The translations under genes and the position numbers were made by a program. DNA of 64,000 nucleotides from Campylobacterota bacterium (GTDB lineage: Bacteria > Campylobacterota > Campylobacteria > Campylobacterales > Nitratiruptoraceae). The stretch lies in NCBI GenBank assembly GCA_013153715.1, contig JAADDW010000020.1:1-64000 (forward strand). Direction: 5' to 3'. Each line of letters begins with the position of its first letter. Position 1 is the first letter of the stretch. The notes under the pieces were generated by a model. It ran no database searches, was not told the DNA's origin, and saw only the letters and a program-made list of their open reading frames with translations. This document shows, piece after piece, positions 1 through 64,000 of the stretch.

Positions 1-49
1 ACAAGGTGCCTACTTTCTCTTTGAATAAAAAAAGTTTTTTCAAATTTTG

Positions 50-293
50 CCTACACTCTCTACACAAAACCTCTAAAAGCCCCATAAAATGGGGCTTCCT
101 TTAGTGTAGTGTTCTCTATTTTCCCTACACTTTCCCTACACTGTTCCTACATTTTCCTACATGTGCCAATAACACTTCGTGTAGGATTAGTGTAGGATTG
201 GTGTAGGGTTTGTGTAGCTTTTTTGCATCTCCCTACACTATCAAAATACCCATAAATTGGGACTTTTAAGCCAATAGTGTAGGGAGTGTATGG
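50..293. repeat. Phased CCTACAC/GTGTAGG repeat array
   Basis: The left arm has CCTACAC or CCTACAT starting at 124, 135, 146 and 156. The right arm has the inverse, GTGTAGG or GTGTAGC, starting at 179, 190, 201 and 212. Spacing is 10-11 bp, so copies fall on the same helix face, and the two arms point towards each other around a short centre. More copies lie at 50, 59, 104 (inverse), 231, 277 (inverse) and 286 (inverse, imperfect). CCCTACACTAT (231-241) and ATAGTGTAGGG (274-284) form a perfect inverted pair. The layout resembles plasmid centromeres, replication iterons or transposase end-binding sites. No protein that would bind it is visible in the window, so the function is unknown. Confidence 0.85.
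77..97 (-). terminator. Hairpin, possible terminator within the repeat region
   Basis: AAGCCCCAT and ATGGGGCTT form a perfect 9-bp stem with a 3-nt loop. Read on the minus strand it is followed by TTTTAG, so it could terminate a leftward transcript. It sits among the CCTACAC repeats, so a structural role in the array cannot be excluded. Confidence 0.45.
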
Positions 294-546
294 TAATTTT
301 GCAAAACTTTTTTCAGAGCTTTTAACGCACCAGTTAAAATGAAACCAAACAGCCCCAAATACATCTCCTCTAAAGGAGAAAAACTACGGGTCCTGTTTAA
401 AACTTTAAAATGGTACAGAGGCTCGTGAGCGCAGGAAATGAACACTCAAGCTGATTTTTTCTGGTTGAGGGAGTAGCAAATCGCTACCTTTTAAGATTTC
501 TTTAAAACTACTAAAGCCACCAACTCGTTTATTATTTATTATATTG

Positions 547-816
547 ACTTCCTGCTCTTCGCCTAGGGTCTGAATTTTTTTCAGTCCCTTTTCATAACCG
601 CTTTCGATACGGGGGGCGGTATGTGGAGGTGCTTTTGTTGACTTTTGTTGCCTTTTTCCTGTTGACTTTTGTTGACTTTTGTTGACTTTTCTTTTAAATC
701 TTTAACACTAACAACCCACAAGAAGGACCCGTATACCTCCCTGAAGCCATAAGGTCATTGGACGAAGATGAAAAGGGGGTAAGAAAAGTTTACACCCCAG
801 GCGGAGAGCAGGAAGT
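547..816. repeat. Imperfect 17-bp inverted repeat pair
   Basis: ACTTCCTGCTCTTCGCC at 547-563 is the reverse complement of GGCGGAGAGCAGGAAGT at 800-816 with one mismatch. The pair brackets the 10-bp repeat block at 637-690. The string GGACCCG also recurs nearby (about 725 and 822) and appears inverted near 388. These duplicated fragments point to a rearranged or decaying accessory element. No gene is recognisable between them. Confidence 0.55.
637..690 (+). repeat. 10-bp GTTGACTTTT tandem repeats
   Basis: GTTGACTTTT occurs at 661-670, 671-680 and 681-690 in exact tandem. Two more units lie at 637-646 and, with one substitution (GTTGCCTTTT), at 647-656, separated from the rest by four bases. 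The 10-bp period is near one helical turn. The block lies upstream of the brnTA promoter, but a regulatory link is not shown. Iterons, an operator array and simple replication slippage are all possible. Confidence 0.8.
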
Positions 817-864
817 GAAAAGGACCCGCTTACTCCCTTAAAACTAAAATAACATGTCCATAGG

Positions 865-892
865 TTGATTATAGCGTAGGTTAGAGTATAAT
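865..892 (+). promoter_or_regulatory. Putative sigma-70 promoter of brnTA
   Basis: TTGATT at 865-870 and TATAAT at 887-892 are 16 bp apart. The -10 box ends 25 bp before the brnT start codon. BrnTA operons are usually repressed by their own antitoxin; no specific operator was identified here. Confidence 0.6.
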
Positions 893-917
893 AGAGTATC
901 ACCACTTGAGGGTTATC

Positions 918-1187
918 ATGGAGTTCGAATACGATCCAAACAAGAGCGAAGCCAACAAGCAAAAGCATGGCATAGATTTTGAAGAGGCTAAAGCGCTCTT
1001 TGACCAAGTAGGCATCATCATCCCAGCAAAAAGTGAAAATGAAGAGAGGTGGATGCTTATCGCATATCTTGGTAAGCGTTGCTATAGTGCAATATTTACC
1101 CATAGAGGAGAGCGTATACGCTTCATAAGCGTAAGACGCTGTAGAAAAAAAGAGGAAAGGCTTTACGATGAAAAGCATAAAAGCTGA
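918..1187 (+). CDS. brnT: BrnT family toxin
   Basis: This 89-residue protein fits the BrnT (DUF497) family of type II toxins, RelE-fold ribonucleases that inhibit translation. It shows the family pattern: FEYDPNKSEANKQKHGI at the N-terminus, then FEEAKALF, and a C-terminal IRFISVRRCRKKEERLY. The ORF track opens at a TTG at 906, but the ATG at 918 is preceded by GAGGG at 7-nt spacing and begins where the family usually begins. The antitoxin gene follows with a 20-nt overlap. It belongs to the AT-rich segment next to tRNA-Leu, consistent with carriage on a mobile island. Confidence 0.85.
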   Translation: MEFEYDPNKSEANKQKHGIDFEEAKALFDQVGIIIPAKSENEERWMLIAYLGKRCYSAIFTHRGERIRFISVRRCRKKEERLYDEKHKS

Positions 1188-1434
1188 AGAGTTCGATAGA
1201 ATGTTTGACGAAGGTGAAGACGTTACACAATACCTCGATACAGATAAGGCAATGAGCATTGAGGAGTTCAAGGAAAAGCTCAAACAAAAAACCGAAACGA
1301 TCGACATCGATCTACCCGTTGAGATCGTTCAAAAAATAGATAGCGAAGCTAACAAAATCGGCGTGGCGAGACAAGCACTCATCAAAGTCTGGATCGTAGA
1401 ACGTCTCAAAGAGGAACTCTCGAAGCCATTATGA
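1168..1434 (+). CDS. brnA: BrnA-like antitoxin (CopG/ribbon-helix-helix)
   Basis: This 88-residue partner of BrnT overlaps it by 20 nt, so translation is probably coupled. The N-terminal part is acidic and should wrap the toxin. The C-terminal part, from about residue 45 (IDIDLPVEIVQKIDSEA), resembles a ribbon-helix-helix DNA-binding domain that would repress the operon promoter. The assignment rests on gene order and this pattern. It overlaps the next ORF by four bases (ATGA). Confidence 0.75.
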   Translation: MKSIKAEEFDRMFDEGEDVTQYLDTDKAMSIEEFKEKLKQKTETIDIDLPVEIVQKIDSEANKIGVARQALIKVWIVERLKEELSKPL

Positions 1435-1646
1435 TGAAACAGACCGAAAGTAAAACAACGCAAGAGAGTGATGTAGAGATCTATATTGAGTTCAATAAAA
1501 AGAGCTTTCGCACCGTTGCCAAGACTTACAGCTACCTCCAGCGCCTCCTCAATAAAAAAATCGACCTCATCACCTCTCATAAAGGTGCGAATAAAAACAT
1601 TATCGAAAACATCAAAAAAGAGACGATATGGATCAGCAAACCATGA
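1431..1646 (+). CDS. Truncated MntA-like nucleotidyltransferase domain
   Basis: The 71-residue product matches the C-terminal half of minimal nucleotidyltransferases of the MntA/HepT type. SDVEIYIEF corresponds to the second metal-binding strand, and LLNKKIDLIT plus the closing IKKETIWIS are typical of the family end. The N-terminal helix and the GS(x)RxG nucleotide-binding motif are absent, so adenylyltransferase activity is unlikely. Start codons at 1431 and 1434 overlap the brnA stop, so it may still be translated. A HepT partner is not visible downstream. It is most simply a fragment left by recombination in the island, though a short domain reused as a third member of the brnTA operon cannot be excluded. 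Confidence 0.5.
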   Translation: MMKQTESKTTQESDVEIYIEFNKKSFRTVAKTYSYLQRLLNKKIDLITSHKGANKNIIENIKKETIWISKP

Positions 1647-2054
1647 GTTAGTATGCTGAACCGCCGCCCCTACTCCCCTCCGATAAAGCGGCTTTGACCT
1701 CTAAAGGATGAGGTGGCTTAAGGTTTCAAAATCCAAAAGTTTTGAAAATCAATGTTTTTTCAATACTTTTAAGGGCGGATTTTTTGACTCTTTGACTCAT
1801 TCATCTTTAAGTTAAGCTACCCAACCTTAAAAACTCGATTTTTGACCTCATCTGCTTAAGTTTAGCGCAAAAAGTACCGCTCAAAACCTTAAAGGTTAAA
1901 TTTCAGAAGTAGTAGCGTACTTTTTTATAAAAGTCTCTATGAGGAGGCTATTTAAGGATTTTCAAAGCGAAGATTTTTTGTAGTACGTTTTGTAGTATAA
2001 AACCGTTTCCCAAAACCTTAAAGTACCATAAAATCGGGCTTTCAAGCGATTTCA
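1647..2054. other. AT-rich non-coding boundary next to tRNA-Leu
   Basis: About 400 nt without a convincing gene. It contains several copies of a CCTTAAAG-like string (near 1733 inverted, 1830, 1886 and 2016). It also has two direct copies of TTTTGTAGTA at 1976-1985 and 1988-1997, shortly beyond the 3' end of tRNA-Leu. Such short direct repeats beside a tRNA can be arm-type integrase sites. No integrase gene and no duplicated tRNA end are seen inside the window. Confidence 0.5.
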
Positions 2055-2139
2055 TGGTGCGGGAGAGAGGACTCGAACCTCCACGCCTTGCGGCACCAGA
2101 TCCTAAGTCTGGCGCGTCTGCCAGTTCCGCCACTCCCGC
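2055..2139 (-). tRNA. tRNA-Leu (UAG)
   Basis: An 85-nt cloverleaf. The acceptor arm GCGGGAG pairs with CTCCCGC, the anticodon loop carries TAG, and a long variable arm is present as expected for Leu. The T loop is TTCGAGT. The terminal CCA is encoded at 2057-2055. It is the last gene of the minus-strand tRNA cluster, and its 3' end borders the AT-rich accessory segment, making it a plausible integration site. Confidence 0.95.
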
Positions 2140-2144
2140 GCTTC

Positions 2145-2221
2145 TGGTACGCCCGCCAGGACTCGAACCTGGAACCTACGGCTTAGAAGGCCGTTGCTCT
2201 ATCCAGTTGAGCTACGAGCGC
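2145..2221 (-). tRNA. tRNA-Arg (UCU)
   Basis: A 77-nt cloverleaf with anticodon loop CTTCTAA (anticodon UCU, reading AGA). Acceptor GCGCTCG pairs with CGGGCGT including G-U pairs. The CCA end is encoded. It lies 5 nt upstream of tRNA-Leu, in the same transcript direction. Confidence 0.95.
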
Positions 2222-2248
2222 AGTGGCACTTCTAGTTCTTAAAAGTAG

Positions 2249-2325
2249 TGGCACGCCCGAGAGGAGTCGAACCTCTAACCTACGGATCCGAAGTCCGTTG
2301 CTCTATCCAATTGAGCTACGGGCGC
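2249..2325 (-). tRNA. tRNA-Arg (UCG)
   Basis: A 77-nt cloverleaf with anticodon stem ACGGA/TCCGT and loop CTTCGGA (anticodon UCG, reading CGA). Acceptor GCGCCCG pairs with CGGGCGT. CCA is encoded. The acceptor and D-arm closely resemble the neighbouring tRNA-Arg (UCU), which suggests duplication and divergence. Confidence 0.95.
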
Positions 2326-2368
2326 ATCTGTCGGTTGTTTTGGGGCCTTGAAAGGCCAGGACCCAACA

Positions 2369-2445
2369 TGGGGTGGATGACCGGACTCGAACCGGCGACC
2401 CCCAGAGCCACAATCTGGTGCTCTAACCACCTGAGCTACACCCAC
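2369..2445 (-). tRNA. tRNA-His (GUG)
   Basis: A 77-nt cloverleaf with loop TTGTGGC (anticodon GUG). An extra G at 2446 can serve as the G-1 that pairs with C73, the histidine identity element. The acceptor GTGGGTG pairs with CATCCAC. CCA is encoded. Confidence 0.95.
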
Positions 2446-2458
2446 CATCATAAGAGAG

Positions 2459-2536
2459 TGGTCGGGGCGGAGGGATTTGAACCCCCGACCCCCTGGTCCC
2501 AAACCAGGTGCGCTAACCAGGCTGCGCTACGCCCCG
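2459..2536 (-). tRNA. tRNA-Pro (UGG)
   Basis: A 78-nt cloverleaf with loop TTTGGGA (anticodon UGG). It starts with CGGGGCG, as usual for tRNA-Pro, paired to CGCCCCG. CCA is encoded. It is the first gene of the five-tRNA cluster and lies just downstream of the helicase gene on the same strand. Confidence 0.95.
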
Positions 2537-2593
2537 CCAATCGGACTGAAATTATAGACTAAATCATCTCTTTTGTCAAGGGGAAAGGAGGCT

Positions 2594-4015
2594 CTACCTC
2601 CTGCGGTAGCGGCGCTCTCCCCTCTCTTCTCGTCCCCGTCTGAACCCCCTTCTGGTCCCCCTTCTCTGGTACTCTCGGGAGAGTTCCCTCTTCGTCCTTT
2701 CAAGGAGGTTCTCTATCTCCCTCAAACTCTTTCCGATCCGCTCGTTCCCTTCAATATTCTGCTCCTTCACCAAGAGGGAGGTGAGTTTGAGGGCTATGGT
2801 TGAGAGATCACTCTCTGCCTCTAGGAGGTTGAGGAGTTCTACCGCCTCTGTGGTCACCTCTTGAGAGAGGATCTTTTCTATAAGCTCCCTCTGTCTCTCG
2901 CCCTTGAGCTCGGTAGATGTTGGGATCTCCCTGTTGATGAGGGAGCTCCCTACCTCCTTCTGGATGCGGAGGAGCTGTTTGAACTCATGGGGGGTAACGA
3001 GGCTGATGGCCATACCTTCCCGACCGGCTCTTCCCGTTCTCCCTATTCTGTGGACATAACTCTCCGGGTCGAAGGGGATATGGTAGTTGAAGACATGGGT
3101 CACATCGCTAATGTCGAGGCCCCGTGCCGCCACATCGGTAGCAATGAGAATCTCTGTATGGCCATATTTGAAGCTCTTGATCACCTCTTCCCTCTGGCGC
3201 TGGACCATGTCGCCGTGGAGTCCTCGGGCGTTGTACCCTTGGGCGGCCAAAAATTGGGCAAGTCTATCGACTTCCGCTTTGGTACGACAGAAGATAATAC
3301 TCTTCGTCGGATTTTTGTAGTCGAGGAGGCGCATGAGGGCTTCATCTCTCTCATGCTCGTCAACTACATAGTAGAACTGTTTGATATTCTTGTTGGTCAC
3401 CTCCTTCTGGGTTATGGAGATGAATTCCGGGGAGTGGAGTATCTTCCGGGCCAACTCTTTGATGGCATCGGGCATTGTGGCGCTGAAGAGGAGGGTTTGG
3501 CGGTTGGTGGGGAGGTACTGGAAGATTGTCTGAATATCTTCCAGGAACCCCATGTCAAGCATCTCGTCGGCTTCGTCAAGGACAACAAATTGGGGGTTGA
3601 GCTCTATCTTTCCACTCTGGAGGAGGTCTAGGAGTCTCCCCGGAGTTGCAACAGCGACAGCGGCACTTTTCAGATGGGCTATCTGGCGGGCATAGGAACT
3701 TCCTCCGTAAACGGTTGCCGTCCGAATTCCCAAAAAGCGGCCCAGTCTGTATATCTCATCGCTTACCTGGGTTGCGAGTTCTCGGGTGGGGACAATGACA
3801 AGTCCCTCCACTCCTCCTGTGAGCTTGAGTTGGTTGAGGATGGGAAGGGCGAAAGCCGCCGTCTTTCCCGTTCCTGTGTGGGCCTGTCCCACAATATCTT
3901 TTCCCTGGAGGATAGGGGGAATAGCCGCCTTCTGGATCGGGCTCGGTTCTTTGAAGCCGGCTATATCGATGGCTTTCATTATCTCCGGTTTGAGATTGAA
4001 ATCTCTAAATGTCAT
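2594..4015 (-). CDS. DEAD-box ATP-dependent RNA helicase
   Basis: This 473-residue superfamily 2 RNA helicase probably unwinds structured RNA in ribosome assembly or mRNA decay. Visible motifs in order are the Q motif (PSPIQKAAIP), motif I AHTGTGKT, motif II DEAD (VLDEADEMLD), motif III SAT, IIFCRTK, ARGLD and HRIGRTGR. A strongly basic Arg/Gly/Glu-rich tail ends the protein and should bind RNA. The ORF track begins upstream, but the ATG at 4015 has AGAGGA five bases before it and starts at the conserved MTFRDF. The length suits the DeaD/CshA/RhpA group of Campylobacterota. It is divergent from the DUF493 gene. Confidence 0.95.
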   Translation of the reverse strand: MTFRDFNLKPEIMKAIDIAGFKEPSPIQKAAIPPILQGKDIVGQAHTGTGKTAAFALPILNQLKLTGGVEGLVIVPTRELATQVSDEIYRLGRFLGIRTATVYGGSSYARQIAHLKSAAVAVATPGRLLDLLQSGKIELNPQFVVLDEADEMLDMGFLEDIQTIFQYLPTNRQTLLFSATMPDAIKELARKILHSPEFISITQKEVTNKNIKQFYYVVDEHERDEALMRLLDYKNPTKSIIFCRTKAEVDRLAQFLAAQGYNARGLHGDMVQRQREEVIKSFKYGHTEILIATDVAARGLDISDVTHVFNYHIPFDPESYVHRIGRTGRAGREGMAISLVTPHEFKQLLRIQKEVGSSLINREIPTSTELKGERQRELIEKILSQEVTTEAVELLNLLEAESDLSTIALKLTSLLVKEQNIEGNERIGKSLREIENLLERTKRELSREYQRRGTRRGFRRGREERGERRYRRR

Positions 4016-4209
4016 AATTCCTCTTTGTCTGAATTTCCTTGAAGGGCGAATCTGGTCGATCCAATTTGGGGAAAAGGAGATAACAGACGCCTCTTGCAAG
4101 GCTTGGCGTATTGTATCGGTTTTTACTTAAATGTAACTTATGTTGCTTTTGGGTAGAACTAAATATGGTAATATAAAAGTTGGAGTTAATATTCATTGAA
4201 GGAGAGAAA

Positions 4210-4476
4210 ATGAAAGAGCTCAAAGATTTCAATCAGAAGGTCCATATAGAGTATCCAACAATATGGAGATACAAGGTGATTGGGGAAGATGCCCAGAAGA
4301 CGAGGAAGGCTATCGAAAGTGTGACGAAGCGGCCAACGACCATCACCTTCTCTAAGCAGTCCAATAGGGGAAAGTATCAGAGTTTCAACGCCGATATAAT
4401 GGTCCATTCGGAGGAGGAGAGGGAGCAGATCTATAGGGATTTGAAGGGGCACAAAGATATTAAGATGGTTCTATGA
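4210..4476 (+). CDS. DUF493 (YbeD/HP0495-like) family protein
   Basis: This 88-residue protein of the DUF493 family is a small ferredoxin-fold protein with no firmly established function. The family pattern is seen in YPTIWRYKVIGED followed by TTITFSKQSNRGKY(Q)SF and the closing HKDIKMVL. The ATG at 4210, after GGAGAG, is preferred to the upstream start at 4180. Its 3' end overlaps the convergent RNase Z gene by 17 nt. Confidence 0.8.
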   Translation: MKELKDFNQKVHIEYPTIWRYKVIGEDAQKTRKAIESVTKRPTTITFSKQSNRGKYQSFNADIMVHSEEEREQIYRDLKGHKDIKMVL

Positions 4477-5398
4477 TCTGGAGGGATCCCTCCTTCAGTC
4501 TGTAGCTCTCGAAATCCTGGGCGACGAAGGAGGGAGCGCTGTAGTGGCTCTCTATCTCCCTCTTGATGGGGGAGGGGTCCTCATCGAAACGGGGAGAGAT
4601 ATGGGTTGCAATAAGGTTCTTGACCCCAAAGCGGCTGGCCGTCAAGGCGAGTTCTCGGGCTGTTGTGTGGAGAAATTTCTTGGAGAGGTGGTCAAAGAGT
4701 TCCTGGGTATAGGTCGCTTCATGAATGAGGAGATCGAGTCCGGAGAGATAGTCGCCAAGGATAGCAGGTTCTCCATTGTCTCCCGCTATGATGAGGCGGG
4801 AGGGAGGAGTGGTCCAGCAGTAATCCTCAGGGAGATAGAGCTTTCCGTTGTAGAAGACTCTCTCCCCCCTTTTAATCTTTCAATAGAGCTCTCCAAATGG
4901 GAGTCCCTCCCGTCTCAACCTCTCCCCATCTAGATGGACGGTAGGGGCCTCCTCAATATAGAAGGCGTAGCTCTCGACAGAGTGCATGAGAGGGAGGGCC
5001 TTAATCTTGAGGGCTCCAAACTCTCCCCTCCAGCCTCCATAAATTTCGATCCACTCTATGGAAAATTGGAGGTTATCTATGGAGACATCTATGGAGCTCT
5101 CAACCATTTCCCGTACACCCTTGGGAGCGGCGATGGCGAGCGACTCCCTTCTTCCGTCCATCTTCATGGATGTGAGGAGCCCCGCGAGGCCGAAGGTGTG
5201 GTCCCCGTGGATATGGGTGATGAAAATTCCTCGGAGTCTGGAGCTGGTGAGATGGGAGAAGAGTATCTGGCGCTGGGTTCCCTCGGCACAATCGAAGAGA
5301 TACCATCCCCTTTCTCCCTCTCTCTCTAGACCGATGGCAGAGCAGTTCCGTCTCTTCGTCGGTCTTCCTGCGCTGGTGCCGAGGAAGGTGATCCTCAT
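4460..5398 (-). pseudogene. rnz: Ribonuclease Z, interrupted by an in-frame TGA
   Basis: RNase Z is a metallo-beta-lactamase-fold endonuclease that trims tRNA 3' ends. The frame opens with ITFLGTSAGRPT and carries the signature THIHGDH near residue 60. After codon 172 there is a TGA at 4882-4880. The same frame then stays open to 4460 and encodes the rest of the enzyme: KIKRGERVFYNGK, AGDNGE, HEATY and ATHISPRF. All metal-ligand motifs are therefore present, and only one codon is wrong. In related enzymes this position follows a GP(I/L)Y motif and is often Arg; CGA to TGA is a single C-to-T change. It could be a real nonsense mutation, a sequencing error or a recoded codon. The start overlaps moaC by ATGA. 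Confidence 0.9.
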
Positions 5399-5871
5399 CT
5401 CCTGAAATCTCCGCTCTTTCCTCCACTCTTTCGCTCAAGCTGAATCTCCGTGATTACCATCGCCTTATCGATGGCCTTAACCATGTCGTAGATAGTGAGG
5501 AGTCCGATGGAAACCCCTGTAAGGGCCTCCATCTCCACCCCTGTCCTCCCTTTGAGGCGACATTCGACGGTGAGGCGGAAACCGGGGAGATCAGGGAGTT
5601 CTTCAATATCACAATTTATAGAGGTGAGGAGGAGGGGGTGACACATCGGAATGAGATCCGGTGTCTTCTTGGCCCCCATAATAGCCGCTATGACCGCTGT
5701 ATGGAGGACCGCCCCCTTCTTTGTTGTCTGGTCGATGACAGCTCGATAGGCTTCCGGACTCATAATAATCTTTCCGCTGGCTACAGCTATTCGCTGGCTC
5801 TCCTCCTTGGCTCCAACATCTACCATTTTGGGGCGCTGATGCTCATTGAGATGTGTCAGATCAGAGCTCAT
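5395..5871 (-). CDS. moaC: Cyclic pyranopterin monophosphate synthase MoaC
   Basis: At 158 residues this is the usual MoaC length. MoaC converts the MoaA product into cyclic pyranopterin monophosphate in molybdenum cofactor synthesis. Typical motifs are [26 protein letters not shown] and [11 protein letters not shown], followed by [10 protein letters not shown]. It is the middle gene of a small minus-strand operon, overlapping the Dabb gene upstream and rnz downstream by a few bases. Confidence 0.95.
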
Positions 5872-6142
5872 AATCTACCACCTTTGTCTCCGTTCCTCTC
5901 TCTTTCAACCACCGAACGATCTCTTGGTGGTAGGGATCGGTTCGGTATCTCTCCAAATCTTCACGGCTCTCGAAGGTTGTCACCAGGGCCAGATCGAAAC
6001 TTCTCTCGCTCCTACTAAAATCTATTCCTACTTCAATCTCTCTGAGGACAGGAACTCTCCCTCTCATAGAGAGAAGCCGTTCTCGGGCACTTTGTGCTAA
6101 ACTAAAATCTGGAAACCGCATGAAGACAATATGTCTCACCAT
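5861..6142 (-). CDS. Dabb (stress-responsive alpha/beta barrel) family protein
   Basis: This 93-residue protein resembles the Dabb family, small dimeric alpha/beta barrels of uncertain role. [10 protein letters not shown] at the start, the central [24 protein letters not shown] and the final VVDYEL fit the pattern. It overlaps moaC by 11 nt. The ATG is kept as the start; a GTG one codon later is an alternative, and no strong ribosome-binding site separates them. Confidence 0.75.
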
Positions 6143-6168
6143 TGAAGACCCTTTGAAGGAGATAGATT

Positions 6169-6621
6169 ATGAAAAAATGGGTTCTTGCTATTGTACCACT
6201 TTTGCTCTTAGGGGCCCCTTGTGGCAAGTGTGAGCTCAATAAGGCGGAGATGCGGTGCGATTTCTATGTAGCCCGTCAGGGAGATCGGTCTCGGGTAGAG
6301 TCCTGTCGGGAGTATGCCGACTATCTCCACAAGACCCAAGTGTATGGAAAGGCGGCATGGTACTATCTCCTCTCGCTCCAGCCCGAAAAGGCTCTGGAGT
6401 CTGCCCAGAAGGCGGTAAAGATGGGTGAGGGATACGCCTATGAATATATGGGTGACGCCTATCTCATTCTTGGGAAGAGGGAGAAGGCAGAGGAGGCCTA
6501 TAGAAAATTCTCCCAGAGCGTTGGGAATACCCATTTCTTTACATCTAAATCTTTTCCCATCTTGGAGAGGCTCTATACCCAATTTCCCCGAAGAGAGGCT
6601 GAAAAGATCCTAGAAAAATAA
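6169..6621 (+). CDS. Secreted TPR-like hypothetical protein
   Basis: The 150-residue product starts with a signal peptide (MKKWVLAIVPLLLLGAPCGKC) that may be cut as Sec or lipoprotein-like. The mature part has tetratricopeptide-like helices (AAWYYLLSLQPEKALESAQK, YEYMGDAYLILGKREKAEEAY). It is probably a periplasmic scaffold or assembly factor, but the partner is unknown. AAGGAG precedes the ATG. It lies divergent from the Dabb gene. Confidence 0.6.
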   Translation: MKKWVLAIVPLLLLGAPCGKCELNKAEMRCDFYVARQGDRSRVESCREYADYLHKTQVYGKAAWYYLLSLQPEKALESAQKAVKMGEGYAYEYMGDAYLILGKREKAEEAYRKFSQSVGNTHFFTSKSFPILERLYTQFPRREAEKILEK

Positions 6622-6700
6622 CACTCTCTTAACTATCTTATAACTGGTCGATAACGGGGCTCTCGCTATACTTCTCCTATAACAAGATGAAGGAGGTGAG

Positions 6701-7846
6701 ATGAGAAAAGGATTTTTTGGAGCCCTTGCCCTTGCTGTGGTACTCTTTGGAACTGCCCAAGCGGCTCCCGAAAGGATGGAAGGGTTCGGATTCCATGAGA
6801 TGGAGGAGCATAGTGAAGAGATGGCCTACTCTTCTATCCCTTTTGATGAAGAGAATGAGACGATCGGTGAAATTGGTAGGCCCATCGAGCCTAAACCAGT
6901 TGTTGAAGTTCCCGAGCCAGTAGATGGAGAAGGTGAGGAGGGAGGAGCTATCATTGAAGAGCCCCCCTTCGATCCCGACCAACCTGACCATCCCGATGTC
7001 AACGGGTCCTTTATAAAACCTCTTCCTCCTGTTGAGGCTGGGCCCAAAGAGCCAGAGATGGAGGAAGAGGGTTTCTCTTCTATGCCCTATGATCCCGAAG
7101 CTCCCGATTTTGAAGATCACGGAATGGAAGGAAAAATGGAGCATGCTAGCTCATCTGCCCAAGCTATGGCCGATGATCATAGTGGAGAAGAGGGACATGG
7201 CGATTTCCATAACCTTTTAGAGGAGCTCCTCCATGATGAGACACTCCCTCCTGAGGTGAAAGATGTGCTCCACGATGTGAAGAAGGCGATTAAATTCTAT
7301 GACAAAGAGGATCTCTTTGAAGACCTCAATATTACAAGCCTCGATGAACTCGTCAACAACCCAGACCTTCTCCAGGAGCTCGAAGAGCGGGTCAAAGAGG
7401 CTGAAGAGATGAGAAAAGAGGAGCTGGTCCACGCCCTTTTGAAGGATCAGGAGAAGGCGGAATACCCTATCAAAGGGTACTTTGTGAAAATCGGCCCTGG
7501 TCAGTATGATTGGATCTATGTGGCGGCAAATGGGAAAGTTTACAAGCTAGTGGGGGTCAACCCAGAGACAGGTAATTTCCAATATAGTCCCTATGATGGA
7601 GTTGTGGAGATTCTCGACGATGGGAAGATCAAGGTTGGTGATGAGGTGAAGAAGGGGCTCCCCTTTGTCAAATATGATGATCCTGATGAAGATGGATTTG
7701 ATTGGGTTGTCATTCTCAATGGAAAGCCCTACAAGCTTGAGGGATTTGATTTTGACGAGGCAAGCTTTGTCTATACCCCTGTCGATGGTGTTGTCGCCCA
7801 AGAAGAGGGTGATAGTGTCGAACTCCTTCCAGGACAAGCGGGTTAA
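6701..7846 (+). CDS. Acidic secreted protein with two copies of an unnamed C-terminal module
   Basis: This 381-residue protein has a signal peptide ending near AQA, a very acidic Pro/Glu-rich region with the near-repeats YSSIPFDEE and FSSMPYDPE, a helical Glu/Leu-rich middle, and two related C-terminal modules (about residues 256-305 and 318-375). The modules share D-W-[IV], a G, K-L-x-G and F-x-Y-[ST], seen as YDWIYV, YKLVGV, FQYS and FDWVVI, YKLEGF, FVYT. A third copy appears in the secreted protein at 34540-35679. I do not recognise the family. The modules look like compact beta domains. AAGGAGG precedes the start. The 3' end overlaps the convergent hydrolase gene by four bases. Confidence 0.65.
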   Translation: MRKGFFGALALAVVLFGTAQAAPERMEGFGFHEMEEHSEEMAYSSIPFDEENETIGEIGRPIEPKPVVEVPEPVDGEGEEGGAIIEEPPFDPDQPDHPDVNGSFIKPLPPVEAGPKEPEMEEEGFSSMPYDPEAPDFEDHGMEGKMEHASSSAQAMADDHSGEEGHGDFHNLLEELLHDETLPPEVKDVLHDVKKAIKFYDKEDLFEDLNITSLDELVNNPDLLQELEERVKEAEEMRKEELVHALLKDQEKAEYPIKGYFVKIGPGQYDWIYVAANGKVYKLVGVNPETGNFQYSPYDGVVEILDDGKIKVGDEVKKGLPFVKYDDPDEDGFDWVVILNGKPYKLEGFDFDEASFVYTPVDGVVAQEEGDSVELLPGQAG

Positions 7847-7858
7847 TCCCCCCGCTTG
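7835..7858. terminator. Hairpin spanning convergent stop codons
   Basis: CAAGCGGG (7835-7842) pairs perfectly with CCCGCTTG (7851-7858) around an 8-nt loop that contains the stop codon of the plus-strand gene. It can act in both directions as a terminator for the two converging genes, although neither side has a clear U tract. Confidence 0.5.
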
Positions 7859-8631
7859 ATCCACCTTTTAAGAACCCTCCAGCTCTCTTCCATATCCAAA
7901 ATATCTCCATGATCGCTTTCCCTGATGACCACCACCTCTCGGAGATTTTTAATATGGGGTTTCAGGAGTTCCCATGTGCTCCGAGGAGTTGTCCGATCCT
8001 CTTCTGCCAGCATAACATAGGTAGGACTCTCTACTCTTTCGATGAAGCGGTAGGTCTCGAAGGGGTGGCGGAGGAGGAGTTTGATAGGGAAGATGGGGTA
8101 ACGCAGTTTGGCGAGATGGGTGATGGAGTGGTAGGGAGTGATGAGGATGACTTTCTCAACGGAGTCTCCCCCGTGGGCCGCTACGAAGGCCGCCACAGCT
8201 GTACCGAGGGAGCGGCCCACTATAATATTTTTATCCCCCTTGAAACGGTGGAATATGGTGAGGGCCCCTTTGAAAAGGGTCTCTTGGGAAGGCTTCCCCT
8301 GGGATCTCCCATAGCCTGGATAGTTCATCGCCACGATGTCGATCCCTTCTAGCCTCTGGGCGAGGGTGAGGAATTCCAAGGCGTTATCGGCATTTCCCCC
8401 AAAATAGAAGAGCCTTTTTCCTCCTCTCCCCTCCAGGAACCCCACTTCAAGTCCGTCGATGAAGGTTCTCCTCCCCCCTGGAGGGAGGGAGACCTCTCGG
8501 GGGGCCAGATCTGTTCGGAAGATGAGGGAATCTTGGAAGAGAAAGAGATAGAGGAGGGAGATGAGATAGCTAAGAGAGGCGGTGCTTATAGTCGCAATAA
8601 TCAAATTTTTTGACAATTTCCAACTCTCCAT
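7843..8631 (-). CDS. Alpha/beta hydrolase, membrane anchored
   Basis: This 262-residue serine hydrolase has an N-terminal membrane segment (IIATISTASLSYLISLLYLF). The fold is shown by NYPGYGRSQG, the nucleophile elbow GRSLG, the acid in LAEEDRTTP and the histidine in SDHGDI. It resembles bacterial ABHD13/BEM46-like hydrolases; the substrate is unknown. The ATG at 8631 follows GAGAGAAA and makes the gene overlap nspC by 62 nt in another frame, an unusually long overlap here. Starts at later TTG codons are possible. Confidence 0.8.
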   Translation of the reverse strand: MESWKLSKNLIIATISTASLSYLISLLYLFLFQDSLIFRTDLAPREVSLPPGGRRTFIDGLEVGFLEGRGGKRLFYFGGNADNALEFLTLAQRLEGIDIVAMNYPGYGRSQGKPSQETLFKGALTIFHRFKGDKNIIVGRSLGTAVAAFVAAHGGDSVEKVILITPYHSITHLAKLRYPIFPIKLLLRHPFETYRFIERVESPTYVMLAEEDRTTPRSTWELLKPHIKNLREVVVIRESDHGDILDMEESWRVLKRWIKRGD

Positions 8632-9706
8632 TTTCTCTCAAGATGGCGAGGGAGGGGAGTCGAATACCGTTGAATGTTGTATTCTTGACGAAGGTGTAGT
8701 GGATCATATCTTCAAAGATGATCTTGTCTCCCCGTTTGAGGGGATGGTCGAAGCTGTAATCTCCAATAATGTCGCCTGCGAGACAGCTATTTCCCCCCAG
8801 GCGGTAGATATACCCTCCCTCCGAAGGTTCCTTGGCTCCCCGAACCCGTGGTTTGTAGGGCATTGCAAGGACATCGGGCATATGGGTCTCCGCCGAGGTA
8901 TCGAGGATAGCTATATCCATTCCGTTATGGACAATATCGATAACCGTCGCCACCAGGACGCCGGTCTCCCACCCTACAGCCTCTCCAGGTTCCAGATAGA
9001 CCTGGAGATCGTACTCCTCTCCGAACTCCCTAATCAACTTTACCAGGAGTTCCCTATTGTATCCCTCTTTCGTAATATGGTGCCCCCCTCCGAAATTGAC
9101 CCATCGACAGCGGGGGAGGAACTCTCCAAACCTCTCTCTCACCCCTTCCAGTACTTTCTGGAGGCTCTCGGCACTCTCTTCACAGAGGGCGTGGAAGTGG
9201 AGCCCTTCCAGGCCATCGTCCCACTGAAACTCCTTTCTGGTGACACCGAGACGGCTGTAGGGGGCACAGGGGTTGTAGAGGTCGATTGGGGCCGCACTCA
9301 CCTCCGGATTGATCCGTATTCCGAGGGAGCAGTTATGGGATTGGGCTATCTCTTTGAAGTGGTGGAGCTGGTAGAGGGAGTTGAAGATGATGTAGTCGCT
9401 CATCTTCGCAATGAGGGGAAACTCGTCATCCTTGAAGGCTGGAGAGTAGGTGTGGACCTCCTTCCCCAACTCCTCGAAGGCGAGCTGGGCTTCCCAGAGC
9501 CCGCTGGCGGCCGCCCCTGCAAGATACTCTCCCACCAGGGGGAAAGTACTCCACATGGCAAACCCTTTGAGGGCGACGATTATTTTTGCCCCCGATTCCC
9601 TTTCGATCTCGTCGAGGATCTCCAGATTTCTCCGGAGGAGGCGCTCCTCACAGATGTAGCAAGGGGTGGGAATACGGTGGAGCACCTCTTCGATACCCCT
9701 CTCCAT
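8570..9706 (-). CDS. nspC: Carboxynorspermidine decarboxylase
   Basis: This 378-residue PLP enzyme decarboxylates carboxynorspermidine or carboxyspermidine to the triamine, the last step of the alternative polyamine pathway used by Campylobacter and Vibrio. The alanine-racemase-fold PLP lysine lies in IIVALKGFAMW. HFHALCEE, FGGGHHITKEGY and EPGEAVGW fit NspC. Its start overlaps the stop of the dehydrogenase gene at 9706, so the two steps are coupled. Confidence 0.93.
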   Translation of the reverse strand: MERGIEEVLHRIPTPCYICEERLLRRNLEILDEIERESGAKIIVALKGFAMWSTFPLVGEYLAGAAASGLWEAQLAFEELGKEVHTYSPAFKDDEFPLIAKMSDYIIFNSLYQLHHFKEIAQSHNCSLGIRINPEVSAAPIDLYNPCAPYSRLGVTRKEFQWDDGLEGLHFHALCEESAESLQKVLEGVRERFGEFLPRCRWVNFGGGHHITKEGYNRELLVKLIREFGEEYDLQVYLEPGEAVGWETGVLVATVIDIVHNGMDIAILDTSAETHMPDVLAMPYKPRVRGAKEPSEGGYIYRLGGNSCLAGDIIGDYSFDHPLKRGDKIIFEDMIHYTFVKNTTFNGIRLPSLAILRENGELEIVKKFDYCDYKHRLS

Positions 9707-10914
9707 CAGCCTATCTTTTCGTTGGGGTCAAGTTCCTCAATGTGCCATGGAAGTCCCTGGCGCTGGAGCTCCTCCATGAAGGGGTCCGGATCGAACTGTT
9801 CCATATTCCAGACTCCGGGCTTATGCCACTTGCCCTCCAGCATCAACTTGGCCCCGATCATCGCCGGAACCCCTGTCGTATAGCTGACACACTGGCTATA
9901 GACCTCCTTGTAGGCCTCCTGGTGGTCACAGATGTTGTAGATGTAGATTCTCCTCCGTTCTCCATCTTTGATACCCTCACAGACCACACCGATATTGGTC
10001 TTCCCTTTGGTCCTCGCTCCGAGACTGGCAGGGTCTGGGAGGAGGGCTTTGAGGAGGTGGAGGGGGACCACTCTGCACCCATCGACCTCCACGGGATCTA
10101 TTCTTGTCAATCCCACATTATCGAGGACCTTGAGGTGGGTCAGATAGCTCTCGGAGAATGTCATCCAGAAGCGGATCCGTTTGAGCCCCTTAATATGTTT
10201 GACCAGAGACTCCTCCTCTTCATGGTAGAGGAGATAGCTCTTTTTGGGGCCGATTTCTGGATAGTTCCAGACCATACTGATCTCCATGGGTTCCGTCTCG
10301 ATCCACCTCCCATTCTCCCAGTATCTCCCCTTGGAGTTGACCTCCCTGATATTGATCTCCGGATTGAAATTGGTGGCAAAGGGGTAACCGTGATCCCCTG
10401 CATTACAGTCCAGGATGTCGATATATTCGATAACATCGAGGAGATGTTTCTGGGCATAGGCGACGAAAACATTGGTCACTCCTGGGTCGAAACCGCTCCC
10501 GAGAAGGGCCATAATTCCCCGTTGTTGAAAGGGTTCGTGGAGGGCCCACTGCTCCTTGTACTCGAATTTGGCTGTGTCAGGGTGTTCATAATTGGCGGTA
10601 TCGAGGTAGTCAACCTTGGTCTCCATACAGGCTTCCATAATGGTTAAATCCTGGTAGGGAAGGGCCACATTGATGACAATGTCCGGCTTCACAAGGTTGA
10701 TGAGGTCGATAAGCTCGTTGAGATTGTCGGCATCGACCCTCGCCACATCGATCCGCCTATTCCACTTGTCGAGAATTTCGTCTCGGATCTCCTCACACTT
10801 GGCCAATGTTCTACTGGCCAGGGTAATACTCTGGAATGTATCGGGATTGAGGGCGCACTTGTGGGCGACGACCCGTCCTACTCCTCCTGCGCCGATAATG
10901 AGAACCTTGCCCAT
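9706..10914 (-). CDS. Carboxynorspermidine/carboxyspermidine dehydrogenase (Lys9/Lys1-like)
   Basis: This 402-residue saccharopine-dehydrogenase-like enzyme joins aspartate semialdehyde to a diamine. It has the N-terminal nucleotide-binding motif IIGAGGVGRVVAHKCA, then VINVALPYQDLTIMEAC and LLGSGFDPGVTNVF, which are typical of the carboxynorspermidine branch. The adjacent nspC supports the assignment over lysine metabolism. A 56-residue basic ORF lies 22 nt upstream and could be co-transcribed. Confidence 0.9.
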   Translation of the reverse strand: MGKVLIIGAGGVGRVVAHKCALNPDTFQSITLASRTLAKCEEIRDEILDKWNRRIDVARVDADNLNELIDLINLVKPDIVINVALPYQDLTIMEACMETKVDYLDTANYEHPDTAKFEYKEQWALHEPFQQRGIMALLGSGFDPGVTNVFVAYAQKHLLDVIEYIDILDCNAGDHGYPFATNFNPEINIREVNSKGRYWENGRWIETEPMEISMVWNYPEIGPKKSYLLYHEEEESLVKHIKGLKRIRFWMTFSESYLTHLKVLDNVGLTRIDPVEVDGCRVVPLHLLKALLPDPASLGARTKGKTNIGVVCEGIKDGERRRIYIYNICDHQEAYKEVYSQCVSYTTGVPAMIGAKLMLEGKWHKPGVWNMEQFDPDPFMEELQRQGLPWHIEELDPNEKIG

Positions 10915-10936
10915 CTCTCTCCTTTATTTAAGTGAA

Positions 10937-11107
10937 TTAAACATAGATGTCTATCTTTCCCTTCCGCCCTCTCTTGGAGGCGGTTACCCCTTTCTTCTTT
11001 TTCCTCTTTCCCTTCTTTTTGTATTCGCCCCAAATATTGTAAGGATGGCGCTCGTCTGTCACTCTGTAGGTTGTTGTGATCTTTTCGATAGATGGTAGAG
11101 GCTTCAT
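10937..11107 (-). CDS. Small lysine-rich basic protein, 56 aa (not in ORF track)
   Basis: An open frame from ATG at 11107 to TAA at 10937 encodes 56 residues, starting MKPLPSIEKITTTYRVTDER and followed by a run rich in Lys, Arg and Gly, ending KIDIYV. AAGG sits about 8 nt before the ATG. The gene lies between the cytochrome gene and the polyamine dehydrogenase on the same strand. The N-terminal half (HPYNIWGEY) looks ordered and the C-terminal half is likely a nucleic-acid-binding tail. I do not recognise the family. Confidence 0.55.
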   Translation of the reverse strand: MKPLPSIEKITTTYRVTDERHPYNIWGEYKKKGKRKKKKGVTASKRGRKGKIDIYV

Positions 11108-11130
11108 TGGAAAACCTTTCCCATTTTTTC

Positions 11131-11562
11131 CTATTGTACCCTATTTTTGATGCGCTCAATCCCGAGGAGAGGTCTCCGTTGGAGGTCTGGAAACTCTTTG
11201 ACCCCCTTCTGGTGGCACCCCGTACAGTTTCCGTAGAAGAGGGCCGCTCCCTCCTGAACCCACTCTCTATGGGAAGGGGTCTCTCCGTGGAGTGTCGCAA
11301 TATAGGCCGCTATCTTTCGGGCTTCATCTTCTTTCACATATCCTCCCTCCATCTTTGTAGGGAAGCCGAGACTCTCTGAACCTTCCATAATTACATGGAA
11401 AGTATACTCTTCCACCAAGTGGGGGGAGCTGGGATCCAACTGAAGGGTTTCCTCCTTTTTCCGATTTTCTCCTCTCTCTTGGAGATGTTCCCTTCCCCCC
11501 TTGAAGATAAGGGCTATGACCAGAAGGAGAAAGGGGAGTATGAGTAGAAGTGTCCGTTTCAT
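11131..11562 (-). CDS. Membrane-anchored mono-haem c-type cytochrome
   Basis: The 143-residue product begins with a hydrophobic anchor (MKRTLLLILPFLLLVIALIF) and has one CXXCH haem site in GNCTGCHQKG near the C-terminus, with a class I-like region (EDEARKIAAYIATLHG) before it. It is probably a periplasmic electron carrier. The ATG at 11562 is preferred to the track start because the leader begins there. It is divergent from trxC. Confidence 0.75.
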   Translation of the reverse strand: MKRTLLLILPFLLLVIALIFKGGREHLQERGENRKKEETLQLDPSSPHLVEEYTFHVIMEGSESLGFPTKMEGGYVKEDEARKIAAYIATLHGETPSHREWVQEGAALFYGNCTGCHQKGVKEFPDLQRRPLLGIERIKNRVQ

Positions 11563-11650
11563 CTGGAAAATTGTAGCAAAATGTGACTTTGGATACATAT
11601 CCAGAGAAGATGATGTGTTAAGATATGCAAAAAGTTTTGAAGGAGCGCCT

Positions 11651-12082
11651 ATGGAAACGATCAATGTGGTCTGTCCCAACTGTCTGGCTGTTAACCGCCT
11701 CCCCAAGAAGAGTTTCTACACCAAGGCCAAATGTGGAAAGTGTGGGTACAATCTCCTCGACACCCATCCTGTCGAACTCACTCCCGAGAGTTTCGAGACC
11801 ATGATTACTAAAAACGATATTCCTGTCATCGTCGATTTCTGGGCTCCCTGGTGTGGACCGTGTCAGATGATGGCTCCCGCCTTTGAAGATGCCGCCAGCC
11901 GTTTCGCCCTCAAGGCCAGATTTGCCAAGGTCAATACAGAGGAGTATCCCCAGTTAGCACAGCCCTTTGGGATCAGGGGAATTCCGACGATGATCGCTTT
12001 CAAACATGGTCAGGAGTTGGGTCGTGTCAGTGGGGCTCTCAGTGCGGAGCAGATAATTCAGTGGGTCAGCAGGTTTCTCTGA
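11651..12082 (+). CDS. trxC: Thioredoxin TrxC (thioredoxin 2 type)
   Basis: The 143-residue protein has an N-terminal zinc ribbon with CPNC and CGKC and then a thioredoxin domain with active site WCGPC and the cis-proline loop GIRGIPTMIAF. Cytosolic thioredoxin 2 reduces disulfides and responds to oxidants. The ATG at 11651 follows AAGGAG; the longer track start is not credible. A strong inverted repeat follows the stop. Confidence 0.95.
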   Translation: METINVVCPNCLAVNRLPKKSFYTKAKCGKCGYNLLDTHPVELTPESFETMITKNDIPVIVDFWAPWCGPCQMMAPAFEDAASRFALKARFAKVNTEEYPQLAQPFGIRGIPTMIAFKHGQELGRVSGALSAEQIIQWVSRFL

Positions 12083-12088
12083 TGTGAG

Positions 12089-12112
12089 GGTTTCGGGCGG
12101 GCGCCCGAAACC
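12089..12112. terminator. Bidirectional terminator between trxC and a cytochrome gene
   Basis: GGTTTCGGGC (12089-12098) and GCCCGAAACC (12103-12112) form a perfect 10-bp stem with a 4-nt loop, placed exactly between two convergent stop codons. It likely serves both genes. Confidence 0.8.
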
Positions 12113-12418
12113 TTACTTCTTCAACTTGGCGATATAGTCGGCCAGTGCCTCAATGTCTGCGTCGCTGAGGCTCGCCACCTGTCCCTTCATGAGCATTCCC
12201 ATACCGTAAACATTGCGTGTTCCGGCTTTGTACCCTTTGAGGGCTTCGATAGTTTTCGCTTTATCCCAACCTGCGATGGGAGCAGACTTTCCGAGGGCCT
12301 GTTTTTCACCATTGGCACCGTGACATCCGGCACACTTTTTGTAGAGAGCCGCACCATCGGCCGCCATGAGAGTTGAAGCTACAAGAGCACTGAGTGTGAG
12401 TACAGCAAACTTTTTCAT
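12113..12418 (-). CDS. Periplasmic class I c-type cytochrome (c553-like)
   Basis: The 101-residue protein has a signal peptide ending AAD, a haem site KKCAGCHGANGEKQALGK, and an axial methionine probably in YGMGMLMKGQ. The closing ALADYIAKL helix is standard for cytochrome c553. It is a soluble electron carrier, plausibly feeding the cbb3-type oxidase implied by ccoG. The ATG has AAGGAGG close by. Confidence 0.9.
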   Translation of the reverse strand: MKKFAVLTLSALVASTLMAADGAALYKKCAGCHGANGEKQALGKSAPIAGWDKAKTIEALKGYKAGTRNVYGMGMLMKGQVASLSDADIEALADYIAKLKK

Positions 12419-12448
12419 CTTATCCTCCTTTGGTAGAGATTTATTGGA

Positions 12449-12465
12449 ACGGGGCAGAGCCCCGT
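12449..12465 (-). terminator. Hairpin downstream of the cytochrome-like gene
   Basis: ACGGGGC and GCCCCGT pair perfectly over 7 bp with a 3-nt loop, just after the stop of the gene at 12478-12801 and before the next cytochrome gene on the same strand. The U tract is weak. Confidence 0.6.
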
Positions 12466-12477
12466 AGGCTCAATTCA

Positions 12478-12801
12478 TTAACAGCTGGGAACATTCCCGC
12501 TGTCGCTGGCATACTCATAGGCAAAATCGTAGATATGTTTGAGCTGACCAGGTTTCAGGTATCCCTTTTTGTAGTTGGGACAGATTTTCTGGATCTCATC
12601 CTCAAATTTGCCCTCTTCATTGATCTCTTCCCACTCATCTTGGGTATGCTTTGCGGCAAACTTAGCACCGTTGAAACCGCAGACCTTCTTCAGCTTCTTC
12701 TGATAGATTTTCTGCCCTTTGCTGGCATCTGCAAAGGCCGCGGTTGTGATGAAGCTCGCTCCAAAGAGTGCCGCTAGGAGCAGAGTGGCGATCTTTTTCA
12801 T
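12478..12801 (-). CDS. Periplasmic cytochrome-c-like protein lacking CXXCH
   Basis: This 107-residue exported protein (signal peptide ending AFA) starts its mature part like a small cytochrome (DASKGQKIYQKKLKKVC) and ends with a helix like cytochrome c. Where a CXXCH would sit there is VCGFNGAKFAAKH instead. Three cysteines remain (KKVCG, KICPN, VPSC). It may be a haem-free relative, use a different attachment, or form disulfides. The neighbours are true cytochromes. Confidence 0.6.
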   Translation of the reverse strand: MKKIATLLLAALFGASFITTAAFADASKGQKIYQKKLKKVCGFNGAKFAAKHTQDEWEEINEEGKFEDEIQKICPNYKKGYLKPGQLKHIYDFAYEYASDSGNVPSC

Positions 12802-12864
12802 CTTCCCTCCTTGTTTAGGTGTTGTAAGAGTATTATAGGAGATAATTGTGGATTAATTGTGAGT

Positions 12865-13176
12865 CTATCGAATCCTCCCAATAACTTTATAGCGGTTCCA
12901 ATAGATCTGGAGGATGATCTCCAACTCATCTGGATCCACTTGGTGGCGGTAGATCTTCCGCCCCTTGACAAGACTCCTCTCAGGATCGGGATTGAGGAGT
13001 TGCTCTCTCATGGCCCCCTTGACTCCCCGCTCACTGCTGTAGTGGAGGAGATAGTCGAAGAAGAGGGGCTTGAGGGGGAGCTGGATCCGATTGTGGCACT
13101 CTCCACACCGCCTCTCCAAGAGATCTCCCCGTGCGAGGAGGAGTCCGACCAGCAGGAGGGCTATCACTCTCTCCAT
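12865..13176 (-). CDS. Small mono-haem c-type cytochrome
   Basis: The 103-residue product has a short export signal (MERVIALLLVGLLLARG) and one haem site RRCGECHNRI. The rest (FFDYLLHYSSERGVKGAMRE) is not a standard class I fold, so the closest family is uncertain. It overlaps the 3' end of the histidine kinase gene by 13 nt. It may be a target or redox partner of that regulatory system. Confidence 0.7.
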   Translation of the reverse strand: MERVIALLLVGLLLARGDLLERRCGECHNRIQLPLKPLFFDYLLHYSSERGVKGAMREQLLNPDPERSLVKGRKIYRHQVDPDELEIILQIYWNRYKVIGRIR

Positions 13177-14327
13177 AGGACGGTGACCTCCGTGTACTCG
13201 TTGAGTTCCGACTCGATCTTTATTTGGAGACCGAACTCCTTGGCGATCATATAGACAATATGCATTCCTATTCCAAATCCCCCCTCCGCTTTGCTCAACC
13301 GTTTATACCGCTCGAAGATCTCCTTGATCTGCTCTTTGGGAATTCCGACTCCGCTATCCTTGACCCTGAAACCTCCCCTGAATGTATAGACCTCAACCTT
13401 TCCCCCTATTTTGTTGTATTTGATGGCGTTGGAGAGAATATTGTCCACGAGGCGGGAGATCTTCTTCCGGTCGGCACGGAGGGTCGATGGGGCGAGATGG
13501 AGACGGAACTCCACTTTTTTACTCTGGGCTAGGGGTTTGAAGTAGTCGGTCCGTTGCCTCAAAAGCTCTGCCATATCGATTGTCTCAATTTTGGATGGGA
13601 GCCGTTCATGGAGGAGGAGATAGGTGAGGTCGTTGTAGATTGTGGCTATTGTCCTGGCGGCTATCTCTATCCGTCTGATCTTTTTGAGGAGCCTCTCATC
13701 GTCGCTCTCTATTGTCTCTATATTGGTCAGAATTGTACTCACAGGGGTATTGAGCTCATGGGTTGTATCTTTGATGAAGTCGTTGAGGAGCATAATGGAG
13801 TTCCGCATGGGACGGAGGAAGAGGCGGACCAGAAAGTAGCCGATGATCGCCATGAAGAGGAGGAAGAGGGAACCGAAGAGGACAATGTTGGTCAGGGCCC
13901 GCCTCAACCACTTCTCATCATCATCTATCTCAATAATGACATACTTGGCCCCCAGATAGTAGAGCTCCGGCTCTTTGATGAAGTAGATATACTTGCCACA
14001 CTTGTAGAGGACCTGGTGAAATTTGATCTCATGCCGATGGATGAGGGAGAAGATCTGGGTATAGTCGGCGTCGTAGATGGCCGATCGGAAGCTGGAGTAG
14101 CGGGGGTAGTAGTTGTCCTCTAGAAGACTCTCGTGCATCTGTCGGATTCTATGGATAACATCTTTTGCGTGGTTCTGGAGTTTGGGGAGGTGGAGGTTGA
14201 GGGCCAGCTCCTTTTCAAAACGGAAGTACATGAAGGAGGCGAGGGAGAAGATAATCACGGTGAGGAAGATGTAGAGGGTAAGGAAGGAGAGGAGGGTACG
14301 CCGCTCACTTGATAAATTTATACCCAT
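13164..14327 (-). CDS. Sensor histidine kinase
   Basis: A 387-residue inner-membrane kinase. Two transmembrane helices (about residues 14-32 and 147-170) flank a periplasmic sensor region. The H-box is DTTHELNTPVSTI, the N-box LVDNILSNAIKYNK, and the ATP lid includes DSGVGIPKEQ and GGFGIGMHIV. It overlaps its response regulator upstream by 23 nt. The signal is not evident. Confidence 0.92.
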   Translation of the reverse strand: MGINLSSERRTLLSFLTLYIFLTVIIFSLASFMYFRFEKELALNLHLPKLQNHAKDVIHRIRQMHESLLEDNYYPRYSSFRSAIYDADYTQIFSLIHRHEIKFHQVLYKCGKYIYFIKEPELYYLGAKYVIIEIDDDEKWLRRALTNIVLFGSLFLLFMAIIGYFLVRLFLRPMRNSIMLLNDFIKDTTHELNTPVSTILTNIETIESDDERLLKKIRRIEIAARTIATIYNDLTYLLLHERLPSKIETIDMAELLRQRTDYFKPLAQSKKVEFRLHLAPSTLRADRKKISRLVDNILSNAIKYNKIGGKVEVYTFRGGFRVKDSGVGIPKEQIKEIFERYKRLSKAEGGFGIGMHIVYMIAKEFGLQIKIESELNEYTEVTVLWRE

Positions 14328-14964
14328 ACCGCTTGATACTCTCTATCCGCTCTTTCCCTAGATATTTTCTCAAGTTTTTGATATAGGTTCTCAGGGCCAT
14401 ATCACTTGGGGTCTCCCCATACTCCCAGAGGGTATCGTAGATCTTCTCGTGGCTGATCTTCTCATTAGGGTGTTTGAGGAAGAGTTTGAGGAGGGCTGTC
14501 TCCTTCTGGTTCAGGGAGACAGGCTCCCCATCTATGTAGAGGGTGTCGCTCTCCAGATCGAAGTAGCGGTGTGGGTCGATCTCTATCTGTTCCTTTTTTC
14601 CAAACTCCCGTTTCAAGAGGGTCTCCATCCTCAGGAGGAGCTCCTTGAGGGCAAAGGGTTTGCGGATATAGTCGTCACAGCCGCTCTTGAACCCCTTTTC
14701 CAGATTCTCCACACTATCGAGGGATGTGATGAAGATAGCGGGAGTGTCTGTCTGGGAGCGGACCTCCTTGAGGAGTTGGAAACCGTCGATACCCGGAACC
14801 ATAACATCGAGGAGGAGGAGATCGTAGTTCCTCTCATAGATCTTCTCCAGGGCTTCATCCCCTCTATAGACACTCTCTACCTCAAACCCCCGCTCTTCCA
14901 GATACTCTTTAATTGTCTCGCTGAGGCTGAGATCATCTTCCAATAGCAGTACCTTCCCTTTCAC
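14305..14964 (-). CDS. OmpR-family response regulator
   Basis: 219 residues. The receiver has the acidic pair LLEDD, the phospho-acceptor in LLLLDVMVPG, and K in RKPFALKE. The winged-helix output domain (LNQKETALLKLFLKHPNEKIS, IKRYGYKF) binds DNA. The start codon is GTG at 14964 with AGGAG 8 nt upstream. It is paired with the kinase just downstream and a small cytochrome gene. Confidence 0.92.
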   Translation of the reverse strand: MKGKVLLLEDDLSLSETIKEYLEERGFEVESVYRGDEALEKIYERNYDLLLLDVMVPGIDGFQLLKEVRSQTDTPAIFITSLDSVENLEKGFKSGCDDYIRKPFALKELLLRMETLLKREFGKKEQIEIDPHRYFDLESDTLYIDGEPVSLNQKETALLKLFLKHPNEKISHEKIYDTLWEYGETPSDMALRTYIKNLRKYLGKERIESIKRYGYKFIK

Positions 14965-14983
14965 CCTCTTGCTCCTTTATGAT

Positions 14984-14989
14984 ATTATA
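14984..14989 (-). promoter_or_regulatory. Putative -10 box of the response regulator operon
   Basis: TATAAT on the minus strand about 20 nt before the GTG start. The site lies in the short divergent space facing the small membrane protein gene, so the two transcripts may influence each other. Confidence 0.45.
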
Positions 14990-15013
14990 GTGTAAAAAAA
15001 TTGAAGGGGGGCC

Positions 15014-15196
15014 ATGGGGTGCAGGGTCTGCAGGCGGGGGGAGCTCTTCTACCTCTTCGGTTTCGGATTGGCTGTGACAGCTTTCAACTATTTGACATTT
15101 GGTTGTCTCCAGATAGGAGAGCCCAGTGCCTACGGGATGCTCATCCTCGGACTGGGAACTATGATTATGGGAGCCTTCATGAAGGCCCGAAGGTAG
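15014..15196 (+). CDS. Small two-helix membrane protein
   Basis: 60 residues with two hydrophobic segments (FYLFGFGLAVTAFNYLTFG and AYGMLILGLGTMIMGAF). GAAGGGGGG is right before the ATG, and polX starts 3 nt after its stop, so the two are likely co-translated. No function is recognised; an N-terminal CRVC pair is the only notable motif. Confidence 0.6.
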   Translation: MGCRVCRRGELFYLFGFGLAVTAFNYLTFGCLQIGEPSAYGMLILGLGTMIMGAFMKARR

Positions 15197-15199
15197 AGT

Positions 15200-16915
15200 A
15201 TGGAGAATAGGGAGATTGCCAGACTCTTTCACAACTACGCCGACCTTCTGGAGATCAAGGGAGAGAATCCCTTCAAAATCAGGGCCTATCGCAATGGGGC
15301 TCGGGTTATCGAAAATTTGGGGAGATCTGTGGAGGAGCTGGTCAGAGAGGGTTTCGATCTTCGGAAGTTACCCGGAGTGGGAAAGGATCTGGCGAGCTAT
15401 ATTGAGGAGATTGTGAAGGAGGGGCGGTTTGGGAAGTTGGAGGAGCTGGAGAGGGAGATCCCTCCAACACTTCTGGAACTCCTCACAATTGAGGGATTGG
15501 GACCAAAGAGGGTGGGAGTCCTCTACCGACAGCTCGGTATTACCTCCTTGGAAGGGTTGAGGAGGGCTCTGGAAGAGGGGAGATTGGAGGGGGTTCCTGG
15601 CTTCGGCCCCACCCTTATCGGGAAGATCAAGAGAGGGATTGAACTCTCCAAGAAGGCGGGAAAGCGGTTTCTCTGGAGCGAGGCCCGGGATTATGCCGAC
15701 GATCTGGTCCGCTATCTCAACCAGATGGAGCTGGAGCGTATTGTTGTGGCCGGGAGTTTTCGGAGGAAGAGGGAGACTGTAGGGGACCTGGATATTCTGG
15801 TGACCGGTGGAGATGGGGAGAGGGTGATCGACCACTTTGTCACATATCCCAGGGTCCGAGAGGTTCTCTCGGCGGGGACCACCCGATCCAGTATCGTTCT
15901 GGAGAATGGCCTCCAGGTTGACCTGAGAAGTGTTCCCCGGGAGAGTTATGGGAGTGCCCTCCTCTACTTTACAGGCTCGAAGGCCCACAATATCGTTGTG
16001 AGGCGGATCGCTTTGGAGAGGGGGCTCAAAATCAATGAGTATGGTCTCTTCCGGGGAGAGGAACGGATCGGAGGGGAGAGTGAGGAGGAGATCTATAGGG
16101 AGATAGGTCTCTGCTTCATCGAACCAGAGCTCCGGGAGGATCGGGGAGAGATTGAGGCCTGTCGGGAAGGGAGACTTCCAGAACTTGTGGAGCTCTCAGA
16201 TATTCGGGGGGATCTCCACCTCCACACCCTCTACAGCGACGGAACGAGCTCCATTAGGGAGATGGCCCTTGCGGCCAGGGAGAGGGGATATAGCTACATC
16301 GCCGTTACAGACCACTCCAAGAGGTTGACAGTCGCCCACGGCCTCGATGGGAGGAGGCTCCTCCAGCAGATAGAGGAGATAGATCGGCTCAACGGAGAGC
16401 TGGACGGAATTACGATTCTCAAAGGGATAGAGGTCGATATTTTGGAAGATGGGAGCCTCGATCTGGAGGACGATCTCCTGAAGAGGTTGGATGTTGTGGT
16501 GGGGGCGGTCCACTCCAAATTCAATCTCTCCAGGGAGCGGCAGACCGAGAGGATTTTAAAGGCCTTCGAGAACCCCTACTTCGATATACTCGCCCACCCG
16601 ACAGGGAGAATTATCGGTCAGCGGGAGCCTATGGAGCTGGATATGGAGAGGATCTTGGAGAGGGCCAAGGAGCTCGGAGTTCTCCTGGAGATCAACTCCC
16701 AACCCAACCGGTTGGACCTCAGGGATATAGATATTCAGCTGGCCAAGGAGATGGGGATCCCCTTGGTTGTGAGTAGTGATGCCCATACCCCTTTCTCCCT
16801 CCACTATATGGAATATGGGATCAATCAGGCGAGGCGTGGGTGGTGTGAGAAGGGAGATATAGCCAACACGGCACCCCTTCCGGAATTTTTGGCAACTCTG
16901 AGGAGAAGGAGATGA
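15200..16915 (+). CDS. polX: DNA polymerase/3'-5' exonuclease PolX
   Basis: A 571-residue family X polymerase for gap-filling repair. The N-terminal 8-kDa and helix-hairpin-helix parts (LPGVGKDLASYIEE, IEGLGPKRV) precede the nucleotidyltransferase core GSFRRKRETVGDLDIL. The C-terminal PHP domain, from about residue 335, has DLHLHTLYSDG, TDHSK and SDAH metal motifs and gives exonuclease activity. Length and domain order are standard. It overlaps the nudix gene by four bases. Confidence 0.95.
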   Translation: MENREIARLFHNYADLLEIKGENPFKIRAYRNGARVIENLGRSVEELVREGFDLRKLPGVGKDLASYIEEIVKEGRFGKLEELEREIPPTLLELLTIEGLGPKRVGVLYRQLGITSLEGLRRALEEGRLEGVPGFGPTLIGKIKRGIELSKKAGKRFLWSEARDYADDLVRYLNQMELERIVVAGSFRRKRETVGDLDILVTGGDGERVIDHFVTYPRVREVLSAGTTRSSIVLENGLQVDLRSVPRESYGSALLYFTGSKAHNIVVRRIALERGLKINEYGLFRGEERIGGESEEEIYREIGLCFIEPELREDRGEIEACREGRLPELVELSDIRGDLHLHTLYSDGTSSIREMALAARERGYSYIAVTDHSKRLTVAHGLDGRRLLQQIEEIDRLNGELDGITILKGIEVDILEDGSLDLEDDLLKRLDVVVGAVHSKFNLSRERQTERILKAFENPYFDILAHPTGRIIGQREPMELDMERILERAKELGVLLEINSQPNRLDLRDIDIQLAKEMGIPLVVSSDAHTPFSLHYMEYGINQARRGWCEKGDIANTAPLPEFLATLRRRR

Positions 16916-17310
16916 TAGAGACACCCTTTCTAGCCACTGACGGCATTATCAAAATCTATGATCGGGGTCGGTTCCAAGGAATTGTCCTCATCGAGCGGAA
17001 AAACGATCCAAAAGGAATAGCCCTTCCCGGGGGATTTGTTGAGGTGGGAGAGTCTGTGGAGGAGGCTTGTCGTCGGGAGATGAGGGAGGAGACGGGATTG
17101 GAGATTGTGATCGAGAGACTCCTGGGAGTCTATAGCGACCCCCGGAGGGATCCCCGCTTCCATGTGGCCAGTGTGGTCTTCGTAGGCCGTTCCTCCGGAG
17201 TTCCCCGGGGAGGCGACGACGCCAAGCGGGCCTTTGTAGTCCCCATCGAGGGGATCCCGTGGGAGGAGCTCCTCTTCGACCACGCCCAGATTTTGCAGGA
17301 TTTTATCTGA
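16912..17310 (+). CDS. Nudix hydrolase
   Basis: 132 residues with a complete Nudix box GGFVEVGESVEEACRREMRE followed by ETGLEIV. Family members cleave nucleoside diphosphates linked to another moiety, and the position after polX suggests nucleotide-pool cleaning or ADP-ribose turnover. The substrate cannot be told from the sequence. ATGA overlap with polX. Confidence 0.9.
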   Translation: MIETPFLATDGIIKIYDRGRFQGIVLIERKNDPKGIALPGGFVEVGESVEEACRREMREETGLEIVIERLLGVYSDPRRDPRFHVASVVFVGRSSGVPRGGDDAKRAFVVPIEGIPWEELLFDHAQILQDFI

Positions 17311-17320
17311 AGGGAGAGAG

Positions 17321-17956
17321 ATGACCGATTTCTTCACAAACCCCAATGTGATCTTTTACATTGTCGCCTATCTGGTTGGGGGGATCCCCTTTGGCTACCT
17401 TCTGGCAAAAATCTTTGCCGGAGTCGATATTCAGAAGGAGGGGTCCCAGAGCATAGGGGCTACCAATGTTCTCCGAGTTGTCCGCAAAAAAGATGAGGCT
17501 CTAGCCAAGAGATTGGCCCTGGCGACGGTTCTCTTCGACGCCCTCAAGGGAGCTGTTCTGGTCCTCATCGCCAAGTGGATGGGCTATCCTGTGGCTGTCC
17601 AGTGGCTCATCGGTATCATGGTTGTCCTCGGCCACTGCTACAGCCCCTTCCTCAAATTTGAGGGGGGAAAGGGGGTGGCTACGGGGATGGGAGTCCTCCT
17701 GACCCTCCTCCCCATCGAGACCCTCATCGGTATTGCCGTCTGGGGAGTTGTGGCGAAGACCACAAAAATATCGAGCCTCGCCTCCCTCTCGGGATTGACT
17801 GCTGTCGTCCTTTCCAGCTTCATTATCCACCCCGAACTCCCTGAAGTCCGTTCCCACGCCCCCCTTCTCATTCTCGCCTTCATCATCTTCTATAAACACC
17901 TCCCCAATATCTACCGCCTCATTACAGGGGAGGAACGGAAGGTGGTGGAAGGGTGA
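17321..17956 (+). CDS. plsY: Glycerol-3-phosphate acyltransferase PlsY
   Basis: A 211-residue integral membrane enzyme transferring acyl groups from acyl-phosphate to glycerol-3-phosphate in phospholipid synthesis. Diagnostic motifs are GGIPFGYLLAK, GSQSIGATNVLRV and FEGGKGVATGMGV. About five transmembrane helices are visible. GAGAGAG lies before the ATG. It overlaps folB by GTGA. Confidence 0.95.
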   Translation: MTDFFTNPNVIFYIVAYLVGGIPFGYLLAKIFAGVDIQKEGSQSIGATNVLRVVRKKDEALAKRLALATVLFDALKGAVLVLIAKWMGYPVAVQWLIGIMVVLGHCYSPFLKFEGGKGVATGMGVLLTLLPIETLIGIAVWGVVAKTTKISSLASLSGLTAVVLSSFIIHPELPEVRSHAPLLILAFIIFYKHLPNIYRLITGEERKVVEG

Positions 17957-18282
17957 GGGTCGCCATTGAGGGGCTCTCTTTCGAGGCCATTATTGGACTC
18001 CTCCCCGAGGAGCGGCGGAAACCCCAAGAGGTTGTTGTAGACCTCCTTCTCGAATATGACTACAGACCCGACCACTTTCTGGATTACGCCGAGGCGGCTC
18101 GGATCGTAGAGAGACACATTAGAGAGGGGAAATTTCTCCTTGTGGAGGAGGCTCTCACCTCTCTCGTTCCTATTCTAAAGGAGAGCTTTCCTTCCATTAA
18201 ATATATTGAAATTTCCCTCTCCAAGCCCAAAATTCTCCCCAGTGGTGTTCCCAAAGTGACAATTAAGCGTACATTTATATAA
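17953..18282 (+). CDS. folB: Dihydroneopterin aldolase FolB
   Basis: A 109-residue FolB-type enzyme of folate synthesis. It has IEGLSFEAIIGLLPEER near the start, QEVVVDLLLEYDY, and the C-terminal half with FLLVEEALTSLV and the KPKILPSGVPKVTIK strand. The start is GTG, overlapping the plsY stop. The plsY-folB neighbourhood is common in Campylobacterota. Confidence 0.88.
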   Translation: MRVAIEGLSFEAIIGLLPEERRKPQEVVVDLLLEYDYRPDHFLDYAEAARIVERHIREGKFLLVEEALTSLVPILKESFPSIKYIEISLSKPKILPSGVPKVTIKRTFI

Positions 18283-18334
18283 AAATAAGATTAAAATTTA
18301 TTAAAAATGAGTTTAAATTGTAACCGAGTTGTGC

Positions 18335-18340
18335 TATAAT
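18335..18340 (+). promoter_or_regulatory. Putative extended -10 promoter of the second two-component operon
   Basis: TGCTATAAT, an extended -10 box, lies 36 nt before the response regulator ATG in an AT-rich gap. No good -35 box is seen, as is usual in Campylobacterota. Confidence 0.6.
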
Positions 18341-18376
18341 TTTGGCAATCCTTAAAAAAAGCTAAGGGGCCGACAG

Positions 18377-19048
18377 ATGCGTATCCTTATTGTTGAAGAT
18401 GAAGTCACACTCAACAGGACACTGGCAGAGGGACTCAAGGAGTTTGGATATCAGAGCGACATCAGCGAGAGCCTGAAGGATGCCCAGTACTATCTGGATA
18501 TACGGAACTACGATCTCATTCTTGTCGATTGGATGCTCCCCGATGGGAGTGGGTTGGAACTGGTGACCCAGGTGAAGCAGGACAACCCGAAGACAATTAT
18601 CATCGTCCTCTCGGCACGGGACGATAAAGAGAGTGAGATCGAAGCCCTCAGGGCAGGGGCTGATGACTATATCCGCAAACCCTTTGACTTCGATGTGCTG
18701 GTGGCAAGAATTGAGGCTCGGCTCCGATTTGGTGGAAGCAGTATTATAGAGATCAAAGACCTCATCATCAACCCTGAAGAGGAGAAGATCATCTTCCGAG
18801 AGCGGGAGATAGAGTTGAAGGGGAAACCCTTCGAGGTCCTTACCCATCTGGCCCGCCACAAGGATCAGATTGTCTCCAAGGAACAGTTGCTCGATGCCAT
18901 CTGGGAGGAGCCTGAACTGGTGACTCCCAATGTGATCGAGGTGGCCATCAACCAGATCCGTCAAAAGTTGGATAAGCCCCTAGGAATTCAGACCATCGAG
19001 ACGGTTCGCAGACGGGGATACAGATTTTGTTATCCTCGCAAAGCCTGA
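18377..19048 (+). CDS. OmpR-family response regulator
   Basis: A 223-residue receiver plus winged-helix protein. It has IVEDEVTLN, the phospho-acceptor in LILVDWMLPDGSG, K in IRKPFDFD and a C-terminal TVRRRGYRF. It is paired with the kinase that follows with a 22-nt overlap. It has its own TATAAT promoter. Confidence 0.93.
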   Translation: MRILIVEDEVTLNRTLAEGLKEFGYQSDISESLKDAQYYLDIRNYDLILVDWMLPDGSGLELVTQVKQDNPKTIIIVLSARDDKESEIEALRAGADDYIRKPFDFDVLVARIEARLRFGGSSIIEIKDLIINPEEEKIIFREREIELKGKPFEVLTHLARHKDQIVSKEQLLDAIWEEPELVTPNVIEVAINQIRQKLDKPLGIQTIETVRRRGYRFCYPRKA

Positions 19049-20310
19049 AGAGTAAACTGCTGTGGCAGTTGATCTTTGCCTCAGCAGTTCTGGTAGGGGT
19101 CTTCTCCACGATCCTCTACAATTTCATCAAAACCTCTATCTACGAGGAGGCCAAGGATCAGCTCCTCAAACAGGCCCATTATATTGTCTCCAACTCCCCC
19201 GAGAAGTTGGACACCTCCTATCTGAAGACCCTCGATATTTCGGTCAAGATCATCCCGAAGCCCCGATATATCGACGATATAACCGTCATCAAGAGTAGAG
19301 AGGGGGAGAGGACCTATCTCCTCCTCTACTACCCCTACAACTTTGAGGAGCAGAGTTTTCTCTTCCTCAAAAAAGATGTGAGTTCCATCGAGGAGTTCCT
19401 CGATCAGCTCCTCCAATATATTGTTGTCACACATATCATCACCTTCTTTTTCATCATCGCCTTGGCCTATTTCATTTCAAGCAATATCTCCTACCATATT
19501 GAACGGCTCACAGTGAAGCTCTCCAAGTTGAACGAGGAGGTTCTCCAACCCATCAAGACAAGGGATCTCCCTGTAGAGTTCCAGCCCCTCGGAAAGTCGA
19601 TCAATATCCTCATCAAGAAGGTCAAAACCTATATCAAATACCAGAAAAAGCTCTTTGTCGGTGTGGCCCATGAACTGAAGACCCCCTTGGCCGTCATCAA
19701 GTTGAAGAATGAGGTCGCCCTCCTCAAGAGACGCTCTCCCGAGGAGTACATAGAGACCATCAAGCTCACCCTTAAGACGGTTGACGAGATCAACAAGATG
19801 ATTCAGAACCTCTTGAGAATTGGACGACAGGAGGGGGATCAGTTTGAGAATCCTGTAACCCTCGACATCATCGACTATCTGAGGGAGAAGAGCAACAACT
19901 ATAGACTCCTAGCCGAGAGCGAGGGAAAGAGGTTGGTAACCGACCTCCAGCCCAAGAGCTATGTTATCTCCATTCAGCCCACCCTCCTCAACCACATTAT
20001 CCAGAACTTCGTCCAGAATGCCATCAAGTTCACCCCTCCAGGAGGGACCATCACCCTCAAGAGTACCCCCATCACCAACGGGTTGAAGATAGAGGTTATC
20101 GATGAGGGACCCGGGGTCAATGAGAAAGAGGATCTCTTTGCCCCTTTCAAACGGTTCGGTTCCCAGAGCGGAGTGGGACTCGGTCTCTTTCTGGCCAAGA
20201 GTGCCGCCGATGCCATGGGTGCTTCTGTTTCGGTGAAGAACAGGAAGGATCGAAAGGGAACGGTTGCCACCCTTATCATCCCTGCAAAGCTCGTCTGTCC
20301 CCTCTGTTAA
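19027..20310 (+). CDS. Sensor histidine kinase
   Basis: 427 residues, two transmembrane helices (LLWQLIFASAVLVGVFSTIL and IVVTHIITFFFIIALAYFI) with a periplasmic domain between. The H-box is GVAHELKTPLAVIK, the N-box FVQNAIKFTPPGG, then DEGPGVNE and GVGLGLFLAK. The start is a TTG at 19027 inside the end of the response regulator gene; no ATG fits upstream of the first helix. The C-terminal VCPLC is unusual and could bind metal or form a disulfide. Confidence 0.9.
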   Translation: MLSSQSLKSKLLWQLIFASAVLVGVFSTILYNFIKTSIYEEAKDQLLKQAHYIVSNSPEKLDTSYLKTLDISVKIIPKPRYIDDITVIKSREGERTYLLLYYPYNFEEQSFLFLKKDVSSIEEFLDQLLQYIVVTHIITFFFIIALAYFISSNISYHIERLTVKLSKLNEEVLQPIKTRDLPVEFQPLGKSINILIKKVKTYIKYQKKLFVGVAHELKTPLAVIKLKNEVALLKRRSPEEYIETIKLTLKTVDEINKMIQNLLRIGRQEGDQFENPVTLDIIDYLREKSNNYRLLAESEGKRLVTDLQPKSYVISIQPTLLNHIIQNFVQNAIKFTPPGGTITLKSTPITNGLKIEVIDEGPGVNEKEDLFAPFKRFGSQSGVGLGLFLAKSAADAMGASVSVKNRKDRKGTVATLIIPAKLVCPLC

Positions 20311-20377
20311 AGTTGTTTTAAGGCAAATTGGGTTATAAATCGGTTTACTGAAACCCCAAACGAGGAGAGAGAGATAG

Positions 20378-20632
20378 ATGTCACTACTCATTAATGAAGA
20401 GTGTATAGCCTGTGATGCGTGTCGAGAGGAGTGCCCCACAGGGGCCATTGAAGAGGGTGATCCCATCTATGTCATCGATCCGGACCGCTGTACCGAATGT
20501 GTCGGTTTCTACGACGAGCCGGCCTGTGTCGCCGTCTGTCCCGTAGATTGTATCGTTCCCGATCCAGACAATATAGAGACTATGGCGGAGCTCAAACTCA
20601 AATACCAGCAGATAGTGGCTGAAGAGGAGTAA
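20378..20632 (+). CDS. 2[4Fe-4S] ferredoxin
   Basis: 84 residues with two cluster motifs, CIACDACREECP and a second one CTECVGFYDEPACVAVCP with the enlarged spacing of the YfhL/Chromatium-type ferredoxins. It transfers low-potential electrons in the cytosol. It is followed by ppx/gppA through a TAATG junction. Confidence 0.93.
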   Translation: MSLLINEECIACDACREECPTGAIEEGDPIYVIDPDRCTECVGFYDEPACVAVCPVDCIVPDPDNIETMAELKLKYQQIVAEEE

Positions 20633-22104
20633 TGGCCCGCCGCACCGCCGTCATCGACATAGGCTCCAATTCAGCCCGAATGATTATAGTGGAGCGGACC
20701 AGCCGCTTCGGTTTCTACCTCCTGGAGGAGGTGAAGAGTCGGGTGAGGATTGGGGAGGGGGCCTATGAGCATGGCGGCATCCTCCAGCCCGAACCGATGG
20801 AGCGGGCCCTCAAAGCCCTCAGAGATTTTCTCTCCATAGCCCACCACTTCAAGGTCCGTAAAATTCTCTCCATCGCCACATCTGCCTTGAGGGACGCTCC
20901 CAATAGGGATCTCTTCCGTTCCCGGGTGAGGCGGGAGCTGGGGCTCAATATCAAGATTATCGATGGGGAGAGTGAGGCACTTCTGGGAGGGATTGCCGCC
21001 GCCAACCTTCTCCCCGTGGAGGATGGGGTAACCATCGATATAGGGGGTGGGTCAACAGAGCTCGCCCTCATCAGGGGGCGGGAGGTTGTGGAGACCCTCT
21101 CCCTCGATCTGGGAACGGTCCGCCTCAAGGAGCTCTTCTCCGACAAGAGCTCCCCTATTGAGGAGGTGGTCGCCTTTGTCAGAAGAGAGATTTCGAGGGT
21201 TCCCGAAACATTTAGATCGGAAAGGGTCATCGGTATTGGAGGGACGATACGGGCCCTCTCCAAAGGGATTATGGCCAAGAATAACTACCCTTTGGAGAGG
21301 CTCCACGCCTTCACCTACAGGGTCTCCGACGAGATCAAGTTCATAGAGAAGATCATCGAGGCTCCCGTCTCCAAATTGAAGAAGTACCATATCAAACGGG
21401 ATCGCTACGATACCATCAAAGAGGGGACTCTCATCTTCAAGGAGCTCCTCTCCTATTTGGGGGCCGAGGAGGTGGTTACCAGCGGAGTCGGTATTCGGGA
21501 GGGACTCTTCCTCAAGGATCTCCTCAGGAACAACCGCTACCGTTTCCCCAACAATTTCCAACCCAGCGTTAAGAGCCTCTTGGACCGCTTCTGCATCGAC
21601 ATTGAGGGGAGTCGCTGTCTCTCCAGATTGGCCAAGAGATTGTACAGCCAGTTAGCCCCCCTCTTCGACCCTGAAGGGGAGTATGAGGAGGTCCTTCTCA
21701 TTGCCGCCAAACTCCTCAATATCGGGACCCGAATCGACTTCTACGACCACCACAAACACAGCTCCTATATTGTGATGAACGACCTCCAATACCGCCTCAC
21801 CCACTCCCAGATAGCCACCATAGGGACCCTCGTCCGTTTTCACAAGAGGAAGCTTCCCTCCAAATCCCACCTAAAACCGATTGCGGAACTCCTTCCGGAG
21901 GAGGAGATTATCAGGTGGCTCAGCTTCATTCTCTCCCTTGCCGAAACACTCAACAGGGATAGGAGTTGCCCCGAATTCCAGGCCTACTACGAGGATATGC
22001 TCCTCCTCATTTTGGTCCGAAGACCCCTCTATCTGGCCCAGGAGGGGTTGAAGGAGCTGGAGAAACCTGCCCCTCTGGCCGTTAGAATCGTTGTCCAATC
22101 ATGA
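20632..22104 (+). CDS. ppx: Ppx/GppA family phosphatase
   Basis: 490 residues. The ASKHA phosphatase core has AVIDIGSNSARMIIVE, ATSALRDAPN and IDIGGGSTEL. The C-terminal region (VLLIAAKLLNIG, YDHHKHSSYIV) is HD-like, as in long Ppx/GppA proteins. It hydrolyses polyphosphate or pppGpp; which cannot be settled from the sequence. The 3' end overlaps convergent bamA by 23 nt. Confidence 0.88.
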   Translation: MARRTAVIDIGSNSARMIIVERTSRFGFYLLEEVKSRVRIGEGAYEHGGILQPEPMERALKALRDFLSIAHHFKVRKILSIATSALRDAPNRDLFRSRVRRELGLNIKIIDGESEALLGGIAAANLLPVEDGVTIDIGGGSTELALIRGREVVETLSLDLGTVRLKELFSDKSSPIEEVVAFVRREISRVPETFRSERVIGIGGTIRALSKGIMAKNNYPLERLHAFTYRVSDEIKFIEKIIEAPVSKLKKYHIKRDRYDTIKEGTLIFKELLSYLGAEEVVTSGVGIREGLFLKDLLRNNRYRFPNNFQPSVKSLLDRFCIDIEGSRCLSRLAKRLYSQLAPLFDPEGEYEEVLLIAAKLLNIGTRIDFYDHHKHSSYIVMNDLQYRLTHSQIATIGTLVRFHKRKLPSKSHLKPIAELLPEEEIIRWLSFILSLAETLNRDRSCPEFQAYYEDMLLLILVRRPLYLAQEGLKELEKPAPLAVRIVVQS

Positions 22105-24298
22105 ACTCGAAGCTGGCTGTCCTGTCTCCGGGTTTGTCGTTGAGGGCCTTGGCGAAGATGAGTTGGATCGGTCCCATGGGGGAGACCCACTCCAGAGCGA
22201 CCCCCGTTCCACTCCGAGTGATCTCGGTATAGCTGTCCTCTCCAATACCTCCGTAGTCGAGGAAGAAGGTCATACGCATATTCTTCTGGGCGTTGAGGGG
22301 GATGCTGGCTTCGGCTGAAGTGACAAACATCTCCCGACCTCCAATGAGCCGCCCCTCCTCATCTTTGGGGGAGATGGAGGCGATCTGGTACCCTCTGATT
22401 GTCCTGATCCCTCCTAGGAAGAAGCGTTCAAAGACAGGGAGGTACCCTCTATCTTCGATATAACCTATCTTTCCTTTGAGCCGCAGGATGAGGTCGTAAT
22501 CCAGATAGTCCTCAAGGCCCAAGTAATAGGCGCCCTTGAGGTAGTACTTGATGAACTCCTCGTCCCCTCCGATCCCGGCATACTCGACAGAGGCGCTGGC
22601 GGCGATACCGTGTCTGGGGAGGAAGTAGTCGTCGGTGTTGTCAAAGATAATTGTGGGGGTGAGGGAGCTCTTGGTGTAGCGTCCCTCTTGGAAGTAGATA
22701 CTATCGTAGGTGACATCACTCAACTTGTTGCTCTCATAGGCGTAGGTAAGGGAGCCAGAGAGGTGGCGGGTGAATTTACGCCCCACCGAAACGGAGACCC
22801 CCTTTCGCTCCTGGGTGTAGTCGTAGCTCTCAAACTCTGTATTGTAGGCGTTGACCCCGAGGCTATACTCGCTGTCAAATATTCGAGGGTTGTAGATACC
22901 GATATTGAAACGGAGGGATTTGCTGGAGAAGTCGATGGAGAAGCTCCCATTAATCCCGCTTCCGAAGATGTTGCGATCGTTGATGGCGGCATTGATGATA
23001 AACCCTTCATAGGAGCTGTATCCTCCACCGACCATAATGTTCCCCGTCGGCATCTCCTTGACCCGAACGAGGAGATCCATCTCGTTGGGGCTGACCCGCC
23101 GTTGCTCGATCTGGACATCTTCAAAGAACCCTGTCCTCTTGAGGGCGTTGATGGACTCTTTGTAGTCGGTATAGCTGAAGGGGTCGCCCGGAGCGAGATA
23201 GACCTCCCGCCGTATGACCCGATCCAGGGTTCTCTGGTTTCCGGAGATGATGACATCTCTAATATAGACCTTCTCTCCCGGATTGACAAGGTATCTGATG
23301 GAGACTGTGTGGCGTTCCGGATCCTTTTTGAAATCCGGAACGATTTTGACAAAGGCGTACCCCTTATCGGCTATGGCTATACGGATTTTCTCTATATCCT
23401 TCCGCATCTTCTCGATGTTGAAGGTTTTGCCCGGCTTCAGTCGGAGCTCCTCCATGAGCTCCTTCTCATCGACGACCGGCTGGAGGAGTCTGATCTCCAC
23501 CTTCTCCACCCGGTAGGGCTCCCCTTCGTGGATATGGTAGCGGAGTTTCGCCTTGTAGTTGTCGAAATCGACACGGAGGAGGGGATCGCTCACCTCAACA
23601 TCGAGGTACCCCTCGGTCAGGTACTTATTTTTGATCCGGGCGCTGTCCAAGGGGAGCTGATCCAACTTCACCTCGCCGCTGTCGAAACCGATCATCCAGC
23701 CTAAAAGTTTGTTGCGCTCCCTGTTGGCGATGACATCTTCGATCTCATCTTTGTCAAACCGCTTTGCACCGCAGAGGGTCAGTTGGTCGATGTAGATCTT
23801 CTCCCCTTTGTTGATGACGAAGGTGACCTTGACACTATTCTCCCCAATCTTTTCGCTCTCTACCTCCACAACTGTGTCGAAATACCCCTTGGAGCGGGCG
23901 TACTCCTTGATCTTGGCTATGGCCTTCGCTATCTTCCGTTCGTCGTATATATCACCCTTCTTGAGTCCCAGAATCTCCGGAAGCTCCTCTTTTTTATCCT
24001 CCAGATAGCCGACCACCTCTATCTGGGCTATGAGGGGTTTTTCGACGAAGTGGAAGGTAAGTTCTCCCCCCTCCTCTTCGACCCATATATCCTCAAAATA
24101 GCCCTGTTCATAGAATTTCTTGATAGCTCTGTCGATCTTCTCCATATCGAGCTGATCTCCGGGATAGATCCCAACCATCTCCTGGGCGAGGGTTGGGGAG
24201 AGGTGGAGGAGACCTTCAAACCGGATAGAGTGGACCACCTCTCCCGACCAGAGGGCGGAGAGAGCTACGAAAGAGATCAAAAGGGCACTTTTTCTCAT
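22082..24298 (-). CDS. bamA: Outer membrane protein assembly factor BamA
   Basis: 738 residues. A signal peptide (MRKSALLISFVALSALWSG) is followed by POTRA domains with repeated GYFEDIWV-, GYFDTVVEV- and GYLDVEVSD-like ends, then the Omp85 barrel with IRGYQIASISP and the terminal FEFMIGQRF. It inserts beta-barrel proteins into the outer membrane. The ATG at 24298 is chosen because the signal peptide starts there, with AAGG upstream. Confidence 0.95.
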   Translation of the reverse strand: MRKSALLISFVALSALWSGEVVHSIRFEGLLHLSPTLAQEMVGIYPGDQLDMEKIDRAIKKFYEQGYFEDIWVEEEGGELTFHFVEKPLIAQIEVVGYLEDKKEELPEILGLKKGDIYDERKIAKAIAKIKEYARSKGYFDTVVEVESEKIGENSVKVTFVINKGEKIYIDQLTLCGAKRFDKDEIEDVIANRERNKLLGWMIGFDSGEVKLDQLPLDSARIKNKYLTEGYLDVEVSDPLLRVDFDNYKAKLRYHIHEGEPYRVEKVEIRLLQPVVDEKELMEELRLKPGKTFNIEKMRKDIEKIRIAIADKGYAFVKIVPDFKKDPERHTVSIRYLVNPGEKVYIRDVIISGNQRTLDRVIRREVYLAPGDPFSYTDYKESINALKRTGFFEDVQIEQRRVSPNEMDLLVRVKEMPTGNIMVGGGYSSYEGFIINAAINDRNIFGSGINGSFSIDFSSKSLRFNIGIYNPRIFDSEYSLGVNAYNTEFESYDYTQERKGVSVSVGRKFTRHLSGSLTYAYESNKLSDVTYDSIYFQEGRYTKSSLTPTIIFDNTDDYFLPRHGIAASASVEYAGIGGDEEFIKYYLKGAYYLGLEDYLDYDLILRLKGKIGYIEDRGYLPVFERFFLGGIRTIRGYQIASISPKDEEGRLIGGREMFVTSAEASIPLNAQKNMRMTFFLDYGGIGEDSYTEITRSGTGVALEWVSPMGPIQLIFAKALNDKPGDRTASFEFMIGQRF

Positions 24299-24359
24299 CT
24301 GAAAAACCTTGATATGGGTTATTACCGCTCTCTGGGAGCGTCGGCTCTTAAGTTGGAAC

Positions 24360-24365
24360 ATTATA
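24360..24365 (-). promoter_or_regulatory. Putative extended -10 promoter of bamA
   Basis: TGGTATAAT on the minus strand, 61 nt before the bamA ATG. The match to an extended -10 box is full; the -35 region is poor. Confidence 0.55.
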
Positions 24366-24493
24366 CCATATAATAGGGAGAATAACTTATCCAACATTAA
24401 GGGTGGGAAGGGGTGGAGAGGGGGATACAGGGAAGATTAAGGAGAGATCGAGTATGATAAAAGATTATCGGGAAGAGCGGAAAAGGAGACGGT

Positions 24494-24715
24494 ATGCCCC
24501 ATCACAAGAGACATGAGAAGCTGGAGCGGTTGAAAGATGCCATCAAGAACCATCCAGACCTGACACCCCAGGAGAAATCTAATGCCCTTGCCCACATCGA
24601 GGAGTGGTATATTGAGGACCAGGCGGATAAGTTTTTCTGGAATATGGTCAAGGAGAAGCTCCTCGAAATCAGCGCCAAATTTGAACCCATTTTGGCGGAG
24701 CTCGGTTTTCTCTGA
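24494..24715 (+). CDS. Small hypothetical protein upstream of sirtuin
   Basis: 73 residues, charged and helical: HKRHEKLERLKDAIKNHPDL, then EKSNALAHIEEWYIEDQAD. No known domain is recognised. Its stop overlaps the start of the sirtuin gene (TGATG), so the two are co-translated and may act together. AAAGGAGA precedes its ATG. Confidence 0.6.
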   Translation: MPHHKRHEKLERLKDAIKNHPDLTPQEKSNALAHIEEWYIEDQADKFFWNMVKEKLLEISAKFEPILAELGFL

Positions 24716-25419
24716 TGCGCCTCTATATCCTCAGTGGTGCAGGTCTGAGCGTCGATAGTGGGATTGAGACCTTCAGAGATGGAGGCCTCTGGGACCGATA
24801 CGATGTGATGAAGGTCTGCAGTCGCGAGGGATATAGGGAGAACCCAGAACTTGTCCACAAATTCTACGATGAGCGGCGGCGGGAGCTGGCCAGGGTCCAA
24901 CCCAACAGGGCCCACTTCTACTTCGCCCAGCTGGAACGCCGTTTTGAAGTGGTCCATCTCACCCAGAATGTCGATGATCTCCTGGAGCGGGCCGGGGCCC
25001 AGCGGGTTATCCATCTCCATGGAAAGTTGACGGAGCTCCGCTGTCTCCAGTGTGACAAGGTCTTCGACATCGGCTATGAGTCTATGGAGGGAAAGAGGTG
25101 CCCCTCCTGTGGAGGTGGGAGACTCCGTCCCAATATTGTCTTTTTTGGGGAGAGTGCCCCTAACTACCGCTATCTCTACACGGTGAAAGCCGATCTCTTT
25201 ATCGCTATTGGAACGAGCGGACGGGTCATAGATATAGCCGACATAGCCCGCCACTACCCCCACTCCATTCTCATCAATCCCAAGAGGGAGAAGAGGGTGA
25301 CCATGTTCGGAGAGTTTGATGAGTACATCGATAGTTATTTTGATCGGTTTATTCAGAAGGGGGCCGTTGAGGCGATTGAGGATCTGGAGTGGCTCCTGAA
25401 TGGAGAAGGACGATCCTAG
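24715..25419 (+). CDS. cobB: NAD-dependent protein deacylase (sirtuin, CobB type)
   Basis: 234 residues with all sirtuin motifs: GAGLSVDSGIETFRD, TQNVDDLLERAG, the catalytic HLHG, zinc cysteines CLQC and CPSC, and PNIVFFGE. It removes acyl groups from lysines such as that of acetyl-CoA synthetase. The last 71 nt are overlapped by the convergent gene, an unusually long tail-to-tail overlap. Confidence 0.95.
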   Translation: MRLYILSGAGLSVDSGIETFRDGGLWDRYDVMKVCSREGYRENPELVHKFYDERRRELARVQPNRAHFYFAQLERRFEVVHLTQNVDDLLERAGAQRVIHLHGKLTELRCLQCDKVFDIGYESMEGKRCPSCGGGRLRPNIVFFGESAPNYRYLYTVKADLFIAIGTSGRVIDIADIARHYPHSILINPKREKRVTMFGEFDEYIDSYFDRFIQKGAVEAIEDLEWLLNGEGRS

Positions 25420-25894
25420 GACAGGGGAGCTTCACATAGAGATACTCTCTCCCTTGGAGGAGGGGGGTCACCTCGACCCTCTTCCCCTCTGAATTGAGGA
25501 CGAAGCTCCTCTCTCCCTCCTGGATTACGGCCGCCTTTGGTATGGCGCAGACCCTCTCCCTCCGCACCAACTTTCCATGGACGGGTCCCTGAAATTCCCC
25601 TTCCACTACGGCCACTCCATTTTCGATGGGGTAGCTCTTCCCCTCCACAATGAGGTAGTGGTACCCCTCTTCAGGAATGGGGAAGAGTGTCTTGGCAAAG
25701 AGTTTCAGGGGGTCTCGATCCTTCTCATCCTCTACCCTTTTGGGGAGGGGGGTGAGGTTGAGGTCGAGGGTCATATTGATCTCCGTTGTGCGGACAGGAA
25801 TGGGAACCCTCTTCTCATCTATCAGCTTGAGGACCGCCACCAGTCCGAGAATGACGATGAGGAGAGCGAGGAGATACTCTTTGACCTCCCTCAT
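25349..25894 (-). CDS. Membrane-anchored hypothetical protein
   Basis: 181 residues from the ATG at 25894 (the track TTG at 25906 is an alternative). One transmembrane helix (YLLALLIVILGLVAVLKLI) is followed by a soluble, probably periplasmic part with beta-rich sequence (YHYLIVEGKSYPIENGVAVVEGEF, LVRRERVCAIPKAAVIQEGER). The end resembles the barrel part of membrane fusion proteins (FVLNSEGKRVEVTPLLQGREYLYV), but the coiled-coil and lipoyl parts are missing. The function is unknown. It overlaps the sirtuin gene. Confidence 0.6.
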   Translation of the reverse strand: MREVKEYLLALLIVILGLVAVLKLIDEKRVPIPVRTTEINMTLDLNLTPLPKRVEDEKDRDPLKLFAKTLFPIPEEGYHYLIVEGKSYPIENGVAVVEGEFQGPVHGKLVRRERVCAIPKAAVIQEGERSFVLNSEGKRVEVTPLLQGREYLYVKLPCPRIVLLHSGATPDPQSPQRPPSE

Positions 25895-25906
25895 CGAAAT
25901 TTTCAA

Positions 25907-26458
25907 GCGCAGATACCCCTACCTTGGGGGAGAGCGCTCTACTTCCTCCTTTCTTCAAATGTGATAAATATCCCTCTGGAAGCGACACCCATACGGGCAA
26001 CTACCCCAGACTCTAGCCATCCAGAATGGCGGCTCTCAGGCGATGAATCTTGTCGTCTGCAAAACTCTCCGCCAAACCGCTCTCTGATGGAGGCGGGGCT
26101 CCTTCCATAGGGCAAGCATCTCCACTCCACCCCAGCGACCGTCAGATTGGACACTCCGCCAGCTCTCCCATCTTTGGGGGCCACTCTCTCTATTTCAAAA
26201 TAGAGAGAGTGGGGAGCCTCTCCGCTCCTCGGTAGATCGAGGGGGGTCGAGGCTCATCCCTGACCATATCTCCAAACTCCCCCTTTGGATGGGGGGTGTT
26301 GACCGGGTCTCTCACGCATAGATCTACCCACCAATGGTGTCCCCTCCCAATTGGACAGGAGATCTCCCCTCTGGTGGTCGGGGGAAGTGCGCTACTTCCC
26401 TCCCCCTCTCCTCTTCACCCTATGGCTATGACCACTCCAAGGGTTGGGGTCGATCTCC
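25907..26458. other. Hairpin-rich region without a convincing gene
   Basis: About 550 nt with no credible CDS. The ORFs offered on both strands look like chance frames. It contains several inverted repeats: a perfect 32-bp palindrome at 26181-26212, GGGAAGT/ACTTCCC at 26382-26400, ACTCCCCC/GGGGGGT near 26277-26299 and CACCA/TGGTG near 26328-26340. No rRNA, tRNA, RNase P, tmRNA or SRP RNA signature was recognised. Confidence 0.55.
26181..26212. terminator. Perfect 15-bp inverted repeat
   Basis: CCACTCTCTCTATTT and AAATAGAGAGAGTGG pair perfectly with a 2-nt centre. It lies 3' of the flavin reductase gene (minus strand) and could end its transcript, though it is about 245 nt from the stop. A protein-binding palindrome is the other option. 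Confidence 0.5.
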
Positions 26459-27079
26459 TCACCCTCCCCTCTTCTCCCTTCGGTCTAGGGGAGTTGGCGG
26501 AATGTCGGGGGGATCGATGGGAGAGGAGATAGTGCCGTATCGGGCTCCAATTCGAGCGATGAGGTCCAGCTCTATCCCTCCCTCCTCCGTAATGTGGGAA
26601 TCGTCGATATAGGCGCTCTCTATCTCCATGATGAGGGGGTGGGTCTTCCCGCCGAGGGAGATCTCCTGGAGGAGGGTCGTGGAGAAGGCCGCAGGAACCC
26701 CTGAAACGATGGGAGGGAAGTTGGGGAAGAGATACTCCAACTCTATCCCAAACTCCTCAGCCTCGCTCACCCCTTCGGGGAGGGGTGCAGAGGTGTAGTG
26801 CATCTCTTCCAGATGGTCCCTATCGACCATGCAGATCGTAGCTCTCCCTGTGAGGCGGATATTCTTGAGGCTATCTTTGGGGGAGCCGTCCCGCTTCTCG
26901 CCGATACTGATCAGAAGGGCGGGGGGATCGGAGCTCAAAGGGATAAAGTAGCTGAAGGGGGCGAGGTTGACGATCCCCTCCCTCTCGGTGACAACCCAGG
27001 CGATGGGGCGGGGAATGACCGTTCTGGAGACAATTTTATACCGCTCCTTCAGGGAGAGATCTCGGAAATCGACCTTCAT
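26459..27079 (-). CDS. Flavin reductase-like, FMN-binding split-barrel protein
   Basis: 206 residues. The family pattern of the DIM6/NTAB flavin reductase group is seen: VSRTVIPRPIAWVVTEREG, NLAPFSYFIPLSSDPPALLISIG and TGRATICMV. It probably binds FMN and reduces flavin or uses it on an unknown substrate. It overlaps the upstream small gene by four bases. Confidence 0.85.
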   Translation of the reverse strand: MKVDFRDLSLKERYKIVSRTVIPRPIAWVVTEREGIVNLAPFSYFIPLSSDPPALLISIGEKRDGSPKDSLKNIRLTGRATICMVDRDHLEEMHYTSAPLPEGVSEAEEFGIELEYLFPNFPPIVSGVPAAFSTTLLQEISLGGKTHPLIMEIESAYIDDSHITEEGGIELDLIARIGARYGTISSPIDPPDIPPTPLDRREKRGG

Positions 27080-27393
27080 ATGATCCTCTCGATCTCCTCT
27101 TTTGTATTTTCGAGGATGATATTGATCTCAGCCAGAATGGCGAAGTGGCGGTTTCTGGGGAGGAGGAAGCCCTTGGACCCCTCGAACTGGTCCCAGAGCT
27201 TCTCGACAATGTCAAAATCCCCCATCTTCAGGGCCTCCAGAGATCGGGCCGCCGCCAAATATCCCTCCATAATCGGAAGGGTCTCCTCTTCGGAGATGAG
27301 GATCATCTGCTGGGCCAGATCGATGGCCTCTTTGAAATTTCTCTCAATAATGGTATCCATATAGTGGAACATGTACCGTTCTAAATCTGCCAT
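27076..27393 (-). CDS. Hypothetical protein, helical
   Basis: 105 residues from ATG at 27393, which has AAAGGAG five bases before it. All-helical sequence such as IIERNFKEAIDLAQQMILI and YLAAARSLEALKMGDFDIVEKL suggests a TPR-like or adaptor fold. It overlaps the flavin reductase start (ATGA). No family is recognised. Confidence 0.6.
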   Translation of the reverse strand: MADLERYMFHYMDTIIERNFKEAIDLAQQMILISEEETLPIMEGYLAAARSLEALKMGDFDIVEKLWDQFEGSKGFLLPRNRHFAILAEINIILENTKEEIERII

Positions 27394-27454
27394 GGCCGCT
27401 CCTTTTCTCTCTCCTACTATTGTATCGAAAATCTTCCCCTGAAGGGAGGGGCTC

Positions 27455-28591
27455 CTAGAGAGCTTCCAAAACGGCCTTGGCAAAGGTATTTCCGTCTATT
27501 CCCAACTCCTCCAGGTAGCGCTCCAGGGCCACTCTATTTCCCAGCTCATGGGCTATGATGAGGGTGAGGAGTTTTCCGTAGCCGTTGCTGGTCCGATCCA
27601 AGAGGGCCGAGGCCACCTCCTGATCTATTCTGATGGATTTGATGAAGTGTTGCATAGGGACGCCGAGGAGGATCTCCACAAGGGAGAGGACCCCTGTCAG
27701 ATAGGCCTTCTCCTCGTCCAGCCCAGCCAGTTTGGCGATATGGGCCATGAGATTGGCCCTCGATTTGGCCAGCTGGTAGAGTGGGTTGGTCCTGTGATCT
27801 CCCCCCTCCGAAGCGTAGAGCATCAGGGTCAGCCACCGCTTCAGCCGCTGGGGACCGATGAAGTTGATGGCGAAACGGACAGAGGAGACCTCTTTCTGGA
27901 GTCCGAAGTAGGGGGAGTTGATGTAGCGGAGGAGGGCGATGGTCAACTGGGGATCCTGTTTGAAGGCTTCGACAATCTTGTCCAGATCCCCTCCCCCTTC
28001 CAGCATGCCGTAGATCTCCATAATACGGAGTTTGGCTCCGTCGATCTCCCTGGTCTTGGTCTCGATGGGACGGGCGAAGAAGTAGCCCTGAAAGTAGTCG
28101 AAGCCCGCCTTCTTCAACTCAATGAATGTTTCTGCCTCTTCAACTCCTCGGGCCAGGAGGAGAAAACCCGACGACTTCAGCTCTCCGATCCATTTCTCGT
28201 CTAGCTCCTGCTCCCTGTCGATCTCCAGGAGGTCGAAGAGGGGGAGGAGAGAGCTGTCAACCCAGGGGCCCACACCTTCGAGGGCCAACTTATACCCCTT
28301 CTCCTTGAGGTTCCAGATCTGTTGGAGAATCTCGGGGTCTCGGGGATCGACCTCGCTCTTGATGGCTATCCAGATATATTTGGGATCGAGGATGGTGACG
28401 CTCTCATCGAGGAGGGTCTCCCTATCTACAGGGAGATAGATCCGATCCTCCTCCAGCCGCTCTTTGAATTCCAGATCGTAGGCGAGCAGGTAGAGGAGGG
28501 CTTTGGTTCCATCTCCGTCACGATCCCTCAACTCATAGGCCCAGATATTTCCCTCTCTGTCAAGGATTGGATGTTTGACTATTGTTGCCAT
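27455..28591 (-). CDS. EAL-like/HDOD signalling protein (YuxH type)
   Basis: 378 residues from ATG at 28591, which has GAGGAG just before it. The N-terminal half is an EAL-like domain (AYELRDRDG, GYKLALEGVG, GFDYFQGYFFARPI) in which the metal-binding DDFG is replaced by LEGVG, so cyclic-di-GMP hydrolysis is unlikely. The C-terminal half is an HDOD domain (DPQLTIALLRYINSPYFGL, INFIGPQRLKRWLTL). Such proteins are signalling scaffolds. It is joined to the peptidase gene by TAATG. Confidence 0.88.
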   Translation of the reverse strand: MATIVKHPILDREGNIWAYELRDRDGDGTKALLYLLAYDLEFKERLEEDRIYLPVDRETLLDESVTILDPKYIWIAIKSEVDPRDPEILQQIWNLKEKGYKLALEGVGPWVDSSLLPLFDLLEIDREQELDEKWIGELKSSGFLLLARGVEEAETFIELKKAGFDYFQGYFFARPIETKTREIDGAKLRIMEIYGMLEGGGDLDKIVEAFKQDPQLTIALLRYINSPYFGLQKEVSSVRFAINFIGPQRLKRWLTLMLYASEGGDHRTNPLYQLAKSRANLMAHIAKLAGLDEEKAYLTGVLSLVEILLGVPMQHFIKSIRIDQEVASALLDRTSNGYGKLLTLIIAHELGNRVALERYLEELGIDGNTFAKAVLEAL

Positions 28592-30546
28592 TATCTCCTC
28601 TTTATTCCACAAAGTTTGAGGAGCGCCTCGCTATCCGGCGCCCTTCCGAGAAATGCCTTGAAGTTCTCCATAGCCGAACGGCTCCCTCCCCTACAGAGGA
28701 TCTCCTGGAGGTAGCTCTCGGCTATCTCCTCGTTGTAAATTCCATTATCGACAAATGTGAAAAAGGCATCTGCACTCAGAACTTCAGCCCACTTATAGCT
28801 GTAGTATCCTGCGCTGTACCCTCCTGCAAATATGTGGCCGAAACTCCACTGGAACCTATTGTAGGGAGGGGGTTGGATGACCGCCACCTCCCGCCTCACC
28901 TGGTCCAGAACTTCCTGGACATCGACGGGATACCCCATGTGGATCTTCATATCGAAGAGACCAAATTCCAACTGGCGGACCATGGCCATAGCGCTCTGGA
29001 AATTCTTTGCCGCCCGGAGTTTCTCGATGAGTTCCTCCGGAAGGGGTTCTCCATTTTGGTGGTGGATCGCAAACTCCCTCAATACCTCTCCCTCGTAGGC
29101 GAAGTTTTCGAGGAATTGGCTCGGGAACTCTACGGCGTCCCATTCGACTCCGGCAATACCACTGACAGCTGGCTCGGTTACGGTAGAGAGAAGATGGTGG
29201 AGGGCGTGGCCCATCTCATGGAAGAGGGTGACCACATCGGAGTGGCGGAGGAGTGAGGGGTGTCCCCCCGTGGCGGGAGGGAAGTTGGCGACGATGAAGG
29301 CTATGGGATAGATCCGCCGCCCCTTCTCGTCGATGTGGTGGCTCACCCACTCATCCATCCAGGCCCCTCCCCTCTTTCCTTCCCGGGCCTCCAAGTCGAG
29401 GTAGAGCCTCCCCACCAATCTATGGGGGAGGCGGAGCTCGTAACAGCTGACCCTCTCATCCCAGACAGGGGTATCGATCCTCTCAAATTCCAATTTGAAG
29501 AGGCGGTTTAAGAAAGCGAAGAGCCCCTCGACGGTCCTCTCCTTCTCAAAATAGGGACGGTAGATCTCATCATCTACTCCGTAGAGCTCCTCCTTGAGTT
29601 TATGGCTCCAGTAGGAGATGTCGTAGGCTTCCAGTCTCCCCTGAAATCCTTGGGAGACTGCAAACTCCTCTAGTCTCCTCAACTCCTCCTCTGCCATCTC
29701 CTTGCTCTGGGCGGCCAGCTCCTCTAGGAAGGTGAGAACCTCTTGGGGGGAGGTGGCCATCTTGGTGGCGAGACTCAGCTGGGCGTAGTTGGCGAAGCCG
29801 AGGAGTTGGGCCTTCTCATGGCGGAGCTTGAGAATCTCTTCAATCAGCTTCCCATTCTCCGGAGCCCGGGTCACATAGGCTCTGTAGAGCTCCTCCCTCT
29901 TCTCCCTGTTGGGACCGTAGCCCATGTAGGCGATGTAACTGGGCTCCTTCAGAGTGAACCGATACTTCCCATCCTCCCTCCGGGCCGCCTCTCGATCCTC
30001 TTCCGGAAGCCCCTCCACATCTCCCTCTTCCAAGATGAGCTCATAGCTCTCCGTCGCCTTCAGCAGGTTCTGGGCAAAGGTGCTACTCAGCTCGCTGAGG
30101 GAGATATTGATCTCTTTGAGCCTCTCCTTCTCCGCCTCTGGGAGGAGGACACCGCTCAACTCAAAATCCCTGATGAGATCTGCGACGACCTTCTTCCTCT
30201 CAGGGGTGAGGGAGGGGTCCCTATCCACCTCTTTGAGAGCCTTGTAGAGCTCCCCATTCTGACCTAATTCTGTATAGTAGCGGCTCACCTCGGGGAGGAG
30301 GCTGTTGTAGATGGCCTCCGTCTTTTCGGAGTTTTTGACATAGTTGAGGTGTTCAATGGGGGTAAAGTAGAAACCGAGCTCCTCCTCCATGAGTTGGAGG
30401 GGGCGCACAAAGTTATCGTAATTCTTCTCCTCCTGCTGGAGGAGTTTCTGGACCTCTTCCCTATTTCTCTCTATTGTCTGGAGGACCAGCCTCTTCTGCT
30501 CCTCCAACCCCTCTTCCGTCAGGGTAAACTGGTTGATCTCTTCCAT
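28591..30546 (-). CDS. M3 family oligopeptidase (oligopeptidase A-like)
   Basis: 651 residues from ATG at 30546 after GGAGAGGGA. A zinc metallopeptidase that degrades short peptides in the cytosol. The catalytic motif is FHEMGHALHHLLS, with the downstream glutamate in VEWDAVEFPSQFLEN and the GYSAGYYSYKWAEV substrate loop. The length and motifs fit PrlC/OpdA. Confidence 0.92.
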   Translation of the reverse strand: MEEINQFTLTEEGLEEQKRLVLQTIERNREEVQKLLQQEEKNYDNFVRPLQLMEEELGFYFTPIEHLNYVKNSEKTEAIYNSLLPEVSRYYTELGQNGELYKALKEVDRDPSLTPERKKVVADLIRDFELSGVLLPEAEKERLKEINISLSELSSTFAQNLLKATESYELILEEGDVEGLPEEDREAARREDGKYRFTLKEPSYIAYMGYGPNREKREELYRAYVTRAPENGKLIEEILKLRHEKAQLLGFANYAQLSLATKMATSPQEVLTFLEELAAQSKEMAEEELRRLEEFAVSQGFQGRLEAYDISYWSHKLKEELYGVDDEIYRPYFEKERTVEGLFAFLNRLFKLEFERIDTPVWDERVSCYELRLPHRLVGRLYLDLEAREGKRGGAWMDEWVSHHIDEKGRRIYPIAFIVANFPPATGGHPSLLRHSDVVTLFHEMGHALHHLLSTVTEPAVSGIAGVEWDAVEFPSQFLENFAYEGEVLREFAIHHQNGEPLPEELIEKLRAAKNFQSAMAMVRQLEFGLFDMKIHMGYPVDVQEVLDQVRREVAVIQPPPYNRFQWSFGHIFAGGYSAGYYSYKWAEVLSADAFFTFVDNGIYNEEIAESYLQEILCRGGSRSAMENFKAFLGRAPDSEALLKLCGIKRR

Positions 30547-30613
30547 TCCCTCTCCTCCAACCATTCGATCTCGATCTTCCGGGTAAGGATAGCTAGATTA
30601 CCTTGAAAATCAC

Positions 30614-31978
30614 CTATCGTGATAACTTTATATGGAAGATATAGAGCTTCTTTTGCCCTTCGTAATAGGGTTTGTACCATTTGATGAGGAGGGGGACACT
30701 GATATTGAGGAGGAATGTGGCGAAGATGAGGGTCTGGAACTGGGCCTCGTCGAAGATGTGGTTTTCGGTATAGGCGATGTTGATGACAATGAAGGCGAGT
30801 TCCGCCCTCCCCAACATTCCGAGTCCAATCATGATGGCTTCATGCCACCTGTACCCCCCTGTGAAGCGGGCCGCAAAGGCGGCCGAAAGGATTTGGAAGA
30901 TGAGGACCATGGAGAAGAGGATGAGGACCTGCCAGAATATCTGTCCCAGAATGTCGAAATCGAAGATGATCTTGGCCCCCAGGTTGACAAAGAAGATGGG
31001 GCCGAAGATGGTGAAGGCCAGATGGTCTATGACCAGTTTCGACTCCCGATAGACCCTCTCCTCCCTGTTTCCGTTGAAGAGGAAGTACTCCTTCTTGAGG
31101 AAGAGTCCGGCCAGATAGGCTCCGATGGCGGGGTGGAAGCCGAAGAGGTCGGCCAGAGCCCCCATGCCCATGGCGATGAAGATCATGATGAGGGGGGTGA
31201 ATTGGCCGCTGTGGATGGCCAGGAAGCGGCGGATACTGACGGGGACGAAGAGTTTGGTCAAATAGTAATCCAGCTTCTGGAGGAGTGTCGCATTGGGAGG
31301 GAGCTCCTGGGGAACTTTCTCAGGAAAGGCAAAGAGGCCGACAATGATGACAATGAGGAAGAAGATTATGACTTTGAAGACGATGTAGGCCAGGTTGAGA
31401 AGGTCGATCTCCAGATCCCCTCCGCTCTGGGTCGCCATGAGGGCCAGGGGGAGGATTATGGCTACCCCGATGAGGCTCAGAACATCATCGACGACAGCCG
31501 CCGTCATAATTCCCGTGGCCGCCGTGGAGCGGTGGAGGTTCTCATTTTTCAGGCTGACCATTGTGAGACTCACAGCTGTAGCGGTCATGGTCAGTCCCCA
31601 GAGGAGGGCGACGGAATCGGTATAACCGAAGAGTTTGGCACTTATATAACCTGCCAGAAAGGGGAAGATGGCCCCTATGATCGCTATCCCTATACTCCTC
31701 TTCAGCCCCTCTTTGAAATGGTCCAGATCCTCTTCAAAACCGAGGGCGAACATGACGAAGACAATACCCCACTCTCCAATATATTCCAAGACCTCGTGGT
31801 GCTCCGGGATGAGGTGGAGATTGGCAAAGAGAGAACCGAATATGATAAGCCAAAGGACATCGACTGTGGCGGTTCTGGTGGCGAGATATTTGGAAAGGAC
31901 CACCACAAAGAGAATTACTGTACTGATGAGCCAGACATTCTGTTGGAGCATGAGTTGGATCGTCTCCATCGCTTCCAT
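30614..31978 (-). CDS. Cation/proton antiporter (CPA2, KefB/NapA-like)
   Basis: 454 residues with about twelve transmembrane helices. The sodium/hydrogen exchanger core is seen in FVMFALGFEEDLDHFKEGLK, TAAVVDDVLSLIGVAI and the GLGMLGRAELAFIVINIAY helix. There is no RCK domain, so regulation by ligands is not indicated. The ATG at 31978 is chosen for the AGGGGG ahead of it. It likely exchanges Na+ or K+ for protons. Confidence 0.9.
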   Translation of the reverse strand: MEAMETIQLMLQQNVWLISTVILFVVVLSKYLATRTATVDVLWLIIFGSLFANLHLIPEHHEVLEYIGEWGIVFVMFALGFEEDLDHFKEGLKRSIGIAIIGAIFPFLAGYISAKLFGYTDSVALLWGLTMTATAVSLTMVSLKNENLHRSTAATGIMTAAVVDDVLSLIGVAIILPLALMATQSGGDLEIDLLNLAYIVFKVIIFFLIVIIVGLFAFPEKVPQELPPNATLLQKLDYYLTKLFVPVSIRRFLAIHSGQFTPLIMIFIAMGMGALADLFGFHPAIGAYLAGLFLKKEYFLFNGNREERVYRESKLVIDHLAFTIFGPIFFVNLGAKIIFDFDILGQIFWQVLILFSMVLIFQILSAAFAARFTGGYRWHEAIMIGLGMLGRAELAFIVINIAYTENHIFDEAQFQTLIFATFLLNISVPLLIKWYKPYYEGQKKLYIFHIKLSR

Positions 31979-32051
31979 TGCTTCCCCCTCTATTGGTCTC
32001 AATGTGATACAATATTATCGAAAATATCTCCCCTTCCGTTAAAGGAAATCG

Positions 32052-33059
32052 ATGGAATTGAGACTCCGAGCCCCTTTAGATATGCATCTCCATCTGAGAG
32101 ATGGTGAGATGTTACGGAGTGTAGCACCCTTGAGCGCCCGAGATTTTGCCGGAGGGCTCATCATGCCCAATCTTGTCCCCCCAGTTACGACGGGGGAGAT
32201 GGTCAGGGAGTACAGGGCTTCCATTGAGGAGGCCATTGGAGAGGAGAAATTCAGACCCTACATGACCCTCTTCTTCCAGGAGGAGTATAGCTATGACTTT
32301 CTCAAGGAGGTGAGGGAGGAGATCCTGGCCATCAAACTCTATCCGGCCGGAATAACGACCAACAGCGAGGGGGGTATTGCAGACCTCTCGGTAGAGAGAT
32401 TGGCGCCTGTTCTCGAAGCCATGAGCGCCCTTGGAATACCCCTCTCCGTCCACGGAGAGACCGATGGCTTTGTGATGGATCGGGAGGCCCAATTTATTCC
32501 GATCTACGAGAAGCTGGCCCTCCGCTTTCCGGACCTCACAATCATCATGGAGCATATCACAACCAAGGAGGCTGTAGAAGCCCTCTTCCGCCATGAGAAT
32601 CTCTATGCCACAATTACCCTCCACCATCTCTCTATCACCCTGGACGATCTGGCTGGAGGGCTCCTGAGACCCCATCTCTTCTGTAAACCTATAGCCAAGA
32701 GGCCAGAAGATCGGACTGCCCTCAGAAAAATGGCCTTCCTGGGCCATGAAAAGGTGATGTTTGGGAGCGACTCGGCTCCCCATCCGAGGGAGAAGAAGGA
32801 GGCGAGCCACTGTGCCGCTGGAGTCTTCACCGCCCCTGTCGCCCTCCCCGCCTTGGCCCAGCTCTTCGAGGGGGCTGGAGTTCTAGAGAACCTCCAAAAA
32901 TTTGTGAGTGACAATGCCCGGAGGATCTACGGTATCACCCCTCCCGACAAAGAGGTTCTGCTGGTGAAGGAGAAGTGGAGAGTTCCGGAGAGTTACGGCG
33001 GAGTGGTCCCCATGTTTGCCGGTGAGGAGTTGGAATGGAGGGTGGAGAGTGCCCTTTAA
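32052..33059 (+). CDS. pyrC: Dihydroorotase PyrC
   Basis: 335 residues, class II dihydroorotase of pyrimidine synthesis. The metal motif is DMHLHLRDG, the carboxylated lysine lies in LAIKLYPAGITT, and histidines in HGE and MEHITT plus the catalytic Asp in MFGSDSAPH are present. The response regulator gene begins inside its 3' end with an 11-nt overlap. Confidence 0.95.
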   Translation: MELRLRAPLDMHLHLRDGEMLRSVAPLSARDFAGGLIMPNLVPPVTTGEMVREYRASIEEAIGEEKFRPYMTLFFQEEYSYDFLKEVREEILAIKLYPAGITTNSEGGIADLSVERLAPVLEAMSALGIPLSVHGETDGFVMDREAQFIPIYEKLALRFPDLTIIMEHITTKEAVEALFRHENLYATITLHHLSITLDDLAGGLLRPHLFCKPIAKRPEDRTALRKMAFLGHEKVMFGSDSAPHPREKKEASHCAAGVFTAPVALPALAQLFEGAGVLENLQKFVSDNARRIYGITPPDKEVLLVKEKWRVPESYGGVVPMFAGEELEWRVESAL

Positions 33060-33699
33060 AATTCTGGTTGTGGAAGATGACCCTCTCTTCGCCGAAACTG
33101 TAGAGGAATTTCTCGGAGAGGAGGGGTATCTGGTGGATACCACCTACAACGGGAAGATGGCCCAGGAGTTCATCTACTACTCTCCCTACGATCTCTATAT
33201 TCTCGATGTGAAACTCCCCGATCGGAGTGGCTTTGAACTTCTCGAAGAGCTCCGGGAGGGAGGAGATGATACCCCTGCGATCTTTCTCACCTCCAAACGG
33301 GACGGCGTCAAAGAGGGATTTCTCAAAGGGGCGGACGACTATGTCGTCAAGCCTGTCGATCTAGAGGAGCTCCTCCTTCGGATTAAAGCCCTCCTCCGGC
33401 GGGTCCATGGGGAGGAGATAGTCGAGATAGGGGAGTACGCCTTCGATGTGAAGAGGTTGGAGCTCAAGAAGGGAGAGGAGTTTGTCGATCTCGGTCTCAA
33501 GGAGCTCCGCCTCCTGGAACTCTTTGTCAAAAACCGTCGGAAGAGTCTCTCCAAGGAGCAGATATTCGACCACCTCTGGAAGCCCGATGAAATTGCCAGT
33601 GACGGAGCTCTGCGGGTCTATGTCAACAATCTCAAAAAGATCTTTGGCAAAGAGGCCATCACCAATATTCGAGGGTACGGGTACAGATTTGAGAAATAG
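33049..33699 (+). CDS. OmpR-family response regulator
   Basis: 216 residues from GTG at 33049. Receiver with VVEDDPLFAE, acceptor in LYILDVKLPDRSG and YVVKPVDLEE; winged-helix output ending in NIRGYGYRFEK. Coupled to pyrC upstream and to the kinase downstream, each by a short overlap. Confidence 0.92.
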   Translation: MPFKILVVEDDPLFAETVEEFLGEEGYLVDTTYNGKMAQEFIYYSPYDLYILDVKLPDRSGFELLEELREGGDDTPAIFLTSKRDGVKEGFLKGADDYVVKPVDLEELLLRIKALLRRVHGEEIVEIGEYAFDVKRLELKKGEEFVDLGLKELRLLELFVKNRRKSLSKEQIFDHLWKPDEIASDGALRVYVNNLKKIFGKEAITNIRGYGYRFEK

Positions 33700-34588
33700 C
33701 GATCTGGCCGCCTTCATAGTCCTCTATATCAGCTCTATAGCCATTTTGGCCTTGGTCCTCTTCTTCTGGTATGAGCTCTTCCGTTGGAACCATCTCTGGT
33801 TTTTGGGGGTCCTCTTGGTCTCCCTCTCCATCCTCTTTGGCTACCTCTTTGCCCGCTACGCCCTGACTCCTCTGGCCGAGAGAAATGAGAAGCTGGACAA
33901 TCTCCTCAAGGATACTCTCCACGAACTCAATATCCCCGTAGCGACTATCAAGGCCAATGTCCAGATGTTGAAGAGGGGGGAGAGGGAGGAGCGCTCCCTA
34001 AAGCGGATTGGGAGGATTGAAAAGGCTGTAGCACAGCTCCTCGCCCTCTACGATGAGGTAGATTATCTCATCAAGAGGGAGATAGATCGTATTCCGTGGG
34101 AGGAGGTTGATCTGGAGAGGGTCATCAGGGAGCGGGTAGCCTTTTTTGACGATCTCAAAGGGAAGAGGAAGATTGTGGTCGATCTGGAGCCTACACCCCT
34201 CTTCCTCCCCCGCCACGGCTTTATAAAGACCTTTGACAATCTCCTCTCCAACGCCATCAAGTACTCTCCCGACGGCTCCTCCATCTCCATCCTCTTGAAG
34301 GGGGGGATTTTGAAGGTAACAGATCAGGGGTCGGGGATAGAGAGTAGTGAACTGGTCAAGATTTTTGACCGCTATTATCGGGCCCACAAAGGGGGGCAAG
34401 GCTACGGAATAGGGTTGGATATTGTCAAGCGGTTCTGTGATGAGGTGGGTATCAAGATCATGATAGAATCTCAGCCAGGGGTGGGGACCGAGGTCACTTT
34501 GGACCTTACCGACCTCAAGGGTCCCCAGCCGAGGGAGTATCAGTCACAGACTCCAGGAGTGGAGGGAAGGGCCCGACAATCGGGGTAG
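33689..34588 (+). CDS. Small sensor histidine kinase without a large sensor domain
   Basis: 299 residues from TTG at 33689; the track start at 33482 lies inside the regulator. Two close transmembrane helices (FIVLYISSIAILALVLFFW, LWFLGVLLVSLSILFGYLF) leave almost no periplasmic loop, so it may sense membrane state or a partner. H-box DTLHELNIPVATIK, N-box FDNLLSNAIKYSPDG, G-box DQGSGIES and GYGIGLDIVK. The last residues read into the convergent gene (49-nt overlap). Confidence 0.9.
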   Translation: MRNSDLAAFIVLYISSIAILALVLFFWYELFRWNHLWFLGVLLVSLSILFGYLFARYALTPLAERNEKLDNLLKDTLHELNIPVATIKANVQMLKRGEREERSLKRIGRIEKAVAQLLALYDEVDYLIKREIDRIPWEEVDLERVIRERVAFFDDLKGKRKIVVDLEPTPLFLPRHGFIKTFDNLLSNAIKYSPDGSSISILLKGGILKVTDQGSGIESSELVKIFDRYYRAHKGGQGYGIGLDIVKRFCDEVGIKIMIESQPGVGTEVTLDLTDLKGPQPREYQSQTPGVEGRARQSG

Positions 34589-35679
34589 TACTCTATTTGG
34601 GATCCACTCTCTCTATCCACTATCTCAATACTCTCATCTGAGCCGAACCGAACCTCAGCCTCACTCTCCCCACGGGTGACCAGGAGGACTCCCCCTATGG
34701 GGCAGAGATGGGTAATGGAGAAGACAACGGGTTTAACCGTTTTGAGGTGGCTCCACTCACTCTGGCAGTCGGCTCTATAATCGCTCCTCACCTCTATATA
34801 CTGCTCCCTCTGGAGGCGGTTGAGGATAAAGATGAAATCTTTAAGCCTGACGGAGTAGTCTCCTTCCAGATAGTCCATGACCCCATTGGGGGCGTTGATG
34901 GTATAGCGGATTACATCGCCGTAATCGTTGACGATGTACTGAACTGTCGCCTGGGGGAGGACAAGTCTATATTGGAAGGTCTGGTAGCTGTAGTTGGAGT
35001 AGCTCCCTTCGACGGTATAGGGTCCCTTCTTCTCCAAGGAGATGGAGCCGTCTAAAATCTCCTTCCCCGTATTGCACTGGTTGTAGGTGATCTCCAACCT
35101 CTCCTCACTGCTCTCTACAGCCACTGATCCTCCCCACTCACACTCTTCGGTGTAGAGCTTTCTCGGGATCTCCCCTCTCTGGGAGAACCACCTTTGGCTG
35201 TTGTAGGGGGTGGCATTTCTGACAGAGGTGTTGACGACGAAGGTAGTGATGGCAAGGTTGACATTCTGGATCTCGTCGGGGTCGGCATAGATGGAGGAAT
35301 CTGTCAGATTGGAGGAGCTCTCTGTAAAGTTGTTGCACCCGTTGCACCCCTGGCTGGAGGAGCCGTCGAGGGTAGTAATCTCTACTCCGTTGAGGGAGAC
35401 ATTCAGTTTCAATCCATAATCTGCCGGGTCTCCCAGAACTGTATAACGGAAGGTTCCATCTCTGTTCATCCCCTCCAACTTGGCGACGAAATTTCCATCG
35501 GGGGTGACGGCTAGCCAGTCAAAGGGCCCCTCTCCGTAGTTGACGAAGAGGACAACTTTGTCTAGGAACTTTCCGGAGAGCCCTTTGAGCTGTTGGGCGA
35601 TCTCTTCGGCCCGATCTTGGGCCAGAGCGGAGAGGCTCAGGGCAAGGGTGAGGGAGAGAGAGAGAAATCTCTTGATCAT
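34540..35679 (-). CDS. Secreted protein with one copy of the shared FDW/KLEG module
   Basis: 379 residues with a signal peptide (MIKRFLSLSLTLALSLSALAQ). Residues about 44-85 hold FVNYGEGPFDWLAV, then AKLEGMNRDGTFRYT, matching the modules of the protein at 6701-7846. A CNGCNNF pair and other cysteines follow, then a long beta-rich region (YTVEGSYSNYSYQTFQYRL). It has no known domain and is probably periplasmic or surface-exposed. The gene overlaps the kinase 3' end. Confidence 0.65.
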   Translation of the reverse strand: MIKRFLSLSLTLALSLSALAQDRAEEIAQQLKGLSGKFLDKVVLFVNYGEGPFDWLAVTPDGNFVAKLEGMNRDGTFRYTVLGDPADYGLKLNVSLNGVEITTLDGSSSQGCNGCNNFTESSSNLTDSSIYADPDEIQNVNLAITTFVVNTSVRNATPYNSQRWFSQRGEIPRKLYTEECEWGGSVAVESSEERLEITYNQCNTGKEILDGSISLEKKGPYTVEGSYSNYSYQTFQYRLVLPQATVQYIVNDYGDVIRYTINAPNGVMDYLEGDYSVRLKDFIFILNRLQREQYIEVRSDYRADCQSEWSHLKTVKPVVFSITHLCPIGGVLLVTRGESEAEVRFGSDESIEIVDRESGSQIEYYPDCRALPSTPGVCD

Positions 35680-35772
35680 AGGCTATCCTTTCCTCTGTTG
35701 ATCTCGTTGTAGTACCATATCATCTATTATCGTACAAAAGGATTGTTTCCAGACTGTTAGAGGAGGAGAGAG

Positions 35773-36228
35773 ATGGAATCTCTGGGACGCTTCTTACTCA
35801 TTCTTGGGGCGATAGTGGGAGCTATGCAGTTTATTCCCTCCTATGAGATCTCCAATCCCCCCACCGATCCCCGCCTGGAGATAGATCTTCCGGCCGATCT
35901 GAAGGAGATCTTGAAGAGGAGTTGTTACGACTGCCACTCCAATGGGACCAGGTGGCCCTGGTACGCCTATGTGGCTCCCATGAAGTGGGTTGTACGGAGG
36001 GATGTTATTGAAGGGAGAAAGGCCCTCAACTTCTCGGTCTGGAAAGCCTATCCCCAAGAGAAGCGGCAGGAGTTGAAGCGGAAGATATTCAGAAGTGTCG
36101 CCCTGGCCATGCCCCTCCCCCAATACCTCTGGCTCAATCCCGAAGGGGAACTGACCCAGGAGGAGAGGGAGAAGATCCGCCTCTGGGCCAGTGACGGTAA
36201 GGGGTATCTCGATGTCTCGGTTCGGTGA
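35773..36228 (+). CDS. Haem-binding domain protein, periplasmic
   Basis: 151 residues with an N-terminal hydrophobic anchor (LLILGAIVGAMQFI), a haem site KRSCYDCHSNGTRWPWY and the following VAPMKWVV, the pattern of the haem_bd family found in Bacteroidota and Campylobacterota. It is probably a periplasmic electron carrier or sensor. AGGAGGAGAG precedes the ATG. Confidence 0.85.
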   Translation: MESLGRFLLILGAIVGAMQFIPSYEISNPPTDPRLEIDLPADLKEILKRSCYDCHSNGTRWPWYAYVAPMKWVVRRDVIEGRKALNFSVWKAYPQEKRQELKRKIFRSVALAMPLPQYLWLNPEGELTQEEREKIRLWASDGKGYLDVSVR

Positions 36229-36234
36229 TCCCTC

Positions 36235-36627
36235 CTAGTCGGATTTGAGACCGAGAACCCACTTTTCCATGGCCTCGTTGGCTTGGGGGTTGGGGGCCTC
36301 CAGGAAGCTAATGACGAAGCTCTCCGCCTTCTCGGCTACGCCGATACTCCTCGGTCGGACTCCCATGACTTCAGGTTTGGGAAGCTCCTTACCGAAGCAG
36401 AAGATAATATTTTTACCAGCTACAATCTCATCGGCGATCTTGCCGTCGGGGAGACTTTTGGTATGGTTGTAGTGGTCGAAGACAGCTATGAATGTGGCGA
36501 CAGGATGCTCCTCTATCTTCTCCTTGAGATAGTCGATGATCTCGTCAACCCCCTTCTTATCGGTCTCCTCTTTGGAGATCTCCACCAGAAAGAGGGGGTA
36601 CTTCTCCATGAGAACGATCTGCTTCAC
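36235..36627 (-). CDS. DUF6858-like protein
   Basis: 130 residues from GTG at 36627, where AGGAGGTCCT lies directly upstream. The long track ORF from 37566 is an artefact of reading through the transposon remnant. The sequence (VLMEKYPLFLVEISKEET, HPVATFIAVFDHYNHTKSL, KNIIFCFGKELPKPEV, RPRSIGVAEKAESFVISF) matches a small uncharacterised family I recall from Campylobacterota. No function is known. Confidence 0.7.
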   Translation of the reverse strand: MKQIVLMEKYPLFLVEISKEETDKKGVDEIIDYLKEKIEEHPVATFIAVFDHYNHTKSLPDGKIADEIVAGKNIIFCFGKELPKPEVMGVRPRSIGVAEKAESFVISFLEAPNPQANEAMEKWVLGLKSD

Positions 36628-36661
36628 AGGACCTCCTTTTTGTCTGGAATTATAGGGTTTG

Positions 36662-36870
36662 TTGACATCATCCCCCCGCCTCAGGGCGGAGGGTTCTGGC
36701 TTTAAAGCGATGGTTGCCGGCAGAGAGCCAGACCTCCACCATCTGCGCCAAAGGTTGATACCAACCTTATATGCCTCTATATCTCTATCGTCTTTTGTAT
36801 TGTATTCAGGACAAATCCAACTTCTATCGTTGAGACTTAATTTTTCATTTATATATCCCCCTTCATCTCC
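36662..36870 (-). mobile_element. IS200/IS605 remnant: tnpB 3' end and right-end hairpin
   Basis: On the minus strand the frame encodes NEKLSLNDRSWICPEYNTKD then DRDIEAYKVGINL, the last part of the TnpB RuvC/zinc-finger region (usual form SxRxWxCPxCGxxHDRDxNAAxNI). The second zinc cysteine is Tyr here and the NAA is EAY, so it is decayed. After it come CGCTTTAAAGCCAGAACCC and the hairpin CTCCGCC/GGCGGGG, then GATGATGTCAAC, a typical right end, which in intact elements also templates the omega RNA. The start of tnpB and the left end are gone. The block is more AT-rich than its surroundings. Confidence 0.75.
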
Positions 36871-37206
36871 TACCCTTCGTTTGATGGAGACCTTAAGGCT
36901 GAGAAATTGTGGATCCACCCCTTTCTCTCTTGGCCGATGGCTCCGCTCCCCGCTTCTGGAGAGGAATTTCCCGATCCCACAGGTGTCGGTTGCGGTGTTG
37001 GCTCCGCCCGATGGGGGAGATCCTCTAGCCGACAGGCAGAACCCCTCCCTCTGAGGAGGTGGGTGGAGGGAGATGGAGATCGACCTCCGCCTGTTGAGGG
37101 AGTGCACCGATATATTGGACGGCTCCCCTGCTCCTCTCCCGTTGGGATGCAGGGTTGAAAATCTTTTTTTGATATGATGGTCCTGTAAACTCTGTCTAAA
37201 GGAGGA
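36871..37206. other. Non-coding stretch upstream of the BON gene
   Basis: No credible gene. It may include further eroded transposon sequence: on the minus strand REKGVDPQFLSLKV leads into the TnpB fragment without matching the expected first zinc knuckle. TATGAT at 37173-37178 with a T-rich run just before it is a reasonable -10 box for the BON-domain gene that starts at 37210. Confidence 0.45.
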
Positions 37207-37209
37207 GTG

Positions 37210-37677
37210 ATGAAATTGTCCCGACTCTCCCTTATTCCCCTTCTCGTTGCGGGATCCCTTCTGGCCCAGGAACCCCCCTTGGATGAGTTCCAGAAGATGC
37301 TCCAAGGCTTCCTGCTCATGCTGGAGCAGTCCCAAAAGAGTCTCCAGGAGCTCTCCCAGACAGAGCAGAAGCCTATTCCCGAAGAGAGGCGGAGTTTCCA
37401 ACTCTACTACAAACAGATTGATAACAAGGCTGATGTGGAGAAGCGGAACGATCTCCTCGTCAAGACCCAGATCGAATACAAATTCTTGAAGGATAAAGAT
37501 ATTCCTGCCTCGACTATCATGACCATTGTACGGGACGGAGAGGTGGAGCTCTACGGCAAAGTCCACTCTCCAGCCATTGCAGAACGGGCTATGGATCTAG
37601 CCCTGAGAGTTCGGGGAGTCCGGAGGGTGACGAGCTACCTCATCATCAAGAGGCTCTCCCAGAAGGTCAAACTCTGA
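37210..37677 (+). CDS. Periplasmic BON-domain protein
   Basis: 155 residues with a signal peptide ending SLLAQ, a helical middle (FQKMLQGFLLMLEQSQKSLQEL) and a C-terminal BON domain (KTQIEYKFLKDKDIPASTI, VRDGEVELYGKV, AMDLALRVRGVRRVTSYL). BON domains bind membranes or other envelope parts, and this one likely has an osmotic or envelope-stability role. AAGGAGG lies just before the ATG. Confidence 0.8.
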   Translation: MKLSRLSLIPLLVAGSLLAQEPPLDEFQKMLQGFLLMLEQSQKSLQELSQTEQKPIPEERRSFQLYYKQIDNKADVEKRNDLLVKTQIEYKFLKDKDIPASTIMTIVRDGEVELYGKVHSPAIAERAMDLALRVRGVRRVTSYLIIKRLSQKVKL

Positions 37678-37690
37678 AGGAGTCGGGAGA

Positions 37691-38209
37691 TCATCTGCAT
37701 ATGATCTCTTTGCTCTCCTTCTCAATCTTCGGTCTGCATCGGGGATCTATCTCTATGGCCACTCTGTAAAATCTCTTATGGGCTCCAATGGCTATATTTT
37801 TGAAGTTCGGGTGGCTCAATCTGATTACCTTTGTGGGGAAATCCCTCCCCTTGGCGAAGTCGAAAACGATCTTCTTGGGGTTGTCGATTGTGAAGACCCG
37901 TTTCACAGGGTCGGAGGTCCTTATTGCGATGCCATCCTCCCTGGTGTAGAAGGCCACAAATCCCAGATCTTTAACCAGTCTCTCCCTCTCTTCCCTCTTC
38001 TCCCTACCTTCCCTTCTCCTTTCCTCTCCCTTTCCTTTGGAAGAGGGAGCTAGGGAGGGAAGGGTCTCCCTGACCAGAGGGGTAAAGATGGCTACCGATG
38101 AGTATGAGGAACTCTTGGGTTGGGAGTGGGATTGGGAGGGGAGGACGAAGGGGTTCTCCCGAGCTCCAGCAATAAGAAGAGCCATCGCCACAAGTAGGAA
38201 CCCTCTCAC
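37691..38209 (-). CDS. AMIN-domain envelope protein
   Basis: 172 residues with a signal peptide, a low-complexity charged linker (KGKGEERRREGREKREER) and a C-terminal AMIN-like domain (EDGIAIRTSDPVKRVFTID, KKIVFDFAKG). AMIN domains locate proteins to peptidoglycan at septa or poles. It overlaps the FtsB-like gene by four bases, keeping the eno-ftsB-AMIN order typical of the group. Confidence 0.8.
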   Translation of the reverse strand: MRGFLLVAMALLIAGARENPFVLPSQSHSQPKSSSYSSVAIFTPLVRETLPSLAPSSKGKGEERRREGREKREERERLVKDLGFVAFYTREDGIAIRTSDPVKRVFTIDNPKKIVFDFAKGRDFPTKVIRLSHPNFKNIAIGAHKRFYRVAIEIDPRCRPKIEKESKEIICR

Positions 38210-38502
38210 TCTTCAGCCTCCAGCTCTTTTAATTCAAAATACTCCTTCTGGAGCCGTGCATTCTCCTCTTTGAGGAAGCGGATTCTCTCCTCTAGGCTCC
38301 TCTTCTGGGCCCTCAACTCATAGAGGACCTCAGCCGAGTTGGTGCCGAAGAGGAGGAGACCCACATAGACCGCCAGGATGATAATGATGATCCCTGCAAA
38401 GAAATAGCGTCCGAAGAGATGGAAAAAGCCGTACTCCCCTTTGAAGCCGGCTAGATCCTTCTCGGTAGGTTTAAAAGAGCTCTTTTGCGATGTATTCGCC
38501 AA
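38206..38502 (-). CDS. FtsB/DivIC-like septum formation protein
   Basis: 98 residues: a short cytoplasmic part, one transmembrane helix ([20 protein letters not shown]) and a leucine-zipper-like coiled coil ([25 protein letters not shown]). This is the architecture of FtsB or FtsL. It overlaps the enolase 3' end by 32 nt, and the eno-FtsB link is conserved in many bacteria. Confidence 0.8.
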
Positions 38503-39736
38503 GGATCAGATCCCTTTCAATCTCCAGTAGTCTATTGTACTTTGCCGTTCTCTCTCCCCGTGCTGGGGCTCCCGTCTTGATCTGTCCCGTATTGAGTGCC
38601 ACGGCGAAGTCGGCTATAAAAGCGTCTTCGCTCTCTCCACTCCTGTGGCTCATGACACAGCGGTAACCGTTGCGCTGGGCTACTCTGACCGTCTCCATGG
38701 TCTCGCTCACACTTCCAATCTGGTTGGGCTTGATCAGGATGGCGTTGGCTATGCCCTGATCAATCCCCTCCTGGAGAATCTCCCTGTTGGTGACAAAGAG
38801 ATCATCTCCCACCAGCTGGATAGTATCCCCCAACTTCTCGGTGAGGATCTTCCACCCCTCCCAGTCATCTTCTGCCATGCCGTCTTCCAGACTGACAATG
38901 GGGTACTTCTGGACCAGGTCGATATAGAATTCTACAAGCTCTTCACTTGAAAGAACCTTACCATCTCCCTTCAACTCATATTTGCCGTCCCGATAGAACT
39001 CACTACTGGCGGCATCGAGGGCGATGACAATCTCCTCTCCCCCTTTGTACCCCGCAGTTTCGATAGCTTTTAGAATGTAGTCCAGGGGCTCCTCGTTGTT
39101 CTTGAAGTTGGGGGCAAAACCGCCCTCGTCACCCAGGGCTGTCGGGTGTCCCTCCTGGGCCAGGAGCTTCTTGAGGGTGTGGTAAATTTCACTACTGGCC
39201 CTGAGGGCCTCTTTGAACTCGTCGAACCCTTTGGGAATGATCATATACTCCTGAATATCCACATCGTTGTTGGCGTGGGCTCCTCCGTTGATGATATTGA
39301 GCATGGGGGTAGGGAGAACCATGGCGTTGGAACCTCCCAGGTAGCGGTAGAGGGGGATCCGCAAACTCTTGGCCGCCGCCCGAGCCACCGCCATAGAGAC
39401 TCCGAGTACCGCATTGGCCCCCAGTTTGGAGTAGTTGGGAGTCCCGTCTAGCTCCTTCATGATGGAGTCGATCTGGCTCTGGTTGTAGGGACTCAATCCG
39501 ACAAGCTCATCGGCAATGGCCACCTCTATATTTTCACAGGCCTTGAGAACCCCCTTTCCGAGGAAGCGCTCTCCTCCATCCCTCAACTCCAGGGCCTCCC
39601 TCTTTCCTGTACTCGCTCCACTGGGAACAATGGCTCCAGCCACGGTCCCGTCACTGAGGACAACTGTCGCCTTTACCGTTGGATTTCCCCTGCTGTCCAG
39701 GACCTCCTGGGCTAAAATGTTATCTATATAGACCAT
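38471..39736 (-). CDS. eno: Enolase
   Basis: 421 residues, full length. It catalyses 2-phosphoglycerate to phosphoenolpyruvate. Motifs include [60 protein letters not shown] and the signature [10 protein letters not shown] with SHRSGESED. It probably follows recA in one transcript, with a 170-nt gap that shows no gene. Confidence 0.97.
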
Positions 39737-39909
39737 CTGAACTCCTTTACCAAAATTAGCCAGTTCCGATCTTCAGAGAGGATATTCTCCCTCAGACTGG
39801 GTGTCGGATTGAGAGGGAAGGGTGGAAGGGCCCCTCCAACCCCTCCTGTTTTGGGAACCGATCTCTACCGAGAGGCTCTCCAGAGATAGTCCCCTATCGC
39901 CAGATCCCA

Positions 39910-40944
39910 TCACTCCTCTATCATCTCCTCCTGGGGCATGACCATAACCGAATCGTCCATACCCAGAGCCCTTCTGATCTCCCCTTCAATTTCGGAGGCC
40001 AGCTCTTTATGTTCCCTCAAGTAGGCCTTGGCATTCTCCCGTCCCTGACCGAGCTTTATATCCTTGTAGCTAAACCAGCTCCCGCTCTTATCGATGATCT
40101 CCAGCTTGACACCATAGTCGATGAGCTCTCCCTCTTTGCTGATCCCCTCTCCGAACATGATGTCGAATTCAGCCTGTCTGAAGGGGGGAGCGACCTTATT
40201 CTTGACCACTTTGGCCCGAACTCTGTTGCCTATCTGTCGGTCCCCCTGTTTGAGGGTGGCGATCTTTCTCACATCAATCCGGACCGAGGCGTAGAATTTG
40301 AGGGCATTCCCCCCTGTCGTCGTTTCTGGGGATCCATACCCCATGGTACCGATCTTCATGCGGATCTGGTTGATGAAGACCACCGTTGTATTCATCTTAT
40401 GGACCACACCCGTCAACTTTCGGAGGGCCTGACTCATGAGTCTAGCCTGGAGGCCCACATGGGCATCTCCCATCTCCCCTTCAATTTCTGCCTTCGGAGT
40501 CAAGGCCGCCACAGAATCGACGACGATCACATCGACAGCCCCACTCCGGGCCAGGGTCTCCACAATATCGAGGGCCTGCTCCCCAAAATCGGGTTGGGAG
40601 ACCAAGAGATTGTCGGTATCGACTCCGAGGTTCTTGGCGTAATAGACATCGAGGGCATGCTCCGCATCTATGAAGGCCGCCACTCCCCCCTCTCTCTGGG
40701 CTTCGGCTATGATCTGGAGGGCAAGGGTCGTCTTTCCAGAGCTCTCGGGGCCATATATTTCGACAATCCGTCCCCTGGGGACTCCCCCGATGCCGAGGGC
40801 CATGTCGAGACCGAGGGAGCCTGTGGAGATGGCCGCAATAGGCTCGATCTCCTTCTCCCCAAGTCTGACAAGAGCCCCTTTCCCAAAGGCTTTGTCTATC
40901 TGTTTGAGAGCCAGTTGTAGAGCTTTCTCTTTGTTCGGATCCAT
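39910..40944 (-). CDS. recA: Recombinase RecA
   Basis: 344 residues from ATG at 40944, where GAGGTGGTC lies just upstream; the longer track frame adds 75 unrelated residues. Walker A is GPESSGKTT, with [13 protein letters not shown] before it; the L2 and DNA-binding loop parts [13 protein letters not shown] and [15 protein letters not shown] follow. It carries out homologous recombination and co-protease functions. No lexA-type operator was seen. Confidence 0.97.
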
Positions 40945-41150
40945 GACCACCTCGTAAAAATTTTGTCTTATTGTACCCTTTTTGGGTGAATGGTGGAGCT
41001 CCCCTATTTCGTTACAATTGGTTTCCCAATCGGTCTCTGAAGGGTGGCGACATCGGAGGGGAGGAGATCGGATGGCTCCCTTCCCCTCCATCGCCGCTGG
41101 CGGAAGCCCTGGACCTGTGAGCTGTGTAATCAATGAAGGAAAGGAGTTCC

Positions 41151-42422
41151 ATGAGACGGTTACTTCCACTCATCCTCGCCATCCTCTCTTCTTCGGGGGC
41201 GGATCGGCTCACCATCTATCCCAACAAGGCTTTTGTGACGGAACTCAAGGAGGTCCATGGAAAGGTGATCGACTCCCTTCCCGCCACTCTGGATCCCCTC
41301 TCCCTCTCCGTCCGCTGTGAGAACAGTTTCTACCGCTACACCGATCGGAAGAGTCTCCGAGAGGCTCTGAAGGCTCTCCTCAAAGAGGGAGATGAGGTTC
41401 AGTTTCTGGTAGGGAGTGGAGAGAAGGTGGAGAGGGGGGTTGTGCGGAGTGTGGATCCCCTTATCATCGAAGGGAAGGGGCGGGTCTTCTTCAATGTGAA
41501 CTACCTCAATCTCATTTTTGACCGTCTCCCCCCAGAATTCTCTCTGAAGAAGAGGATAGAGCTCTCGGAGCCCCACAAGAGCTGTGAGATCAGCTACTCC
41601 ATGGGGGGAATTCGGTGGGAGTCGGTCTATCGACTCACCCTCGGCCAGAAGAGACTGGGGATCAAGGGGAGTATCCAGATCACCAACACCACCGACTACC
41701 CCTTCAAAAGGGTGAAGATCGGAGTTGTGGCCGGAGAGGGTCCCAACGATGAAGTGATAAGGGGAGATGGGATGAAGGCGATCTCTCCCCAGAGGAGATG
41801 GGCTAAGTCGGTGGCCCCAGCCGTGGAGGAGAGGGGGGTGGCAGGCTTCCACCACTACGCCATCTCTGGGAGATGGGATCTCCACCCCAAGGAACAGCTC
41901 TCCATCGGCTATATCGATGAGAGTGTCGATTACAGGTGGAAAATTGTAACGATCTGTAACGATCTGGCCTACAACTCCGGAACCAGGAGGTATCGGTTCA
42001 ACAGAACATTAACCTTTCGGGCCCCCAAGCCTCTCCCGGGCGGAGTAGCCACCATCTATGGAGATATTCCCCTCGGAGAGAGCTATCTTCCGCCGTCGGC
42101 CCAGGGAGAGGAGGTTCTCCTCCCCCTCGGAAAGGATTTCGATCTCCTCCTGGAGAGGCGGATCCTCTTCCGTCAGAGCGATCGGCATACCCTCGATCTC
42201 AAGGTCCTCTACTCTATCTCCAACGGCAAGGGAGAGGGGGTCGAGACAGAGGTCATCGAATATCTCCCCTACGGCCAGTGTACAATCTCGACAACCCAGG
42301 ACTATAGACACCTGGACGCCCAGAGGGTCGGGTTCCGCTCCAAGGTCCCTCCCCACTCGACTATCAAGTTTGAGGTAGAGTATAATTGCTCCAGATTGAA
42401 GGGAAAATGGCGAAGAAACTAG
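41151..42422 (+). CDS. Secreted DUF4139-like hypothetical protein
   Basis: 423 residues from ATG at 41151 after AAGGAG. A short signal ([17 protein letters not shown]) precedes an N-terminal region ([16 protein letters not shown]) like the opening of DUF4139/mucoidy-inhibitor proteins. The C-terminal region has repeated beta-strand patterns ([44 protein letters not shown]-like end). It probably resides in the periplasm. The family assignment is moderate. Confidence 0.6.
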
Positions 42423-42431
42423 CTAATTATA

Positions 42432-42460
42432 TTGACTTTTTTCGCCAAAGACTCTATAAT
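42432..42460 (+). promoter_or_regulatory. Consensus-like sigma-70 promoter upstream of the recombinase-like/ccoG operon
   Basis: TTGACT (42432-42437) and TATAAT (42455-42460) are separated by exactly 17 bp, the best promoter match in the window. It lies 50 nt before the TTG start of the recombinase-like gene. Confidence 0.75.
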
Positions 42461-42510
42461 TTCTCTAACCATTAGAGTAGGTTATCAAATCTATAGCGAG
42501 GGGTTATCTT

Positions 42511-43170
42511 TTGAATGTTGTCTATCTCCGATCCAGTGAGGAGATTCCCTCCCTGGCCGTTCAGGAGCATACTATTAAAGATTATGCCGCCCTCCACAGG
42601 GAGGAGCTGTCGAAGATAGAGATAGACCGTACCCCCATCGGCCTTGGACTCGATGAGAGAGGGGATTTCAAGGAGTTTATCCACTCCCTTCAGGAGGGAG
42701 ATACAATCTTTGTCTATGATCTCGGCGTCATCAGCCAGAGAATGGGAGAGCTGGTCCAGTTCCTCAACTGCCTCCTGGAACACAGACTCAGATTGGTAGT
42801 CACAAAGTATGGGGTTGTTCTGGACAAGGAGACCCCCATGGAGATTCTCATCCCCCTCCTCAACACCTTGAGGGAGGAGCATCGGCGGAAGGGGAAGATG
42901 GGGCGCCCCAAGGGGAGCATCTCCAGATCCAAATATGATCGGTATCGGGAGAGAATTATCGAGATGATCAAGGAGGGCCGGAGTGTAAGTGAGATCGCCA
43001 AGGAACTCGGGGTGAGCAGGAGTTCCCTCCGAGACTACATTGTTTCGAGAAGGTTGAAGGTGGTGGCTCTTGGAAAGGAGCCTCTGGTAGAAGAATTGCC
43101 TAAAGAGAGTTGTCAGATTGATGAAAGGATAGTCCATGGCGACGGCGACGACAGCCAAGAACAGAGCTAA
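42511..43170 (+). CDS. Serine-recombinase-like DNA-binding protein, probably inactive
   Basis: 219 residues from TTG at 42511 (GAGGGG upstream). The N-terminal half resembles a resolvase/invertase catalytic domain: VVYLRSSEE near the nucleophile position and DTIFVYDLGVISQRMGELVQFL in place of the usual DxLxVxxLDRLGRS. The usual second-arginine motif DRLGRS is GVISQR. The C-terminal half is a Hin-like tail with GRPKGS and a helix-turn-helix (SVSEIAKELGVSRSSLRDYI). It is likely a domesticated regulator. It overlaps ccoG by 35 nt. Confidence 0.7.
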   Translation: MNVVYLRSSEEIPSLAVQEHTIKDYAALHREELSKIEIDRTPIGLGLDERGDFKEFIHSLQEGDTIFVYDLGVISQRMGELVQFLNCLLEHRLRLVVTKYGVVLDKETPMEILIPLLNTLREEHRRKGKMGRPKGSISRSKYDRYRERIIEMIKEGRSVSEIAKELGVSRSSLRDYIVSRRLKVVALGKEPLVEELPKESCQIDERIVHGDGDDSQEQS

Positions 43171-44569
43171 AGAGTACCTGAAAGGGTGGATACCTTACCG
43201 TTACAAACGGTATCTCTTCTTCGGGATTGTGACCATCATCGCCTTGGTCCTCCCGTGGATCAAAATTAACGGAAACCACTTTTTCCTCCTCAATTTCGAT
43301 AAGATGCAACTCCACCTCTTCTTTGTCCGTTTCGATATGCAGGAGCTCTATCTCATGCCCTTCCTCCTCTGGATCCTCTTCTTCGGTATCTTCTTCATTA
43401 CGACCTTGGGAGGACGGGTCTGGTGTGGGTGGAGCTGTCCCCAGACCATTTTCAGGGTGATCTATCGGGACCTCATCGAGACCAAGCTCCTCCATCTGAG
43501 GAAGCGGATCAGCAACAAACAGATTGAGCCGGATATGAGCAAGCCAGAGAACAAGGTGAAGAAGCTCATAGCTATTCTTCTCTGGTCCGTTCTGGCTTTC
43601 ATAGCGGCGGCAGATTTCATCTGGTACTTTGTCCCACCTGAAGATTTCTTCCGCTACATCTCCGATCCGGCCAGCCATCCCGTTCTCATGGGGTTCTGGA
43701 TCGGCCTCGCCCTCTTCCTCATTATCGATGTGGTCTTCATCAAGGAGAACTTCTGTATCTATATCTGTCCCTATGCCCGGGTCCAGTCGGTCCTCTACGA
43801 TGAGGATACATTCCAGACTGTTTACGACTACAAGCGGGGCGGAAGGATCTACGACGAGCACGGGAATTTGATTGTCCACAACAAGAAGGAGCTCAAGGAG
43901 ATCAATGGGGAGAGTGCCGAGTGTACCCTCTGTGAGTCCTGTGTCAAGGTCTGTCCGACCCACATCGATATACGGAAGGGGATGCAGTTGGAGTGTATCA
44001 ACTGCCTCGAATGTGCCGATGCCTGTACCAAGGTGATGGGAGCCCTTGGAAAGGAGAGTCTGGTTCGGTGGACCAGCTACTACGCTCTGGAGAGTGGGAA
44101 GCCGACCCGGGTCTTCCGCTTCAGGATCATCGCCTACATTGTCATGCTGGCCATCGCCTTCGTCGCCCTCTTCTACATGGGGAGCAAGAAGGAGCGCATG
44201 CTCCTCAACATCAACCGTACAAGCCAGCTCTACAAGATAGAGCCCGACGGGACTGTGAAGAATACCTATGTCTTCCTCTTCCAGAATACGGAGAATGAGA
44301 AGCATAAGTACTACTTTGAGGTGGTCAACAATAAGGACATTCTCATTGAGCGGCCCAAGAAGCCCTTCACCGTCATTCCCGGGAAGAAGGTGAAGAAGGT
44401 GGTCATTCTCTCCACCAAGAAGGTTCTCGCCAAGAATGAGGAGAAGGATACACCCATTCCCATCAAGATCAGGGCCTACGCTGTGGACAACCCGGAGATT
44501 TCGGTCTATCGGGATACAATTTTCGTCTTCCCACGATGGGATATTTATCAGAAACATATTCAGAAATAG
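43136..44569 (+). CDS. ccoG: Cytochrome c oxidase accessory protein CcoG
   Basis: 477 residues. A membrane iron-sulfur protein needed for cbb3-type oxidase assembly, probably in copper reduction. Transmembrane helices alternate with GRVWCGWSCPQTIF, ICPYARVQS and the 2[4Fe-4S] motifs CTLCESCVKVCP and CINCLECADACTKVM. The C-terminal immunoglobulin-like domain (YVFLFQNTENEKHKYYFEV) is present. No ccoNOQP genes lie in the window. Confidence 0.95.
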   Translation: MATATTAKNRAKEYLKGWIPYRYKRYLFFGIVTIIALVLPWIKINGNHFFLLNFDKMQLHLFFVRFDMQELYLMPFLLWILFFGIFFITTLGGRVWCGWSCPQTIFRVIYRDLIETKLLHLRKRISNKQIEPDMSKPENKVKKLIAILLWSVLAFIAAADFIWYFVPPEDFFRYISDPASHPVLMGFWIGLALFLIIDVVFIKENFCIYICPYARVQSVLYDEDTFQTVYDYKRGGRIYDEHGNLIVHNKKELKEINGESAECTLCESCVKVCPTHIDIRKGMQLECINCLECADACTKVMGALGKESLVRWTSYYALESGKPTRVFRFRIIAYIVMLAIAFVALFYMGSKKERMLLNINRTSQLYKIEPDGTVKNTYVFLFQNTENEKHKYYFEVVNNKDILIERPKKPFTVIPGKKVKKVVILSTKKVLAKNEEKDTPIPIKIRAYAVDNPEISVYRDTIFVFPRWDIYQKHIQK

Positions 44570-44596
44570 TCGGTCTAGCTGCTACAGGGGGGGATT

Positions 44597-44962
44597 ATGT
44601 TAGTAGCGATACCTGTCAAGACGGCACGGGAAGAGACGGCTGTCTCGCCGCTCTTCGGCCATGCCCGCTATTTCGCCTTCATCGACGATGGAGGGAAGAT
44701 GGAGATTGAGGAGAACCCTTACGATGGGGGGATGGAGGTGGTCTATTGGCTCCTCGGGAGGGGAGTCAATAGGGTAATTACCCACCATATCGGTCCACGC
44801 CCCTTTGAGGTTCTCCGTGAAAACGGTCTGATCTGCTACTCTGCGGGGGAGGGGCGTGTTCTGGCTCGGGAGGCCTTCGAGGCTCTCATGAGAGGAGAGT
44901 TGGAAGAGATCACTCCGGAGAATATCGACCGTTTTGGTCGCCATCAGAGAAGAAAAGGGTGA
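44597..44962 (+). CDS. NifX/NifB-type dinitrogenase cofactor-binding-like protein
   Basis: 121 residues. VSPLFGHARYFAFID and VNRVITHHIGPRPFEVLRENG are typical of the dinitrogenase iron-molybdenum cofactor-binding family. Outside nitrogen fixation such proteins bind or carry metal-sulfur groups. No nif genes are in view. The start has GGGGGGAT upstream. Confidence 0.85.
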   Translation: MLVAIPVKTAREETAVSPLFGHARYFAFIDDGGKMEIEENPYDGGMEVVYWLLGRGVNRVITHHIGPRPFEVLRENGLICYSAGEGRVLAREAFEALMRGELEEITPENIDRFGRHQRRKG

Positions 44963-44963
44963 G

Positions 44964-45179
44964 ATGAGAGAGGGATTTGACGAAAATGGGGAACCGACCC
45001 TGAGGAAGCTTGACGATTACGGGAAGGCGGCGTCGCCGGAGAAGCGGAAGGCGATTATCTGGGTCATTGTGACCGGATTGATTCTCGGAGTCTTCTACGC
45101 AGTGGCCAAGAGCTACTTTAAAGATGTGGGTATCGATGAGGTCGATATTCCCAAGGATCAGAGGATACTACACTACTGA
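44964..45179 (+). CDS. Small single-pass membrane protein
   Basis: 71 residues from ATG at 44964, two nt after the preceding stop. It has a charged N-terminus, one transmembrane helix (AIIWVIVTGLILGVFYAVA) and a short charged tail. It sits 11 nt before the flavoprotein gene and may anchor or assist it. No known family. Confidence 0.6.
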   Translation: MREGFDENGEPTLRKLDDYGKAASPEKRKAIIWVIVTGLILGVFYAVAKSYFKDVGIDEVDIPKDQRILHY

Positions 45180-45190
45180 AAGGAGGGGGA

Positions 45191-46363
45191 ATGGGTAAAG
45201 TTGTCGTTTTGGGAGGTGGTTTTGCAGGAGTTGAGGCCGCCATCTTCTTGAGGAAGGAGGGGTTTGAGGTCGATCTCATCTCTCCCCGCCCCTACATGTA
45301 TATCTACCCTACCTCTATCTGGGTCCCTGTCTGCAAGACGGAGTTTGCCGATGTCTGTCTCAGTCTGGAGGAGTTGGCCCAGGTCCACGGCTTCACATGG
45401 ATTAATGATGAGATCATCGGCATCGAGGGGGAGAAGAAGAGGGCCAGAGGGAAGAAGGGGGAGTATAGTGGCGACTATCTGGTGATCGCCATGGGTGCTG
45501 GGAAGGTGCGACACGAAGGGGAGGAGCACTATATGAGCATCTGTGGAGAGCCCCAGGAGGCCCTGGCTCTGAGGGAGGCCCTCGATAAGTTGGTGACCGA
45601 GAAGAGGGGAGGAAAGATCTGTATGGGGTTTGGAGGCAACCCTAAGGACTCAACGGCTGTCCGAGGGGGGCCCGCCTTCGAGGTGATCTTCAATGTCCAT
45701 AACTATCTGAAGAAGTTGGGGGTTCGGGATAATTTTGAACTCACCTTTTTCGCCACAATGGCCGAGCCAGGAAAGAGGTTGGGGCCCCAAGCTCTGAAGA
45801 TGATGGACCTCTTCTTCAACAAGCTCAACATCAAGAAACATTTTGGGAAGAAGATCAAACGGTTTGAGGCAGATGGGATACTCTTTGAAGATGATAGCCG
45901 CCTTGAATCGGACTACACCATGTTCATTCCGGCCAACATGGGACACCCGGTCTTCAGAGAGGGGAGCGATCTCCCCCTCAGCGATGCCGGCTTTATCCTT
46001 GTCGATGAGTACTGTGAGGTCAAGGATCGGCCCGGGGTTTATGCCGTTGGGGATAGTGCCTACATCGAGGGACCCGAGTGGAGGGCGAAGCAGGGCCATA
46101 TTGCCGAGGTGATGGCTCGGAATGCCGCCCATAACATTGCCATCTCCAGCGGGAAGAAGGGGGGCGAGAAGAAGAGTTACCTCCCCCACCTCAACATTAT
46201 CTGTGTCATGGATAGCGGCGATGGGGCGGCCTTTGTCTATCGAGATGAGAAGCGGGGACTCATGATACCGATGCCCATTGTGGGACACTGGATCAAGAGG
46301 GCGTGGGGTTGGTACTGCAGGAACTCGAAGCTCGACAAGATTCCACGGATTCCAGGTCTCTAA
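45191..46363 (+). CDS. FAD-dependent oxidoreductase, sulfide:quinone oxidoreductase-like
   Basis: 390 residues. The FAD-binding motif is VVLGGGFAGVEAAIFLRK, followed by LISPRPYMYIYPTSIWVPV; the second dinucleotide site is weaker. GVYAVGDSAYIEGPEWRAKQGHIAEVMA is the typical C-terminal FAD contact of SQR/NDH-2 proteins. Several cysteines (KICMGF, NIICVMDSGDG) could be the sulfur-shuttling pair. It is followed by a rhodanese, which supports a sulfide-related role. NADH or other donors cannot be excluded. Confidence 0.8.
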   Translation: MGKVVVLGGGFAGVEAAIFLRKEGFEVDLISPRPYMYIYPTSIWVPVCKTEFADVCLSLEELAQVHGFTWINDEIIGIEGEKKRARGKKGEYSGDYLVIAMGAGKVRHEGEEHYMSICGEPQEALALREALDKLVTEKRGGKICMGFGGNPKDSTAVRGGPAFEVIFNVHNYLKKLGVRDNFELTFFATMAEPGKRLGPQALKMMDLFFNKLNIKKHFGKKIKRFEADGILFEDDSRLESDYTMFIPANMGHPVFREGSDLPLSDAGFILVDEYCEVKDRPGVYAVGDSAYIEGPEWRAKQGHIAEVMARNAAHNIAISSGKKGGEKKSYLPHLNIICVMDSGDGAAFVYRDEKRGLMIPMPIVGHWIKRAWGWYCRNSKLDKIPRIPGL

Positions 46364-46438
46364 ATGCAACATAGGTAGCAGAAAAGGTGAGTCTTTTTAG
46401 CTACACTTTTCTAAAATTTTCACTGAAAGGAGTCTCCC

Positions 46439-46855
46439 ATGGCAAAGTTGACAGAGTTTGAACGGAATGTGGCAGAGCGGATCAAGGAGCAGATTGAGCT
46501 CAATAAGGAGAAGCCCGATCTCGGCAATGTCGATCTCCAGAGGGCCATCGAACTCTTGAAGGAGGCGGGAGCCATTCTCCTCGATGTCCGTCCCCCGTCA
46601 AAGGTGGAGGGAGAGAATGCGGAAGAGGCAGACATTCCCGACAGCTACTACACTCCCTATCCCGAATTCACCGAGTACCTCGACATTCTGCCCGAGGATA
46701 AGACAACTCCCATTGTGACGGCCTGCCTCAAGGGGCTCTTCGCCAGCAGGGTCAAGGCCTACCTGGAGATTCTCGGTTATGAAAATGTCTATGTCTTCAC
46801 CGGAAATATCGAGGACTGGATTGCCGCCCACAAAGCCCACAAAGGGGAGATTTAA
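46439..46855 (+). CDS. Rhodanese-like sulfurtransferase
   Basis: 138 residues. A rhodanese domain with ILLDVRPPSKV, active-site loop TACLKGLFASRVKAYLEILG (cysteine as persulfide carrier) and YVFTGNIEDWIAA. A helical N-terminal extension precedes it. It stands after the SQR-like gene, fitting a sulfur-transfer step. AAAGGAG lies before the ATG. Confidence 0.85.
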   Translation: MAKLTEFERNVAERIKEQIELNKEKPDLGNVDLQRAIELLKEAGAILLDVRPPSKVEGENAEEADIPDSYYTPYPEFTEYLDILPEDKTTPIVTACLKGLFASRVKAYLEILGYENVYVFTGNIEDWIAAHKAHKGEI

Positions 46856-47252
46856 GGGGCTCCTGGGAGCTCTCCTCCCCCTCCTCCTCATCGGGTGTGG
46901 TGGGGGAGAGATCTATGAGGGGAAGTTTGGATCTCCCTCCCACAGAATTGAGTGTCTCCGAGTCACAAGCGAGGATAGTATTCTCCGCTTCCTCCTCTCC
47001 AAGAATGGCTCCATCTCCCGCTTGAAACGGAGTTCCTGCCCCTTTGAGATCAGAGCTACAGCCCACTTTGTAACCAGTTGTACCTCACCTCAGGCCAAGG
47101 CTTTGGGAAGCGATTTTGACGGCTTCCTCCGCTTGGAACTCCTGGAGAATGGAAGACTTCTCTACCGCAACCAGCAGGATTTCAAGGGCCCCCTGACCCA
47201 GAGGGTTGTCGATACCCTCGTGGAGAGGCTCCTTACCGTCAACAGACCCTAG
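46821..47252 (+). CDS. Putative lipoprotein
   Basis: 143 residues when read from a TTG at 46821 that has GAGG upstream; the track start at 46779 lies deep within the rhodanese. The leader KGLLGALLPLLLIGC has a lipobox (LIGC) and a GGG spacer. The mature part contains four further cysteines and no known domain. It overlaps the rhodanese gene by 35 nt and the convergent MtfA-like gene by four. Confidence 0.55.
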   Translation: MPPTKPTKGRFKGLLGALLPLLLIGCGGGEIYEGKFGSPSHRIECLRVTSEDSILRFLLSKNGSISRLKRSSCPFEIRATAHFVTSCTSPQAKALGSDFDGFLRLELLENGRLLYRNQQDFKGPLTQRVVDTLVERLLTVNRP

Positions 47253-48094
47253 GAGCTGGTAGTTTCTCCTTCCCACTGGGCAGGATCCACTCTGTAGTAG
47301 AGCTCCAGAAGGGTATAGAGCTCAGGCTCCTCCTCCTTCAACCTTCTCGGCTTTTCAAAGAAAGCCTCTGTCGCCACAGCGAAGAACTCGGCCGGAGAGG
47401 TTATTCCATACCGATCCAGAACACTCCTCTTTCCCTCCCTGTAGAGTCTCTCTATCTTCTTGTACTCCCGCTCCATCACCTGCGACCAGAGAGGGTAGAG
47501 TCTCCAAGGGAGCTCGGGGGTTCCATCTGGAAAACCATCCTCCATATCGAGCTGGTGGGCAAATTCGTGGAACCCCACATTTCTCCCATCCCTCGGGTTG
47601 AGGTCCCCCAGAATGAGGTCTCTCCAGGAGAGGACTACAGCCCCTCCCTGCCACGCTTCGCCGAGGAGGACCCTATTCTCCTCGCTGACGACATACCCTG
47701 TGACGATCTGCTCCCTCTTGACAACTGCTTCCGGGTAGAGAATGATTGTATGGACATGTTTGTACTCACATCTGTCCCGCCCAGCTGTGAGGAGGCAGGC
47801 GTTGGCGGCGATGAGGAGCTTCTTATAGTCGTCTACCTCTATTCCGACGCCGATAAACTCCTTCTCCTCCATAAATGTGAGGACGCAGGCGTGGAAATTC
47901 CTCTTGAGCTCTCTGGGGAGGAGGTTGTAGAAGGGGAACCACCTTTCCAGATAGTCCCTGTATCTCTGGGGAAAGGGGCGGTATTTGTAGAGGTGGTACC
48001 GTCCATCGGTGACAAGGTAGAGGTAGAGGTGGTAGAAGAGATAGAGGGCCAGAATGAAGGTGAAGAGCATGAAGAGGACGATATAGAATTCCAT
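47249..48094 (-). CDS. mtfA: MtfA-like zinc-dependent peptidase, membrane anchored
   Basis: 281 residues from ATG at 48094. An N-terminal transmembrane helix (YIVLFMLFTFILALYLFYHL) is followed by the M90/MtfA domain: LLIAANACLLTAG, SGE-like VVLSWRDLILG, the zinc motif VGFHEFAHQLDMEDG and the downstream EFFAVATEAFFE with the third ligand. Family members are metallo-peptidases linked to the Mlc regulator in enteric bacteria; the target here is unknown. Confidence 0.88.
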   Translation of the reverse strand: MEFYIVLFMLFTFILALYLFYHLYLYLVTDGRYHLYKYRPFPQRYRDYLERWFPFYNLLPRELKRNFHACVLTFMEEKEFIGVGIEVDDYKKLLIAANACLLTAGRDRCEYKHVHTIILYPEAVVKREQIVTGYVVSEENRVLLGEAWQGGAVVLSWRDLILGDLNPRDGRNVGFHEFAHQLDMEDGFPDGTPELPWRLYPLWSQVMEREYKKIERLYREGKRSVLDRYGITSPAEFFAVATEAFFEKPRRLKEEEPELYTLLELYYRVDPAQWEGETTSS

Positions 48095-48171
48095 ACCCCA
48101 TTGTAACAAAAGTAGCACACTATCTCAATGGAACCGGCTAATATTAAAAAAAAAGGGTGAAAGGAGTGCCC

Positions 48172-49242
48172 ATGGCTATCTACTCAAAGGTTGAAGGGGT
48201 AGAGGATATTCGGAGGATCAACTGCCTCATCAGGGATGAGATGATGGTAGTTCAGAGCGAAGCGGAACTGACAGAGTTGAAGAAGAGGAGTGACTACCTC
48301 TGCACCCTCACCTACTCCCCTTTCTGGAAAAAGCGGTTCCAGGATCGGATTGAGGAGCTCCGTCAGGCGGCTTTGGAGGAGAACAGGGTCACAGTCAGGG
48401 AGGCCAATATCATAGCCAAATTCAAGGGGTTCGACAAAGAGTACCATCCGTGGCGGAGTGAGATAGATATTGAGGAGGAGCTCAAGAAGATTCCTGAGGA
48501 GGTAATAGAGGAGATAGAGCAGAGTGCCCTCTCCCTCCACAGGAGCCAGGAGATTCTGGAGTTCCTCAGAAGGGAGTTCTGTGAGATCCGGAAGGCTATG
48601 GTCCTCTGTGAAGAGCCCAGCTGTCTGGAGAAGATGAAGCGGGGGGTCGATATTCTCTCTGTTCTCCCCTATCTGGCGGCCTTCAGAGACCATTTTGACA
48701 GGGGACTCCTGGGAGCGATAGACCACCTGATCGAGGTTGAGAAGAGGAGGAGTGTCGAGCTTGCCAATATCATCTCCGAGGTCTCTCAATGGGAGAGCTA
48801 TTTTGAGACCATCGGGGAAGAGGATTTTGGGGAGCTCACCGCCGAGGAGTATCTCCAGAAGCTCCTGGAAGAGGAGGAGAAGGCAGAGACTCTCATTCCG
48901 ACCGAAGAGCGGTATAAAGGGGGTGGATCTGTTCTCTGGCTGGTCTATGAACATGGCCGACGGAAGAGGGAGTATGCCAAGAGGGTCTATTTCCCTGCAG
49001 AGTTTAGGAATGTGAAGATGGAGGGGCCCGGAGAGTTCAGAAATAGGTTTGGGAACAAGGTTTGGGGTGTCAAGATCAGTTATGAGTCCAAAGTGGCCCC
49101 TACCAAGATCAAGATCAGAGGGAGGGAGATAGAGCTCCCCGAGAGGTGGGTCCACAGGGTGAAAATTATCCCCCTTCCCAGGGAGGCCCGAAATGTGAGG
49201 CTCCTCCAGGAGCGGCCCAAGAGTGCAATGAGCATCGCCTGA
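48172..49242 (+). CDS. Orphan protein of unknown function, 356 aa
   Basis: From ATG at 48172 after AAAGGAG. The first two thirds are rich in helices (EELKKIPEEVIEEIEQSAL, YLQKLLEEEEKAETLI). The end has basic beta-like segments (YAKRVYFPAEFRNVKMEG, KIKIRGREIELPERWVHRV) that could bind nucleic acid or a partner. Two cysteine pairs (LCEEPSCLEK, FCEIRK) are present. I do not recognise any domain. It stands alone between convergent and divergent genes. Confidence 0.6.
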   Translation: MAIYSKVEGVEDIRRINCLIRDEMMVVQSEAELTELKKRSDYLCTLTYSPFWKKRFQDRIEELRQAALEENRVTVREANIIAKFKGFDKEYHPWRSEIDIEEELKKIPEEVIEEIEQSALSLHRSQEILEFLRREFCEIRKAMVLCEEPSCLEKMKRGVDILSVLPYLAAFRDHFDRGLLGAIDHLIEVEKRRSVELANIISEVSQWESYFETIGEEDFGELTAEEYLQKLLEEEEKAETLIPTEERYKGGGSVLWLVYEHGRRKREYAKRVYFPAEFRNVKMEGPGEFRNRFGNKVWGVKISYESKVAPTKIKIRGREIELPERWVHRVKIIPLPREARNVRLLQERPKSAMSIA

Positions 49243-49271
49243 TCCCACTGATAGATAGTGGAGAGAGGCGA

Positions 49272-49565
49272 CTATCGGGAACCGCAGATATAGGTAACAT
49301 CTGTGGGGCAGTAGGCCCTGTGGGGTCTGTTGGGAGGGCTCTCCAGCCGATCACCGGGCTTGAGGAGAATCTCCTCTCCCCCCTCTTCGATGACTAGAGT
49401 TCCCTCCACAATCCATCGCACCTCATGGTAGGGATGGGTATGGGTGGGGTAGGTAGTTCCCTGGGAGTCGTGCCAGAGGAAGATGTTGAAGAAACCCTCC
49501 TCTTTGAGGGTCTCTTCAATCTTTTTGGGGTCTCTGATCCCTGTCTGGGTGACCTTAACTGCCAC
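49272..49565 (-). CDS. Cupin-domain protein
   Basis: 97 residues from a GTG at 49565 that overlaps the end of fusA by 11 nt. The track frame upstream is a shadow of fusA. The single cupin has [14 protein letters not shown] (motif 1, metal-binding His and Glu) and [13 protein letters not shown] (motif 2). It resembles small cupins with or without dioxygenase activity. Its place at the tail of the fusA operon may be incidental. Confidence 0.75.
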
Positions 49566-51636
49566 TTCGCTTTTTGATGATCTCGTCGGCCACATTTTTA
49601 GGCACCTCTTCGTAGTGGTCGAACTCCATGGTATAGGTACCCCGACCCTGTGTGAGGGAGCGGAGGGTGGTGGAGTATCCAAACATCTCTGCCAAGGGGA
49701 CCATGGCATGGACCACTTTGTTACCGCCCCGTTCTCCCATGTTGGCAATATGTCCCCTGCGGCTGTTGATGTCTCCGATGACATTCCCCATATACTCTTC
49801 GGGGACCTCCACTTCCACCTTCATAATCGGTTCAAGGAGGACAGGGTTCGCCTTTTTGGCCGCCTCTTTGAAGGCCATGGAACCTGCAATTTTGAAGGCC
49901 ATCTCGCTAGAGTCCACTTCGTGGAAGCTCCCATCGTAGAGGGTTGCCTTCACATCGACAACGGGGTAACCTGCCAAGACTCCATTCTGCATGGCCTCTT
50001 GAATACCTTTATCCACCGCTGGGATATACTCCTTGGGAATAACCCCTCCTGTAATCTTATTGACAAACTCGTAGCCACTTCCGGGCTCTTGGGGCTCCAA
50101 TTTGATGAAGACATGGCCGTACTGTCCCCGACCACCTGTCTGTTTGGCATATTTGTACTCTTGATCGACAGGGACTTTGATGGTCTCCCGATAGGCAACC
50201 TGGGGCTTTCCAACCTCGGCCTCAACTTTGAACTCCCGCTTCATCCTATCGACAATGATCTCCAGGTGGAGCTCACCCATTCCGGAGATAATTGTCTGTC
50301 CCGTCTCCTCATCGGTATGGACCCTGAAGCTCGGATCCTCCTCGGCCAACTTGGCGAGGGCTGTAGCCATCTTCTCCTGATCCGCCTTGGTTTTGGGCTC
50401 CACTGCGATAGAGATGACAGGCTCGGGGAACTCCATTTTCTCTAGGATGACAGGGTGGTTCTCATCGCAGAGAGTATCCCCGGTCAAAGTATATTTCAAT
50501 CCCACGACGGCGCCGATCTCTCCAGCAGGGAGCTCTTTGATCTCCTCCCGCTTGTTGGCGTGCATCTTCAGGAGCCGTCCTACCCGCTCCTTCTTCCCTT
50601 TAGTCGAGTTGAGGACATAGCTTCCGCTGGAGATCTGCCCCCGATAGACCCGAATGAAGGAGAGTTGTCCGACGAAGGGGTCGGTCATGATTTTGAAGGC
50701 GAGGGCGGCGAAGGGGCCATCGTCTGTCGATTCGACACTTACCTCCTCTCCCGTTTTGGGATCGATCCCTTTGATCCAGTCAACCTCTGTCGGTGCAGGG
50801 AGGTAATCGACAACTGCATCAAGGAGGGTCTGGACCCCTTTATTCTTGAATGCCGATCCGCAGAGCATAGGTGTGAGGGACATGTCGAGGGTCCCCTTCT
50901 TGAGTCCTCTCTTGATCTCCTCCGTAGTCAACTCCTCTCCGTTGAGGTATTTATCCAGAAGCTCCTCATCTGTTTCGGCGACAGCTTCGATCATCTTCTC
51001 CCGATACTCCTCCGCCTTCTCCCGGAGCTCTTCGGGAATATCGATGATCTCGTACTTGGCTCCCAGGGTCTCGTCATCCCAGACAATCCCCTTCATCTCG
51101 ACGAGATCGACCACACCTCGAAAGGTATCTTCGGACCCTATCGGAATCTGGATGGGGACAGGGTTGGCTCCCAAACGGTCCCGAATCTGCTCTTCGACAC
51201 TGAAGAAGTCGGCTCCCTGTCTATCCATCTTGTTGACAAAGACAATTCTGGGAACATGGTATTTGTTGGCCTGGCGCCAGACTGTCTCCGACTGGGGTTG
51301 AACCCCTCCCACGGCACAGAAGACGGCAATGGCCCCGTCCAGAACCCTCATGGAGCGCTCGACTTCGATGGTGAAGTCCACGTGGCCCGGAGTATCGATA
51401 ATGTTAATCTGGTGCCCCTTCCAGAAGCAGGTTGTGGCGGCGGAGGTAATGGTAATTCCCCGCTCCTTCTCCTGCTCCATCCAGTCCATCGTGGCCGCTC
51501 CCTCATGGACCTCACCTATCTTGTGGCTGATCCCCGTGTAGTAGAGAATCCGTTCGGTTGTCGTCGTCTTGCCGGCGTCGATGTGGGCGGCAATTCCTAT
51601 ATTCCGTACCTTGTCAATCGGTGTCTTTCTAGCCAT
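49555..51636 (-). CDS. fusA: Elongation factor G
   Basis: 693 residues, full length. GTPase motifs are [18 protein letters not shown], the switch [20 protein letters not shown] and [10 protein letters not shown]; the domain IV tip region and [16 protein letters not shown] end the protein. It drives ribosome translocation. It follows rpsG after an 80-nt gap that contains a hairpin. Confidence 0.97.
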
Positions 51637-51678
51637 CGTCTATCCTTTAGCCTCGGTGGTTTGGGTTGGATTTCGGGA

Positions 51679-51699
51679 GACAAGAGGGGACCTCTTGTC
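51679..51699 (-). terminator. Hairpin between rpsG and fusA
   Basis: GACAAGAGG and CCTCTTGTC pair perfectly over 9 bp with a 3-nt loop. It has no clear U tract on the minus strand and lies in the coupled rpsL-rpsG-fusA region, so partial attenuation or RNA processing is more likely than full termination. Confidence 0.5.
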
Positions 51700-51717
51700 C
51701 AGAGATGGAGGGGGAGA

Positions 51718-52200
<483 letters not shown>

Positions 52201-52287
52201 TCAATTCTCGATTTACTCAGGTGTTTTCGCCCACCTGTGGCTATGGGTGAGAACTCATACTCTCTGATTTCTCACTGCCCATGGTCT

Positions 52288-52662
52288 CTAGGATTTGGGT
52301 TTCTTGGTTCCGTATTTGGATCTCGACTTCTTCCTGTTGGCGACTCCCGCTGTGTCGAGGGCTCCCCGAATAATGTGGTACTTCACCCCTGGGAGGTCTT
52401 TGACCCGTCCGCCCCGGACGAGGACGATAGAGTGTTCCTGGAGGTTGTGACCCTCTCCAGGGATGTAGCTGATCACCTCGTAGCCGCTTGTAAGCCGTAC
52501 CTTGGCGACTTTACGGAGTGCCGAGTTAGGCTTCTTCGGGGTCGTTGTATAGACCCGTGTACAGACTCCCCGCCGCTGGGGACATCTGACGAGGGCGGGG
52601 GATTTGGACTTTTTGATTACTTTCTTTCTCTCTTTTCGGACCAACTGGTTGATCGTAGGCAC
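52288..52662 (-). CDS. rpsL: 30S ribosomal protein S12
   Basis: 124 residues, full length. Conserved [18 protein letters not shown] (lysine of the decoding-site loop present, wild-type form) and [19 protein letters not shown]12 forms part of the decoding centre. It is the first gene of the str-type part of the operon, after rpoC. Confidence 0.97.
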
Positions 52663-52732
52663 CTTCTCTCCCTTTCTTGGAAATTAGTGGCACATTATAT
52701 TGAAAATGAGCTTAAATTCAGCTTTTTCAAAG

Positions 52733-61409
<8,677 letters not shown>

Positions 61410-61463
61410 TCATTTTTGTAGTTTTGGTACATGGAGGGGGTGAATGTTAGCATAGAAAGTCTT

Positions 61464-61488
61464 AAGAAGAGGAGGGGATCCTCTTCTT
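61464..61488 (-). terminator. Hairpin between rplL and rpoB (attenuator or processing site)
   Basis: AAGAAGAGGA and TCCTCTTCTT form a perfect 10-bp stem with a 5-nt loop. No U tract follows on the minus strand. A partial terminator and RNase III site are known at this spot in E. coli; by analogy this hairpin may set the ratio of ribosomal protein to polymerase mRNA. Confidence 0.6.
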
Positions 61489-61505
61489 ATTGAGAATATT
61501 AAGTT

Positions 61506-61889
61506 TTACTTAATTTCTACTTTTGCTCCAGCTTCTTCAAATTTCTTCTTCAACTCTTCAGCTTCTTCTTTGCTGACTCCCTCTTTGATGGTGGTTGGAG
61601 TATTTTCAGCGGCCTCTTTGGCCTCCTTGAGTCCCAATCCGGTTACCTGTCGGATAACTTTAATGGTGTTGATCTTCTTAGGACCGGCGTCTGTGAGGAC
61701 TACATCGAATTCGGTCTTCTCTTCAGCCGCCGCTCCTCCTTCGCCGCCACCAGCCGCAACGGCACCGGCAACAACTGTAGGCTGGGCGCTGACCCCAAAT
61801 TTCTCCTCAAACTCCTTGACAAGCTCGCTGAGCTCAAGGACACTCAGATTGGAGATATACTCGATAACATCTTCTCGTGTGCAAGCCAT
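61506..61889 (-). CDS. rplL: 50S ribosomal protein L7/L12
   Basis: 127 residues. N-terminal dimerisation helix ([20 protein letters not shown]), Ala/Gly-rich hinge ([16 protein letters not shown]) and C-terminal factor-binding domain ([20 protein letters not shown]). It forms the stalk with L10. SD AAAGGAGAG lies before its ATG. Confidence 0.97.
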
Positions 61890-61901
61890 AGACTCTCTCC
61901 T

Positions 61902-62417
61902 TTAGGAATTTTCTTTTTGTTGTCGGATATTTTCAAGCAGAGTAACGAAATTCTGTTTCGGCGCATTCCATACATAGAGTAGGTTGCGCAACGGAGCTGT
62001 CCAGACCGATAGAAGCATACCGAGGAGCTCCTCTTTGCTCGGGAGCTTGGAGTAGGCCTCTATCTTCTTCTCGTCAACCACTTCTCCTTCAAAATAGCCC
62101 TGTTTGACGGCGAAGTGATCCTTATTCTCCTTGGCAAACTCTGTAACAACCTTTGCCAAGGTGACAAGATCGTCGCCCCAGACTAGGAGATTGGTATCTT
62201 TGAGGGTGAAATTCTCGATACCGTTGTTCCTCAAGGCGATCATGGCGAGGGTATTTTTGACGACCCTCACTTTGAGGCCTTTCTCCCGGGCAGATTTCCG
62301 AAGGACTTCCAGTTGAGGTACGCTCATACCTTTGTAGTCGCAGTCGATAATAGCGACTCCCTCTCTGAACTCATCTGTGAGGTATGAAACTACCTCCTCT
62401 TTCTGCGCCCGTGTCAA
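61902..62417 (-). CDS. rplJ: 50S ribosomal protein L10
   Basis: 171 residues: IDCDYKGMSVPQLEVLRKSA and LKVRVVKNTLAMIAL are typical. The C-terminal helix that holds L7/L12 dimers follows. The start codon is a TTG at 62417 with AGGAGG 8 nt upstream, a rare choice for a highly expressed ribosomal gene. The start codon may limit its output relative to rplL. Confidence 0.95.
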   Translation of the reverse strand: MTRAQKEEVVSYLTDEFREGVAIIDCDYKGMSVPQLEVLRKSAREKGLKVRVVKNTLAMIALRNNGIENFTLKDTNLLVWGDDLVTLAKVVTEFAKENKDHFAVKQGYFEGEVVDEKKIEAYSKLPSKEELLGMLLSVWTAPLRNLLYVWNAPKQNFVTLLENIRQQKENS

Positions 62418-62495
62418 ACTTTTTACCTCCTTTCCGACAGAAGACTTCAGGCAGGTCTTATCTGTGTGCCCACCATCTTCAGTCTAAGATACAGG
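62418..62495 (-). promoter_or_regulatory. Candidate ribosomal protein L10 leader
   Basis: The 78-nt gap between rplA and rplJ contains GACCTGCC within AAGAC/GTCTT complementary arms. Ribosomal L10 leaders use related kink-turn structures with a CCTGCC core, where L10 or the L10-L12 complex represses translation. This call rests on position and partial sequence match only. Confidence 0.45.
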
Positions 62496-63203
62496 TTACC
62501 CCCTAATATCCATAAGCTCTTGTGTGTCGAGCTCTAGGGCTGGACTCATGGTCAAGGAGAGAGCCCCATGTCTGATATAGCGCCCCTTGGCGGCGGCAGG
62601 TTTCATCTTGTTGATCTGGGCTACAAAGGTCTCCAGATTCTCCTTGAGTTGCTCTGGAGAGAAGCTGGCCTTTCCAATACCTGCGTGGATATTCCCCTTC
62701 TTATCGACTCGGAAATTGACCTGTCCCGCCTTGGCGTTTTTGACAGCTTTGCAGACATCCATTGTCACCGTTCCGGTCTTGGGGTTGGGCATGAGACCCT
62801 TGGGTCCGAGGATACGACCGATCTTTCCAACCAATCCCATCATGTCTGGGGTGGCGATGGCTATATCGAAGTCGATCTTCCCTCCCTGGATCTCTTCGAT
62901 GAGCTCTTCGGCTCCCACAATATCGGCTCCGCACTCTCTGGCTTCGTCGGCTTTAGCCCCCTTGGCGAAGACGGCTACCCGTACACTCTTCCCTGTGCCG
63001 TGGGGGAGGACGACGGAACCCCGGATCATTTGGTCGGCATGGCGGGGATCGACTCCGAGTCTGAGGGCCAGCTCTACAGTCTCATCGAACTTGGCCGATT
63101 TCAGCTCTCTCACCTTCTCCACCGCCTCGCTGACGCTATATCTCTTTCCCTTTTCTATCTTTTCCAAAAGGGCTCTGTATCTCTTTGAATGTTTTTTAGC
63201 CAT
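62496..63203 (-). CDS. rplA: 50S ribosomal protein L1
   Basis: 235 residues, full length. Typical segments are [54 protein letters not shown] and [18 protein letters not shown]. It binds 23S rRNA at the L1 stalk. It lies between rplK and rplJ in the canonical order. Confidence 0.97.
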
Positions 63204-63262
63204 TGAACTCTCCGCAACAATAATTTTTTGCTACCACTCTCTTTGAGATCCTGTGGTTCGGA

Positions 63263-63688
63263 TCAATCGACGATTTCGACCCCCATACTGCGACAGCTTC
63301 CAGCAATTGTCCGCTTTGCCGCCTCTAGGTCGTCTGTGTTGAGGTCGGGCATCTTCATCTTCGCTATCTCTTCCAGCTGGGCCTGGGTGATCTTCCCGAC
63401 CTTGTTTTTGAGGGGGTTGTCGCTCCCCTTCTGAATTCCAGCCGCCTTTTTGATAAGGTCGGTAGCTGGAGGTTGCTTTGTGATAAATGTAAAGCTTCTA
63501 TCGTTGTAGACCGTGATGACTACGGGGATATTGAACCCCATCATATCCTTGGTCCGCTCATTGAAGGCTTTACAGAACTCCATAATATTGACTCCCCGCT
63601 GTCCCAGGGCAGGGCCTACTGGAGGAGAGGGGTTCGCCTTTCCGGCAGGGATCTGGAGTTTAAATTGATCTACAATCTTCTTGGCCAT
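63263..63688 (-). CDS. rplK: 50S ribosomal protein L11
   Basis: 141 residues, full length. [36 protein letters not shown] and the ending [16 protein letters not shown] are the L11 signatures. It forms the GTPase-associated centre with L10 and stringent-response sensing. Confidence 0.97.
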
Positions 63689-63712
63689 ATCTATCCTTTC
63701 CGCTCTATAGAC

Positions 63713-64000
63713 TTAGATAATCTTCTCGACTTGGGTGTAGAGAATTTCGACAGGGGTGCTCCGACCGAAGATGGAGACATTGAGTTTCAATTTTCCATGT
63801 TCCATATCGTACTCTTCGACAACGCCTGTGAAGTTGGCGAAGGGTCCCTCGGTGATCCGGACCATCTCTCCCGGTTCGTAGGAGATCTTCGGTTTCGGAG
63901 CCCCTTTCTTCCGAGCTTTCTCCAGAATCTTCTTGACATCCTCCTCACTGATGGGAGTCGGTTTCTTCGACTCTCCGATAAATCGTCCCACCCGGGGGAG
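63713..64000 (-). CDS. nusG: Transcription termination/antitermination factor NusG, C-terminal part
   Basis: The gene runs off the right end of the window, and only the C-terminal region is present. [21 protein letters not shown] and the KOW domain ([42 protein letters not shown]) identify NusG. It modulates elongation by RNA polymerase and couples to Rho and ribosomes. It is 24 nt upstream of rplK. Confidence 0.95.

Follow-up and report, generated by a model that had tools for sequence, protein, structure and literature searches.

A gene-free palindromic element in a Campylobacterota genome shares its arm plan with elements of Bacteroidales that carry a VapE-like helicase gene

The window, by which we mean the whole stretch of 64,000 nucleotides analysed, starts at a contig edge (C15:1) and carries close to this edge a dense array of the heptamer CCTACAC and its complement GTGTAGG. 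We found eight exact units, at 50, 124, 135 and 232 in forward and at 179, 190, 201 and 277 in inverted orientation, as well as six with one mismatch, at 59 (TCTACAC), 146 and 156 (both CCTACAT) in forward and at 104 (GTGTAGT), 212 (GTGTAGC) and 286 (GTGTATG) in inverted orientation. The 14 units span positions 50–292 and agree with one another, as CCTACAC with single-base departures. The eight exact units in 320 bp compare with a mean of 0.05 and a maximum of two in 5000 dinucleotide shuffles, and the shuffle maximum for any 7-mer in the same 320 bp was six. When the units were re-located, all positions given in the original prediction were found to be right, and its perfect inverted pair extends to 13 bp (229–241/274–286). 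A random density of the motif across the genome had been named there as grounds for giving up the array. This was not observed: the remaining 63.7 kb of the window held just two copies of CCTACAC/GTGTAGG, no second array was detected elsewhere in the 1.5 Mb genome (G000), and the array was unique among 399 genomes of the order.

The whole feature is larger than first noted, and forms one gene-free palindromic element with two arms at 28–316, which is complete although the window starts at a contig edge. It was delimited by its inverted repeats, by its predicted fold as single-stranded DNA (z = -10.2), and by alignment and profile match to arms from Bacteroidales genomes. Read from the end inward, each arm starts with an A/T-rich end repeat and a unit pair spaced by 9 bp; a side hairpin follows, which a single inverted unit closes, and then a run of four units at 10–11 bp spacing. 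The left outer end, AAAAAAGTTTTTTCAAATTTTG (28–48, forward strand), is 84% complementary to 295–313, and is followed by the left outer unit pair (50–65, forward strand; CCTACAC at 50–56 and TCTACAC at 59–65), which was recovered by both the unit search and the profile match. The left side hairpin, AAGCCCC-ATAAAAT-GGGGCTT (77–97, forward strand), is apparent in the sequence and in the DNA fold, and the inverted unit GTGTAGT (104–110, reverse strand; unit search and profile match) lies at +54 from the first unit. The unit search further placed four central direct units, two CCTACAC and two CCTACAT (124–162, forward strand), which face, across 16 bp, four central inverted units at 11-bp spacing, three GTGTAGG and one GTGTAGC (179–218, reverse strand). 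On the right arm, a single unit of opposite facing (232–238, forward strand; unit search and inverted repeat) mirrors that at 104–110, and the right side hairpin AAAATACCCATAAATTGGGACTTT (243–266, forward strand; repeats and DNA fold) mirrors that at 77–97. The right outer pair, GTGTAGG at 277–283 and GTGTATG at 286–292 (277–292, reverse strand; unit search and profile match), is likewise spaced by 9 bp, and the element closes with the right outer end GTAATTTTGCAAAACTTTTTTCAG (293–316, forward strand), recognised from the A/T-rich end repeats 28–46/295–313. Both outer ends resemble those of copies in the Bacteroidales genome G399, the left one the AAAAAACTTTTTT-type ends and the right one ATTATTGCGAAAAAGTTTTTTCTGA.

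A search of Rfam with window 1–5000 returned tRNAs only, and the same search with the Bacteroidales loci described below returned a cobalamin riboswitch only. The element thus does not correspond to a known RNA, and RNAalifold gave no conserved pairing within individual arms.

In a genome of the same genus, G006, the tRNA cluster found at window 2055–2536 is directly preceded by tRNA-Leu and atpE, and window 1–1569 is missing. The matching atpE/tRNA-Leu stretch of G000 ends contig C41, the last feature of which (C41:36166) is tRNA-Leu, and the array stands at the start of C15. By synteny with G006, C41 probably lies next to C15, separated from it by DNA that was not assembled. The absence in G006 and the end of C41 together mark window 1–1569 as a variable island, the left part of which is unassembled. 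Absence of the array from a close relative, raised in the original prediction as an observation that would speak against it, is thus real; such an absence is compatible with an element that was acquired sporadically, and hence does not deprive the array of meaning. Within the island, window 906–1434 encodes a BrnT/BrnA toxin-antitoxin pair with an antitoxin of the ribbon-helix-helix type. A short ORF at window 1431–1646 resembles a fragment of a Polbeta nucleotidyltransferase. This ORF is probably a decayed gene, as G006 keeps only its 3' end (1569–1664). A second repeat system lies beside the array at window 385–850, in which a 52-nt inverted repeat (544–595/768–819, 81%) encloses 10-bp tandem repeats of GTTGACTTTT (632–690), with copies of CGGGTCCT/AGGACCCG at 387, 724 and 821. 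Similar repeats, GTTGACTxGT, occur just outside the arms of another locus, L150. One protein of the window has the carboxynorspermidine decarboxylase 3n29, the enzyme of Campylobacter, as its best PDB match, so that gene content, too, points to a host within Campylobacterota.

The 11-bp phasing and the presence of BrnA, a CopG/ribbon-helix-helix-type protein encoded at 1168–1434, could be taken to mean that the array is a parC-like centromere or an operator of such a protein. However, 600 bp separate the array from brnTA, no such array was seen in relatives whose DNA matches the brnTA stretch, and the two mirrored arms with side hairpins match the VapE elements described below. No parM or parR gene was recognised among the ORFs of window 1–14000, the DNA left of the window being outside the assembly. 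We consider a centromere or an operator extremely unlikely. With respect to the original prediction, the description of two phased, opposed arms of putative protein-binding sites, of the kind found at replication origins or transposon ends, is retained, and the plasmid centromere is not.

An exact-pattern scan for opposed arrays in 85,462 GTDB species genomes returned 11 loci, only in Bacteroidales MAGs and Prevotella, all of which share the anatomy of the window element. The search of the genome and of relatives that had been proposed for the motif array thus uncovered the same plan in many dispersed Bacteroidales copies. Five of these genomes carry roughly 1 to 16 copies each, most of them gene-free. 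At two loci, L097 and L098, the central blocks are separated by 1.2–1.4 kb containing one ORF, the product of which is VapE-like (PF05272 at 6e-33 and 9e-38), with the DUF3874 domain over the Pfam cut-off in L097 and under it in L098. PHROGs labels these ORFs as phage DNA helicase/primase, and the sole PDB match of the proteins is 7pds (SaPI5 Rep, 'similar to D. nodosus vapE'; E = 1.5e-9). Matches in PADLOC were weak and were judged to reflect generic ATPase similarity. In the full-length form, a pair of units at 8-bp spacing, a side hairpin that includes one inverted unit, and at least three units at 10–12 bp spacing are followed by one gene and the mirror image of this arm. Full-length elements measure 1.4–2.3 kb, and their single gene encodes a VapE-like AAA+ (SaPI-Rep-type) helicase of 395–430 aa with a C-terminal DUF3874 domain.

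Long terminal inverted repeats were present at 10 of 18 VapE ORF loci, with scores of 51–232 as compared with shuffle maxima of 34 or less. At an eleventh locus, a compact gene-free element with the unit CCCGTCACC (L151:1741–1985) lies directly upstream of the VapE gene, not around it. No arms were detectable at the other seven loci (L156–L158 and L161–L164), indicating that arms are not universal for this VapE protein clade. Terminal repeats were also not found at two VapE-like loci on phage contigs, L214 and L216, which encode larger proteins of about 690 aa that have an additional N-terminal portion. The exact full opposed pattern had no match in IMG/VR, and a looser pattern matched one phage contig. 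Species-specific repeats of about 10–21 bp (for example TTACGGCAAAGTGGCACG, TTGCGCTTGTGCACAG and CGGACTTGCAA) cluster beside the elements L054, L056, L060, L064, L099 and L111–L113.

Membership of the window copy in this family was assessed with an arm profile built from 25 Bacteroidales arms, with the window left out, and searched against 95 kb. The profile detected both window arms (E = 1.3e-12 and 2.9e-9). Unit offsets in the L097 arms are 0, 8, 55 (inverted), 74, 85 and 96 on both sides, and those in the window are 0, 9, 54 (inverted), 74, 85, 96 and 106/107 on both sides. Thus, six of six L097 template positions were matched within 1 bp in each window arm, as happened in 3 of 200,000 random placements. 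Because the heptamer had served as the search key, its sequence match is partly the result of selection, and since helical phasing constrains spacing, unrelated proteins in two phyla might have come to use the same 7-bp unit in a similar phased layout. Nevertheless, the spacings outside the search key (9, 54 to the inverted unit, and 74, on both arms) match as well, the profile recognises each window arm independently, and the outer ends are alike, so that such convergence appears very unlikely. The array could also be an iteron origin, or the fossil of a once-integrated plasmid or satellite, served by an initiator other than VapE and bearing no mobile-element relation to Bacteroidales. Opposed sets of direct repeats are typical of iteron origins, and the repeat system at 544–819 would suit this explanation. 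We regard it as quite unlikely, since it has to contend with an arm plan that matches the Bacteroidales elements within 1 bp on both arms, and with the failure of blastn to find a match to the array, and with it a replicon, in plasmid and phage collections.

The mirrored arm plan and the shared unit sequence are therefore present in the window copy, and a gene between the arms and a VapE gene elsewhere in the genome are absent. With 16 bp and no gene between its central arrays, the window copy can be classed only as a gene-free derivative. A VapE-like gene was found in 1 of 399 genomes of the order (Campylobacterales; L169), and no terminal repeats were detected at this locus. In the arm-profile search of the same 399 genomes, the window was the only clear match (E < 1e-11), alongside two marginal partial matches with E near 0.009. 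Another genome of the Campylobacterales, G120, has a direct-only pair of GTGTAGGTTGTGTGTAGG (L065:1499–1519) upstream of a gene for a response regulator; this pair resembles an ordinary regulator site and was not counted as related. The original prediction held that the binding protein must be encoded left of the window. This was not borne out, as the related Bacteroidales elements carry their own gene between the arms and no VapE-type gene was detected in G000, which is 98% complete with the stretch left of the window outside the assembly. Since VapE genes were not found in G000 and are all but absent from the order, no partner for the window copy is apparent. Having lost the gene and lacking a detectable helper helicase, it is most likely a stranded, inert relic that was acquired by horizontal transfer.

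The strongest rival explanation is that the arms are arm-type sites of a tyrosine recombinase, that the window array belongs to the att site of an element which inserted at the tRNA-Leu next to it, and that VapE is mere cargo. The probable left neighbour C41 does end in tRNA-Leu, and the phage contig L066 carries, at 7264–7858, two CCTACAC arms that flank a tRNA-like stretch, immediately downstream of an ORF resembling an integrase (PF00589, E = 3e-4). The offsets of these arms, 0, 9, 55 (inverted), 66 (inverted), 84, 95, 103 and 0, 8, 54 (inverted), 65 (inverted), 84, 103, are close to those of the VapE-element arms, and this layout beside an integrase means that the arms could be recombinase sites. 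The L066 arms face outward, as if a VapE-type element were circularised. Unlike in attP, however, no att core lies in the 16 bp that separate the two facing window arms; no tRNA was called in L066 by ARAGORN, and the integrase of this contig shows no similarity to the VapE proteins. Moreover, the Bacteroidales elements occupy many intergenic sites, encode no recombinase and share no core repeat, and arm-type sites would leave the co-variation of units and DUF3874, presented below, unexplained. An integrase might still act in trans on elements that carry no recombinase gene themselves; none was found among the genes examined at the window start, the DNA to its left being outside the assembly. 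We consider recombinase arm sites unlikely, and convergence, a centromere or an operator fits the data less well.

The family, which has many SPECIFICITIES, keeps its plan constant, and its unit sequences vary between elements and agree within each. The unit types include CCTACAC (as in L097), CCTTCAC (as in L207), ACTTCAC, CTCTTCAC, CCTCCAC (as in L150), CCGTCAC, CACCTATCA, CACCTACC and CTGCCATA, among others. At one locus, orthologous in three genomes and flanked by the same genes, the units are CCTACAC throughout in G403 and CCTTCAC throughout in G402 and G579; the proteins encoded there are 90–92% identical in the ATPase core and 49–50% identical in the C-terminal domain (DUF3874). Among 13 related elements, unit similarity correlated with similarity of the C-terminal domain in a Mantel test (r = 0.48, P = 0.0005), also when the ATPase was given (partial r = 0.45, P = 0.002), and there was no correlation with the ATPase once the C-terminal domain was controlled for. 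The Rep protein of SaPI reads the origin iterons via its C-terminal domain (PMC7581432). By analogy, the helicase very probably reads the units, and DUF3874 is probably the sequence-reading domain of these VapE-type initiators. We found no mention of DUF3874 in the open-access literature searched, the coverage of which is incomplete; the co-variation suggests a function for this domain, and the elements provide a naturally occurring set of protein/DNA pairs that differ in specificity.

Two gene-free copies present in G403 have no counterpart where the orthologous sites of G402 and G579 lie, which shows a difference between species and not the direction of change; the left border of one of them is sharp and follows the T-run of a terminator. 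No consistent target-site duplication was seen at 34 copies, and no recombinase, nuclease or shared core repeat was found among the copies. Taken together, we assign a probability of roughly 0.6 to the interpretation that window 28–316 is a MITE-like, gene-free representative of a family of small elements which, at full length, carry one VapE-like DUF3874 helicase between mirrored arms and work as follows. The DUF3874 domain would bind the short units cooperatively on both arms, with AAA+ rings forming on the central arrays that face each other. Melting of the DNA that lies between these arrays or surrounds them may then allow a local start of replication, as by SaPI Rep at its iterons, and the spread of copies may rely on host repair or on a recombinase provided in trans. 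A more far-reaching hypothesis is that this is a mobile element without transposase, recombinase or nuclease, the sole gene of which encodes an AAA+ helicase able to load itself and to bind the iteron arms at both ends of the element; the element would multiply by locally initiated DNA synthesis and leave gene-free copies able to cross phyla, its unit and DUF3874 co-diversifying into many mutually exclusive specificities. We put this forward tentatively, and on balance consider it doubtful; if the elements truly move, a mobile DNA with a replicative helicase as its only gene would be surprising.

The elements, best represented here in gut Bacteroidales, apparently combine a known kind of initiator with an arrangement for which we found no description; for VapE or iteron mobile elements, the literature searched (incomplete in coverage) gave only SaPI/SCCmec-type systems and unrelated MITEs. 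The parC site of plasmid R1 likewise has 11-bp phased repeats in two blocks, but the related elements show no ParM/ParR relation, and their arms hold inverted units and side hairpins. The arm sites of attP, as in L066, are also short sites at 8–11 bp spacing in two arms, whereas the window arms face inward without an att core and the gene associated with the family is a helicase. MITEs such as BrickBuilt of Porphyromonas gingivalis (PMC4596501) are also short, gene-free, palindromic, intergenic and multi-copy in Bacteroidales. The window copy shares with MITEs its terminal inverted repeats, lack of coding capacity and intergenic position, but is single-copy in G000, with no target-site duplication or parent transposase. 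Identity with BrickBuilt was checked and rejected: the BrickBuilt ends match IS5-family terminal repeats, whereas the elements described here have no known transposase, no visible target-site duplication, and site arrays in both orientations. The Rep/ori of SaPIs (SaPI5 Rep, PDB 7pds; SaPIbov1) and the SCCmec Cch2 origin have in common with the present elements a VapE-type AAA+ helicase and short iterons beside the helicase gene, a feature that is found in the Bacteroidales relatives only and not in the window copy. Recognition by the C-terminal domain, described for SaPI (PMC7581432), is in the Bacteroidales elements suggested by co-variation. Unlike SaPIs, the Bacteroidales elements have no integrase, primase or packaging genes, and gene-free copies are scattered through the genome; the helicase gene is the only one they carry, and the two mirrored iteron arms on either side of it make up the ends of a unit of 1.4–2.3 kb.
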